From NCBI GenBank assembly GCA_001602645.1, contig LUYE01000008.1:1-49552 (forward strand): a DNA stretch of 49,552 nt, given 5' to 3'. Positions 1 through 49,552 of this stretch are shown here, in pieces. Under the pieces are notes generated by a model. The model was given only the letters and a program-made list of their open reading frames with translations, was not told the origin of the DNA and did no database searches. The first letter of the stretch is position 1; each line of letters begins with the position of its first letter. The DNA is from Methanosarcinales archaeon Methan_01 (GTDB lineage: Archaea > Halobacteriota > Methanosarcinia > Methanotrichales > Methanotrichaceae). The translations under genes and the position numbers were made by a program.

Positions 1-59
1 CCGACGAGGAGGCGGTGGGCCTCGACATCAGCCAGCACGGCGAGGGGGCTTACGTCTGA
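1..59 (+). CDS. amt: ammonium transporter, C-terminal end (partial)
   Basis: Only the last 18 codons are in the window, read in frame from base 3 to a TGA at 57-59. They end in GLDISQHGEGAYV, which matches the conserved cytoplasmic tail of Amt/AmtB ammonium channels (GLD-S-HGE-AY). A P-II gene follows 61 bases downstream on the same strand. The amt-glnK pair is a very common arrangement, and P-II proteins plug the cytoplasmic face of the channel through this kind of tail. The identification rests on a short tail plus the neighbour, so it is good but not certain. Confidence 0.65.
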   Translation, partial: DEEAVGLDISQHGEGAYV

Positions 60-120
60 AGGTCGGTAAGATGGTGAGTTTGAGGAGTGGAGTTAGAGGC
101 GGATCGAGGAGGATTCTCTT

Positions 121-459
121 ATGAAGAAGGTCGAGGCGATAATAAGGCCCGAGAGGCTGAGCGCAGTGAGGGAGGTCCTGGACAAGAACGGCTTTCCCGG
201 GATGTCGGCGACGGAGATCAAGGGCCGCGGCCGCCAGAAGGGGGTATCCCTCCAATGGCGGGCCGGAGACTACAAGGTGGAGTTCCTCCCGAAGGTGAAG
301 CTGGAGGTGGTGGTGGAGGACGGGGACGCCGACCGGATCGTCGACCTGATCTGCGATGCTGCCCACACCGGCGAGGCGGGGGACGGGAAGATCTTCGTCT
401 ACCCCGTGATGGACGTGGTGAGGGTTCGGACGAAGGAGAGGGGGTCGGGGGCGGTATAG
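121..459 (+). CDS. glnK: nitrogen regulatory protein P-II (GlnK)
   Basis: The 112-residue protein has the usual P-II length. P-II trimers sense 2-oxoglutarate and ATP/ADP and control ammonium channels and glutamine synthetase. The start MKKVEAIIRP, the T-loop stretch ending FLPKVKLEVVV and the B-loop TGEAGDGKIF (residues 83-92) are all visible. Tyr51, the residue uridylylated in bacteria, is at the expected place, but no uridylyltransferase is seen here. A purine-rich GGAGG lies about 10 bases before the ATG. It follows amt, so it most likely regulates that channel. It is the last gene before a 500-base gap. Confidence 0.95.
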   Translation: MKKVEAIIRPERLSAVREVLDKNGFPGMSATEIKGRGRQKGVSLQWRAGDYKVEFLPKVKLEVVVEDGDADRIVDLICDAAHTGEAGDGKIFVYPVMDVVRVRTKERGSGAV

Positions 460-959
460 CCGGCCCCTCCCCCGGGGGCCGACCCCGGGCGGCTTCGGAG
501 GCGTGGAAGTCGGCGCAGACCTTCTTGCAGGTCTCCGACCAAGGCAGACCCTATACACTATCCGAATTTCACCAAGCCGTCCCGCCTCAAACCGTCCTCC
601 TACCTCCCGGAGACTGTTCAGTCCACACTTTTGCCTGGGACTCCCACGAACCAGCTTTTGGCGATGCTGTAGCGGCCTCCTATGATCGATGAGGCATTTA
701 ACGCTCTTCCCCGATCGACATCGTAGTGGGCTTGCTGGCCAAGATAAGCTATTGTTATCAAGAGACCATTATAGATTTTGTAGAATTCATCCGATATTCA
801 AGTAACAAATATTTTTTATACAAAATTATCTGATATAGTAATACTTATTCACTATCAAAGCAAAAGGATTATTAATAACTTGTTAGATCTTATGCAAGCA
901 AATCAAAGTTCCGTTGTTGAAATCTGTTGAGCCGAAAATTGCGCAGAGGTGGTGATTAG
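460..959 (+). other. intergenic region between glnK and the ABC system
   Basis: No convincing gene. A GC-rich inverted repeat (GGCCCC and GGGGCC arms, about 462-480) follows the glnK stop and could form a hairpin. From about 740 the sequence becomes very AT-rich. A TATA-like TTTTTTATAC at 812-821 is a candidate promoter for the binding-protein gene at 960, which would give a long leader of roughly 110 bases. A second AT-rich block at 861-890 includes AACTTGTTA (877-885), which recurs upstream of the binding-protein gene at 7450. Confidence 0.4.
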
Positions 960-2552
960 ATGAACCCGATGCTACGAACATCATCTTTCGTATTCATACT
1001 TGCCCTTTTGGCGTTGATGCCTTCATCTGACGCAGAAGAGACCTCATCTGAGGACGCCCTGGTTGTGGCAGTTAGCAGCTCCTTTTTCATGCAGGGGAAC
1101 GTGCTCGGTCAAGGTGGCGCCCCATCTGGCTCCTTCGTTTATGAGGGGCTGGTTACCAAGAACAGAGAGAGCGGATATGACGGCTGGCTGGCCGAGAGCT
1201 GGGAGAGCAACGAAGATGCGACAGCGTGGACGTTTCATCTGGTGGAGGCCCAGTGGCACGATGGCCAGCCTTTCACCTCGGAGGACGTGGAATTCACCTA
1301 CAACTACATCACGGATAACAAGATGTGGCTAGCCTCCGTCCTATCGATGGTGGACTATGTCGATTGTCCCGATGAAAGGACCGCGGTATTCCACATGAAG
1401 TCACCATCTCCTGCATTTCTTGATGACATCTCCCACTGTCCCGGGATCTGCATAATACCCAAGCACATCTGGGAGGATATCGACGACCCGGACCATTACG
1501 TGGACGAGGAGTTCGTCGGCACCGGTCCCTTCAAGTTCGTCTCCGTGGTCCCCGACCAGTACGTTAAGCTGGTGGCGAACGGTGACTATTATGGCGGACG
1601 GCCCGCGATCGGGGAGGTCATCCTCAAGATAATCCCCAACAAAGACGCTCAAATTTTGGCCATGAAGTCCGGAGAGGTCGATGTGGTGAGTGAGATCAGC
1701 CCGGCGGTGGCTCAAAGCATCGAAGGATCGAACGGCATAGAGACGTTCGTCGCCCCAGAGACCAGGGGCTACGAGCTGGGCTTCAACCTAAACAATTATC
1801 CTACTGATAGTCCGGAGTTCAGAAAGGCGATGGCCCATGCTATCGACCGGGAAAAGATCTGCAACATAGTATTTGGCGGATATGCGACGCCGACGGAGAC
1901 TACATTTCTGATGCCGAGCGTTGCTTACGATTTCGTCAACCCGGACGTTCCAGGAGACGATTACGAGTACGACCTAGAGAAGGCAGGCGAGATGCTGGAC
2001 GCGGCGGGCTTTACAGATCTGGACGGTGACGGGTGGAGGGAGGGCTCTGACGGAGAGGACGTGGTCATGATCATACCCATAACTGGAATGGGGGCAGACG
2101 ACTCCAAGATCGCAGAGGTTCTGAGAGAGGATTGGAAAGAACTCGGAATAAAGGTAGAGATGAAACAGGTCGAGTCCAGCCAGAAGCAGAGCGAGTACCA
2201 TAATAGCAACTTCTTCATCGTGGGGATGCCCTACCTGATGCACGATGACGCCGATGACCTGACCCACTTCGAGGTGGATTCTCACTTCGGCAATCCCAAC
2301 TGGTACGATTACGACGAACCTGATTACAACGCCTTGGCCGAGGAGCTGAGAAATACCGCAGACCAAGATGAGCGAAAGGAGATCGGCTACCAGATGCAGG
2401 AGATCCTGGCTGAGGACGTGCCCACAGTTCCCATATGCAGCACCGATGTGATCTTCGCCTACAGGGCCGACAGGTTCGCGGGATGGGAGGACGTGGCACC
2501 ATTGTACTGGAGTGTGGACACCAAGATGATCCTCAACGTCAGGCGCGCGTAA
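960..2552 (+). CDS. ABC transporter substrate-binding protein, peptide/nickel family
   Basis: This 530-residue exported protein has an N-terminal signal peptide (hydrophobic residues 9-21, likely cleavage near Ala25; no lipobox cysteine). The rest matches family 5 solute-binding proteins (DppA/OppA/NikA): the early FVYEGL and LAESWE segments, the TFHL-----WHDGQPFTSEDV block and the later GTGPFKF are typical. Length is close to NikA and DppA. It heads a run with a CooC-like nickel ATPase, a methyltransferase, two matching permeases and damaged ATPases. Substrate cannot be read from sequence. Nickel or a nickel chelate is favoured only because of the CooC-like neighbour; oligopeptides remain possible. 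Confidence 0.88.
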   Translation: MNPMLRTSSFVFILALLALMPSSDAEETSSEDALVVAVSSSFFMQGNVLGQGGAPSGSFVYEGLVTKNRESGYDGWLAESWESNEDATAWTFHLVEAQWHDGQPFTSEDVEFTYNYITDNKMWLASVLSMVDYVDCPDERTAVFHMKSPSPAFLDDISHCPGICIIPKHIWEDIDDPDHYVDEEFVGTGPFKFVSVVPDQYVKLVANGDYYGGRPAIGEVILKIIPNKDAQILAMKSGEVDVVSEISPAVAQSIEGSNGIETFVAPETRGYELGFNLNNYPTDSPEFRKAMAHAIDREKICNIVFGGYATPTETTFLMPSVAYDFVNPDVPGDDYEYDLEKAGEMLDAAGFTDLDGDGWREGSDGEDVVMIIPITGMGADDSKIAEVLREDWKELGIKVEMKQVESSQKQSEYHNSNFFIVGMPYLMHDDADDLTHFEVDSHFGNPNWYDYDEPDYNALAEELRNTADQDERKEIGYQMQEILAEDVPTVPICSTDVIFAYRADRFAGWEDVAPLYWSVDTKMILNVRRA

Positions 2553-2573
2553 ATCGATGTGGAGGGGGAAAAA

Positions 2574-3332
2574 ATGAAAGTTCTGGTATGTGGCAAGGGA
2601 GGGAGCGGCAAGAGCACCATCGCCGCCCTCCTCGCCAAGAGCTTTGCTCGACGAGGATACGGGGTTCTGGTGGTGGACAGCGACGAGTCGAACTACGGGC
2701 TTCACCGCCAGCTAGGCCTGGAGCTTCCGAGCTACTTTATGGGATACTTCGGCGGGAAGAAGGAGATGATATCGAGGATGATGAAGGCCTTTCCTAAAGG
2801 AGAAAAGATCGATCTCTTCGAGGAGAAATGGGGTCTGGCCGACATCCCAGGAGATTATCTCACCCAAAAAGACGGAATTAGGCTTTTGGCCATAGGCAAG
2901 ATCCAGGACTTTGGAGAGGGCTGCGCTTGTCCCATGGGGGCCCTATCCAAGATGTTCCTGGACAACCTCGATACGACCGGAAACGAGGCGGTGATCGTCG
3001 ATACAGAAGCAGGAATCGAGCACTTCGGCCGGGGCGTTGAACAGGGCTGCGACGTCATCCTTGCCGTTCTCGACCCGTCCTATGAGTCGCTCCAGCTCTC
3101 AAAGAAGATCGACGAGATATCTCAGAAGATCGGAAAGACCCTCTACTTCGTTCTTAACAGGGTGAACCCGGAGAGGAGGGCCGCCATGCTCGAGTTTCTC
3201 GGAGAAGAAAAGGTGGCGGCATCAATTTCGGAAGACGAGGAGATCTTCAGAGCCGGACTTGCCGGTGAGGAGATCGACGTCCAGCTGGAGGAGATGGAGC
3301 GTTTGGCCGATCTAGTGGTGAATAAGGCATGA
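2574..3332 (+). CDS. CooC-like nickel-insertion ATPase (MinD/ParA-type P-loop)
   Basis: A 252-residue P-loop ATPase. MKVLVCGKGGSGKST is a deviant Walker A with the extra signature lysine of the MinD/SIMIBI group. DSDESN (residues 35-40) follows the first strand. The segment EGCACPMG places Cys117-X-Cys119 where CooC proteins carry their metal-binding CXC pair at the dimer interface. CooC loads nickel into carbon monoxide dehydrogenase, so a nickel-maturation role is likely. The chosen ATG at 2574 has GGAGGGGG just upstream; an in-frame GTG at 2559 is less likely because it would include that site. Its stop overlaps the next start (ATGA). Confidence 0.85.
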   Translation: MKVLVCGKGGSGKSTIAALLAKSFARRGYGVLVVDSDESNYGLHRQLGLELPSYFMGYFGGKKEMISRMMKAFPKGEKIDLFEEKWGLADIPGDYLTQKDGIRLLAIGKIQDFGEGCACPMGALSKMFLDNLDTTGNEAVIVDTEAGIEHFGRGVEQGCDVILAVLDPSYESLQLSKKIDEISQKIGKTLYFVLNRVNPERRAAMLEFLGEEKVAASISEDEEIFRAGLAGEEIDVQLEEMERLADLVVNKA

Positions 3333-4381
3333 CGTCTGAAGAAATCGGCGAAAAGCGGCTGGCGGAGGTGAATCCGCCCCTGGAGGACCAGAGCCGACGC
3401 CTTTGGGACTTGGTCGCCGGCTTTGAGACGGGCCAAATCTTTCTCGCTGCCTTCGAACTCGGAGTCTTCAACCTGCTCAAAGAGCCTAAGACCTCCAAAA
3501 AGATCTCCGAAGAGCTTAATACTCATCCCACTGTGACCGAAAAGCTTCTGGACGTGCTCGTCTCCATCGGCACCCTCGACCGAATCGATGGCCTCTACTT
3601 GACCGCGCCCAATATGGCTCCTTTCCTGATAGAGGGCGAACCATACTTTGCCCGCTATCTGAAGTTCAGTTTGGAGTCCCGGGAAAAGTTGATCAATTTG
3701 AAGGCCGCCCTGAAGGAAGGTCCCGCCATCGAGGGAGATAAGCACGAGCATCACTATGATAGAGAGAGCATCGACTGGATCGCGAGAGGGACGATGCTCG
3801 GCAGACTCCAGGCCACTATTAAGCTCATAAGAGATCTTCCTGAGTTCAAGTCTGCGAGAAAGCTGATAGACCTGGGCGGCGGCCACGGCCTCTTCGGCAT
3901 CGGCTTCGCCCAGGAGAACCCCCAGATGGAGGTGGTGATCTTCGACCAGCCGGGGGTGGCCGAGATCGCCTCTGAATACATCGATCGGTACGGCGTCGGA
4001 GATAGGGTGAAGACGATGAGCGGCGATTATACGAAAGACGATATCGGGTCCGGCTACGACATCGCCTTTGAAGCCTGCTCTTTCGGGGGAAACGCCGAAC
4101 AGGCCAAGCTGTTTTACGAGAACGTCGCCCGATCCCTGAAAGACGGGGGCCTATTCATCAGCCAGACCTTTACCATCGACGACGACAGGAGGGCCCCTCT
4201 TCGAAACCTCGTCTGGGACTTAAAAGAGGAGATCTCGAACGACGGCCACATGCACCTCAAAACCAACTCCGAGATATTCCGGGCTCTGGGAGAGGCGGGC
4301 CTGGAGGGCGAGAAAGTCATCGACATGTCCTCGGATCTGAGCATGCCCATGAGGCTGGTGATTGCGAGAAAGAGGGGCTGA
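3329..4381 (+). CDS. SAM-dependent O-methyltransferase family 2
   Basis: A 350-residue protein built like hydroxyneurosporene/plant-type O-methyltransferases. An N-terminal winged-helix dimerisation region (about 25-95) is followed by a Rossmann methyltransferase domain with the SAM-binding glycine motif IDLGGGHGLFG (about 180-190) and the acidic segment VVIFDQPGV. Its ATG overlaps the TGA of the CooC-like gene, so the two are translationally coupled. It lies between the binding protein and the permeases of one transport system, which suggests it acts on the transported compound or a metal-binding ligand. That role is inference; the substrate is unknown. Confidence 0.85.
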   Translation: MTSEEIGEKRLAEVNPPLEDQSRRLWDLVAGFETGQIFLAAFELGVFNLLKEPKTSKKISEELNTHPTVTEKLLDVLVSIGTLDRIDGLYLTAPNMAPFLIEGEPYFARYLKFSLESREKLINLKAALKEGPAIEGDKHEHHYDRESIDWIARGTMLGRLQATIKLIRDLPEFKSARKLIDLGGGHGLFGIGFAQENPQMEVVIFDQPGVAEIASEYIDRYGVGDRVKTMSGDYTKDDIGSGYDIAFEACSFGGNAEQAKLFYENVARSLKDGGLFISQTFTIDDDRRAPLRNLVWDLKEEISNDGHMHLKTNSEIFRALGEAGLEGEKVIDMSSDLSMPMRLVIARKRG

Positions 4382-4426
4382 ATCGCCAGATGTGAGCTTC
4401 ATCGATGGTAGCAGGAGAGATGAGAC

Positions 4427-5404
4427 ATGAAGGCCGAGTATCTGATGAGAAGGGTCTTGTACAGCCTTTTGGCCTTTATGATCAGCGTAAGCCTGACCTT
4501 TGTCCTCCTCCACCTGATGCCCGGAGACTACCTCCACTCCATCCTCCCGTATCTGGCGGAGAAAAACCCTGATGCAGCCCGGATGTTTCGGGAGCAGTTC
4601 GGCCTGAACAGGTCCATATCCGAGCAGTACCTTCTCTACATGGTCAACATCATCCAGGGGAACTGGGGCTACTCTTTCCTCTACGGGCTGCCGGTTCTTG
4701 CAGTAATCGAGGAGAAGCTCCGCTGGACACTGGTCATCCTCTTCCCCTCCACCGTCCTCTCCATCTTCATCGGGATGGCCGTTGGAGCCTATTCTGGGTG
4801 GATAAACGGATCGAAGACGGACTTGTCGGTGCTGAACTTCATGATCTTCGTGGGGGCTGTGCCCTCTTACTGGTGGGCCATGCTCCTCATCCTCATATTC
4901 GGGTTCCACATGAACCTCTTCCCCCTGGGCGGATACGCCAGCATCGACGCTCTCGATGTGGGGGTTCGTATCTCCGACGTCCTCCGCCACGCAGCGCTGC
5001 CCATCACCGCCCTGACGATCTCATCGGTACCCGGAACGTACTATCTGATGAGAAACTCGACCCTTCAGACCACAGGAGAGGAGTACGTCCTCACCGCCAG
5101 GTCCAAAGGCTTGAGGGAGATGGAGATCCTCCGCCATCACGCCCTGAAGAACGCCATGCTGCCCATGGTGACGGTGATCGCTCTGGAGCTGGCTCAGATG
5201 ATCATGGGGAGTGTTTTCGTAGAGACGATATTCTCTTGGCCAGGGCTTGGGCTTCTGACCTTCGAAGCTCTCCGGGTAAGAGATCTTCCGCTTCTGCAGG
5301 GGATATTTCTCATGGACACTCTAATGGTCATCCTTGCCAACATCGTTGCCGACCTCTCTTACCCCTTCATAGACCCCCGGGTGAAGGTGGGCGAAAGTGT
5401 CTAG
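4427..5404 (+). CDS. ABC transporter permease, DppB/NikB type
   Basis: A 325-residue membrane protein starting MKAEYLMRRVLYSLLAF, the typical opening of DppB/NikB permeases. The FGLNRSISEQYL and GNWGYSF blocks match the external loop of the family. The EAA loop (ARSKGLREMEILRHHALKNA, before the last segments) contacts the ATPase. About six membrane segments are evident. It pairs with the next permease, which overlaps it by 8 bases, and with the binding protein at 960. The matching ATPases downstream are damaged, so whether this transporter is energised by its own cluster is doubtful. Confidence 0.93.
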   Translation: MKAEYLMRRVLYSLLAFMISVSLTFVLLHLMPGDYLHSILPYLAEKNPDAARMFREQFGLNRSISEQYLLYMVNIIQGNWGYSFLYGLPVLAVIEEKLRWTLVILFPSTVLSIFIGMAVGAYSGWINGSKTDLSVLNFMIFVGAVPSYWWAMLLILIFGFHMNLFPLGGYASIDALDVGVRISDVLRHAALPITALTISSVPGTYYLMRNSTLQTTGEEYVLTARSKGLREMEILRHHALKNAMLPMVTVIALELAQMIMGSVFVETIFSWPGLGLLTFEALRVRDLPLLQGIFLMDTLMVILANIVADLSYPFIDPRVKVGESV

Positions 5405-6221
5405 AAAGTCGGCCTTCAAAGTCGGCCTTCTCATTCTGGGGGCGTACATCCTGGCCGCCCTCTCATCTTCGGTGATAACGCCCTATAGCCCCACAGCGCT
5501 CGTGGGCCGCCCTCTGGATGGCCCGAGCGATACCCATCTTCTGGGGACCAACGACCTGGGACAGGACATATTCAGCAGGCTGTTATACGGAACCCGCGCT
5601 ACACTGATCATTGGCCTTCTGGGCGCTCTCCTATCCGTCTCGGTCAGCACCCTGGTGGGCACCGTCTCAGCCTACTATGGGGGCGGGGTCGACGAGGTCA
5701 TCACCAGATCCGTCGACGTTCTGATGACCTTGCCGAGCTTCCCCCTCCTCCTGGTGCTGACGATCTTCTTTGCGCCCAGCATATTCGTCATCAGCGGACT
5801 TATGGGGGTATTGGGGGGGATGCAGGGGATCAGGATCATCAGATCCCAGGTGCTATCTCTCGTCGAGGCCAACTTCGTATACGGCGCCAAGGCCATCGGA
5901 GCGAGCGACCTTCGCATCATGACCAGGCACATCCTTCCCAACGTCCTTCCGCTGGCGACGGTGAAGTTCGTATTTGCGGCACAGCGCTACATGCTCATGG
6001 GCGTAGGTCTCGGGTTTTTGGGCCTCGGAGACCCCTCAGTCGTCGATTGGGGGCAGATGATAAGCCGGGCCTACTACAACGGCGGCTTTGCCCTGGGCCT
6101 CTGGTGGTGGCTCATCCCACCAGGCATCGCAGTGACCCTGCTATCCGTCGCTCTTGCCCTTCTGGGATACGGTCTGGAAGAAGAGATCTATCCTCGGCTG
6201 AAGAGGTCTGTTGCGATATGA
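5397..6221 (+). CDS. ABC transporter permease, DppC/NikC type
   Basis: A 274-residue DppC/NikC-type permease with a GTG start that overlaps the end of the preceding permease. LLGTNDLGQDIFSRLLYGTR is the diagnostic N-terminal block. The EAA loop KAIGASDLRIMTRHILPNVL and the late GLGFLGLGDPSVVDWGQMI block are also present. Five to six membrane segments are visible. The last codons form ATGA with the next reading frame, the usual permease-to-ATPase coupling, but that next gene is only a remnant. Confidence 0.94.
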   Translation: MSRKSAFKVGLLILGAYILAALSSSVITPYSPTALVGRPLDGPSDTHLLGTNDLGQDIFSRLLYGTRATLIIGLLGALLSVSVSTLVGTVSAYYGGGVDEVITRSVDVLMTLPSFPLLLVLTIFFAPSIFVISGLMGVLGGMQGIRIIRSQVLSLVEANFVYGAKAIGASDLRIMTRHILPNVLPLATVKFVFAAQRYMLMGVGLGFLGLGDPSVVDWGQMISRAYYNGGFALGLWWWLIPPGIAVTLLSVALALLGYGLEEEIYPRLKRSVAI

Positions 6222-6538
6222 GAATCCTGAAGCTGGCCTGCGATCCTCGTATAATCATCGCCGACGAGCCCACAAAGGGGCTGGATGCGAACGTCAAGGC
6301 TCAGGTCGTCGAGTTCATCCAAGAGGTGACTACTGATAAGTCCCTCCTCTTCATAACCCACGATCTGAGCGCGGCCGCTCAGATATGCGACCGGATCGCC
6401 GTTATGTACTGTGGCGAGATCGTAGAATGGGCCCGGACGGAGGAGATCTTCGCAAATCCGCTACACCCTAATAGAAGCCGTAGATGGCGTCTCTTTCAAG
6501 ATCGAGCGCGGCGAAACTCTCGGCCTCGTGGGCTGTAG
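6218..6538 (+). pseudogene. DppD/OppD-type ABC ATPase remnant with N-terminal half deleted
   Basis: This 106-codon frame starts at an ATG overlapping the permease stop. It begins MRIL and jumps at once to LACDPRIIIADEPT, which in DppD/NikD lies around residue 160. Walker A, the Q-loop and the ABC signature are missing. What remains is Walker B, the D-loop (TKGLDA), the switch histidine (FITHDLS) and the [10 protein letters not shown] tail. After that the frame runs into unrelated codons because the next ATPase gene begins in another frame. The intact start and coupling point to an in-frame internal deletion of roughly 150 codons. It cannot bind or hydrolyse ATP alone. An assembly deletion is possible. 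Confidence 0.75.
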
Positions 6539-7286
6539 TGGGTGCGGTAAGACGACTCTCGGCAGGCTGCTTTTGAGGCTTATCGAGCCCACATCCGGGA
6601 GCATAATCTTCGACGGCGCAGATATACCCCGCCTAAAGAGAAGGGAGATGAGACGGATGAGGTCCAGGATGCAGATGATATTTCAGGACCCTGATACCTC
6701 TCTCAATCCCAGAATGACCACCAAAGAAAGCATTTCAGAGCCTCTGATGCTTAGGGGAGGCCTCACCGGGGGCGAGATCGAGGAGGTGTCAATGCTGATG
6801 GATAGGGTCGGACTGAGTCCCGAGCACCTCGGACGTCGCCCCCATCAGCTCAGCGGCGGCCAAAACCAGAGGGCAGTTCTTGCCCGTATTCTGGCCTCAA
6901 ACCCCGAGTTCATAGTGGCGGACGAGCTCCTCTCTGCCCTGGACATCTCCGTCCAGGCCCAGATATTCAGCCAGCTGAATGAGATAAAAAAAGATCTGAA
7001 GATAACTTTTTTGTTCATCTCTCACGATTTGAATCTCGTCAGGCTGATGAGCGACAGGGTCGCTGTGATGGAGCGAGGAAAGATCGTGGAGGCGGGACGG
7101 ACCGAGGAGATCTTTCGCCATCCTCTCCATCCCCGCACCAGAGAGCTGGTATCCTCTGCAGCCATGGACGGTCGGGGCTCTACCCTTATGCTAAAAGAAA
7201 GCCTCATCTCGACCGCGACGAGAAGGCCTGGGGCCATAATGGGCGGAGTTTGCGACGATAACCCGATGGATTCGAAGAGTTCATGA
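6528..7286 (+). CDS. DppF/NikE-type ABC ATPase, 5'-truncated
   Basis: Reads GCSGCGKTT (Walker A) from a GTG at 6528, then the Q-loop (MIFQDP), signature LSGGQNQ, Walker B FIVADE, D-loop and HDLN switch: a nearly complete nucleotide-binding domain. The frame stays open upstream to 6426, and codons 6462-6527 encode the conserved [17 protein letters not shown] strand. That segment has no start codon, because its true 5' end has been lost at the junction with the preceding ATPase remnant. Starting at GTG would remove the first beta strand and the A-loop region. Walker B has ADELLSALD where ADEP is usual. It may be non-functional or made only by read-through. Confidence 0.65.
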
Positions 7287-7303
7287 CTGATGATAAATGC
7301 CCG

Positions 7304-7319
7304 ATGCCGATGACGGCAT
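7304..7319 (+). terminator. hairpin after the first ABC system
   Basis: ATGCCG-ATGA-CGGCAT is a 6-base-pair perfect stem 17 bases after the ATPase stop at 7286. There is no strong T-run after it, so terminator activity is uncertain. Confidence 0.3.
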
Positions 7320-7362
7320 AAAACCAGACCAAATCCCTTAAGGATACGGCCTATCAGCGTCG

Positions 7363-7407
7363 TTATTATACATAGAACTTGTTATTAATATCAAAAGCGT
7401 TAAATAC
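7363..7407 (+). promoter_or_regulatory. candidate promoter of the binding-protein gene at 7450
   Basis: An AT-rich stretch in an otherwise GC-rich genome. TTATTATACATA (7363-7374) and GCGTTAAATAC (7397-7407) both resemble archaeal TATA boxes, and the second is about 43 bases before the ATG. AACTTGTTA (7376-7384) is shared with the leader of the binding-protein gene at 960 and might be part of an operator. Confidence 0.35.
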
Positions 7408-7449
7408 AGTTATTACTAAGCATAAATTCACATTAACGGAGACATTTGA

Positions 7450-8637
7450 ATGAATAAATCTGCTAGAAAACCGTTTTCTGTGCTCCTGTTGCTGACGTTT
7501 GCGGCCCTGCTGGCAGAGCCGATGGCAGCAGAGGAGTTCAAAACCGTCACGGACATGCGCGGCGTTGACGTGTCAATCCCCGAGGATCCTCAGAGGGTCG
7601 TCGCCATCAGCCGCTCGTTCATCGACACCACGATGTGCATCTTCGGAGCGGAGGATAAGCTCGTGGGCGGCAGCGTGTGGACTCGAGATGACGGATACGG
7701 TGATTACACCAGCGACGGCAGGACATACATTTCAATCTCCAAAGTGCTAAATCCGAATTATCGAAATCTCACCAACACCGGTGGATTCGGTGGTCCTTAT
7801 GGAACGGTGAACGTGGAGACGATAGCGTCTTTGGAGCCCGATATTCTGATTTTGAGGGATTTTGGGAACGCTGATGAAGACGTTCAGAAGTTTCTCGATT
7901 CCATGGAGCAGCTGGAGATACCCGTGGTCGTCTTGAAGTACCCCGACTGTTACGATGATATCAATGTCAGCACCATTTACGAGGAGGTCAGGCTCCTCGG
8001 AGAGGTCTTCAATAGGCAAGATAAGGCAGAGGAGATTGTCGATCATATGGACGCACAGGTGCAGTTGATCCGAGAAAGGACAAAAGATGTCGATGAAGCG
8101 GATAAACCCTCAGTCCTCTACTTCGGCGCTTCGAGCAAGGCCGCTGACAGTGGTGGCGTCGGATATGTCTTCGGCACCGATACCATCGAATCGGTCTTTC
8201 TGGAAGATATCGTAAACGCCAAAAACGCTTATGGTGACCTTGGGCGAGGAGTACTGAATGGTAGAATTGGGACCGACATCATATCGACTGAGCAGCTATT
8301 GGCCCTGGACCCGGATATCATCATCCTTCCTACTTACGCTGGTTTCTATTCGCCAAGCGAAATATACGAATCGGAGGGTTTCGAGAAAGTTCAGGATTTG
8401 AGGGCCATAAAAGAGAGGAGAGTCTACGCTCTTACCGCCACCCCCTGCAAATCGGAACGGCTGGAGTTTCCGATAAACCTGATGATAGAGGCGAAGGCGA
8501 TCTACCCGGAAAGGTTTGAGGACATCGACCTCGACGAGTGGATAAGAGACTACTTCATGGGACTGTACAACGTCGATGAGGAGAAAGCAGACGAGCTGAT
8601 GGATTCGCTCCTTCTCCGGTATCTGGAGATAGCATGA
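7450..8637 (+). CDS. iron/cobalamin-type ABC substrate-binding protein (paralog 1)
   Basis: A 395-residue exported protein: signal peptide (residues 1-27, cleavage near AMAAEEF), then the FepB/BtuF opening KTVTDMRGVDVSIPEDPQRV. The DILILRD and DIIILPT strand segments flank the helical linker typical of this class. Such proteins bind Fe(III)-siderophores, cobalamin or haem. At about 395 residues it is longer than bacterial BtuF (about 270). It carries an FGTDTIES-FLED motif shared with the paralog at 15381. It has its own AT-rich promoter region and a terminator, so it may be expressed alone. No lipobox or C-terminal anchor is seen. Confidence 0.88.
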   Translation: MNKSARKPFSVLLLLTFAALLAEPMAAEEFKTVTDMRGVDVSIPEDPQRVVAISRSFIDTTMCIFGAEDKLVGGSVWTRDDGYGDYTSDGRTYISISKVLNPNYRNLTNTGGFGGPYGTVNVETIASLEPDILILRDFGNADEDVQKFLDSMEQLEIPVVVLKYPDCYDDINVSTIYEEVRLLGEVFNRQDKAEEIVDHMDAQVQLIRERTKDVDEADKPSVLYFGASSKAADSGGVGYVFGTDTIESVFLEDIVNAKNAYGDLGRGVLNGRIGTDIISTEQLLALDPDIIILPTYAGFYSPSEIYESEGFEKVQDLRAIKERRVYALTATPCKSERLEFPINLMIEAKAIYPERFEDIDLDEWIRDYFMGLYNVDEEKADELMDSLLLRYLEIA

Positions 8638-8651
8638 TGAGATTTTTTAGG

Positions 8652-8685
8652 TTAGGATGGTATAATCCTAATTACTAATTTTTTT
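8652..8685 (+). terminator. terminator after paralog 1
   Basis: TTAGGAT (8652-8658) pairs with ATCCTAA (8665-8671) around a 6-base loop. A run of seven T follows at 8679-8685. It lies just after the stop of the binding-protein gene, so it probably ends that transcript. Confidence 0.55.
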
Positions 8686-8783
8686 CGAGTACCTACAGAT
8701 CGATTTATAGCACACTGTCACAATATGAGTCAGATAATCTACTTATTTTTCATATTTAATCCGAATTTTATTGATCAAAATCA

Positions 8784-8792
8784 TTATATATG
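8784..8792 (+). promoter_or_regulatory. TATA box of the binding-protein gene at 8839
   Basis: TTATATATG preceded by an A-rich BRE-like CAAAATC. Transcription would start around 8812-8818, leaving a short leader before the ATG at 8839. Confidence 0.5.
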
Positions 8793-8838
8793 CGATTAAT
8801 CATCACTAAATTAGCAATAAACTAAATGGATTGATAAG

Positions 8839-10062
8839 ATGTGTGAATGGCAAAGATCAGATAAGCGAATGTTACCCAGACTAGGAAGCTGGGGTGCAAA
8901 TATGCAAAGGGCTTGGGCTGGCATTAGATCTCGATCATCTCTTGCTACGGTGGCATGTCTCCTGTTGCTATCCTTTGCATTAATGCCTGCGGATGCGGAA
9001 TATTGTGAGATAGTAGATATGATGGACAGAACCGTAAACGTCGACAGACCTATTGACAAAGTAGTTACCGCGGGTTATGGATTCATCCCTTGTGCCATGG
9101 CAGCACTTGGGGTGGGGGATAGGATTGTCGGTACGGGTGGGGCCATTTCGGCATTAACAAATGAAACGATAGCTACATACCTCGTTCCACAGATCAAGGA
9201 ACTCCCGGATCTAGGTAGGGGTTACAATCTCAACCTCGAATCTGCAGCTGCACTAGATCCTGATGTCATAATATTGGAGAGAGATGGAGCAGGACAGGGA
9301 ACTGGCTTGACAGAATACGACAAACTCATCGAGAAGCTAGAGCTTTTTGAAGATAGTTTTCCAACAGTTGTTTTAAATAATCCCGCCTGCTACGCACCGC
9401 CAGATGTGAGTTCCATCTACCAAGAGATCGGTATTTTGGGGGAACTATTCGATAAGCAGGATAGGGCAACGGAGATTGTGGATTATCTTGAGGCAGAAGT
9501 GCAACTCATAAGAGACAGGACGGCAGATATAGACGACGAAGAGAAACCTAGGGTGTTGTATATGGGTCTTATGGGCGGAGTTGATTCTGGAAAAGGAGCC
9601 GTGGCGCTCGCCCTTCCAGATTACGATTGTGGAACATTATATCCTGACATCACCAAAATAAAAAATGCCTATACAGACGAATCTAGAGGCTACCTTTCTA
9701 CAGAGCAGATATTGGCAATAGATCCAGACTTGATAATTCTAGTTCGAAGTCCCGGTGGATACGAAGTACGACAGCTGTATGAAGAAGAATATTATACTGG
9801 TCTTAGCGAACTGAGGGCTATAAAAGAAAGACGAGTATATTCTACAGGCCAATTTCAGCTACACAGAAATTTAGCAGGTTTGGATTATCCCATCGAGATG
9901 CTGATCGAGGCCAAAGCTGCATATCCTGCCCGATTCGAGGATGTCAAGGTTTGCGAATCGCTGACGGAGCACTATAGAGCGCTTTACGGCCTGAACGATG
10001 AAGAAATCGATGAACTCAAGTCCATCATGGGGCTGAGCTGGATGGACGATGCAGGATTTTGA
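8839..10062 (+). CDS. iron/cobalamin-type ABC substrate-binding protein (paralog 2)
   Basis: A 407-residue member of the same FepB/BtuF-like family: EIVDMMDRTVNVDRPIDKV after the signal peptide, then DPDVIILE and DPDLIILV strands. The signal peptide core (LATVACLLLLSFALMPADA) lies 30 residues in. An internal ATG at 8902 would give a normal signal peptide, while the TATA box position favours 8839; the start is unresolved. It is the most divergent of the five paralogs, lacks the conserved PWTPCN stretch and is visibly richer in A/T codons than its neighbours, suggesting a separate origin. A hairpin terminator overlaps its stop codon. Confidence 0.86.
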   Translation: MCEWQRSDKRMLPRLGSWGANMQRAWAGIRSRSSLATVACLLLLSFALMPADAEYCEIVDMMDRTVNVDRPIDKVVTAGYGFIPCAMAALGVGDRIVGTGGAISALTNETIATYLVPQIKELPDLGRGYNLNLESAAALDPDVIILERDGAGQGTGLTEYDKLIEKLELFEDSFPTVVLNNPACYAPPDVSSIYQEIGILGELFDKQDRATEIVDYLEAEVQLIRDRTADIDDEEKPRVLYMGLMGGVDSGKGAVALALPDYDCGTLYPDITKIKNAYTDESRGYLSTEQILAIDPDLIILVRSPGGYEVRQLYEEEYYTGLSELRAIKERRVYSTGQFQLHRNLAGLDYPIEMLIEAKAAYPARFEDVKVCESLTEHYRALYGLNDEEIDELKSIMGLSWMDDAGF

Positions 10063-10092
10063 ACGAAATCCTGCAGAAAATTTTTATATTTT
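10051..10092 (+). terminator. strong hairpin terminator overlapping the stop codon
   Basis: GCAGGATTT (10051-10059) and AAATCCTGC (10066-10074) form a perfect 9-base-pair stem with a 6-base loop that contains the TGA stop. A T-rich tract (ATTTTTATATTTT) follows up to 10092. This should separate the binding-protein gene from the permease-ATPase genes downstream. Confidence 0.6.
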
Positions 10093-10157
10093 AGAGGAGT
10101 TTGCATGTGTATCGAGCAGCTAACCGGGATTGAAGGTGTCTTGAAGGTGGATATCTC

Positions 10158-11240
10158 ATGGCCGAAGAGCTGAAACGCCTCAGCATCCTGGAGCGGCTGG
10201 GCTATGAGCGAATTGAGGGCTTTTCTGAAGAGCGAAAGGTGGGCATTCTGATATCGCTACTCGCGTTGATGATCGTCGCTGCTGCCATAGCCATATCCCT
10301 CGGGGTTTATGAGATATCGGTCATCGACGTCTACAATATCACGCTGGCACATCTGTCGCCTCTCGGAGATACATCCGCCGTCAATAGGCTCTATGATACC
10401 ATCGTCTGGGAGCTGAGGGTCCCGAGGATCCTACTGGCGATCACCGTCGGGGTAGCCCTCGCCACCTCCGGCGCCGTCTTCCAGGGCTGCTTCAGAAATC
10501 CTCTGGTAGAGCCTTACATCCTCGGGGTATCATCCGGGGCGGCCTTTGGCGCGTCCCTTGGCATCGTATATCCTCAGTTCTTCCTTTCGATCCAGGTCTC
10601 AGCCTTCGTATTCGGATCGGTGGCGGTGGCCCTCGCCTACATTTTGGCGCGGACCAGGGACGAAACGCCCATCGTCACCCTGATATTGGCTGGGGTGATC
10701 ATCGGCTCGGTCTTCTCGGCCCTCGTATCCATAATGAAGTACATATCCAATGACAGCGCCCTTCGAGAGATCGTCTTCTGGCTGATGGGAGGATTTTACT
10801 ACGCCTCATGGAAGGACGTGGCTCTCGTATCGCCGGTAGTCATCGCCTCGTTTCTGGTCCTCTGGTTTTTTGGCTGGAAGCTTAACATCCTCTCGATGGG
10901 GGACGAAGAGGCGAGGACCCTCGGGGTCAGCCCCGAGAAGTACAAGTTTCTCTTGATCTCGATCGCGACCTTAATCACGTCCCTTGCGGTCTCCACGGTG
11001 GGGATCATCGCCTGGGTGGGGCTGATGATGCCCCATGCCGCCCGGCTTCTTCTGGGTCCGGATCACCGGTTCGTCGTTCCGGCGGCGGCGATGCTAGGCG
11101 GGACGTACCTCATAGTCTGTGATACCCTCGCCAGGACCCTGACCTCGGCGGAAATCCCCGTGGGGATCATCACCTCGATCTTGGGGGCTCCATACCTCTT
11201 CTACCTCCTGAGGACGAGAGGGCGCGCCATATTCGGGTGA
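10158..11240 (+). CDS. iron/cobalamin ABC transporter permease (FecCD/BtuC family)
   Basis: A 360-residue FecCD/BtuC-type permease with about ten membrane segments. LRVPRILLAITVGVALATSG, GCFRNPLVEPYILGVSSGA and GIIAWVGLMMPHAARLLLG are the hallmark blocks of the family; the last contains the cytoplasmic gate next to the ATPase contact. The ATG follows GGTGGATATCTC. It is the only permease of this type in the window and presumably serves all five paralogous binding proteins as a homodimer. The ATPase gene follows immediately. Confidence 0.95.
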   Translation: MAEELKRLSILERLGYERIEGFSEERKVGILISLLALMIVAAAIAISLGVYEISVIDVYNITLAHLSPLGDTSAVNRLYDTIVWELRVPRILLAITVGVALATSGAVFQGCFRNPLVEPYILGVSSGAAFGASLGIVYPQFFLSIQVSAFVFGSVAVALAYILARTRDETPIVTLILAGVIIGSVFSALVSIMKYISNDSALREIVFWLMGGFYYASWKDVALVSPVVIASFLVLWFFGWKLNILSMGDEEARTLGVSPEKYKFLLISIATLITSLAVSTVGIIAWVGLMMPHAARLLLGPDHRFVVPAAAMLGGTYLIVCDTLARTLTSAEIPVGIITSILGAPYLFYLLRTRGRAIFG

Positions 11241-11245
11241 TTTTC

Positions 11246-12079
11246 ATGCTTCGAGTGAGAGACCTGCATTTCAGCTACGGAAAAAAGCCCGTCTTCGAGG
11301 GCGTATCCTTCGAAGTCGAGGAGGGGGAGCTCTGCGGCCTCTTCGGCCCGAACGGCTGCGGTAAGACGACCCTCTTCAAGTGCTGCCTTAAATTTCTGAA
11401 GTTTCACCGGGGCTCGGTGGTCATGAACGGCATCGACATCACCGACCACCGGATCGAGAAGATGGCGAAGCTTGTGGCCTACGTCCCCCAGGAGCACAAG
11501 CCCCCCTTTCCCTACCTCGTCAAGGAGGTGGTCCTGATGGGAAGAACGCCCCATCTTCGGGGCGTCTTCGGGATCGGCAGAAAGGACAAGGAGCGGGCCC
11601 TGAACGCCCTCGAAGTGCTCGATATCGGCCATCTCGCAGACCAGCCCTACAACCAGCTCTCCGGAGGTCAGCGCCAGATGGTCCTGATGGCGAGGGCGAT
11701 CGCCCAGGATACTAAGATCATGTTTTTGGATGAGCCGACCTCGGCCCTCGACTTCAGCAACCAGATCCGGATCTGGGAGATAATGCGCCGGGTTGCCGAG
11801 GAGGGGGTCACCATCCTCGCCTGCAGCCACGATCCAAACCACGTATCCTGGTTCTGCAACAAAGTGGTGGTGATGAACAGAAACGGGATCGTCGCTGAAG
11901 GCGCGCCTCATCACGTGATCACAGAGCAGGTCCTCGACGAGATATACCAGGGGGTCTGCACCGTCAGGAGCCTGGGCGGCACAAGGATGGTGATGCCGAA
12001 GGTGGTGGCGGATAAGGAATCGGACGAGATATCCATCGAGAGCCGAGTGGGGATGCGACGCGCTGCCGCCGTGAGGTGA
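11246..12079 (+). CDS. iron/cobalamin ABC transporter ATPase (FecE/BtuD type)
   Basis: A complete nucleotide-binding subunit of about 277 residues: Walker A GPNGCGKTT, signature LSGGQRQMVLMARAI, Walker B IMFLDEPTSALD and the switch histidine in CSHDPNH. Start at ATG 11246, because GGTGA (11236-11240) lies at the right distance; a GTG at 11237 overlapping the permease stop would use up that site. It partners the FecCD permease. The methyltransferase gene begins 7 bases after its stop, so they are in one transcript. Confidence 0.94.
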   Translation: MLRVRDLHFSYGKKPVFEGVSFEVEEGELCGLFGPNGCGKTTLFKCCLKFLKFHRGSVVMNGIDITDHRIEKMAKLVAYVPQEHKPPFPYLVKEVVLMGRTPHLRGVFGIGRKDKERALNALEVLDIGHLADQPYNQLSGGQRQMVLMARAIAQDTKIMFLDEPTSALDFSNQIRIWEIMRRVAEEGVTILACSHDPNHVSWFCNKVVVMNRNGIVAEGAPHHVITEQVLDEIYQGVCTVRSLGGTRMVMPKVVADKESDEISIESRVGMRRAAAVR

Positions 12080-12086
12080 ATGAGGT

Positions 12087-12944
12087 ATGATGTCGACTGA
12101 TCAGATCGACTGGGCGGAGGTCTGGGCGGACCGGATGAAACGACACTATGAGATGAACGGCGGCACGGACTGCGCAGATTGTTGGGATGACGAGGAGGAG
12201 GCTCGAAATTACTGGAGGATGGTACAACATGACTGCGGGGGATATGTAGATCACCTGCTCGACAGAATCAGGGTTGAGCCCACCTTTCGAGTGCTGGACA
12301 TCGGGGCAGGGCCCGGAACCTTGGCGATCCCCTTCTCCAAGATGGCCGCCCACGTCACAGCCGTGGAGCCCAGCGTCTCCATGGCCACGGTTCTCCGGGA
12401 GAACCTCGATGAGCGCGGGATCGAGAACGTGGACTGCATCCAAAAGAGATGGGAGGAAGTGGATGTTGAGAGAGATCTAAAACCTCCTTACGATCTGGTC
12501 GTGGCATCCTTCTCCCTGGGGATGACCGACATCAAGGCGGCCGTCCAGAAGATGATGACGGTTTCGTCCGGGCGCGTGTACCTGGCCTGGTTTGCGGGTG
12601 ATACCTCCTGGGACGTTCAAGCCCGGGAAGTATCCGCCCTTCTCTTCGGCGATGTTGCGTATCATCCGATGCCGAAATCGGACGTGCTATTCAACTTCCT
12701 CTACCAGATGGGCGTCTACCCCAACGTTTGGGTATTTCCTCTCAGGATGGACCATCGTTTTCCCTCCTTCGACGACGCTTTGAACTATTTTGGCGGCCAG
12801 TACCGGGTCTCAACCGACGATCAGAGGGCGAAGCTGAGCGGCTACCTGTCTCAGGTCGTCGAAAAGGATGGAGAATCCTGGGCGATGACGTACGATTTCT
12901 TAAACATGATGATTTGGTGGGATAACAACCACCAGGAAACGTAA
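12087..12944 (+). CDS. class I SAM-dependent methyltransferase
   Basis: A 285-residue Rossmann methyltransferase. The SAM motif VLDIGAGPGTLAIPF (from about residue 69) and the acidic VTAVEPS strand end are clear. Before it is a WAEVWADRMKRHYEMNGG region resembling small-molecule methyltransferases annotated near metal transporters in methanogens. It lies 7 bases after the ATPase and 13 bases before the tandem binding proteins, so it belongs to the uptake operon. It is a different subfamily from the O-methyltransferase at 3329. Function may be modification of an imported chelate or corrinoid; this is inference and the substrate is unknown. Confidence 0.82.
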   Translation: MMSTDQIDWAEVWADRMKRHYEMNGGTDCADCWDDEEEARNYWRMVQHDCGGYVDHLLDRIRVEPTFRVLDIGAGPGTLAIPFSKMAAHVTAVEPSVSMATVLRENLDERGIENVDCIQKRWEEVDVERDLKPPYDLVVASFSLGMTDIKAAVQKMMTVSSGRVYLAWFAGDTSWDVQAREVSALLFGDVAYHPMPKSDVLFNFLYQMGVYPNVWVFPLRMDHRFPSFDDALNYFGGQYRVSTDDQRAKLSGYLSQVVEKDGESWAMTYDFLNMMIWWDNNHQET

Positions 12945-12957
12945 GGAGGATAAGAAC

Positions 12958-14154
12958 GTGAATTTTGTGAGATGTTGTATGCTTGCGGTCGCATGCCTCT
13001 GCCTCATTTTTGGGGCGGGATCGGCTGATGAGTACAGAACCGTAACAGATATGCAAGGTAGAGATGTCCAAATACCGACCGATATCGAAAGAGTCGTTAC
13101 TATTGATGACGGCCTTATTGAAGGCGTAATGACGATTTTAGGGGAATCCGACAAGATTGTTGGTCTTGGCTCTTCATGCATCCAAAAATCATACGAATAT
13201 ACCTTTCCCAGTGTTTCATCGGATAATTATACCTATTCCGATGGCATGAATCCCGTGGGATACCTCAATCCTGGCTTTGCTGATTTGCCCCTGGTTCAAG
13301 AGTCTTCAACTGGAATCAACTATGAAACCTTGGTATCCCTTGAACCGGATGTTGTAATCATCAGGAGTGGGTCGTGTGCTGCGTCATGGGGGTTATCAGA
13401 GGAGAAACTGAGCAAGAACATCGATACCATTGAAACGTTGGGCATTCCAACGGTAATCGTCAATGCACCCCCTTGCTACGATGATCCGGATCTCAGCACG
13501 ATCTCAGAGGAGATCATGGTCATTGGGCAGGTATTTGGCAAGGAAGACGAGGCAGAAGAGCTGGTGACGTACATTGAAAGCTGCGTTACGATGATAATGG
13601 AACGGACAGCAGATATTCCGGATGATGAGAAGCCAACTGTGTTGGCATTGGGGTTATCTCCTTCGTCAAGAGGTGCCGGCGGAGCTGGCAACGTCCGGGG
13701 AGCCATCGTTGCTTATTACATCGAGGAAATTGCCAATGCAGCTAACGCGTATACTGTTACTAGGTACACTTCTGACACAGGTGTTATAAGCGCAGAGCAC
13801 GTTCTTGCATTAGACCCGGATATCATCATTCTGCCAACCTCATCAGGTTATCATCCACCAAGCGAATTATACAGTGCTCCCTACTATGAAAACCTCTGGG
13901 AACTCAATGCGGTGAAGAATAGGAAGGTCTATGCGCTTCCATGGACTCCCTGCAATTGCGATGCATCACGCTTGGAGTACCCCATAGATCTCATGATCAT
14001 CGCCAAGGCCGCCTATCCTGAGCAGTTTTCTGACATCAAGGTCCACGAATGGGTGCTGGAGTTCTACCAGAACGTCTATGGAGTGGATGAGGAGACGGCC
14101 ATCGGCCTGCGCTCGGCGCAGTGGCTTGACTGGATGGTGGAAGAAGATTTCTAG
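12958..14154 (+). CDS. iron/cobalamin-type ABC substrate-binding protein (paralog 3)
   Basis: A 398-residue binding protein with a GTG start, supported by AAGGAGGATAAGAAC immediately upstream. Signal peptide residues 1-21, then YRTVTDMQGRDVQIPTDIERV. Conserved features shared with paralogs 4 and 5 include GMNPV-Y-NP, a PW-PCNC segment with two cysteines near residue 335, and the C-terminal VHEWVLEFYQNVYGVDEET. Codon use is more A/T-rich in its first two thirds than at its C-terminus, which is nearly identical to that of paralog 4 and looks homogenised by recombination. First of three tandem copies. Confidence 0.88.
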   Translation: MNFVRCCMLAVACLCLIFGAGSADEYRTVTDMQGRDVQIPTDIERVVTIDDGLIEGVMTILGESDKIVGLGSSCIQKSYEYTFPSVSSDNYTYSDGMNPVGYLNPGFADLPLVQESSTGINYETLVSLEPDVVIIRSGSCAASWGLSEEKLSKNIDTIETLGIPTVIVNAPPCYDDPDLSTISEEIMVIGQVFGKEDEAEELVTYIESCVTMIMERTADIPDDEKPTVLALGLSPSSRGAGGAGNVRGAIVAYYIEEIANAANAYTVTRYTSDTGVISAEHVLALDPDIIILPTSSGYHPPSELYSAPYYENLWELNAVKNRKVYALPWTPCNCDASRLEYPIDLMIIAKAAYPEQFSDIKVHEWVLEFYQNVYGVDEETAIGLRSAQWLDWMVEEDF

Positions 14155-14300
14155 ATAGGGGGACAAGACGATGGATTATTCGATATTGCGACGGTGGGTT
14201 TTCGCCGTTGCAGGTCTTTGTTTAGTCCTAAGTTTGGGATGTGCCGAGGATTACAGAACTGTCGTGGACAGCAGAGGGGTCGCCGTACAGGTACCGGTGG
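14041..14300 (+). repeat. direct repeat, copy 1 (spans the 3/4 gene junction)
   Basis: This stretch includes the end of paralog 3, a 16-base spacer and the first ~43 codons of paralog 4. It matches 15251-15510 at high identity with a constant offset of 1210 bases. A repeat that bridges gene boundaries is the expected footprint of tandem duplication by unequal crossing-over or later gene conversion. Confidence 0.75.
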
Positions 14301-15364
14301 AGATCGAGCGCGTGGTCACCATCAGCGACGGTTTTGTGGAAGAGGTGATGACCTACCTGGGGGTGGCAGGCAAGCTGGTCGGAGTGGGGTCTAGGACCTT
14401 TGAGGAGATCGACAGCTATACCTACGAAACTGTGAGCGGTGGGACGTTCTCTCATCAGGACGGCATGAACACCGTATCCTATATCAACCCCTGGATAATG
14501 GAGCTGCCAATCGTCGCCGAGTACGGAGCAGGGGCGAACTTCGAGGCGATCTCCAGCCTCGATCCCGACCTGATCATAATCAGGCTGGGGTCGTGCACTT
14601 TTTGGACTAACGATGAAAACGTTCAAAAGTCGATCGAGATAGTCGAATCTTTGGGGATACCGGTAGTGGTTCTCTTGGGCACGGACTTCTACGACCATCC
14701 TGATATATCGACGATGTGGGACGAGATTGAGGTGATAGGAAGGGTATTTGACAAGGAAGAAGAAGCAGAAGACCTTGTAGAATATCTTCAAGAGACGGTG
14801 GCGCTGGTATCCAAGCGGACAAGAGATGTGCCGGAAGAGGAGAAGCCCACGGTGCTGTACTTCGGTTTGTCCCCGTTGGCAAGGGAGGAAGGTGGCGCAG
14901 GTAATACCGTTTCGCGGAAGTCGTTTGAATCTTGGGCGATTGAGGAGCTGGTACATGCGCAAAACGCCTTCCGGGATGATTCCGGATACTGGCATAAGAT
15001 AAGCACAGAACATGTCTTGGCCATGAACCCCGACGTGATAGTGCTTCCAACGGATTGGGGCTATCATCCCGTAAGGGAAATATTAGAGGCACCTTACTAT
15101 CAGAACCTCCAGGATCTGGATGCCATCAAGAACGGGCGAGTGGTTTCGCTCCCCTGGACGCCTTACGACTGCGCAAAGCGTCTGGGGTATCCCATCGAGG
15201 TTGTGATTATAGCAAAGGCGGCGTACCCTGAGAGGTTTGAAGACATCAAAGTACACGAATGGGTGCTGGAGTTCTATCAGAACGTCTATGGCGTGGACGA
15301 AGAGACTGCCATCGGCCTGCGGTCGGCACAGTGGCTGGACTGGACGGTGGAAGAAGACTTCTAG
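14171..15364 (+). CDS. iron/cobalamin-type ABC substrate-binding protein (paralog 4)
   Basis: A 397-residue copy. It starts MDYSILRRWVFAVAGLC, with a signal peptide ending near LGCAED; the cysteine there is only a weak lipobox because the -3 residue is Ser. Mature part opens YRTVVDSRGVAVQVPVEIERV. Its N-terminus is almost identical to paralog 5 and its C-terminal ~33 residues to paralog 3, while the central ligand-binding lobes have diverged. The spacer to its upstream neighbour is 16 bases, the same as the spacer to paralog 5. Substrate divergence among copies is likely but unproven. Confidence 0.88.
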   Translation: MDYSILRRWVFAVAGLCLVLSLGCAEDYRTVVDSRGVAVQVPVEIERVVTISDGFVEEVMTYLGVAGKLVGVGSRTFEEIDSYTYETVSGGTFSHQDGMNTVSYINPWIMELPIVAEYGAGANFEAISSLDPDLIIIRLGSCTFWTNDENVQKSIEIVESLGIPVVVLLGTDFYDHPDISTMWDEIEVIGRVFDKEEEAEDLVEYLQETVALVSKRTRDVPEEEKPTVLYFGLSPLAREEGGAGNTVSRKSFESWAIEELVHAQNAFRDDSGYWHKISTEHVLAMNPDVIVLPTDWGYHPVREILEAPYYQNLQDLDAIKNGRVVSLPWTPYDCAKRLGYPIEVVIIAKAAYPERFEDIKVHEWVLEFYQNVYGVDEETAIGLRSAQWLDWTVEEDF

Positions 15365-15510
15365 ATATGGAGATGAGACGATGGATTACTCGATATTGAG
15401 ACGGTGGACCTTCGCCGTCGCATGTCTTTATTTAGTCTTAAATTTGGGATGTGCCGACGAGCACAGAACTGTCGTGGACAGCAGAGGGGTCGCCGTCCAA
15501 GTGCCCACGG
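15251..15510 (+). repeat. direct repeat, copy 2 (spans the 4/5 gene junction)
   Basis: Second copy of the 14041-14300 repeat. It covers the end of paralog 4, its stop, the identical-length 16-base spacer and the start of paralog 5. Differences are mostly at third codon positions. Confidence 0.75.
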
Positions 15511-16577
15511 ATATCGAGCGCGTGGTGACGATGAGTGACGGCATGATCGAAGGGGTCATGACATCGCTGGGCGTCCAGGATAAGATCGTGGGGTTGGGGT
15601 CCAGCTCCCTTCAGAGGACCTGGAGCTACTCCTACGAATCGGTGAGCGGTGAGAACTACTCTTACGATGAGGGGATGAACCCGGTGACCTACATCAACCC
15701 CTCGTTCATGGACCTGCCTCTCGCCGCTGAGGACGCCGTGAACTACGAGGCCTTGGCAAGCCTGGACCCCGACGTGGTGATCCTCCGGGCTGGCTCCTGC
15801 AACTTCTGGGTCACCGACGTGAATGATGAAAACCTTCAGAAGACCATCAGCACCATCGAATCTTTGGATATACCTTTGGTGGTTCTCTACGGCCCCGACT
15901 GTTATCCGGAGCCTGACATGTCCACCATCTCTGACGAGATCGTCATCATCGGCCAGCTCTTCGACCGGGAAGAGGATGCGAGAGTCCTCGCCGATTACAT
16001 CGAAAGCCAGGTGGCCCTCGTGAAGGAGAGGACCGTGGACGTCCCCGATTCTGAGAGGCCTGACGTTCTGATGCTGGGGCTCTCTCCATCCGCCAGAAGC
16101 GAAGGCGGGGCGGGCGTGGTCTTCGGCACCGACACCATCGAGTCCTTCTTCATCGAGGATCTGGCAGGTGCAAAAAACGCGTTCCAGGACACGGGCTACT
16201 TCAAGACCGTGAGCGCCGAGCATCTGCTGGCCCTGAACCCCGACGTCATCGTCCTCTGCACCGCGGCAGGTTATCACCCGCCAAGAGAGCTCTACGAGGC
16301 GTCCTACTACCAGAACCTCCAGGAGATGGACGCCATCAAGAACCACAGGGTAACAGCTCTGCCGTGGACCCCCTGGAACTGCGCAAAGCGTCTTGAGTAT
16401 CCGATCGACGTCATGATGATCGCAAAGGCCGCGTACCCAGAGACGTTCGAGGACATCGACCTGGGTGAGTGGCTCCTGGACTTCTACATGAACGTTTACA
16501 ACGTTGACCGGGATACGGCGATCGGCATTCGTTCCGCCCAGTGGATGGACTGGACCGCGGAGGAGAGCCCCGTTTGA
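15381..16577 (+). CDS. iron/cobalamin-type ABC substrate-binding protein (paralog 5)
   Basis: A 398-residue copy starting at ATG 15381 (MDYSILRRWTFAVACL). The frame is open further upstream, but that part is an out-of-frame overlap with paralog 4. GAGATGAGACG precedes the ATG. It keeps the family segments GMNPVTYINP, DPDVVILR, FGTDTIES-FIEDLAGAKNAF (shared with paralog 1) and PWTPWNC. Its codons are the most GC-rich of the five, matching the host genome. It closes the tandem array; a hairpin follows one base after the stop. Confidence 0.9.
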   Translation: MDYSILRRWTFAVACLYLVLNLGCADEHRTVVDSRGVAVQVPTDIERVVTMSDGMIEGVMTSLGVQDKIVGLGSSSLQRTWSYSYESVSGENYSYDEGMNPVTYINPSFMDLPLAAEDAVNYEALASLDPDVVILRAGSCNFWVTDVNDENLQKTISTIESLDIPLVVLYGPDCYPEPDMSTISDEIVIIGQLFDREEDARVLADYIESQVALVKERTVDVPDSERPDVLMLGLSPSARSEGGAGVVFGTDTIESFFIEDLAGAKNAFQDTGYFKTVSAEHLLALNPDVIVLCTAAGYHPPRELYEASYYQNLQEMDAIKNHRVTALPWTPWNCAKRLEYPIDVMMIAKAAYPETFEDIDLGEWLLDFYMNVYNVDRDTAIGIRSAQWMDWTAEESPV

Positions 16578-16599
16578 TAGGGAGCTGGGGCTCTCCCTA
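16578..16599 (+). terminator. hairpin terminator after the binding-protein array
   Basis: TAGGGAG (16578-16584) pairs with CTCCCTA (16593-16599), followed by CCATTTTATAA. It sits directly after the TGA of paralog 5. Confidence 0.5.
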
Positions 16600-16616
16600 C
16601 CATTTTATAACGCTTC

Positions 16617-17220
16617 ATGCTCAATTCCAAACGCCCAGGCGACCTCGCCGGGGCGGCGCAGATCGCGGGGGCCGGCCGCCGGAGCCCTCCTGGGGATCAT
16701 CACCGCCGAGGCGTTCCGCCCCCGGCTACAGCACCCGAGATAACACCATAAGCGACCTCGGCGCCTCCATGCCCCCCGAGAGCATAATCGTCGAACCCTC
16801 GGCGACGATCTTCAACGTCACGATGATCTTAACAGGGCTTCTGGTGATAGCGGGGGCCCTCCTCCTCTTCGGCGCCGCCTGGGGCCGAGGGGTCGCCAGC
16901 CTCGTAGGCCTCTTCGGGGTCGGGGTTCTGGGGGTGGGGCTCTTCCCCGGCGACGATCCGGTCGATCATCCCATATCTGCGATGCTGGCCTTCGTCGCCG
17001 GGGGGCTCTCGGCGGTGGCGGCGGTTGGGGCGAAGGTGTCCCCCCTTCCGATGCATATCGACGGCCCTGGGGGTGGTCGCCCTCCTGGATCTGGCCCTCT
17101 ACTTCGCCCTGGGGCCTGGGAGCCTCTTTGCGGTCCTGGGGATCGGCGGTCTGGAGAGGTAGGTGGCGTACCCGATCGTCCTTTGGACCATAGGGTTCGG
17201 GGGGCATCTGATGGCCTCGG
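16617..17220 (+). pseudogene. frameshifted DUF998-family membrane protein
   Basis: A DUF998-like protein can be traced through successive frames. It begins at ATG 16617 (MLNSKRPGDLAGAAQIAGA), shifts to AAGALLGIITAEAF (about 16677-16720), then to GYSTRDNTISDLGA and several hydrophobic segments ending GAKVS (to about 17042). It then shifts to the frame of STALGVVALLDLALYF. In that frame a TAG at 17160-17162 interrupts GLER-(stop)-VAYPIVLWTIGFGG, where a tryptophan codon is expected. The DNTISDLGA motif followed by hydrophobic helices is characteristic of the family. Three shifts plus a nonsense codon make this a decayed gene rather than one sequencing slip. Confidence 0.7.
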
Positions 17221-17419
17221 CCCTTCGGGCTGATCTACGGCTTTTAGACCTCCACCTTCGCCACCATATTCGCCCCGATCTCTCTCGCCATCTCTGTCAC
17301 CATCTCTTTCACCATTTTGCTGCCTTCTCTGCCGGCATCTTCGGATCTCTCAAAAGGTGGCCTCGACGCCCCCGCTCCCTTCATAATTGTTATGAACCTT
17401 TCTCAAACCTTCTCAAATA

Positions 17420-17430
17420 CCTATAATACG
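17420..17430 (+). promoter_or_regulatory. TATA box of the glutamate synthase operon
   Basis: CCTATAATACG in an AT-rich patch, 59 bases before the ATG at 17489. It is the only good promoter candidate before the six-gene run to 23908. Confidence 0.45.
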
Positions 17431-17488
17431 TTTATTAAGCCTACCTTCAGGCTGCACACCATCGAATCGAGAAGGATCGGGCTGATGG

Positions 17489-18640
17489 ATGGAGTTTTGG
17501 ATCATTATGCCAAGGATCAGAAGAAGACGAAGAGAGCTGTACAATAAGGAGATCTGTGCCTGCTCCATCTTCGGGGCTATGAACCGGGATGGTGACCGGT
17601 TCACCGGGGAGGGCGTCATGAAGGCGATAGCCAACATGCACGTCCGGGGCAACGGCCTCGGCGGAGGGTTTGCAGCCTACGGGATCTACCCGGAGCACCG
17701 GGACTGCTACGCCTTCCACCTGATGTTCACCGGTCCGAGCCTCCAGGCGAAGCAGGCAGCCAAAAGGGAACTGGAGGCCTTCCTCTCCCGCCGCTTCGAC
17801 GTCTTCTTCGACGAGGAGATCCCCACCGACGAGGCCGTCCCCGTGAAGGATCCGCCTCTGGTCTGGAGGTACTTCGTCCTCCCCCGGATCGACCCCGTCT
17901 CCGAGGAGTCGGAGGGGGATTACATCGTCAGGTCGATCATGGAGGTGAACGCCAAAATCGAGAACGCCTACGTCTTCAGCTCCGGCAAGAACATGGGCTG
18001 CTTCAAGGGGGTCGGCTACCCCGAGGAGATCGGCGAGTACTTCATGCTCGATCGGACGTATCGGGCCCACACCTGGACCGTCCACGGGAGGTTTCCGACG
18101 AACACCCAGGCCTGGTGGGGAGGCGCCCACCCCTTCAGCCTCCTGGACACGACGATCGTCCACAACGGCGAGATCTCCTCCTACGGCACCAACCGCTGGT
18201 ACCTGGAGATGTACGGCTACGCCTGCACCCTCCAGACCGACACCGAGGTGATCGCCTACGCCGCCGACCTCCTGATGAGGCGGCAGAGGCTGCCGATCGA
18301 GGTGGTCGCCAAGATCCTCGCCCCGCCGATCTGGAACGCCATCGACAGGATGCCCGAGAGGGAGAGGAGGCTCTTCACCACCCTCCGGATGGTCTACGGG
18401 CCGCTCCTGATGAACGGCCCCTTCGCCGTCATCATAGGCCAGACCGGCCGGATGATCGGCCTCACGGACCGGATAAGGCTGCGGCCCCTCACGGCCGCCA
18501 CGAATGGGGAGATGTTCTACATCTCCAGCGAGGAAGCGTCTATCAGACTGATATCGCCCCACCTCGACCGAGTCTGGACCCCCAACGGGGGAGAGCCGGT
18601 CGTCGGCGAGCTCTATAGCATGAGAAAGGATCAGCTATGA
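17489..18640 (+). CDS. glutamate synthase glutaminase domain protein (archaeal split GltB, part 1)
   Basis: A 383-residue class II glutamine amidotransferase domain that releases ammonia from glutamine for glutamate synthase. After a basic leader the sequence CSIFGAMNRDG puts Cys25 as the probable nucleophile, exposed after leader removal. HVRGNGLGGGFAAYGIYPE, HTWTVHGRFPTNTQAWWGGAHPF (read in two parts) and the HNGEISSYGTN block are the conserved amidotransferase elements. A later ATG at 17507 is an alternative start. Its TGA overlaps the next ATG by four bases. In bacteria this domain is fused with the next two gene products; here it is a separate subunit, as in many archaea. Confidence 0.9.
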   Translation: MEFWIIMPRIRRRRRELYNKEICACSIFGAMNRDGDRFTGEGVMKAIANMHVRGNGLGGGFAAYGIYPEHRDCYAFHLMFTGPSLQAKQAAKRELEAFLSRRFDVFFDEEIPTDEAVPVKDPPLVWRYFVLPRIDPVSEESEGDYIVRSIMEVNAKIENAYVFSSGKNMGCFKGVGYPEEIGEYFMLDRTYRAHTWTVHGRFPTNTQAWWGGAHPFSLLDTTIVHNGEISSYGTNRWYLEMYGYACTLQTDTEVIAYAADLLMRRQRLPIEVVAKILAPPIWNAIDRMPERERRLFTTLRMVYGPLLMNGPFAVIIGQTGRMIGLTDRIRLRPLTAATNGEMFYISSEEASIRLISPHLDRVWTPNGGEPVVGELYSMRKDQL

Positions 18641-20151
18641 AATCTTTCGTCTTTCCCGAGTTCCAGGTCATCAGGGACGAGGAGAAGTGCGGCCAGTGCA
18701 GGGGATGCGAGAGGCAGTGCGCCTTCGGGACCCACACCTACGACCCGGCAGCCGACCGCCTCGTCTCCGACGACCACAAGTGCGTCGGATGCCAGAGGTG
18801 CGTCGTCTTCTGCCCCAAGAACGCGATAATGGTCCGGCCGTCCCCTTCGTTCTACCGGCCGAACGCCTCCTGGTCTCGCGAGAAGATCGAGGATCTCAAG
18901 AGGCAGGCGGAGACGGGCGGCGTCCTCCTGACGGGCTGCGGGAGCGACAAGCCCTTCCGGATCTACTGGGACCACATCGTCCTCAACGCCTCTCAGGTTA
19001 CAAATCCCTCCCTGGACCCCTTGCGGGAGCCGATGGAGCTTCGGACCTTCCTCGGCCGAAAGCCGGACGTGATGGATATCTCCGCCGACTCCGGGGAGGT
19101 CGAGATCAGGACGGAGCTCTGCCCCAACCTGGTGGTGGAGACCCCCATCCTCTTCTCGGCGATGTCCTACGGGGCGATCAGCTACAACGCCTTCCGAGCC
19201 CTGGCGACGGCCGCCTCTCGGTCCAAGACCTACTTCAACACCGGCGAGGGCGGCCTACCCCGGGAGATGAGGGAGGAGTTCGGCCGGTGCGCCATCGTCC
19301 AGGTCGCCAGCGGCCGCTTCGGGATCGACGCCGAGTACCTCAACATCGCCCAGGCGGTGGAGATCAAAGTCGGTCAGGGGGCGAAGCCCGGGATCGGCGG
19401 CCACCTCCCCGGCGAGAAGGTCTCCTCCTCGGTCGCCGAGACCCGGATGATCCCCCAGGGGACCGACGCCATCTCCCCCGCCCCCCACCACGACATCTAC
19501 TCGATCGAGGACCTCTCGACCCTCATCACCGCCCTCAAGGAGGCGACGAACTACGAGAAGCCGATCTCCGTCAAGATCGCGGCGGTCCACAACTTCGCCG
19601 CCATAGCCTCGGGAATTGTGCGCGCAGGCGCCGACATCATCGCCATCGACGGCCTCCGGGGCGGGACGGGGGCAGCACCCAAGGCGATCCGGGATAACGT
19701 GGGGATCCCGACGGAGCTCGCCATCTCCTCCCTCGACCGGAGGCTCCGGGAGGAGGGGATCAGGAACCGGTGCTCCATCATCTCCGCCGGCGGGATCCGG
19801 TGCAGCTCCGACGTAATAAAGGCGATCGCCCTCGGCGCCGACGCCGTCTACATAGGGTCGGCGGCCCTGATCGCCATGGGATGCACCCTCTGCCAGAAGT
19901 GCTACACCGGAAAGTGCAACTGGGGGATATGCACCCAGGACCCCCGCCTCTCCGGGAGGCTGAACGTGGAGATCGCCTCTCAGAGGCTCAGTAACCTCAT
20001 CTCCGCCTGGTCCCACGAGATCCGGGAGATGCTGGGTGGGATGGGGATCAACGCCCTCGAGAGCCTCCGGGGGAACAGAGACCACCTCCGGGGCGTCGGC
20101 CTCTGCGAATGGGAGCTGGACGTCCTGGGGATCAAGGGCGCGGGAGAGTGA
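18637..20151 (+). CDS. glutamate synthase FMN/Fe-S catalytic subunit (archaeal split GltB, part 2)
   Basis: A 504-residue protein with two parts. An N-terminal ferredoxin domain has two 4Fe-4S motifs (Cys18/21/24/28 and Cys49/52/55/59). The FMN-binding TIM barrel of glutamate synthase follows, with GEGGLP, GQGAKPGIGGHLPG, DGLRGGTGAAP and GGIRCSSDVIKA. Near residue 420 the cysteines in CTLCQKCYTGKC mark the family 3Fe-4S site. It converts 2-oxoglutarate plus channelled ammonia to glutamate. The added ferredoxin domain lets it take electrons without a GltD-type NADPH subunit. It is coupled on both sides (ATGA upstream, TGATG downstream). Confidence 0.94.
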   Translation: MKSFVFPEFQVIRDEEKCGQCRGCERQCAFGTHTYDPAADRLVSDDHKCVGCQRCVVFCPKNAIMVRPSPSFYRPNASWSREKIEDLKRQAETGGVLLTGCGSDKPFRIYWDHIVLNASQVTNPSLDPLREPMELRTFLGRKPDVMDISADSGEVEIRTELCPNLVVETPILFSAMSYGAISYNAFRALATAASRSKTYFNTGEGGLPREMREEFGRCAIVQVASGRFGIDAEYLNIAQAVEIKVGQGAKPGIGGHLPGEKVSSSVAETRMIPQGTDAISPAPHHDIYSIEDLSTLITALKEATNYEKPISVKIAAVHNFAAIASGIVRAGADIIAIDGLRGGTGAAPKAIRDNVGIPTELAISSLDRRLREEGIRNRCSIISAGGIRCSSDVIKAIALGADAVYIGSAALIAMGCTLCQKCYTGKCNWGICTQDPRLSGRLNVEIASQRLSNLISAWSHEIREMLGGMGINALESLRGNRDHLRGVGLCEWELDVLGIKGAGE

Positions 20152-20969
20152 TGAAGATGGCCAGAGCGATACTATCAGGACCTTTGACGAATTCGGATCA
20201 AGCGGGTGAAGAGATGATGGCAGCTCAGATCGACGCCGCCGACGTGGAGACGAAAGAACTGAACGACCGGCTGAGAGAGCTCCTCCTCTCCGGCGCCAAG
20301 AGGGTCAGCATCAGGAACGTCTGCGGCCAGCGGTACATCGGGACCCGGCTCTACACCCCCCAAGGTCTGAGGATGGATATCGAGGTCTTCGGGACGGCGG
20401 GAAACGACCTGGCCGCCTTCCTCTACGGCCATCGGATCGCCGTCCACGGGAACGCCCAGGACGGGGTCGGAAACACCATGGACGCCGGCGAGGTGGTCGT
20501 GCGGGGCAGGGCCGGAGACGTCCTAGGCTTCTCGATGCGGGGCGGCGAGATCTACGTCCGGGACGGATGCGGCTACCGGGCCGCCCTCCACATGAAGGAG
20601 TACCAGGGGAAGAGGCCCGTCCTCGTCATCGGCGGGAGGTCCCAGGACTTCCTCGGCGAGTACATGGCCGGCGGGGTCGTCATCGTCCTGGACCTCGCGG
20701 GCGAACGCCACGACGCCCACTTCATAGGCACCGGGATGCACGGGGGCGTCATCTACCTCCGGGGCTCCGTCGAGCAGTCCCAGGTCGGAGACCAGGTGGA
20801 GATATCGCCGGTGGACGAAGCCGACCGGGCGGTCCTCGCCGAGTACGTCACCCGGTTCATGGAGCGCTTCCCCGAGACGGAGATGACCAAAGAGGAGATA
20901 CTGGCCTCGGGGTTCGTCAGGCTCACCCCCCGGTCGAGGAGGCCCTACGGGAACCTCTATGCCTACTGA
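20151..20969 (+). CDS. glutamate synthase GXGXG domain protein (archaeal split GltB, part 3)
   Basis: A 272-residue protein. From about residue 80 it shows the repeated G-X-X-G-X-X-X-G pattern of the GXGXG beta-helix domain found at the C-terminus of bacterial GltB (and in FwdC): GTAGNDLAAF, GNAQDGVGNTMDAGEVVVRG, GDVLGFSMRGGEIYV, GGVVIVLDL and GTGMHGGVIYLRG. The domain is structural and helps form the ammonia tunnel. Start at ATG 20151, which shares one base with the preceding TGA. Context assigns it to glutamate synthase rather than formylmethanofuran dehydrogenase. Confidence 0.9.
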   Translation: MKMARAILSGPLTNSDQAGEEMMAAQIDAADVETKELNDRLRELLLSGAKRVSIRNVCGQRYIGTRLYTPQGLRMDIEVFGTAGNDLAAFLYGHRIAVHGNAQDGVGNTMDAGEVVVRGRAGDVLGFSMRGGEIYVRDGCGYRAALHMKEYQGKRPVLVIGGRSQDFLGEYMAGGVVIVLDLAGERHDAHFIGTGMHGGVIYLRGSVEQSQVGDQVEISPVDEADRAVLAEYVTRFMERFPETEMTKEEILASGFVRLTPRSRRPYGNLYAY

Positions 20970-21017
20970 ACGTTGCATAGTATTGTCGGATGTAAATCGA
21001 CTGCTTCGAGGATCGAG

Positions 21018-23054
21018 ATGACCAAGGTGCTTGTTCCAACGGTCTGCCCCTATTGCGGTGCAGGCTGCGGTTTTTTCGTTTCGGTGGAGCGGGGCAAAGC
21101 CGTCGGGATGGAGTACATGCCGGGCCATCCCGTCAGCGAGGGGGCCCTCTGCTCCAAGGGGAATGCGGCCCTGGAGTTCCTCCGCCATCAGGATCGGCTC
21201 ACCACCCCCCTGAGGAGGAGGGGGGAGGGGTTCGCCAGGATCTCCTGGGAGGAGGCCCTCGGCCTCATCGCCCGGGGGCTCGGCGACGTCATCAGGAGGG
21301 ACGGCCCCGGCGGGGTCGCCTTCCTCGCCTCCTCCAAATGCACCAACGAGGAGAACTACCTGATCGAGAAGCTGGCCCGCCTCCTCGGGACTCCCCACGT
21401 CGACAACTGCGCTCGGCTCTGTCATGCTCCCTCGGTGGTGGGTCTGAACCGGACCCTGGGGGCGGCGGGGATGACCAACCCCATACCGGACATTGCGAGC
21501 TCCAGGTGCATATTCATAATAGGGTCGAACCTGGCGGAGAACCATCCCGTAATAGCCCGCTGGGTCCACCGGGCCCACGACGACGGTGCGGTGGTGATAG
21601 TCGCCGATCCAAGGGAGACTCACACCTCCTGGGTGGCGGACCTCTTCCTCCAGCTGACGCCGGGGACGGATGTCGCCCTCCTCTCCGGCATGGCCCACGT
21701 CATCATAAAGGAGGGGCTCATCGACGGAGATTACATCGCCAGGAATACCAGCGGCTTCGAGGCCTTGAGGGAATCGGTCAAGGATTCCTCTCCTGAGAGG
21801 ATCTCTGAGATCACCGGCGTCTCCCCCGACGACATCGTCCGGGCGGCGAGGGCCTACGCTTCGTCCCCCGCCTCCTCGATCCTCTACTCCATGGGCATCA
21901 CCCAGCACAGCACGGGGACGGATAACGTCCAGGCCATCTCCAACCTCGCCCTGATCACTGGCCACCTGGGACGGCCCGGGACGGGGGTGATGCCTCTGCG
22001 GGGCCAGAACAACGTCCAGGGCGCCTGCGACATGGGGGCCCTCGCCGAGTTTTATCCCGGATACCGGAGGGCGGACGATCCTGAGACGATCGGATACTTC
22101 TCTTCGGCCTGGGGGGTGCCGGCTCTGCCGAAGGGCCCTGGCCTCACCGCTGCGGAGATGATCGGGGCCGCCGCCTCCGGGGATATCAGGGCGATGTACA
22201 TCGTGGGGGAGGATCCGGCCAACTCCGATCCCTCCAGCCAGAACGTCCACAGGGCTCTCGAAGGTCTCGATCTCCTGGTGGTCCAGGACATATTCATGAC
22301 CGCAACGGCCAAGCTCGCCGACGTCGTCCTCCCGGGGGCGGCCTGGGCGGAGAAGGAGGGGAGCTTCACCAATACGGAGCGGCGGGTCCAGTGGAGCTCT
22401 AAGGCCATCGACCCCCCGGGATCGGCCCTCTCCGACCTCGAGACCCTCTGCATGGTCGGTCGCGCCCTCGGCCTCGAGTTCGCCTATCCCGACGCCGCCT
22501 CGGTCCTGGAGGAGATAAATAGGACCGTCCCTTCGTACGCCGGGATAACAAGGGATCGGCTCAGAGAATCGAGCCTGATCTGGCCGTGCCCCACCACCGA
22601 CCATCCCGGAACCCCCATCCTCCACTCTGCCGGGTTCAAGCTCGCCGGCGGCCGCGCCTCCATCGTCCCCGTCTCCTATCGGCCTGCGGCAGAGGGGGCG
22701 AGCTGGGACTACCCCTTCATCCTGACCACCGGCCGCGTCGCCGTCCACCACAATGCGGGCTCGATGACCCGGAGGAGCCCGTCCCTCCTCCGGCGGGAGC
22801 CAGATCTCTACGTGGAGATCAACACCGCCGACGCCCTGCGGCTCAGGGTGGCTGATGGCGACGAGGTGATTGTGACCACTCCCCGGGGGGAGACGGAGGC
22901 CTATGCCCGCCTCACGGAGGGGGTGAAAACTGGGGTGGTCTTCATGCCCTTCCACTTCCCCGGGACGAACCTCCTCACCACGGAGGCCACCGACCCCGAG
23001 GCCAGGATCCCGGAGTTCAAGGTCTCGGCCTGCAAGATCGTCCGGAGGGATTGA
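21018..23054 (+). CDS. formate dehydrogenase-like molybdopterin oxidoreductase subunit
   Basis: A 678-residue MGD-dependent oxidoreductase of the FdhF/FdhA group. The N-terminal 4Fe-4S site is Cys10/13/17 and Cys45. NCARLCHAP places Cys135-His136 at the position of selenocysteine 140-His141 of E. coli FdhF, so it has the formate dehydrogenase active-site pair in its cysteine form. SMGITQHSTGTDNV, GRPGTGVMPLRGQNNVQGA and the C-terminal MGD domain (LTTGRVAVHHNAGSMTRR) fit well. ATG 21018 is preceded by GAGG; a TTG at 20973 is less likely. It lies 48 bases after glutamate synthase part 3, with no FdhB-type F420 subunit, so its electrons probably go to the Fe-S proteins that follow. Confidence 0.88.
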   Translation: MTKVLVPTVCPYCGAGCGFFVSVERGKAVGMEYMPGHPVSEGALCSKGNAALEFLRHQDRLTTPLRRRGEGFARISWEEALGLIARGLGDVIRRDGPGGVAFLASSKCTNEENYLIEKLARLLGTPHVDNCARLCHAPSVVGLNRTLGAAGMTNPIPDIASSRCIFIIGSNLAENHPVIARWVHRAHDDGAVVIVADPRETHTSWVADLFLQLTPGTDVALLSGMAHVIIKEGLIDGDYIARNTSGFEALRESVKDSSPERISEITGVSPDDIVRAARAYASSPASSILYSMGITQHSTGTDNVQAISNLALITGHLGRPGTGVMPLRGQNNVQGACDMGALAEFYPGYRRADDPETIGYFSSAWGVPALPKGPGLTAAEMIGAAASGDIRAMYIVGEDPANSDPSSQNVHRALEGLDLLVVQDIFMTATAKLADVVLPGAAWAEKEGSFTNTERRVQWSSKAIDPPGSALSDLETLCMVGRALGLEFAYPDAASVLEEINRTVPSYAGITRDRLRESSLIWPCPTTDHPGTPILHSAGFKLAGGRASIVPVSYRPAAEGASWDYPFILTTGRVAVHHNAGSMTRRSPSLLRREPDLYVEINTADALRLRVADGDEVIVTTPRGETEAYARLTEGVKTGVVFMPFHFPGTNLLTTEATDPEARIPEFKVSACKIVRRD

Positions 23055-23492
23055 ATGCCCGTTTACGTCGACATAAGCAGATGTATCGGATGCCGATCCT
23101 GCGAGGTGGCCTGTGAGCGGGTCCACGGAGGAAGCGGACACGTCCACGTCCATTTCGTCGGGGATTCCGCCTCAGTCCCCATATTCTGCCACCACTGTGA
23201 GGAGGCTTCCTGCACCATAGCCTGCTTCTCCGGCGCCCTTCACAAGGAGGGGGAGAGGACGGCCTTCGATGTAGAGAAGTGCACAGGATGTGGATTGTGC
23301 AGCCTGGCCTGCCCCTTCGGGGTGGTCTGGACCGACAAGATCGCCCACAAGTGCGACCTCTGCGAGGGGCGGGCTGAGCCGACCTGCGTCACCACCTGTC
23401 CCGCCAACGCCCTCTCCACCGACTTCGATCTCCTCAACCGCCGGGCTCGGGCCCGAGCAGCTCGGGCCGCCGCCCCGGGGGGTCGGAGATGA
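23055..23492 (+). CDS. 4Fe-4S electron-transfer protein (HycB/CooF-like)
   Basis: A 145-residue polyferredoxin beginning directly after the formate dehydrogenase-like stop. Cys motifs are CIGCRSCEVAC, CHHCEEASC-IAC, CTGCGLCSLACP and CDLCEG-----CVTTCP, enough ligands for up to four 4Fe-4S clusters in the HycB/FdhB/CooF pattern. These proteins accept electrons from a molybdopterin subunit. The C-terminal tail is a low-complexity Arg/Ala stretch. It overlaps the next gene by four bases. Confidence 0.9.
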   Translation: MPVYVDISRCIGCRSCEVACERVHGGSGHVHVHFVGDSASVPIFCHHCEEASCTIACFSGALHKEGERTAFDVEKCTGCGLCSLACPFGVVWTDKIAHKCDLCEGRAEPTCVTTCPANALSTDFDLLNRRARARAARAAAPGGRR

Positions 23493-23908
23493 TCCGAGCC
23501 GATCTAGGCCTCTGCCTGGGCTGTCTCTCCTGCTCCAACGTCTGCCCCAGCCAGAAGATCGTCAGGACCGAGACCTTCGATAAGCGGATCATCCGCTGGA
23601 ATAGGTGCAGAGAGGAGTGCGACCTCTGCGTCGAGTTCTGCCCCTCCAGGGCTCTTTCCCTGGTCCCCTTCGACGAGGCCGTTATGGAGCCCGAGGTATC
23701 CTTCGACCTCATCGCCTGCAAGATCTGCGGGTCGCGTTACGCCACCGAGGCGATGCTCCGGAGGATCGAGGCGGCCCTTTCGGCTGATTTGCAGAAGGAC
23801 TCGATGGGGCTCGAATGGATCCGGATCTGCCCAACCTGCCGGCGGAAGATCGAGGCGGAGAGGGTCACCCGGGAGATGGTGCTGCGAAGGAGCAGGAAGG
23901 GACCCTGA
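23489..23908 (+). CDS. second 4Fe-4S electron-transfer protein
   Basis: A 139-residue cysteine-rich protein. CLGCLSCSNVCPSQKI and CREECDLCVEFCPSRAL supply two 4Fe-4S clusters. A C-terminal part has two further CXXC pairs (CKICGSRY and CPTCRRK) that look more like a zinc ribbon or rubredoxin-like site. The layout is reminiscent of HycF/HyfH-type linkers. It is the last gene of the glutamate synthase-formate dehydrogenase run and would pass electrons onward, plausibly to the ferredoxin domain of the FMN subunit. That partnership is inference from gene order. Confidence 0.8.
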   Translation: MIRADLGLCLGCLSCSNVCPSQKIVRTETFDKRIIRWNRCREECDLCVEFCPSRALSLVPFDEAVMEPEVSFDLIACKICGSRYATEAMLRRIEAALSADLQKDSMGLEWIRICPTCRRKIEAERVTREMVLRRSRKGP

Positions 23909-23970
23909 GGGGCGGTCGCCCCCGCCATCTGGCTTTAATTATATTTTATCTAAATAATATCTGCGAATAG

Positions 23971-23979
23971 GTATATATG
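23971..23979 (+). promoter_or_regulatory. TATA box of hisH-hisF
   Basis: GTATATATG preceded by GCGAATAG (BRE-like) in the AT-rich gap. It is about 67 bases before the hisH start, so a leader of some 40 bases is expected. Confidence 0.5.
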
Positions 23980-24045
23980 GTCGGGGCAGCCATGGGATTC
24001 CGGCGATTTCAAAACTCCGAATTAGGTTCATCAGGGGAATGAGAT

Positions 24046-24648
24046 TTGACGATTGCAGTAGTCGATTACGGGGTGGGGAACCTCTTCAGCATCTACAACG
24101 CCCTGGAGCGGATCGAGGCCCGCCCCGAGCTGATCACCGAGCCGGAGGAGCTTACGAGGTTTGAGGGGGTCGTGGTCCCGGGGGTCGGGTCCTTTGGAAG
24201 ATGCATGAGGCGGCTCTCTCGCTTCGAGGCGGCTCTCCGGGAAGCCCTGGAGGGAGGGACGCCGATCCTGGGGATCTGCGTCGGGATGCAGGTCCTCTTC
24301 GAGAGGAGCGAGGAGAGCCCCGAGGAGGGGCTCGGATGGATCGATGGCGAGGTCGTCCGCCTCCCGGATTCCGTCTTGGTTCCCCAGATGGGATGGAACA
24401 CCCTCTCGATAAAGAGGGAGGTCGAGATCCTGGATGGGATCTCCGACGACGACTTCTTCTACTTCGTCCACTCCTACCACTGCGTCCCCCGGGACGGGCG
24501 GGTGGTGGCCGCCACCACCGACTACGGCCTGGAGATGGCCGCGGCGATGGCGGTGGATAACCTCTTCGCCGTCCAGTTCCACCCGGAGAAGTCGGGGGAG
24601 AAGGGGCTATCCATCCTCAAGAACTTCGGGAGGCTGGCGAGATGCTAG
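24046..24648 (+). CDS. hisH: imidazole glycerol phosphate synthase glutaminase subunit
   Basis: A 200-residue class I glutamine amidotransferase supplying ammonia to HisF in histidine biosynthesis. DYGVGNLFS, the nucleophile elbow [11 protein letters not shown] (Cys78) and FHPEKSG (His179, Glu181) complete the catalytic triad. QMGWN and HSYHC are HisH signatures. The start is a TTG; no ATG or GTG lies close enough. Its end overlaps hisF by seven bases. Confidence 0.95.
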
Positions 24649-25454
24649 CGAGGAGGATAATACCCTGCCTCGACTGCGACCTCGCCGTCCCCCAGGGGAG
24701 GGTGGTGAAGGGGATCGAGTTCAAGCAGATCAGGTACGCCGGGGTCCCCTGGGAGCTCGCCACCCGGTACTACGAGGAGGGGGCAGACGAGATCGTATTC
24801 CTCGACATCACCGCCTCCTCCGAACGGCGGGAGACGATGAAGAACGTCATCAGGGCCACCGCCAAGAACGTCTTCGTCCCCCTGGCCGTCGGCGGCGGGA
24901 TCAGGGCAGTCGAGGACGTCCGGGCGGTCTTCCAGGCCGGGGCCGACAAGGTCACCGTCAACACCGCCGCCCTGAAGCGGCCCGACCTCATATCCGAGAT
25001 CGCCGAGGAGTACGGGAGCCAGGCCTGCGTCGTCGCCATCGACGCCAAGAGGAGGGACGGGCCGAAAGAGGGGTGGATTTCGGTCCCCACCCCGGAGGGC
25101 GAGTCCTGGTTTGAGGCCTCCTTCTATGGAGGGAGGGAGTTTTCTGGGGTAGACGCCATAGCCTGGGCGATGAAGGCCGAGAGGCTCGGCGCCGGCGAGA
25201 TCCTCCTCACCAGCATGGATCGCGACGGGACCTACGACGGCTTCGATATACCCCTGACGGACGCCGTATCGAGGAGGGTCAGGATACCGGTGATCGCCTC
25301 GGGAGGATGCGGGAACCCCGACCACATCTTCGAGGTGTTCTCGAAGACGGGGGCTTCGGCAGCCCTAGCCGCCAGCATATTCCACTATGAGGAGTGGGGG
25401 ATCGACGAGGTGAAGAGGTACCTCACCGAGAGGGGGATAACGGTCCGGATTTGA
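24642..25454 (+). CDS. hisF: imidazole glycerol phosphate synthase cyclase subunit
   Basis: A 270-residue TIM-barrel cyclase that makes imidazole glycerol phosphate and AICAR from PRFAR and HisH-derived ammonia. Asp11 in IIPCLDCDL and the aspartate of VVAIDAKR are the two catalytic acids. [11 protein letters not shown] and SGGCGNPDH are the phosphate-binding loops. Length is normal (about 255-270). It forms a translationally overlapping pair with hisH. A GC-rich hairpin (GGGGC/GCCCC, about 25472-25490) follows. Confidence 0.96.
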
Positions 25455-25560
25455 GGACCCTTCGATCTCTCTGGGGGCTGGGTCGGCCCCGGCTTCCTCT
25501 TCACCGTCAGGTTTATAGACGCCGGACCGGTGTAATCTCGGGGAAGTCGGAGGTTTAGAA

Positions 25561-25833
25561 TTGATCTCGCTGACGAAGGCGCCCTGCAACCTGGTCCTGG
25601 AGATAAAATCCTTCGCCGACAGCTTCGGCTGGACGAAGAGGTTGGAGTCGATGGGGATAAGAAAGGGACAGCGGGTCAGGAAGATCGCCTGCCAGCCCTT
25701 CGGAGGGCCGGTAGTCATCGAGATCGGCGGATGTTGCGTATCCATGGGGCGGGGGATCGCCTCCAAGATCGATGTGGAGGTGGTCTCGGAGGCTGCCGTC
25801 CAAAAAGAGCCGCCGACCGAGGCCGCGAGATAG
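25561..25833 (+). CDS. FeoA-domain protein
   Basis: A 90-residue protein with a FeoA/SH3-like fold: SFADSFGWTKRLESMGIRKGQRVRKI (in two strands) followed by GGPVVIEIGGCCVSMGRGIASKI matches the LXXMGL-GX-V...GPVXVXVXG-XXALG pattern. FeoA assists the FeoB ferrous iron transporter, and stand-alone copies also occur as DtxR-like regulator tails. It starts with TTG after GGAGGTTTAGAA. No feoB gene is nearby, so its partner is unknown. Confidence 0.82.
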   Translation: MISLTKAPCNLVLEIKSFADSFGWTKRLESMGIRKGQRVRKIACQPFGGPVVIEIGGCCVSMGRGIASKIDVEVVSEAAVQKEPPTEAAR

Positions 25834-25857
25834 ATTATGGGGATGGACCCCGGGAAT

Positions 25858-26235
25858 TCAGCCCGATATAAGCTCTTTTAGTTTCTGGATGCTCTCCATC
25901 GTCTGGGCCGACTCCTGCTGCTTCTCTTCTTCGAAATGCCTGATCACCTCGTCGATGGGGGTGAGGAGGGAGTAAACTTTCATAGGCCTGCCTTTGCCGC
26001 CCCTCCTCACCTCCTTCTCGCTCACCCAGCCGTTGTCGCGCAGAGCTCTCATCGCTATGCTAACCTCGGGCTGCCTGAGGTTTGAGCCCATCTCGATATC
26101 CCTGGAGGAGGCCTCCTCCACGTTGGCCAGGTAGGTTATCAGGATGGCCACGTTCCTCTGTACGCCGAGGCTCCGGAGGGTCTCTGCGAACTCGAGGTCC
26201 TTATCGTCCAGCACCTTCACCGTGCTCTCCTTCAT
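25858..26235 (-). CDS. winged-helix transcriptional regulator
   Basis: A 125-residue regulator. A winged helix-turn-helix occupies the centre: NVAILITYLANVEEAS, then SNLRQPEVSIAMRALRDNGWV as the recognition helix region, then the basic wing GGKGRPMKVYSL. A C-terminal helix rich in Glu/Gln/Lys (about 95-122) could form a dimerising coiled coil. This family is common in Methanosarcinales; the ligand is unknown. ATG at 26235 is chosen because GGTGA lies five bases before it; the GTG at 26244 would overlap that site. The gene converges on the feoA-like gene, and iron control is a guess only. Confidence 0.78.
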   Translation of the reverse strand: MKESTVKVLDDKDLEFAETLRSLGVQRNVAILITYLANVEEASSRDIEMGSNLRQPEVSIAMRALRDNGWVSEKEVRRGGKGRPMKVYSLLTPIDEVIRHFEEEKQQESAQTMESIQKLKELISG

Positions 26236-26785
26236 CTTCGTCACCGGGGATTTTTTTAATTTTCAATCTAACAAAAACTTAATCATATAAATAATTTATT
26301 TCGACGGGCATTACATTAATCTTAAAACGAGGATGTACCAATGGGTCAATCGCCCGAACAGACCATCTTATGCCGTCTACAGACCTCCAAATTTTTGGAT
26401 CAGCATCCTCCTCCCCTATCGGGACGGCGGCCCCCTGACCCGGATCGAGCCGGAGGTTCGGACCTTTGATCATCTCGGTCCTCCCGTCCAGGGCGAGCTG
26501 CATGGGCCCGTCGATCAGAGGGGCCGTCCAGATGGGCCGGTCCTCCATGGCCTTCTGGGGGGCTTCCGATGTCAGGAGGTGGGACGATGGAGGCCCTGAT
26601 CTGGCTGAGGGGTGGGGCGTCACCATAGGGGATGAGGAAAAGAGCGGGGACCATGAGAGAAGAAGAAAAGAGCGCTGAACTGGAGAGCTTAGCAGGGTCC
26701 GCATGAGGACCCTGCTCCACCCTTTCACCGTCTTCAGCTAAAGATCGACCTGACGAATGGCTCGAATCGGAGCCGTCCGATCGGC
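26236..26785. other. intergenic region upstream of the regulator
   Basis: A - strand TATA element (TTATTTATATG, 26284-26294) about 50 bases before the regulator start is the clearest signal. A 149-codon frame on the - strand (26279-26728) resembles no family I know and reads over this promoter, so it is not called. No RNA gene was recognised. Confidence 0.4.
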
Positions 26786-26971
26786 TCAGAACCGTCTTGG
26801 TGATCTTGCGGGCCTGTGCTTCTGATAACATTCGCTGCAGTATACCGGCCTCGATCCGTCGGGCTTGAAGGGAACCTTGGTCTCCTTTCCGCAATCCGCA
26901 CAGACCGCGTCGTGCATCTCTCTGGGGCCTCTGTCGAAGCCGCCTCTACGTCCTCCACGTCTATCATCCAT
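26786..26971 (-). CDS. small CXXC zinc-ribbon protein
   Basis: A 61-residue basic protein. An N-terminal Arg/Gly-rich segment (DDRRGGRRGGFDRG) is followed by CADCGKETKVPFKPDGSRPVYCSECY, two CXXC pairs 17 residues apart around a conserved PF-P---RPVYC core, and a basic tail. This CXXC-x17-CXXC domain is widespread as short proteins in archaea and some bacteria and probably binds zinc. Arg/Gly repeats suggest RNA contact. The ATG at 26971 is preferred over upstream in-frame starts, which lack the family pattern. Stand-alone gene; function unknown. Confidence 0.75.
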   Translation of the reverse strand: MDDRRGGRRGGFDRGPREMHDAVCADCGKETKVPFKPDGSRPVYCSECYQKHRPARSPRRF

Positions 26972-27146
26972 TATATTCACGCGCCTTTTTGGTCTTCGAT
27001 TCCGAAGAACCGACGGTGCTAGCGAGATCCCCAAAGAGGTCATCTGCGCAAGCTGACTTGGGTGGTTCCGCCATGAAGATATACCTGTTGGTGGATGGGA
27101 CCGGTTTTCACCCCCTCCGATCCTGGATCTCCGCCTCTTGCGAATC

Positions 27147-27156
27147 TTCTAAATAG
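27147..27156 (+). promoter_or_regulatory. TATA box of the glutaminyl cyclase gene
   Basis: TTCTAAATAG preceded by CGAATC (BRE-like). It is close to the ATG at 27184, predicting a very short leader. Confidence 0.35.
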
Positions 27157-27183
27157 GCCCTCGACTCCAGAAGGTGCATATCC

Positions 27184-28008
27184 ATGCCATCGAGCCGTTC
27201 CGCCGCTCCCAACATCGCCGTTCCCCTCACCGTCGCCTCCATCCTGACCATCGCCTCCGTCATTTCAGCCCTGGCGGCGGGAGGCGTCGAGGAGCCCCCC
27301 TCCAACGAGACCCCTCCGGCTTACGGCTTCAGGGTGGTGGCAGCCTACCCCCACGACCCTGAGGCCTTCACCCAGGGGCTCGCCTTCAGAGACGGCCTCC
27401 TCTACGAGGGGACCGGCCTTTATGGGGGGTCGGAGATCCTAGAGGTGGTTCTGGAGACGGGGGAGGTGACGAGATCGAGGACTCTCCCGCCCTCCCTCTT
27501 CGGCGAGGGGATCGCCCTCATGGACGATAAGCTGGTCCAGCTCACCTGGAGGTCGAGGATAGGCCTCCTCTGGGATATCGAGAACTTCACCATCGTCGGA
27601 GCCTTCTACTATCAAACGGAGGGGTGGGGGATCACGAGCGACGGCCAAAGCCTCATCATGAGCGACGGCTCCTCAAAGCTCCGGTTCCTGGACCCCGAGA
27701 CCTTCGTGGTGACGAGGTCGTTGGAGGTGAAGGCCGAGGGCCAGCCCCTGGAGAGGCTGAACGAGCTGGAGTACGTCGAGGGGCTGATCTACGCCAACGT
27801 CTGGAAGACCGACGAGATCGCCATCATATCTCCGGAGGACGGGGAGTTGGTGGGCTGGATCGACCTGGCCGGCCTCCTCTCCGAGGAGGAGAGGCAAAAT
27901 GTCGGCGTCCTCAACGGGATCGCCTACGATCCCGGGTCGGAGCGCCTTTTCGTCACGGGGAAGCTCTGGCCTCGAATCTTCGAGATCGAGGTCGTCGAGC
28001 CGGTCTGA
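27184..28008 (+). CDS. glutaminyl-peptide cyclotransferase (plant/bacterial type)
   Basis: A 274-residue exported protein. A signal/anchor helix (about residues 13-31) precedes a five-bladed beta-propeller of the Glu_cyclase_2 family: AAYPHDPEAFTQGLAF, LYEGTGLYGGS, GEGIALMDDKLVQLTW, EGWGITSDG-SLIMSDGS and LNELEYVEGLIYANVW. These enzymes turn N-terminal glutamine of exported proteins into pyroglutamate. GGTGCATATCC precedes the ATG. It is followed by a surface beta-helix protein gene; a direct link between them is not shown. Confidence 0.9.
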   Translation: MPSSRSAAPNIAVPLTVASILTIASVISALAAGGVEEPPSNETPPAYGFRVVAAYPHDPEAFTQGLAFRDGLLYEGTGLYGGSEILEVVLETGEVTRSRTLPPSLFGEGIALMDDKLVQLTWRSRIGLLWDIENFTIVGAFYYQTEGWGITSDGQSLIMSDGSSKLRFLDPETFVVTRSLEVKAEGQPLERLNELEYVEGLIYANVWKTDEIAIISPEDGELVGWIDLAGLLSEEERQNVGVLNGIAYDPGSERLFVTGKLWPRIFEIEVVEPV

Positions 28009-28092
28009 TGACCGTCCCCGGAGGATTGGGGTCGATCCTGTTAAGGTAATCTTAATACCGATCAGTTCCATCTTCGGATTCGAGGTTTAAGT

Positions 28093-29151
28093 ATGATCAA
28101 GGATCGCACCTATAGGCTCGCGGCAAGCGCCTGGCTCGCCCTGGCCGTATTCATATCGGCGGGGCTCGTCCAGGCGGTGGTATCCGATGATATAAACGCC
28201 AGCGTCGATCTTCCGGGGCCCGTCTCCCTCGGTTCCGACGTCGCCTCCGAGGCCGCCGCTGGGGCGGTGGCCATAGATACGTCTAACTTCACCGAGACCG
28301 CCGCCCAAACCGAGAACGATACCGCGGCAAACGAGACGGGACCGGCGATCGATGCCGTGGCGGCGACCTCCGTCGAGGTGGCCAACGAGACTGAGGTCGA
28401 GGCCGCCACCGCGCCCGAAGCGGATAACGCCACCGAAGAGGGTGTCGGAGGGCGGGTCCATGCTGTCTGTCTCAACGGCTGCGAATACACCACCATCCAG
28501 GCGGCCATAGCCGCCTCCGAGGATGGCGATCTGGTGGAGGTGGGGAGCGGCACTTACAACGAGAACGTCATCGTGGACAGAAGGATCGCCCTTAGAGGGG
28601 TGAACACCGGCGAGGGGGTTCCCGTGGTTAACGCTCAGGGTAACGGCAGCGCCGTAGTCCTCAGAGCTTCCGGGGTCGTCCTTGAAGGGCTCCAGATCGC
28701 CAACGCTGGCCTCTACCCCAGCGCGGGGGTCGAGGTCGTCTCCAACGACAACCTGATCGCAGGCTGCTCCATCCTGGACAGCGGATGGTGGGGCATATAT
28801 CTGAAGGGCGGGAGCACCAACAACACCGTCAGGGATTGCGTCACCTCCAACAGCGGCAACGACGGGATCATGCTCTATAAGGCTCCGGGCAACACCTTGA
28901 AAGAGAACACCGTCGGAGACAGCGGAGACAACGGGATTCAGATCCTCGAATCCGACAGAAACGTCCTCGAGAGGAACGTCGTCGGCAACAGCACCAACTC
29001 GGGCGTATTCCTCGAGAAGTCGGGGAACGCCATCGTGATGGGGAATATAATCATCTACAACGGCGTGGGGATCAGGCTCCTCGGCTCCGAAAGCGGGAGG
29101 ATCGGGCCCAACCTGCTGCTGAACAACACCCGGGACCTGGAATCGGCCTAG
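28093..29151 (+). CDS. surface right-handed beta-helix repeat protein (NosD-like)
   Basis: A 352-residue exported protein. Signal peptide (about 1-28) is followed by an Ala/Glu/Thr-rich linker (to about 117) with several N-X-S/T sequons. Then comes an N-terminal cap (CEYTTIQAAIAASEDGDLVEVGSGTYNENV) and about eight parallel beta-helix coils with repeated N-XX-V and SDGNXIXG-type motifs (NNTVRDCVTSNSGNDGIMLY, NVLERNVVGNSTNSGVFL). Such proteins are found in methanogen cell envelopes and as carbohydrate-binding or copper-site proteins. No PGF-type sorting signal or C-terminal membrane segment is present. GAGGT precedes the ATG. Confidence 0.82.
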   Translation: MIKDRTYRLAASAWLALAVFISAGLVQAVVSDDINASVDLPGPVSLGSDVASEAAAGAVAIDTSNFTETAAQTENDTAANETGPAIDAVAATSVEVANETEVEAATAPEADNATEEGVGGRVHAVCLNGCEYTTIQAAIAASEDGDLVEVGSGTYNENVIVDRRIALRGVNTGEGVPVVNAQGNGSAVVLRASGVVLEGLQIANAGLYPSAGVEVVSNDNLIAGCSILDSGWWGIYLKGGSTNNTVRDCVTSNSGNDGIMLYKAPGNTLKENTVGDSGDNGIQILESDRNVLERNVVGNSTNSGVFLEKSGNAIVMGNIIIYNGVGIRLLGSESGRIGPNLLLNNTRDLESA

Positions 29152-29389
29152 ATCGGATCTGGGGTCTCCGGTCCCTACCTTTTTTCATCCTTTGAGGGCG
29201 ACTTTCGCGCCTCCTCCCCGTCGGCGTCAGACGACGTCAGGGCAGATATTAGGGGCGAACCACCGTTTACGACGGGAGGACGATCGGCCTTCTAGAGTTC
29301 AAATCCGGAAAATCTGATATGGGTTGGGGGCCGGACGCCCATTGCCTTCGAAACGGATTTAACTCCAGGATGCCAGATACGATTCTGCC

Positions 29390-30571
29390 ATGCAAGACTA
29401 TTCCGTCAATCAGTTCCTGGAGATCGCCAAGACTCCGAATATCGATATCGAGGTCTGCGACGTAACCCTGAGAGACGGTGAGCAGATGCCCGGCGTCGTC
29501 TTCAGGTCCGACGAGAAGATCGAGATCGCCATCAAGCTGAACGAGGTGGGGGTGGAGATCATCGAGGCCGGCTTTCCCGTCGTCTCAGAGGCGGAGATGA
29601 GGGCGGTCCGGGACGTCTCCAACCTCGGCCTCGACTCCAAGATCTCGGTCCTATCCCGGTCTGTACCCAAAGACGTCGACGCCGCCCTCGCCTGCGACGT
29701 AGACATGGTAAGCGTCTTCATAGCCACCTCCGACCTCCACCTGAAGTACAAGCTCCACATGACCTGCGAAGAGGCGATCAAGACCGCCTTCGAGACGGTG
29801 GAGTATGCGAAAGACCACGGCCTCATCGTCCGGTTCTCGGCGGAGGATGCCACCAGGACCGACTTCAGCCTTCTGAAGCGGCTCTACAAGAAGGCTGAGG
29901 AGTATCGGGCCGATTACGTCAGCATCGCCGACACCGTGGGGATCATGAACCCCAGGACCACCTTCTTTTTGGTCAGCGAGATTAAAAAGGTGGTGACGAT
30001 CCCGATATGCATGCACTGCCACGACGACCTGGGGCTCGCCCTCGCCAACACCCTGGCGGCGGCGGAGGCGGGGGCGAAGCAGCTCCACACCACCGTCAAC
30101 GGGATCGGCGAGCGGAGCGGAAATACCCCCCTGGAGGAGCTGATGGTCGCCCTCCGGATCCACTACGCCGTCGAGAGGTACGACACCACAAAGCTCACAG
30201 ACCTCTCGAAGCTCGTCCAGAGCTGTTCGGGGGTGCTGATGCCGAAGAACAAGGCCGTCGTCGGAGAGAACGCCTTCGCCCACGAGTCGGGGATCCACGT
30301 CGCCGCCGTCCTGGAGGAGCCCCGGACCTACGAGCTCTACTCCCCCGAGATGGTGGGGTCGGCGAGGAGGATAATCATCGGAAAGCATACCGGTGCCCGG
30401 GCCCTCAAGTACATCACCAAGAAGATGGGCTACGACCTGAAGAGGGACGAGATCTGCCTCCTCGCCGAGCGGGTTAAGAGATGCAGCGAGTTCAAGCGGC
30501 CCATATCCTGCGACGAGCTCCGGAAGCTTATCCACGACCTGGACATCGAGATCGTCTACCCCGACCTCTGA
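29390..30571 (+). CDS. aksA: homocitrate synthase / isopropylmalate synthase family (AksA-like)
   Basis: A 393-residue enzyme of the HMGL-like acyltransferase family. DVTLRDGEQMPGVVF (about 24-38) holds the metal- and substrate-binding Arg-Asp pair. HCHDDLGLALAN, TTVNGIGERSGN and HESGIHV are the other active-site blocks. It lacks the C-terminal LeuA allosteric domain, and its length and the GEQMPGV variant fit the methanogen AksA group, which makes homocitrate and longer homologues for the 7-mercaptoheptanoyl arm of coenzyme B. Citramalate synthase (CimA) is the main alternative. Single gene, with a TATA-like TTTAAC at about 29359. Confidence 0.78.
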   Translation: MQDYSVNQFLEIAKTPNIDIEVCDVTLRDGEQMPGVVFRSDEKIEIAIKLNEVGVEIIEAGFPVVSEAEMRAVRDVSNLGLDSKISVLSRSVPKDVDAALACDVDMVSVFIATSDLHLKYKLHMTCEEAIKTAFETVEYAKDHGLIVRFSAEDATRTDFSLLKRLYKKAEEYRADYVSIADTVGIMNPRTTFFLVSEIKKVVTIPICMHCHDDLGLALANTLAAAEAGAKQLHTTVNGIGERSGNTPLEELMVALRIHYAVERYDTTKLTDLSKLVQSCSGVLMPKNKAVVGENAFAHESGIHVAAVLEEPRTYELYSPEMVGSARRIIIGKHTGARALKYITKKMGYDLKRDEICLLAERVKRCSEFKRPISCDELRKLIHDLDIEIVYPDL

Positions 30572-30840
30572 GGGCGGACTTCGGCGGAGGGAATGTCCAC
30601 CTACTTGGATCGTTTTTCCTTTGAAATCCCCTTCTCTCCAAGGGCACAATTTGTGGCAACGGGCTCATAGGTTGGAGTTCCTCCTTCGCCTGACAGGCGG
30701 GCTCTCCGGCCATTTGGACGTTATATCTAAAAATATTTTATGTCATTGATCTACTTTTTGGAAGACACTGAAGCAACCACCATCATAAAATAGATGGCGG
30801 AGGATCTTTAGAGCAGCCGAAGGGATCGGCTTCGTAAAAG

Positions 30841-32826
30841 TTGGAGGAGGCAGAGGTGAGGGTCAGGGTTCTTCTCAGGGTCTTCGGCACCCTCTTGAAG
30901 CTGCTGGGGGCGTTGATGCTCATCCCCGCCGGGGTATCGCTCCTCTACGGCGAGATCGACGGGGTGATAGCCTTCGTCATCCCCGCCATCTTCACCTTCT
31001 TCATAGGCCTTATGATGGTGATTTTTGGGGAGGAGGAGATCCTCACCAACAAGGAGGGGTTCGCCCTCGTCGCCTTCGGATGGCTGGGGGCGGCAGCCAC
31101 CGGCGCCCTCCCCTACGTCCTCTTGGGTCTGAGCCCCATCGACGCCCTCTTCGAGTCGATGTCCGGCTTCACCACGACGGGGGCCTCCATCCTATCGGAG
31201 GCCGGCGCCGACGGCCTATGGACGATGAACGCCACCGCCGCCAGTTACGGCCTCGCAGCCTCCCTCGCCCATATAGCCTTCAGCAACATTAGCATGGGCC
31301 AGGCCATCGATCCTGCCAGCTTTGTGGGATCGAACATATCGGCCCTCAACGAGACGCTCCTCAACGCCACCCTCAACGGAAGCCTGGTGGGGGTCGAGGC
31401 CAACGCCAGCTCCGAACTGGCCGTGCCGACCTATCGCGGCCTTCTCTTCTGGAGATCCTTCACCCAGTGGCTTGGTGGGATGGGTATCATCGTCCTCTTC
31501 ATAGCGATCCTCCCGAACCTGGGGGTGGCGGGCCGCCAGCTCTTCAAGGCCGAGGTTCCGGGGCCGACGGAGGATCTGATCCGCCCCCGGATCAGGGAGA
31601 CGGCTAAGATCCTCTGGGGGGTTTACATGGTCCTCACGGCGGCCGAGTTCCTCCTCCTGATGCTCGCCAGGATGCCGGCATACGATGCGGTATGTACCAC
31701 CTTCTCCACCGTATCTACGGGCGGCTTCTCCCCCCGGGCGGATAGCATCGCCTACTACTGCGGCCCCGACTTCAACGCTCCCTTCATCGAGGCGATCATC
31801 ATCGTCTTCATGTTCATCTCCGGCGCGAGCTTCGCCCTCCACTATCGGACGATGTACGTCAACAGAACGAGCCTCATCGGAGATCCGGAGTTCAGATTCT
31901 ACTCCCTTCTCGTGGGCGTCGCCATCCTCGTCGTCGTCCTCATCGGCGGGGTGGACGGGAGCTTCCTGGGGGACAGCCCCGAGGCTGAGGGGGTGGGGTT
32001 AGCGGTCCAGCGGCTGAGGACCGCCGCCTTCCAGACCGTCTCGATCGTCACCACCACCGGCTTCGCCACCGCCGACTACGACCTCTGGTCAGCCCCCGCA
32101 AAGCTGATCCTCCTCTTTCTGATGTTCACCGGAGCCTGCGCCGGGTCGACCTCAGGAGGGATGAAGCTCGTCCGGATCCTCCTGACGATGAAGTACTGCC
32201 GGCGGGAGCTCTTCCGGACCCTCCACCCGAAGGCGGTGATGGCGGTGAAGCTGAAGGGAGCCCCTGTTCGGGAGGACGTCCTCCACTCGATCATGATATT
32301 CATCGCCCTTTACATCCTGATCTTCGCGATAGGCTCAGTCCTCTTCGCCTCGGTCTGTTCTTTTGGTGAGACGACGGGGTCGGAGGGGGTCGTCTGCTTC
32401 GTCTCCGGAGATGGAGATAAGGTAGTATGCTTCTGTCCCGATGGCTGGAACGGTTCTACGGAGCTCCTCGCCTCGGACCCGATGATCTCCGGGGACGTTG
32501 CCTGCTTCGTCGCCGCCGAGAACGCCACCAGGAACCTAGAGGTGGACCGAAGGCCCATCAACCTCTCGGAGGTCTACGTCAGGGAGGGGGATCTGGTCCT
32601 TTCCGGCTCTGGCTTCGGGGGCGATATGGACGTGATCAGCGCCGCCTCCGCCGTCGCATCGGCCCTGGGTAACGTCGGTCCCGCCTTCGACCGCTTCGGG
32701 CCGACGGATAACTACTCGGAGGTCCCAGGGATCGGAAAGCTGATCCTGATCGCCTGCATGTGGATAGGGAGGCTTGAGATCCTGACGGTCCTGGTCCTCC
32801 TAATCCCCGACTTCTGGAAGGACTGA
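30841..32826 (+). CDS. TrkH/KtrB-type potassium transporter with long external inserts
   Basis: A 661-residue membrane protein with the four pore-loop filters of the TrkH/KtrB superfamily: SGFTTTGAS, STVSTGGFS, VTTTGFAT and SALGNVGPAF. The TrkH conserved WRSFTQWLGGMGIIVL and GACAGSTSGGMKLVR are present. It is longer than usual TrkH (about 480) because of two inserts. One Asn/Ser-rich insert lies after filter 1 (about residues 130-198). A second, cysteine-containing insert of nearly 100 residues lies just before filter 4. The start is TTG. No trkA-type gene is adjacent. AT-rich sequence at 30720-30750 holds the likely promoter. Confidence 0.9.
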   Translation: MEEAEVRVRVLLRVFGTLLKLLGALMLIPAGVSLLYGEIDGVIAFVIPAIFTFFIGLMMVIFGEEEILTNKEGFALVAFGWLGAAATGALPYVLLGLSPIDALFESMSGFTTTGASILSEAGADGLWTMNATAASYGLAASLAHIAFSNISMGQAIDPASFVGSNISALNETLLNATLNGSLVGVEANASSELAVPTYRGLLFWRSFTQWLGGMGIIVLFIAILPNLGVAGRQLFKAEVPGPTEDLIRPRIRETAKILWGVYMVLTAAEFLLLMLARMPAYDAVCTTFSTVSTGGFSPRADSIAYYCGPDFNAPFIEAIIIVFMFISGASFALHYRTMYVNRTSLIGDPEFRFYSLLVGVAILVVVLIGGVDGSFLGDSPEAEGVGLAVQRLRTAAFQTVSIVTTTGFATADYDLWSAPAKLILLFLMFTGACAGSTSGGMKLVRILLTMKYCRRELFRTLHPKAVMAVKLKGAPVREDVLHSIMIFIALYILIFAIGSVLFASVCSFGETTGSEGVVCFVSGDGDKVVCFCPDGWNGSTELLASDPMISGDVACFVAAENATRNLEVDRRPINLSEVYVREGDLVLSGSGFGGDMDVISAASAVASALGNVGPAFDRFGPTDNYSEVPGIGKLILIACMWIGRLEILTVLVLLIPDFWKD

Positions 32827-32830
32827 TCTG

Positions 32831-33706
32831 ATGCCGGGGATTGCGTCCGACGATTGGGGGGTAGGTAATCTGGATCGTGAGATGAGGCTCGTCACCCTCG
32901 CCGATAACTCGGCGGGGCTCCGGCGCGGCGTCCTCGCCGAGCACGGCTTCTCGGCCTATCTGGAGGTCGGGGATGATAGGTTGATCTTCGATGCGGGCCA
33001 GACCGGCACCGCCGTCGACAACGCCCGGGCCCTGGGGATCGACCTCGCAGGGGTTTCAATCGCCCTAAGCCACGGCCACTACGACCACACCGGCGGCCTT
33101 CGCCGCCTCCTCGAGGCGACTGGCCCCGTCCCCGTCCGCGCCCATCCCGACGTCTTCATGTCCCGGTACTCCCGGAGGGGCGGGGCCCTGAGGCAGATCG
33201 GGATCCCCTTCCGGAGAGAGGATCTGGAGGGGATGGGCGCCCGGTTCGAGCTCTCCAGGGGGGCGCAGGAGATCTTCCCCCGGGTCTGGCTCTCGGGAGA
33301 GGTCCCCCGGGCGGCGGAGTTCGAGGGGCCGAGTGAGGATCTGGTCGTCGTCTCGGAGGAGGGGGAGATCGTCGTCGATCCGATCCGGGACGACCAGGCC
33401 CTGATCGTCGTCCTGGAGAGGGGGATCTTCGTCCTCCTGGGGTGCGCCCACTCGGGGATGATCAGCACCCTGGTCCACGCGAAGAAGGTCACCGGCTGTG
33501 ACAGGGTCCTGGGGGTCGCCGGGGGGACCCATCTCGGCTTCGGCGGCGGGGATAAGCTTCCAAGGACGATCGAGGCGCTCCGGGGCTTCGACCTCGAGGT
33601 CCTGGCCCCATCCCACTGCACCGGTTTTTCTGCCGCTGCGGCCCTGGCGGCGGAGTTTCCCGGCCGGTTCGTCGAGAACAGCGTGGGGACGGAGATCATC
33701 CTCTGA
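32831..33706 (+). CDS. MBL-fold metal-dependent hydrolase, methanopterin-synthase-like
   Basis: A 291-residue metallo-beta-lactamase-fold protein. SHGHYDHTGG supplies His81, His83, Asp85 and His86; GCAHSGM and the late SHCTGF give further ligands. The spacing matches the group annotated as 7,8-dihydropterin-6-methyl-4-(ribofuranosyl)aminobenzene 5'-phosphate synthase (MJ0301-like), proposed for methanopterin biosynthesis. GVAGGTHLGF is a family marker. ATG 32882 (MRLVTLADN) is a plausible alternative start because homology begins there. It starts 4 bases after the transporter stop. Confidence 0.82.
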   Translation: MPGIASDDWGVGNLDREMRLVTLADNSAGLRRGVLAEHGFSAYLEVGDDRLIFDAGQTGTAVDNARALGIDLAGVSIALSHGHYDHTGGLRRLLEATGPVPVRAHPDVFMSRYSRRGGALRQIGIPFRREDLEGMGARFELSRGAQEIFPRVWLSGEVPRAAEFEGPSEDLVVVSEEGEIVVDPIRDDQALIVVLERGIFVLLGCAHSGMISTLVHAKKVTGCDRVLGVAGGTHLGFGGGDKLPRTIEALRGFDLEVLAPSHCTGFSAAAALAAEFPGRFVENSVGTEIIL

Positions 33707-33763
33707 AGGTCCCTCCAAAAAGGGCGATGAAAGTGGGAACGGGAGTTTGGCGTAGTCGAAGGC

Positions 33764-35452
33764 TCAAGGTCCTGGTAAGTGGCGGGTCCTGCCTTCGGCG
33801 AAGCGGGGGCGGCCGAACCTGGGGCAGACCCCCCTCGCCACCAGAAGAGATACGCCGGGCCGTTTCATCTCCTCAGAGAGGACCCTTTCGATCAGAGCCC
33901 CATCGGCCGGCAGGTCGATCGTCCTGGGGTGGCCGATCGCCTCCAGCATCGGCGAAATATCGGGGACGCTCTGGCCTCCGGTCATCGCCGCGACGCCGTT
34001 ATTGAGGAGGACGACGAGGACGTCTCTATCGTGGACGATGGAGTCGATCAGCCCCAAAAGGCCGGAGTGGGCGAGGGCGTAGTCGCCGATGAGGGCGACC
34101 CCCTTCTCGCCGAAGCCGGAGGCGACAGCCACCGAGGAGCCGAGGCCGTAGACGACGTCCACCGCCGGGGGGTCCCGGATCGCCCGGATGCTACACCCGG
34201 CATCTCCCGCCACCGGGACCGAGAGGTCTCGAACCGCCTCGTAGACCGGCCGAAAGGGGCAGTCGTCGCAGACGTTCTTTGAGGCGAGCCGGTCGTCGAA
34301 CCTCTCGGGCTTTGGGGCGGAGCCAGGCCCCTCTCCCGAGGCCATCACCTCGATGGCCCTCGCCAGATCCTTCGCCTCCATCCTCCCCCAGGGGAGGTGG
34401 CCGGTCAATTTGCCGAAGATCTCCTCGCAGATCTGGAGCCTCCCCTCGATGAAGGGGGCGGGCTCCTCGACTACGAGGATCCGGTCGTGCCCTCGTACGA
34501 ACCCCCGGATCGTCTCCCATGGGAGGGGATGGGAGAAGCCGACGACCAGCGTCGAAAGGCCCATCTTCAGGTCTAGGGCGATCCTCGCAGGCCGGCCGGA
34601 GGCGATGATCCCGAGCTCCCCCTCCCCCTCCCGAAGGAAGTTTAGGGATGATCCAGAGGAGGCGGCCATCATTGCCGGGAGGGCCTCGGTCCGGTGCCTC
34701 TGGTGGCGCCCCTTCGCCGTCATCTCCCAGATCGAGCGGTCGAAGGCGGCGAGCCCCCGACCCGGCCGGAAGGCCGAGATCCCCGACGAGCCGGGGAGAT
34801 CTTCTTGTCTATCGATGCTCATGGGAGCAGGGAGGTTCTCGGCGCCGCCCATCGCCGCAGAGCCCCCATCGTTGCCCCTATCCTCCGAGAAGGCGAAGTC
34901 ATCGGCTCCGGTCGGAGGGGAGCTTCGGGCTTCATATCCGAACTCGAAGGTCGTCCTGACGATCGCCGGGGATCGGATCGCCTCGGACAAGGCGTAGGCC
35001 TCCCGGAGGGCCGATCCGAGGAGGAAGGGGCTCGCCGGCTCCAGGACCGGGACCTCGCAGAGGGGGCCGTAGTTCCTCACGTCCATCTCCGCCTGGGATC
35101 CCCGGGGGCCCACGTCCTCCCCGGCCAGGACCACCAGCCCTGCTCCGATGGTGTGGCTCGGGGCGATGGCGAGGGGGTCGGAGAGGAGGTTGACGCCGAG
35201 GTGCTTCACCAGGACGATCGACCTCCTCCCGGAGGCGGAGCTCCCCAGGGCCACCTCCAGGGCCACCTTCTCGTTTATCGCCATCCAGGCCCCTTCGCCG
35301 AGGGCGGGCACCGCGTCGGTGATGGGGTAGCCAGGAACGTAGATCCTGACCGGGACGTTCAGCTCCTCCAGGCATCCCTTCAGGACGTCCACGGCTGCGA
35401 GACCCCTGATTCCAAAGCCATCCCCTCCGTAGATCTCTCTTTCTCCATTCAT
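33764..35452 (-). CDS. IorA-like TPP-dependent 2-oxoacid oxidoreductase subunit lacking the ferredoxin domain
   Basis: A 562-residue protein related to the alpha subunit of indolepyruvate:ferredoxin oxidoreductase. The N-terminal pyrimidine domain (YVPGYPITD, then LVKHLGVN), a CDDCPFRPVYEAV segment matching the IorA CXXCPHR site, and the TPP-binding domain (GDYALAHSGLLGLIDSIVHD, VLLNN) are visible. The usual C-terminal 2x4Fe-4S ferredoxin domain is missing: the protein ends after ARGVCPRFGRPR with one cysteine. No iorB gene is adjacent. It may pair with a distant subunit or act as a 2-oxoacid decarboxylase. It converges with the MBL-fold gene. Confidence 0.78.
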   Translation of the reverse strand: MNGEREIYGGDGFGIRGLAAVDVLKGCLEELNVPVRIYVPGYPITDAVPALGEGAWMAINEKVALEVALGSSASGRRSIVLVKHLGVNLLSDPLAIAPSHTIGAGLVVLAGEDVGPRGSQAEMDVRNYGPLCEVPVLEPASPFLLGSALREAYALSEAIRSPAIVRTTFEFGYEARSSPPTGADDFAFSEDRGNDGGSAAMGGAENLPAPMSIDRQEDLPGSSGISAFRPGRGLAAFDRSIWEMTAKGRHQRHRTEALPAMMAASSGSSLNFLREGEGELGIIASGRPARIALDLKMGLSTLVVGFSHPLPWETIRGFVRGHDRILVVEEPAPFIEGRLQICEEIFGKLTGHLPWGRMEAKDLARAIEVMASGEGPGSAPKPERFDDRLASKNVCDDCPFRPVYEAVRDLSVPVAGDAGCSIRAIRDPPAVDVVYGLGSSVAVASGFGEKGVALIGDYALAHSGLLGLIDSIVHDRDVLVVLLNNGVAAMTGGQSVPDISPMLEAIGHPRTIDLPADGALIERVLSEEMKRPGVSLLVARGVCPRFGRPRFAEGRTRHLPGP

Positions 35453-35547
35453 GCCGACGACTCCCGTCTCCTCAGAGGGGTCCCCCGGAGGAGAGCCCCT
35501 CTCGAACCTTCAGCCCCGCCATACCCTCCGGGATCTCTCCCTCCTCC

Positions 35548-36441
35548 TCATTCTCCGGGCCTCACCGACTCGACCGGCCTCCCGCAGAAGGGGATCGCCG
35601 CGAGAGCCCCTATCAGCCCCCGGCCGGCGAGGACGACCTCAGCGCCGGTCTTCCTCGCCGTCTCGATCGCGAGGTCGTAGTCGATCCGCTCGGTCCGGCA
35701 GAGGCGGGAGTACTCCATCAGGGACGAGGGGTCGAACCCCCGATAGACCGCCATCCCCGTCTCTTCGGAGACGGTGTACCGCTCCAGCAGCTCCTGGAAC
35801 TCCGCCAGCATCGGATCGGCCTTCCCCGGGAGGGCGGCGAACTCCACCACCGTCGAGACGCAGTTCTGGGTCTTGGTGGGGACGGGGAAGAGCTGGACGA
35901 GGGCGTGGGAGACGTACCTCGCCTCGGGCCGATCGACCTTCGCGGCGATGTTGTGGACCAAAGACCAGGTCGCTCCTTCGGTCTTCGAGTCGGTGTCGTC
36001 GACGCCGACGGCTATCCTCTCCCTCCGGGGAAGGACGATCGTCCCCCGCCCCACCGTCCCCCCTCCGGATTCTGAAACCGTGGACCTGAGGACGTCCCCG
36101 GCCCTCGACCGCGAGACCGTCGCCCCGACGCCACCGCCCCCGAGGCCAGCGTAGGTTATCTCCACCTCGTCGCCTCCCACCAGGACAGACTCGAAGCCCG
36201 CCGACCTACGGGAGGAGGCTAGGGCGAGGTCGGCCCTACCAGCCCTCACGTGGTAGCGGAACCACTCCCCGACGGATCGGGATTCTATCACCAGGGGGCC
36301 TTTGGAGTAGTGGTGGAGGGACCAGGCCCCGCCCCCGAAGCAGGAGGACCGCTCCAGGATCTCCACCTCCTCGTCGTCGGGGCTAGCCACGGCGTGGATC
36401 TGTCTATACACCACAGCGTAGGGATCTTCAAGAGTGAGCAC
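35548..36441 (-). CDS. methanogenesis marker protein 11
   Basis: A 297-residue protein matching the methanogenesis marker 11 family, found only in methanogens and of unknown function. Diagnostic segments include CFGGGAWSLHHYS, ITYAGLGGGGVGAT, VGVDDTDSKTEGATWSL, QLFPVPTKTQNCVSTVVEF, YTVSEETGMAVY and DGRGVIGALAAIPF-like GRGLIGALAAIPF. The GVDDTDS motif resembles the nucleotide-binding DDTD motif of TiaS, hinting at an ATP-dependent reaction. It sits between the IorA-like gene and truD on the same strand. Confidence 0.9.
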   Translation of the reverse strand: MLTLEDPYAVVYRQIHAVASPDDEEVEILERSSCFGGGAWSLHHYSKGPLVIESRSVGEWFRYHVRAGRADLALASSRRSAGFESVLVGGDEVEITYAGLGGGGVGATVSRSRAGDVLRSTVSESGGGTVGRGTIVLPRRERIAVGVDDTDSKTEGATWSLVHNIAAKVDRPEARYVSHALVQLFPVPTKTQNCVSTVVEFAALPGKADPMLAEFQELLERYTVSEETGMAVYRGFDPSSLMEYSRLCRTERIDYDLAIETARKTGAEVVLAGRGLIGALAAIPFCGRPVESVRPGE

Positions 36442-36500
36442 GTATCAACACCTCGAACCAGCGGATCGGAATCATCGGCTGAGATGTTATCGGTTCTGGT

Positions 36501-37835
36501 CTATAAGATCTCGGATGATGGGACGAGCGGCCTCGGGCCCCCTCCGCCCCCCTCTCTCGCCCCGGGCTTCATGTACTCCCGGAGGACGACGGTGGCGTAG
36601 GAGCCCGGCGGAAGGTCGAATTTGAGGAGGGCGGAACCCCCCTCCATCAAAGCTACCGGCTCGACCCGGAGGAGGGCGGGCCTCCGGCTCCCCGGCGAGC
36701 CGAGGTCGGGGTTCTCCTGGACCCTGAAGTCGGTCAGGTCCACTTTTTCCCTCTCCAGGACCCTCCTCTCGATCTCACCGGGGAGGCCCCCGGCAAATCC
36801 CGACCCATATCCGAAGAGGGGAAGGGTCACAAAAGCCCTCCCCCTCTCGGCGAGGCGGTTGACAGCTGAGACGTTCGACCCGTCGACGGCCTGGAGCTTA
36901 TTGGGCTCGGGGAGGCCGTCCTTCGAGAAGCAGACGACGTCCCCCTCCACCGCCCGCCCCAGGGGGAGGCCGGCCCTCATCCTCTGCGAGAGCATCCTGT
37001 TGAAGAGGAGGGACTGGTAGGCGTGGACGAAGAGTCGCTTGAGGTTATCGGCGAGGACGTCGAAGGATCGAGCGAAGTCGCCCTCCTCCTGGAGGCGGGC
37101 CATCATCGCCCTCTCGTACCGGAGGCGAAGGGGGTACTCCTTCAGGGCTCGGCCGAAGTCGTGGTCTGCGAAGAGCCGTTCTCTGGCCGCCCGGGTCGAT
37201 TCCGGCTCCCCGGGGAAGGGGAGGGCGAGGTAGGTCATCGCCGCCCCCTCGGGGTCGCCCCTCACCAGGGCCTCGCCGACGAGGTGGGTCACCGGCCTCA
37301 CCTCCCCGAACCTCTGGACCCCGAAGTAGTTCGGCAGGCCGCCTAATGCCCCGATCTCCCCGGTGATCGCCTCCAGCCGCCGGGCCGCATCGGAGTCGTC
37401 GAGGTCGATCTCCCGGATCCGGACGGCGAATCGGTTTCCCCGGAGGTCTCCGAGGGATATGCCACGGTTCGACCTCCCCAGGACCCTGATGTTGACGCCA
37501 GGGAGGTTCGCCCGGACCAGCTCCCCCTCCTCGAGGCCGTATATGCTCATCCGCTGCCGAGTGATGGCGTTCTTGTCCTTCGTCCCCGCCCAGGAGAACC
37601 TCTTCTGGCTGATCTGGAGCTGGCGGGAGAGGTCCCTCACCAGGTGGTGGGTCTCCCAGTCGGCCTTCTCCACCTCGACGATGAGGTAGCGCCCCCCCTC
37701 GTACCTCTGATCGAGGACCAGTTCCTCGACGACGAAGTCCTGGATCTCGGACCGGAGCCTTCCACCGCATCCCGGGGAGTCGGTGGCGTATAGCTCCATC
37801 CCCAGGGACCGATCGAACTCTGAGGCCTCCATCAT
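36501..37835 (-). CDS. truD: tRNA pseudouridine(13) synthase TruD
   Basis: A 444-residue archaeal-size TruD. It isomerises U13 in tRNA. Early ETHHLVRDLS and SWAGTKDKNAITRQ contain the catalytic Asp87. GRSNRGISLGDLRGNRF, GGLPNYFGVQRFG and the HAYQSLLFNRMLS block are family signatures. The C-terminal region (about 280-430) includes the archaeal insertion and ends with REYMKPG. pth2 is 17 bases further on in the downstream part of the window, that is, directly upstream on this strand. Confidence 0.95.
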   Translation of the reverse strand: MMEASEFDRSLGMELYATDSPGCGGRLRSEIQDFVVEELVLDQRYEGGRYLIVEVEKADWETHHLVRDLSRQLQISQKRFSWAGTKDKNAITRQRMSIYGLEEGELVRANLPGVNIRVLGRSNRGISLGDLRGNRFAVRIREIDLDDSDAARRLEAITGEIGALGGLPNYFGVQRFGEVRPVTHLVGEALVRGDPEGAAMTYLALPFPGEPESTRAARERLFADHDFGRALKEYPLRLRYERAMMARLQEEGDFARSFDVLADNLKRLFVHAYQSLLFNRMLSQRMRAGLPLGRAVEGDVVCFSKDGLPEPNKLQAVDGSNVSAVNRLAERGRAFVTLPLFGYGSGFAGGLPGEIERRVLEREKVDLTDFRVQENPDLGSPGSRRPALLRVEPVALMEGGSALLKFDLPPGSYATVVLREYMKPGAREGGGGGPRPLVPSSEIL

Positions 37836-37852
37836 CCTCTATACTCCCATCA

Positions 37853-38197
37853 TCAGACGAGCTTCAGGTCTCCGGTGATCCGATCGAGCTGGACCTCTGG
37901 GGCGGGGCCGAGGCCGAGGGCGGTGACGGTTCCGGGCGGTATCTCCGTCAGCCCCGCGTCGATGACTATGGCGGCCGCCACCCCCGCCCTCTCCGCCTCC
38001 TCCCTCAGCCTGAAGATATCCTGGAGGCTTCGCGCCTTCAGGACGATCTTCCGCTGTCCCTCCTCCTTCCAGTCCCTGACGACGCGTTTATCCGCCCGCT
38101 CCATGGCGAGGATAGCCGCGTGGGCCACCTGGACCGCCAATTTGCCGGAAGAGAGCTTCAGATCTTCCCGGACGACGATGCATTGCTTGAACTCCAT
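37853..38197 (-). CDS. pth2: peptidyl-tRNA hydrolase, archaeal/eukaryotic type
   Basis: A 114-residue Pth2 enzyme, the normal length. It releases peptides from prematurely dropped peptidyl-tRNA. MEFKQCIVVREDLKLSSGKLAVQVAHA shows the KQ-IVVR-DL-M--GK-A-Q--HA core in two parts, and the end has DAGLTEIPPGTVTALGLGPAP. The reading frame is open far upstream, but homology and the ATG at 38197 define the start. It precedes truD in the direction of transcription, so the two RNA-related genes are probably co-transcribed. Confidence 0.95.
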   Translation of the reverse strand: MEFKQCIVVREDLKLSSGKLAVQVAHAAILAMERADKRVVRDWKEEGQRKIVLKARSLQDIFRLREEAERAGVAAAIVIDAGLTEIPPGTVTALGLGPAPEVQLDRITGDLKLV

Positions 38198-38325
38198 GAT
38201 GGCGACGGATAGGACCCCCCTAGGATAAAATAGTAGACGCCCCTCCGCCCCCCATCGGGGCGAAAGCTCCCAGGGTGATGGATGAGGCGAGGAGGTGGCT
38301 GGAAGGGCGAGAAGCTGCCCTTCCC

Positions 38326-39639
38326 TCAGGCCTCTCCCGTCATCACCTTGACGCAGAGGGGGCTTTTGACGATGTTTCCGAGTTTCGCCCCGATCAGGTA
38401 CTCTAGGTTCTTGTCGGCGGCGATGTCCAGGATCCTCTGGGTGACGACGCCGTCGAAGATCGCCCCCGCCACGTCCCCGTTGGACTCCTTCAGCTCCTTC
38501 GCCAGATCCCTCACGGCGACCTCCCGGATCATGTTCTGGTTCCGGTCGAAGAGGCGGGCGGAGAGGGTGCCGTTGAGGGCTTCGAGGTGGGGGACGAACC
38601 ACTCGCCCGCCTCCTCGGGAGCCTCCTCCTCGATGGCTACCGTCTCCGGCTCGCCCTCGAACTCCAGCTCTGGCTCCGCCTCATGGACCTGGATCTGAGG
38701 CGCCGCCTCCGGCGACCTCTCTGACCCCCGGCTGATCCTGACGGGCCGCTCCCGGATGAGGCTCTTTCTCCGGGTGGTGACGTCGCGCCGCTGCTTCTTC
38801 GATAGGGGCTTGATCTTGTAGAAGTCGAGAACCTGCTCGACGGGGATCTTCTGGCGGAGGGCCCTCACGATCTCCTTCTGGGACATATCCTCGACGCACT
38901 TTCCCTCGGGGGCCCGAGCGACGTAATCGATGTCCGCCACCTGGAGGAGCTCCTTTACGATCAGCTCTCCGCCCCGGTCTCCGTCGGTGAAGGCCGTCAC
39001 CACCTTCTTGCTACAGAGCTCGGCTATGGTGGGGGGGACGTTCGTTCCGCCGACGGCGACGGCGTTCTTGATCCCGTACCGGAGGAGGTTGAGGACGTCG
39101 GCCCTCCCCTCCACCACCAGGATGGCGTCGGAGTCGAGGACGTTGGGGCCGGCGGGGAGGCGGTCCGGCCCGATGTGGGTGATCTCCTCGACCCGGACGG
39201 ACTGCTTGATCTGCTCGGTGATCCCCTGGGTGTCGAGGATGTTCTCGTCGAACATCTCCATGATGATCTGCTTTGCCCTCTCCACGACGTACCTCCTCTT
39301 GGAGGCCCGGACGTCTTCGATGTTGGAGACCTTGATCCTAGCGATGCAGGGTCCTACCCTGTCGATCGTCTCGAGGGCGGAGGCGAGGATCGCCGTCTCC
39401 ACCTTGTCGAAGCTGGAGGGGATCGAGATAGTACCGGTGGATTTGCCGCCGCTAGAGGCGATCTGGACGTCGATCCTGCCAATCCGGCCGGTCTTCTGGA
39501 GGTCTCGGAGGTCGAGGTCGCTTCCGAGGAGCCCCTCCGTCTGGCCGAATATGGCGCCGACGACGTCGGGCCTCTCCACGATCCCGTCTGCCGAGATCTC
39601 AGCGTGAATTACGTATTTAGTGGTATCAACATTCTGCAT
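38326..39639 (-). CDS. dnaG: archaeal DnaG-like TOPRIM protein
   Basis: A 437-residue archaeal DnaG. The TOPRIM domain has [16 protein letters not shown] (Glu177) and TDGDRGG (from residue 218). The archaeal N-terminal domain ([19 protein letters not shown]) and the helical C-terminal exosome-associated domain are present, joined by an acidic low-complexity linker (about 345-380, rich in Glu/Pro/Ala). In archaea it is mainly an exosome poly(A)-directing subunit. ATG 39639 is preceded by GAGGTG at 6 bases; upstream in-frame codons are not conserved. The TATA box lies at 39670-39678. Confidence 0.95.
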
Positions 39640-40060
39640 GGCGGACACCTCAAATTTTAAAATAGACAGATAAATACACTCGCGGCTGAGAGCAGAGCTA
39701 ATGCGTCGCAATCCACAATTTCCGCTCGGAGCCGAAGAACCTCAGCATACTGTTTTTTCAGAGGATGATGGTGAAGGTGTATCTATCTAGCTATTTCAAT
39801 CGGTGGGCATCAACATCATGATTTTGAGCGTCTTCTTGATGATGGAACTTCTGCGTATCGGATTCACATTGATCCTCAGGTTGGGTTTTGGGATTCCAGA
39901 TGTCCCAAGCTGCTCCAGCGAGGATATATTCTCGCAATTTAATACATCACCCAGAGCCTGAAGATGGCCTTAATGATCGTCCGGCTCGCAAAGCTGGTTT
40001 GCGAGCATTACCATTGCTCAGAAATAGGACGAAGCTAGTTTAATAACTTTGTGGTGGAGG
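39640..40060. other. intergenic region with a possible gene relic
   Basis: Apart from the dnaG promoter, no complete gene is seen. On the + strand, 39775-39942 is an open stretch of 55 codons ending in TAA, without a start codon, whose translation (HDFERLLDDGTSAYRIHIDP, then GFWDSRCPKL) looks protein-like rather than random. Composition here is lower in GC than flanking genes. It may be the remains of a decayed gene of unknown family. Confidence 0.3.
39670..39678 (-). promoter_or_regulatory. TATA box of dnaG
   Basis: On the - strand the sequence reads GTGTATTTATCTG. It is about 30 bases before the ATG, so the leader should be about ten bases, just enough for the GAGGTG site. Confidence 0.5.
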
Positions 40061-41134
40061 TTAAGATCGCCTCCCCACCCCCCCTCCCTCCCGTGGTGGG
40101 AGGATGAGGAGGTCGCCCCCAAACCTCAAAAACTCGACCTCATCCCCCGCCCCGGCCTCGAGAGAGGCGGGCCTGGATGCGGAGACGGTCCTGAAGCTCA
40201 CCGGGTCCAGGACCTCCACAACGTCCCGGTCCTCCGCCACCACCAACGCCCTTTCGGCGGAGGATCGGTTCCCCACCACCGCGGCGTCTTCGGCCTCTTC
40301 TTCTGAAAGATAAGCCGTCGAGCCGTCCCGGAGAGATCTGCAGGCCGTCCTCCTCCCCTCAAACCCCCTCACCTCCAGGAAGGCGCCCCGAGCCCGGATC
40401 AGGTCGCCGGCCTTGAGCCGCGGAAGCCTGACGAGGATGCTCGTCCGGTAGACGCTCTTCCCATCCTTCGTCCCCGCCAGCTTGAAGGACTCCTGGATGC
40501 TTCCGCCGAACCGTTCGCGGATCGCCCTCGCAATCGCCCTCCCCTGCTGGGTTGACCCGACCACCAGGTCTACCCCGCCCTTTACGGCCTTCGTCTCTTG
40601 GATGAAGGAGAGGCGATCGCCCCTCTCAAGGCAATTATCGGTGACGGACTCGGCGATCTTCCGGCTCTCCTCCAGCTCCGCAGATCCCGGGGCACCAGCC
40701 GACCCCCTCACCTGGACCGTCGCCTCGTAGTAGTTTCCTGCCATCCTGCTGCACCTATCGCAGGTGGACCTCAGGGCTGTGGCCTTGACGGTCCGCTCCT
40801 CCGAGGCGCCAACTTCGCCGAAGGTCCCGGATAGGCGGACGGACGCCAGGTACTGGGTGGCGTTCAACTTCGATATAGAGATCTCTACCTTCGGATCTTC
40901 GACTTCCCTGTGAACCGAGACCTCGCTTGCCACGGCCTCATAGATCAGCTCCTCGACGGGGGCTCCTGGATCTCGCCAGCGTCCCTGGACCCGATGGGAG
41001 CCGCAGACGGGGCAGACCGTCACCTCCAGGTGGTCAGCAACCGCCAGGAGGGTGGACCGCTCCCGCCGGCATCGGTCGCAGAGCCCCAGGGGGGAGGGCT
41101 CGCCGCATTGGGGGCAGAGGCTCTCTTTTGTCAC
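40061..41134 (-). CDS. nmd3: NMD3 family protein
   Basis: A 357-residue archaeal NMD3 homolog, a 50S-ribosome-associated biogenesis factor. The N-terminus carries paired CXXC zinc motifs (Cys7/10 and Cys19/22), then CPVCGSH and CDRCSRM, followed by the YYEATVQVRG strand typical of the family. Later domains include a FGGSIQESFKLAGTKDGK region and an OB-like end. Start at GTG 41134, overlapping the preceding gene's ATGTGA by four bases; the longer open frame upstream is antisense overlap. Ends with a Gly/Arg tail. Confidence 0.88.
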   Translation of the reverse strand: MTKESLCPQCGEPSPLGLCDRCRRERSTLLAVADHLEVTVCPVCGSHRVQGRWRDPGAPVEELIYEAVASEVSVHREVEDPKVEISISKLNATQYLASVRLSGTFGEVGASEERTVKATALRSTCDRCSRMAGNYYEATVQVRGSAGAPGSAELEESRKIAESVTDNCLERGDRLSFIQETKAVKGGVDLVVGSTQQGRAIARAIRERFGGSIQESFKLAGTKDGKSVYRTSILVRLPRLKAGDLIRARGAFLEVRGFEGRRTACRSLRDGSTAYLSEEEAEDAAVVGNRSSAERALVVAEDRDVVEVLDPVSFRTVSASRPASLEAGAGDEVEFLRFGGDLLILPPREGGGVGRRS

Positions 41135-41421
41135 ATCCGCACCATCTGGGCGGTGGGGACGCCGTCGATCCTGAGGACGTTTCTGCCGTCGATGCAGTTC
41201 GTCTCGATCCCGCAGGCTACGGCCCTCTCCCCCACCATGTTGGCGATCGACGCCCTCGCCAGGGCCTCCGCCACATCCCGGACCGTCGCCTCCTCCTCGC
41301 CGAAGAAGGCGGCATCCACCGTCAGGGAGAGGGCCCCCTCGTCGAAGGTCTTTCCGAGGAGCTCGCTGTCGCAGACCGCCACCATCACCTCGCCCCTGAT
41401 CTTGTGAACCTTGAGGCACAT
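41131..41421 (-). CDS. DUF424 family protein
   Basis: A 96-residue archaeal DUF424 protein: MCLKVHKIRGEVMVAVCDSELLGKTF (VAVCD-ELLGK-F-EG is the family mark), a central EATVRDVAEALARASIANMVGERAV and a C-terminal V-RIDGVPTAQM. Function is unknown, but the gene commonly neighbours translation genes. The start at 41421 matches the family length and has GGAG seven bases upstream; in-frame ATGs at 41445 and 41469 are alternatives. It overlaps nmd3 by four bases, so the two are coupled, and mcm lies just upstream. Confidence 0.8.
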   Translation of the reverse strand: MCLKVHKIRGEVMVAVCDSELLGKTFDEGALSLTVDAAFFGEEEATVRDVAEALARASIANMVGERAVACGIETNCIDGRNVLRIDGVPTAQMVRM

Positions 41422-41509
41422 AGTCTCCGTTCTCTCGTCTTCCATATCATCCCATCTCGTTCGTCCCATCTCGTATATGAATCGGCATCGTCAGGTCGGG
41501 GTGACGCCT

Positions 41510-43579
41510 TCAGGGGAGCTTCAAATAGCCAGACCTAGGCTCGAAGATCTCTCCGTTCGTCCGGAGCCTCTTTATGATCTCCTCGGCCTTGTTCCTCTCT
41601 ATCCCGAGCTTAGTCTCGGCCCGCTCCAGGACCGCCTCTAGGGGGGCCGGGCCCTGGTGCTCCGAGGCGAGCTCCCGGACGAGGTCGATCATCAGCCTCG
41701 TCTTGTCCCGCGTGCTCTTGCTGATCCCCACTGCCAGGACGTCGGCGTCGAGGAGGCCGGTCTCGGGGTCGACCCCCACCTGCCGGAGGCAGGAGTCGAC
41801 GATCCTGATCACCCGTTCGGCGTCGCCACCGGTGATCTCGTCGCTGAGCCGGAGCCTCGCGCTCGACTCGGAGAGCCTGAAGAGGGCCTCCAGCTGCCTC
41901 GCCGTCACCGGGACGGGCTTGTTGGTGTCCTGCCCCTGCTTTCGGAGGCTGACGTAGTACCCTTCCAGCCTCGCCCTCGCCTCGGGGGTGAGGACGGGGA
42001 AGACGTTCTTCCGAGCGTAGGCTATGTACTTTCGGAGGACCTCCGGCTCGATGGCAGGGCGGATCACCTCCATCACCGCCTCCAGCTCCTCCCTCGAGCG
42101 GTCCCCCCTGGAGGCGATCTCTCCGGCGTAGGTGGTCTGGCCGATGTGGTGGGCGATCATGCTGTCCCGGGCGTCGGAGGGCTCGTCGGTTAGGACGAAG
42201 ATCAGGTCGAACCGCGACATCAGGGCGGGGGAGAGGTTGATCTGCTGGGCTATCCCCTCGAACTTGTCGAAGCGGCCGAACTTGGGGTTGGCGGCGGCCA
42301 GAAGCGCGCACCGCGACTTCAAAGTCGCCATCACCCCCGCCTTTGCGACGCTGATCGTCTGCTGCTCCATCGCCTCGTGGAGGGCGGATCGGTCCTCGGA
42401 CCTCATCTTGTCCATCTCGTCGATGCAGGCGATACCCTTGTCGGCGAGGACGAGGGCACCGGCCTCGATCGTCCACCGGCCGTCGCCGAGCTCGTCCTTG
42501 ACCGCCGTCGCGGTCAGACCAGCCGAGGTGGAGCTCTTCCCGGAGGTGTAGATCCCCCGGGGGGAGAGCTTCGATATGTACCGGAGGAGCTGGCTCTTCG
42601 CGATGCCGGGGTCGCCGACGAGGAGTATGTGGATGTCGCCTCTTATCCTCGTCCCGTCGGGGAGGCCCTTCGAGACGCCGGAGAAGAGCTGGAGCCCCAG
42701 CGCCTCCTTCACCTCCTCGTAGCCGTAGATGGAGGGGGCGATCGACCGACGGACCTTCTCGTAGATGAGGGGGTCGGAGGCGAGCTCTCTTATCAGCCGC
42801 TCGTCCTCGGCCTTGATCTCGATCTCCTCGAACTCCTGCTCCATCATCTCGACGGAGTTTCCTTCGAGGAAGAGATCGAAGTACGTCGACTTCCCGGTCT
42901 GGGTCGTCCTCTGGTACGATCGGAGGACGCCGCTTATCACGACCCGGTCGCCGGGGTAGATGATCCCGGAGAGGTCGTCCTCGAGCTGGACGTCGAGGGT
43001 CTGGGGCTGCTCGCCGCCCCGGAGCTCCTCCGGCGACTCCTGGACCCGGACGTTCTGGGCGTCGACGAACCGGGACCGGTCCAGCAAGAGCTTGAAGGGC
43101 CCCCGCCGGTCGCAGGCCTCGTTCGGGCAGTCGTAGGGCTCCTGAAACTTGGAGGTGGTCTGCTCCTTATAGAAGAGGTGGCCGCACCTCTGGCACTCGA
43201 AGGCCGCCGATAACACCTTCGGCCGCACCTCCGTGACGGTCCGGACGAGGCCCTCGAGAGCGATGAGCCGGCCGATCTGGTCGGACCGAAGCTCGCTTGT
43301 CTTAAACCTTCGCGGCAGGCCGACGATCCGGAAGTGGGCCTTCTCTAAGACGACGTCGATGGGGAGATCGATCTCCAGGAGGGCGGTCTCCGCCGCCTCC
43401 AGGAGGGGCTCGGGTTTCTCCAGAAGCTCGTCGGCGAACTCCGGGTCGTACCGGTCGACGTCGGGGAACTTGATGGAGAGGCTTCGGCGCAAGGGGTAGG
43501 AGTCGGCGAGCTCTAAAAGCTCGTCCCAGTACCTGGACCGGATGAACTCCTCCCACTTCGCAACGGGATCTTCGACCAT
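41510..43579 (-). CDS. mcm: replicative DNA helicase MCM
   Basis: A 689-residue archaeal MCM, the hexameric 3'-5' replicative helicase. An N-terminal domain with a zinc site (Cys129, Cys132, Cys151, Cys156) precedes an AAA+ domain with Walker A GDPGIAKSQ (322-330), Walker B CIDEMDKM and the arginine-finger segment SRFDLIFVLTDEP. A C-terminal winged helix (about 620-689) completes it. No intein is present. Full length for the family. A TATA-like TTTAAACTA lies at 43607-43614, about 30 bases before the ATG. Confidence 0.97.
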   Translation of the reverse strand: MVEDPVAKWEEFIRSRYWDELLELADSYPLRRSLSIKFPDVDRYDPEFADELLEKPEPLLEAAETALLEIDLPIDVVLEKAHFRIVGLPRRFKTSELRSDQIGRLIALEGLVRTVTEVRPKVLSAAFECQRCGHLFYKEQTTSKFQEPYDCPNEACDRRGPFKLLLDRSRFVDAQNVRVQESPEELRGGEQPQTLDVQLEDDLSGIIYPGDRVVISGVLRSYQRTTQTGKSTYFDLFLEGNSVEMMEQEFEEIEIKAEDERLIRELASDPLIYEKVRRSIAPSIYGYEEVKEALGLQLFSGVSKGLPDGTRIRGDIHILLVGDPGIAKSQLLRYISKLSPRGIYTSGKSSTSAGLTATAVKDELGDGRWTIEAGALVLADKGIACIDEMDKMRSEDRSALHEAMEQQTISVAKAGVMATLKSRCALLAAANPKFGRFDKFEGIAQQINLSPALMSRFDLIFVLTDEPSDARDSMIAHHIGQTTYAGEIASRGDRSREELEAVMEVIRPAIEPEVLRKYIAYARKNVFPVLTPEARARLEGYYVSLRKQGQDTNKPVPVTARQLEALFRLSESSARLRLSDEITGGDAERVIRIVDSCLRQVGVDPETGLLDADVLAVGISKSTRDKTRLMIDLVRELASEHQGPAPLEAVLERAETKLGIERNKAEEIIKRLRTNGEIFEPRSGYLKLP

Positions 43580-43606
43580 GGATGAAGGAAGGATAAGACA
43601 GAGGGT

Positions 43607-43614
43607 AGTTTAAA
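43607..43614 (-). promoter_or_regulatory. TATA box of mcm
   Basis: The - strand reads ATACATTTAAACTACC. Its distance from the ATG at 43579 predicts a very short leader. Confidence 0.45.
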
Positions 43615-43756
43615 TGTATCTATCTCTGGGATAATGGGTCGGGCGACGTGATGGGTGCTGCGAGTTAGTTTTCATGGGTGGATACGATGGGGACTTGCGT
43701 ATCAGCGCTCAAGTAAATGGTCGACTCTCCAGCCAGCCGAATCTTTTCTAATCTTT

Positions 43757-44227
43757 TTAGCCTTTTATCAAGCTTCTGAGCCTGGATATGCTCTCGTCTA
43801 GATTATCATCGTGCCTGTAGACGAAAATACGGTAACCCATGACGTCAAGTCTTTCCCTCTTATCGCGGTCGCTCTCGACAACGTAATCCAAATCATGGTC
43901 TGGCCCGGTGGTGAAGCACCTCTGCGAGGCGGGGTGGATCAGCCCCTCCCTCACCAGCTGGTCGAAGGGGTCGAAGTGGAGGTATCTCCGGTTCAGCTCG
44001 ATGTAGGGTTCTTTGAAGGTTACGGTTCCCTTCTTCACATTCTCATCAACCCAGTCTCTGATGGTGGGAGTTTTGAACTTCTGGAAGGAGGTGGCGTATT
44101 TTCTATGGCCGTCACGGATCTGATCTAGAGCCTCAAGCGGGTCCAGCTTTTGCGACTGATTCGTTATTTTCCTCTCTCCTATCTTGATCCATTCGAATGA
44201 TGTGATTTTTCCATTAATGCTATCTGA
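43757..44227 (-). pseudogene. 5'-truncated gene fragment of unknown family
   Basis: An open frame of 156 codons on the - strand with no ATG, GTG or TTG before 44038. A GTG at 44038 would give a 93-residue protein. However, the codons before it read like coding sequence (DPLEALDQIRDGHRKYATSF, then TPTIRDWVDEN) and continue smoothly into the rest (YLHFDPFDQLVREGLIHPAS, ending SRLRSLIKG). I recognise no family. The frame begins exactly where the AT-rich pentapeptide gene ends. The likeliest reading is a gene that lost its 5' part when its neighbour arrived; a short protein from GTG 44038 remains possible. Confidence 0.45.
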
Positions 44228-45518
44228 TCATGATTTTTCCTAATGTAACGATCAATAGAGCCAGCAATAGCCATCCTAGAACTTTCTCGATCAGTACTAA
44301 AAATTTCCATCGTCCATTGGGATACCAACTTTGATGGGGCGGAGAGACGAAAACTATAGTGCTATAATAGAGAGCCTCAAACAACGAAACTTGTGTAGTT
44401 AAGTTCATCCAATGCGTTCTTATTTCGTTTATAGTCGACTTGGGAATCGACTTTGGGGGAATACATTTCAATCTCCTGAAGGAATTTATAAGCCATCTTA
44501 GGGAAATAAATGATATAATCAAATTTATAAATTTTATGCATTCGTGATGTACGCTCTTGGGCGGAATCGTCTCTTTATCTTCATCAAGGGCGTCGGATCT
44601 ACCAATTCCATCTCCAATCCAATATAAAAATCCAAAAAATACGACTAATAAAAGACTAAACCCTAAGGTGTAGCCTGGACGTACCCCGTATCCGCAAGTG
44701 AGCCACGCGAAAATATCAACTAATTTAGATATGCCCCATCCTGTTTGTTCTTGTTTTACTTTCCTATAATGGAAATAGCAATCATCAGCATCGCTGAACC
44801 ATCCTAGCGATTTATAGTTCTCGACCAACTTGAGATATGTATTTTCGTTATATACAAGAGATTTCCTTATCAATTCAAATTTAATCTCTAATTTAGAAAA
44901 CTTTGTTCTATCAAGATTCAGTTTTTCATTGAATATTGCGCTATTAAGATAGCCATCTCCGTTGAAAACGGCAAAATTAAATATCGCGTTGCCATTAAAT
45001 ATAGCAGATCCAAATTCTGCATCCTCTTCGAAATAAGCCTCCCAGAAATTTGCATCTTTCGAAAAAATTGCCTTCCAAAAAAAAGCATCCGCTGCAAAAT
45101 GAGTGTAAAGGAAGTTCACATTATCTCCAAATTTAGAATGACTAAAATCTGCACGCCCCTTAAATATAGAATATGTCATATTACAATGTTCCTTGAACGT
45201 TGTATTATACATATAGACAGGTTTATTGAACATCACATAATTCAAATCGACACAATCCTTTATAGTAGAATTTCTTATTATAATAGGCACATTTATAATC
45301 TTCTTTCCAGTTTCGCTTTCATCGAGATCCAATCGAGCTGAGTCCAATCGACCATCAATAATTACATGATCATAGCTGACTTCTTTCCCTTCTTCGATCC
45401 TCTTGAGCAGATCGTCCGCTGGAACTAAATTATATCCATCTTGGCCCAAAGCCGGTGCCAAAATAGAGATCAAAGCCATTGAACTTAGTAAAATAAATTT
45501 AATATAGTTCCTCTCCAT
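44220..45518 (-). CDS. pentapeptide-repeat protein with C-terminal ion-channel-like domain
   Basis: A 432-residue protein. Signal peptide 1-25; a region of degenerate A(D/N)F-type pentapeptide repeats (about 95-205: GRADFSHSKF, DANFWEAYFEEDAEF, GNAIFNFAVF); a helix; then membrane segments (about 275-300, 335-350 and the end). The stretch LFEALYYSTIVFVSPP followed by a last hydrophobic helix resembles a two-helix potassium-channel module. The repeat domain should lie outside the membrane. Base composition is strikingly AT-rich compared with both sides, a sign of horizontal acquisition. Ligand and ion are unknown. Confidence 0.78.
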   Translation of the reverse strand: MERNYIKFILLSSMALISILAPALGQDGYNLVPADDLLKRIEEGKEVSYDHVIIDGRLDSARLDLDESETGKKIINVPIIIRNSTIKDCVDLNYVMFNKPVYMYNTTFKEHCNMTYSIFKGRADFSHSKFGDNVNFLYTHFAADAFFWKAIFSKDANFWEAYFEEDAEFGSAIFNGNAIFNFAVFNGDGYLNSAIFNEKLNLDRTKFSKLEIKFELIRKSLVYNENTYLKLVENYKSLGWFSDADDCYFHYRKVKQEQTGWGISKLVDIFAWLTCGYGVRPGYTLGFSLLLVVFFGFLYWIGDGIGRSDALDEDKETIPPKSVHHECIKFINLIISFISLRWLINSFRRLKCIPPKSIPKSTINEIRTHWMNLTTQVSLFEALYYSTIVFVSPPHQSWYPNGRWKFLVLIEKVLGWLLLALLIVTLGKIMIR

Positions 45519-45630
45519 GATCTGCGATCATCCCTGTAAATGCCCGTAGAGGTGGGCGTATATCGCGTCCAGCTCCGCTCGCTAGGCAGCGCGCTTTCTA
45601 TCGTCCCACAGGAAAGGCACCACCTCGCCC

Positions 45631-46995
45631 TTACCCCTTGCGCCTCACCTTCAGCACCATCCGCTCCTTGCCCAGGACCTCGACCGTCTCACCGGCCTCG
45701 ATCGCCTCCTCCGCCTCGGCGGCCCAGTACTCGCCGTTGTAGATGACATGCCCCCGGGGGTCGATCCTGTCCAGGGCCTCGGCGACCTCTCTCTCCATCA
45801 TCTCGGAGTAGGGGGGCCTTCGCCGCGCCTCTGCCACCTTGTAGAGGGCGAAGACGAAGAACGCCCCGATGACGATCGTTGGGGCGACGAGGGCGACGAA
45901 GGCGTCTCGCTTGTACGAGGCGGGGGTGTACCACTCCGGCGAGCCGATGGGGACGAGGAGGATCGACCCGAGGACCATGCAGGCGAGCCCCGCCGCCCCC
46001 ATCAGGCCGAAGCCGGGGCTGTTCAGCTCGACGAGGAGGAGGACGAGCCCCAGGATTATCAGGAATAGGGCCCCCAGGTTGACGGAGAAGCCGAGGCCTA
46101 TGAGGCCGAGGGCGAGGGTGATCACCCCGACCAGCTCCGCCCCCAGGCCTGGGTTTGAGAGGCCGAAGATGAGGGCGTAGAGGCCGACGATGAGGAGGAG
46201 CCCCGCCAGCAGCGGATCGGAGAGGACGGCGAGAACCCTCAGGCGGAGGCCCGGCTCGAAGCGGACGATCTCGACGCCCCTGGTGGCTAGGGTCTTGTTC
46301 TTCGCTTCGTTGCCGTCGACCTCCTCCAAGAGGGCCTCGAGGCTGGGGCTGACGTGCTCGATGACGCCGTACGCCAGGGCGTCCTCGGCGTTGAGGTTGA
46401 GGTTGCTTGTGACGAACTCCCGGGCCGCCGTCGTATTCCTGCCGTTCTTCCTCGCCTTCTCCTCGGCCAGGGCCACCACAGCGTTGATCACCTTGGTGTC
46501 GTTGACCGGCTCGGTCCCCGTCGGCCCGATCGAGACCGGCTGGGCGGAACCGATGATCGTCCCCGGGACCATGGCGGCTATGTCCGAAGAGAGGAGGATG
46601 ATCGTCCCCGCACTCCAGGCGGTGGCGCCGGAGGGGTAGACGTACCCGATGACGGGAAGGCTCGTCCTCTCGATGAGGCTTGTGATCTCCTTAGTCTCGG
46701 TGAGGCCGCCGCCGGGGGTGTCCAGGGTGATGACTATGCCATCGCATCCGCGCGCCTCAGCCTCGGCGATCGCCTCCCGGACGATCTCGTCGGACGCTGG
46801 GGTTATGGCGCCATCTAGGGCTACGACCATGACGCTCCCCTGGCCCGCGGCCGAGGCTGCGAGAGCGAGGAGGACGATGGAGAGGAGGGCGAGGGTGGCG
46901 AGGTGGAAGGGCGCCGGCCCGAAACGGGCCGCTGACGTAGGGCCTCGCCAGGAGGGCTGACCCCTCTTCTGCCCCTTCCACGGTGAGGTTTTCAT
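45631..46995 (-). CDS. NfeD-family membrane serine protease (ClpP class)
   Basis: A 454-residue NfeD long-form protein. N-terminal signal/anchor helix; a ClpP-like protease domain with ITLDTPGGGLTETKEI and YPSGATAWSAGTIILLSSD, where the serine of SGATAWSAGT is the expected nucleophile; four to five membrane helices (about 245-385); and a C-terminal OB-fold NfeD domain (about 395-454, GHVIYNGEYWAAEAEE). These proteases cleave stomatin-like proteins. Its start overlaps the stomatin gene stop (ATGA), so the pair is an operon, as in Pyrococcus PH1510/PH1511. Confidence 0.93.
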   Translation of the reverse strand: MKTSPWKGQKRGQPSWRGPTSAARFGPAPFHLATLALLSIVLLALAASAAGQGSVMVVALDGAITPASDEIVREAIAEAEARGCDGIVITLDTPGGGLTETKEITSLIERTSLPVIGYVYPSGATAWSAGTIILLSSDIAAMVPGTIIGSAQPVSIGPTGTEPVNDTKVINAVVALAEEKARKNGRNTTAAREFVTSNLNLNAEDALAYGVIEHVSPSLEALLEEVDGNEAKNKTLATRGVEIVRFEPGLRLRVLAVLSDPLLAGLLLIVGLYALIFGLSNPGLGAELVGVITLALGLIGLGFSVNLGALFLIILGLVLLLVELNSPGFGLMGAAGLACMVLGSILLVPIGSPEWYTPASYKRDAFVALVAPTIVIGAFFVFALYKVAEARRRPPYSEMMEREVAEALDRIDPRGHVIYNGEYWAAEAEEAIEAGETVEVLGKERMVLKVRRKG

Positions 46996-47768
46996 CTCTC
47001 ACCGAAGGCCTTGGTGAGTCCCGCCACAGCCCCTGTCGCCTCGCCGACCTCTCCGCCGGAGGTGACGACGATCAGGTTCTTCTCCCTCGCAATCTCGGCG
47101 AGGGTCTGAAGCTCCCTCAGCTTTATGGCGACGGGCGCGTCCTGATAGAGCTTCGCCGCCTCGACCATCCGCGCCGACGCCTGGAACTCGCCTTCGGCGA
47201 GGATGATCCGCGATCTCTTCTCCCTCTCCGCCTCCGCCTGCTTGGCGATCGCCCGGAGCATCGACTCAGGAAGGCTGACGTCCCGCAGGGTCACAGCCGT
47301 GACCTTGATCCCCCAGGGATCGGTCTGCTTGTCGAGGATCTCCTGGAGCTTGACGTTCAGCTCCTCCCGCTTCGAGAGGAGGTCATCGAGCTCGATCTCG
47401 CCGAGGACGTCCCGCAGGGTCGTCTGGGCGAGGAGGCTCGTCGCCACCTTGAAGTTCTCGACCTGGATGACGGCCCTGTCGGGGTCGACGACCCTGTAGT
47501 AGAGGACGGCGTCGACGTCGACTGTCACGTTGTCCTTGGTGATGACCGCCTGCTTCTGGACGTCGATCGTCACGACCCGGAGGTCCATGGTGATCGCCCT
47601 GTCGATCACCGGTATGATGATGGTGATCCCGGGGCCCTTGATCCCGCTGTACCGGCCCAGCCTGAAGACGACGAGCCGCTCGTACTCCCGAGGTATCCTG
47701 ATCCCCTGGTAGAGGATGAGCAGGATGATGAGCAGAGGAACAAAACCGACTGATAATACGTCCACCAT
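46992..47768 (-). CDS. SPFH/band 7 stomatin-like protein
   Basis: A 258-residue stomatin: one N-terminal membrane helix (about 5-21), then the SPFH domain (REYERLVVFRLGRYSGIKGPG, DLRVVTIDVQKQAVITKDNV in order) and a C-terminal coiled coil (AIAKQAEAEREKRSRIILAEGEFQAS). It scaffolds membrane complexes and is the presumed substrate of the NfeD protease whose gene overlaps its stop. The TATA box at 47800-47808 lies about 35 bases upstream. Confidence 0.95.
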   Translation of the reverse strand: MVDVLSVGFVPLLIILLILYQGIRIPREYERLVVFRLGRYSGIKGPGITIIIPVIDRAITMDLRVVTIDVQKQAVITKDNVTVDVDAVLYYRVVDPDRAVIQVENFKVATSLLAQTTLRDVLGEIELDDLLSKREELNVKLQEILDKQTDPWGIKVTAVTLRDVSLPESMLRAIAKQAEAEREKRSRIILAEGEFQASARMVEAAKLYQDAPVAIKLRELQTLAEIAREKNLIVVTSGGEVGEATGAVAGLTKAFGER

Positions 47769-47799
47769 GATGACACCCTCAAGCAGTTAACCTCCAGCG

Positions 47800-47808
47800 T
47801 TTAAATAA
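47800..47808 (-). promoter_or_regulatory. TATA box of the stomatin-NfeD operon
   Basis: The - strand reads GGTTATTTAAACGC, 32-40 bases before the ATG at 47768. GGAGGTTAACTG follows it. Confidence 0.5.
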
Positions 47809-47888
47809 CCGACGGGATGATCGGAAGGATACAAAATCAAACGGGTGCGGCATGTCCCCTTCCCAGGCAGGAAGGGGCGCTGAAAAGC

Positions 47889-48038
47889 TCACTTCTTGAA
47901 CTCGGTATATCCGCACTTTCCGCAGGCGAGCCTGTCCTTGTGCTCCCCGAGGAAGACCCCGTTTCCGCACCGGGGACAGATCTGCTTCTTCCTCTTGATG
48001 GCGTCGCCAGCGACGTCGTAGAACTCGTTCACCGCCAT
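47889..48038 (-). CDS. rps27ae: 30S ribosomal protein S27Ae
   Basis: A 49-residue zinc-ribbon ribosomal protein. It reads [18 protein letters not shown], then [16 protein letters not shown] and [11 protein letters not shown], that is, C-X2-C...C-X2-C with the archaeal S27Ae ending. The ATG at 48038 is one base from the stop of the S24e gene (48040), the usual S24e-S27Ae order in archaea. Confidence 0.95.
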
Positions 48039-48039
48039 T

Positions 48040-48345
48040 CTAACCCGACTCCTCGGCCTGGGCGGCGGGGGCTGGGACGTTCCTCGCGATGACGTGAGCC
48101 CTCTCGACCTCTTTAGCCCTCTCCTCGGTATCGTAGATCTTGGCGTATCCGACGGTCTCCCGCTTTCCGAACTCGGACTTCAAGCTATCGACCATCACCA
48201 GGCCTACCTTCGAGTTCATGGTGGCAGCGATCTTCTCTATGACGCTCTTTCTGGAGGGGGTGGGCCCATCGTGGGATACGACGAACTTGACCTCTCTCCT
48301 CTTCAACATCGGGTTGTTCTTCTCCTCGATGACCTTGATCTCCAT
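48040..48345 (-). CDS. rps24e: 30S ribosomal protein S24e
   Basis: A 101-residue S24e: [21 protein letters not shown], then the DGPTPSR motif, [25 protein letters not shown] in order, and a short acidic tail. Length is normal for archaea. It lies one base after the DPCK gene and directly before S27Ae, in the conserved Rpo7-Spt4-DPCK-S24e-S27Ae block. Confidence 0.96.
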
Positions 48346-48346
48346 C

Positions 48347-48883
48347 TCAATCCTCCACTATCATCTTGTCCATGATGCTCTTGGCATACTCCTTCCTCTC
48401 GGGGGTGACCACCACCGCGACGCTCCCCTCGTTAGGCTGGCCGTAGACGACCGTCGAGCCCAGGGGCGCATAGACGATGGCGGGCAGGGTGGCCAGATCC
48501 TCTTCGCCGTCGACCACGATCTTGACCCGGCCGTTTCCGGCGAGCCGCTCCCTTATCACGTCGACGAGCTCCTGGGTGAGGGTCGCCGCAGGGTTGTTGA
48601 CCTCGATAGTATCGTACTCGTCGCGATCGCCGATCCCCTGCTGGACGTGATCGGGCACTGGCATCCTCTTCGTCTTGTGGTCGACGATGCAGATGTCGGG
48701 CTTTCTTCCGGAAGAGGAGAGGAGGCAGAAGGTGGTGACGTCGCCGACGGCGATCACCTTCGGCGCGGGCCGTAGGAGGTCCTGCATGGGCCCGATGCAC
48801 TCCTGCCCCCTTCCCCGGAAGAGCTTTCCCAGGGGGGGCTTCAGCTCGGAGCGGAGCTCCTCGGGAAGACGCAATATCTTCAA
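48347..48883 (-). CDS. GTP-dependent dephospho-CoA kinase (DUF359)
   Basis: A 178-residue DUF359 protein, the archaeal GTP-dependent dephospho-CoA kinase that completes coenzyme A synthesis. LRLPEELRSELKPPLGKLF at the start, then KVIAVGDVTTFCLL, ICIVDHKTKR, NPAATLTQEL and VVDGEEDLATLPA with the acidic metal-site residues are all family features. The start is a TTG at 48883, two bases after the Spt4 stop; no ATG fits. It is part of the transcription/translation block. Confidence 0.9.
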   Translation of the reverse strand: MKILRLPEELRSELKPPLGKLFRGRGQECIGPMQDLLRPAPKVIAVGDVTTFCLLSSSGRKPDICIVDHKTKRMPVPDHVQQGIGDRDEYDTIEVNNPAATLTQELVDVIRERLAGNGRVKIVVDGEEDLATLPAIVYAPLGSTVVYGQPNEGSVAVVVTPERKEYAKSIMDKMIVED

Positions 48884-48885
48884 AT

Positions 48886-49071
48886 CTACCGCACCTTCAG
48901 GGCGTACCTTCCAGGAAGGGTTATCCCCAGCTTCTTTGCGACCTCGGACTCCTTCGGATCGATTATCACGACGTAGCCGGTCCAATCCTTGCTGAGGGAA
49001 GCGGAACCGCAGATCGGACAGACCAGGCCCTCGACGATCCTGTGGCACTCCCTGCAAGCCTGCTCTGTCAT
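48886..49071 (-). CDS. spt4: transcription elongation factor Spt4 (RpoE'')
   Basis: A 61-residue zinc protein: [11 protein letters not shown], then [22 protein letters not shown], the typical Spt4 layout with two CXXC pairs. It partners Spt5 to keep RNA polymerase processive. The ATG overlaps the stop of rpo7 by four bases. Confidence 0.96.
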
Positions 49072-49552
49072 CTCGCCTCAACCTCTGCCTCTTCCTTCCG
49101 CCGGGCCGCCTCCAGCCACTCGATCTTCCCCAGGCCCGTCTGCCTCATGGTGAGGCCGATCTTGCTCTCCCGGGGCTCCTTCTCGTTGAGGCTGATGGCG
49201 ATGATCCGCGCCCGGACCCGGTCACCCTCGCCGAGAGATTTGTTCGAATCTTTGCTCGCGAGCCGCGAGTTCTTCTCATCGTACGATATATACTCGTTGG
49301 TTATCTGGCTCACGTGAAGGAGGCCGTCGAAGGGCCCGATCCCTATGAAGGCGCCGAACTTGACGATCTCCACCACCTCGCCCTCGACGATCTCCTGCAT
49401 CTCAGGCTTGAAGACTATCGCATCGAAGGTGGCGTCGTAGTAGACCGCCCCGTCTCCCGCCAGGATCCTCCCCTCGCCGATGTCGTCTACCCCCAGCACC
49501 GCGACGACGGTGCCCAGGGTCTTGTCGACCCTCGCCTCGTACTTGTTGCGCA
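49068..49552 (-). CDS. rpo7: DNA-directed RNA polymerase subunit Rpo7 (RpoE'), partial
   Basis: The 5' part lies outside the window; the frame is open to the edge ([21 protein letters not shown]). The visible 160 residues cover the end of the tip domain and the S1/OB domain: [54 protein letters not shown] in order, and [12 protein letters not shown]. Rpo7 forms the polymerase stalk with Rpo4. A Glu/Arg-rich tail ends the protein. It heads the block leading to S27Ae. Confidence 0.95.

Follow-up and report, generated by a model that had tools for sequence, protein, structure and literature searches.

What does an ATPase resembling the CooC protein of CO dehydrogenase do, together with a SAM-dependent methyltransferase, between the binding protein and the permeases of an importer? 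The locus that raises this question belongs to a Methanotrichaceae MAG with a genome of 2.6 Mb and lies in the window (the whole stretch of 49,552 nucleotides analysed), with which contig C40 begins. Among named relatives, a Methanothrix harundinacea MAG is the closest (CooC 85% identical; its locus L007 and genome G003 are one record, and L007 and L040 are duplicates of each other). Gene calls and domain matches agree on the order that the first-pass annotation had read at 960-7286: on a single strand, the genes for a family-5 solute-binding protein (SBP5), the CooC-like ATPase, the methyltransferase (OMT) and the permeases NikB and NikC follow one another and are succeeded by two ABC ATPase genes (Table 1).

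Table 1. Features of the transport operon and of the adjoining importer cluster (positions in the window)
Feature	Position	Strand	Evidence or remark
Upstream region of operon	700..959	+	TATA-like TTTTATACAAA near 830-842; ~85% conserved with L007 throughout
SBP5, family-5 solute-binding protein, N-terminal signal peptide	960..2552	+	SBP_bac_5 PF00496, E 4e-86
Transport-type CooC ATPase	2574..3332 (ORF from 2559)	+	GKGGSGK deviant Walker A, Cys117-x-Cys119, DTEAGIEHFGRG
Class I SAM methyltransferase (OMT), PF00891 fold	3329..4381	+	PF00891/PF08100
NikB/OppB-type permease	4427..5404	+	PF00528 E 6e-39, PF19300
NikC/OppC-type permease	5397..6221	+	PF00528 E 2e-19
nikD remnant: start and Walker B half retained, Walker A half missing, frame lost at 3' end	6218..6538	+	tblastn of intact L007 NikD
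nikE minus first ~20 codons	6471..7286	+	tblastn of L007 NikE residues 21-300, 83% identical
Peripla_BP_2 binding protein a	7450..8637	+	PF01497 E 5e-24
Peripla_BP_2 binding protein b	8839..10062	+	PF01497
FecCD/BtuC-type permease	10158..11240	+	PF01032 E 9e-93
FecE/BtuD-type ATPase, intact Walker A	11237..12079	+	ABC ATPase directly downstream of FecCD gene
Second SAM methyltransferase MT25	12087..12944	+	PF13649
Three tandem Peripla_BP_2 binding proteins	12958..16577	+	PF01497 in each

The CooC gene most likely starts at ATG 2574, which is preceded by GGAGGGGG; because of this start, the numbering of its CxC pair as Cys117/Cys119 stands, and the pair aligns with that of CooC1. The proposed coupling to the methyltransferase is borne out by a 4-bp overlap, in which the stop codon of CooC and the start codon of the methyltransferase share ATGA; gene overlaps are also present at NikB/NikC and at NikC/NikD. 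Beyond NikE the cluster continues with five Peripla_BP_2 genes, a FecCD/FecE importer and MT25 up to 16577, a DUF998 gene comes next and the cluster ends at 17233. The FecCD/FecE, MT25 and Peripla_BP_2 modules also flank the operon in three other genomes (G018, G036 and G032), in differing order, and in the same three the orthologue of Peripla_BP_2 protein a sits directly upstream of SBP5. Two adjoining Peripla_BP_2 genes (14171-16577) have near-identical starts (MDYSILRRW.FAVA) and are probably a recent tandem duplication. With respect to regulation, none of 4227 Rfam families matched in the window, L007, L041, L043 or L051, and no riboswitch was thus found there; no 7-bp perfect inverted repeat was present in 700..959, the two close genomes being too alike for footprinting. 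NikR is encoded in the genome (contig C30), with no operator site assigned to the operon, and a bacterial promoter/terminator scan, the model of which is ill-suited to archaea, gave no more matches than in shuffled sequences.

The arrangement is not confined to this genome. Of the 238 genomes examined for the class, only six carry an orthologue of the methyltransferase (at least 61% identity), five of them Methanotrichaceae (G000, G003, G018, G032, G036) and one of another family (G059), and the gene order recurs across these six and both families. In all six carriers the methyltransferase comes straight after CooC and ahead of NikB and NikC. SBP5 is the gene immediately before CooC in five of them; in G032 a contig end lies between the two genes. 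Since the order SBP5-CooC-OMT-NikB-NikC is kept at 55-85% protein identity across the six genomes, it is not a product of chance, and the view that importer, CooC-type metal ATPase and SAM methyltransferase form one unit is upheld. The first-pass annotation had named homologous clusters lacking CooC or the methyltransferase as evidence against its reading, and such clusters do exist in part: in three further genomes methyltransferase homologues of 46-48% identity end SBP5-SBP5-NikBCDE operons without CooC (L146, L148, L149), and in G202 a 48% SBP5 homologue belongs to an SBP5-NikBCDE operon devoid of both (L160). A further methyltransferase homologue lies beside a FecCD/FecE importer. In consequence, neither protein is needed for import, methylation recurs beside such importers with CooC in a subset only, and the CooC-OMT insertion is a lineage-specific addition rather than an obligate part. 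On contig C88 of G036, which holds an operon copy, a CbiM-PDGLE-CbiQ set is present about 28 kb away (L162, 1-1630), a suggestive observation only; FecCD, FmdE-like, TrmO, CobN and several SBP5 genes are located on the same contig.

Both importer ATPase genes are truncated in this assembly. Compared with the intact L007 genes, nikD lacks ~474 bp that encode its Walker A, the Q-loop and the signature, and a further 258 bp are missing from the end of nikD into nikE, whose first ~20 codons are gone; only residues 160-250 of NikD are left, 82% identical to L007 (tblastn), and the first usable nikE start codon is GTG 6528 inside Walker A, no good one being present before that motif. Both deletions are clean in this assembly and may be either real or an assembly fault. 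Within the operon, nikD and nikE are intact in L007/G003, G032 and G059; in G018 and G036 no nikDE follows nikC, and orthologues of 58% identity reside on separate contigs, next to further SBP5 or to MT25 genes. The nearest other NikD of the present genome, sought as a possible replacement, is only 44% identical (contig C8). The importer may thus borrow its ATPases in some lineages.

The CooC-like protein shares with CooC1 of CO dehydrogenase (PDB 3KJE) the P-loop fold, the deviant Walker A motif GKGGxGK[ST], the AGIEH motif and the CxC pair, which aligns with Cys112/Cys114 of CooC1 (E 4e-20). In a tree of 60 CooC-type proteins, however, it did not group with the CooC genes of CODH/ACS operons; it belongs to a clade of 39 members with 100/100 support, set apart by a long branch from canonical CooC (the exact root being unsure owing to the long branches). 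The protein also differs from CooC1 in a GEGCACPMG signature and in its link to importers and methyltransferases, with no cdh genes nearby. GKGG[SC]GK and CxC are retained in all full-length members. The neighborhoods differ likewise: importer genes lie within 5 kb at ~34 of 40 clade loci (35 of 41 entries before removal of the duplicate L007/L040) versus 2 of the 20 canonical paralogues (p 2e-8 by Fisher's test); a transport or methyltransferase gene is the immediate neighbor in the same direction at 25 of 40 versus 0 of 20 (p 8e-7); and cdhD/cdhE are nearby at 0 of ~40 versus 7 of 20 (p 2e-4). These p-values overstate certainty, since the loci are drawn from related genomes and thus lack independence. 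Immediate partners of the clade CooC are OMT (6 loci), MT25 (6, where its homologues lie directly upstream of CooC), a TrmO-type methyltransferase (6) and a flavin reductase (8); the same CooC type is also joined to Peripla_BP_2/FecCD/FecE importers, which carry metal chelates. The CooC-like protein accordingly represents a separate branch linked to importers and not a CODH chaperone.

Three further observations concern the distribution of such proteins. In other Methanotrichaceae, an FmdE-like secreted protein, SBP5 and CooC, followed by a flavin reductase or a TrmO-type methyltransferase, form a recurrent succession (L060, L064, L066-L068, L072, L075 and others). A Clostridia CooC of the same clade (47-48% identity) adjoins a beta-eliminating lyase and has no neighboring importer (L008, L009). 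In G035, SBP5-type importer genes enclose a third CooC type, which is preceded by a DUF4198 gene (L151, 11355-14677); importer-linked CooC may therefore have more than one origin.

These results bear directly on the proposal of the first-pass annotation that CooC equips CODH/ACS with imported nickel or feeds F430 synthesis. The CooC fold, the CxC pair and the high nickel demand of methanogens speak for it; yet the genome encodes a separate Cdh-operon CooC on contig C44, which adjoins CdhD/CdhE and falls into the canonical set, and the importer-linked clade never adjoins cdhD/cdhE. A role in CODH/ACS is rejected on the grounds of neighborhood, tree and the presence of the Cdh-operon CooC, and the proposal as a whole is highly improbable. 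Nickel itself would be the likeliest metal of the operon, as judged from CooC homology. CooC1 was reported to bind one Ni per dimer via Cys112/Cys114 and also to bind Zn at the CxC (PMC6006190), and the motif therefore does not fix the metal; nickel-associated neighbors, DUF4198 and CobN, occur at only 1 of 41 clade entries each.

The binding protein lends nickel no such support. SBP5 reaches 173 bits against the NikA equivalog TIGR02294 (cut-off 393) and 90 bits against the DppA equivalog (cut-off 1005), and NikA His416 and Arg137 are absent in an alignment with E. coli NikA, in which the loop around 416 is aligned uncertainly and a conserved His428 lies near. Classical NikA and DppA are hence rejected on the curated cut-offs, NikA also on its ligand residues, and of the nickel claim the plausibility derived from CooC persists while the NikA-type assignment falls. 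Histidine and cysteine residues conserved in five SBP5 orthologues, SHCPG (His159-Cys160) and MHDD (His428), are candidate ligands only. The AF2 model (pLDDT 78) has NikZ and NikA as top Foldseek matches, but peptide and sugar binders score alike; fold searches place both SBP5 and the methyltransferase in known folds and do not settle the substrate. An ordinary importer of peptides or amino acid derivatives, with CooC and the methyltransferase as a separate pathway merely on a shared transcript, would agree with these fold matches, with general family-5 proteins as the best PDB sequence matches and with the presence of the five-gene unit in only 6 of 238 genomes. It is nevertheless distinctly unlikely, as the CooC clade is repeatedly joined to two unrelated importer families, far above the canonical control (34/40 versus 2/20).

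The methyltransferase contains the PF00891 domain and a dimerisation domain, and its fold was confirmed by Foldseek matches to RedM, DsyB and PigF. PF00891 O-methyltransferases possess a catalytic His in an LHDW-type motif; the aligned stretch, EACSFGGN, lacks His in all orthologues of the operon protein. Its best PDB sequence match is the S-methyltransferase DsyB, at ~21-23% identity and likewise without His in this stretch, whereas the best NCBIfam match is a weak one to BchU. The name O-methyltransferase is therefore not safe. The likeness to DsyB would fit a metabolism of methyl-sulfur or other methylated compounds, with S-methylation of an imported thiol and with a metal enzyme of the pathway as the client of CooC; against the low identity, further top matches that methylate O, N or C atoms and an operon without sulfur genes, this reading is very unlikely.

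Taken as an importer of a metal complex that is processed within the cell, a proposal we regard as evenly poised between right and wrong, the operon would function as follows; gene content, order and coupling, the protein families, the conserved CxC pair and the importer linkage of the CooC clade are established by the analysis, and we infer the identity of the metal, the ligand, the direction of metal flow and the methyl acceptor. SBP5 would capture the complex outside the cell, and NikB/NikC with NikD/NikE-type ATPases would carry it inward. A dimer of the CooC-type ATPase, with one Cys-x-Cys pair per subunit, would take the metal and free it on ATP turnover, while the methyltransferase, its translation coupled to that of CooC, would methylate the organic ligand and thereby either block re-binding of the metal or finish or recycle the ligand. 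It is a tentative possibility, and rather a doubtful one, that this extends to a metallophore (nickelophore) pathway of methanogens that couples the ATP-driven removal of metal by CooC to chelator methylation by OMT, MT25 and TrmO-type enzymes beside one CooC clade serving Nik-type and Fec-type importers across Methanosarcinia.

The cargo might instead be a tetrapyrrole (corrinoid, haem or F430-like) that is taken up and remodelled, a CobN-type chelatase and CooC exchanging the metal and the methyltransferases modifying the ring. Consistent with this are the FecCD/FecE/Peripla_BP_2 importer in the same cluster, a CobN directly downstream in G036 (L043), four CobN genes of the genome that adjoin Peripla_BP_2 and in some cases also nitrogenase-like genes, the weak BchU match, and a CobN-type protein of Methanothermobacter that is produced in large amounts only when Ni is limiting (PMC12350162). 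As just one of the ~40 CooC loci has CobN nearby and the window has none, and as peptides or small chelates are the commoner cargo of family-5 binding proteins, a tetrapyrrole cargo is unlikely. Elsewhere in the genome (L106, L107, L108, L113; contigs C23, C34, C78), long Peripla_BP_2 runs lie beside CobN-type chelatases and nitrogenase-like NifH/NifD; many of these binding proteins share an N-terminal YTLxIFGNANMDDxIDE, dockerin-like in look, and an OMT paralogue is located beside the runs on C78.

Among known systems, the operon is close to NikABCDE of E. coli (and NikZ), with which it shares the SBP5 fold and, apart from the insertion, the succession of a binding protein gene, a pair of permease genes and a pair of ATPase genes; it differs in the inserted CooC and methyltransferase, in an SBP5 only 25% identical to NikA and in the truncated nikD/nikE, an intact ATPase set being found in NikABCDE but not in this assembly. 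The staphylopine-metal importer CntABCDF is likewise of Opp type, with a metallophore-metal cargo and a CntA to which SBP5 is matched in fold; SBP5 nonetheless scores 138 bits against a CntA cut-off of 800, and to our knowledge no CooC or methyltransferase partner of Cnt systems has been described. A converse case is given by the Clade B NiFe-CODH operons, which carry ABC transporter genes and a CODH-like protein without maturases (PMC13056359): both link a protein of the CODH world with ABC importers and not with CO metabolism, in the present operon a CooC-like ATPase that has no CODH alongside. We class the operon as a variant of the Nik/Opp-type importers with a transport-dedicated CooC; no description of the SBP5-CooC-methyltransferase-importer arrangement was found in open-access full text, most subscription papers lying outside the scope of this search.

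The acquisition of nickel and other metals by methanogens in sulfidic settings is poorly known, and the clade described here hints at an undescribed way of metal-complex uptake and release. As a caution, not every CooC homologue of a methanogen is a CODH maturase. If the proposal is true, an importer-dedicated CooC clade would extend the role of CooC ATPases beyond CO dehydrogenase and would point to undescribed archaeal metal ligands.
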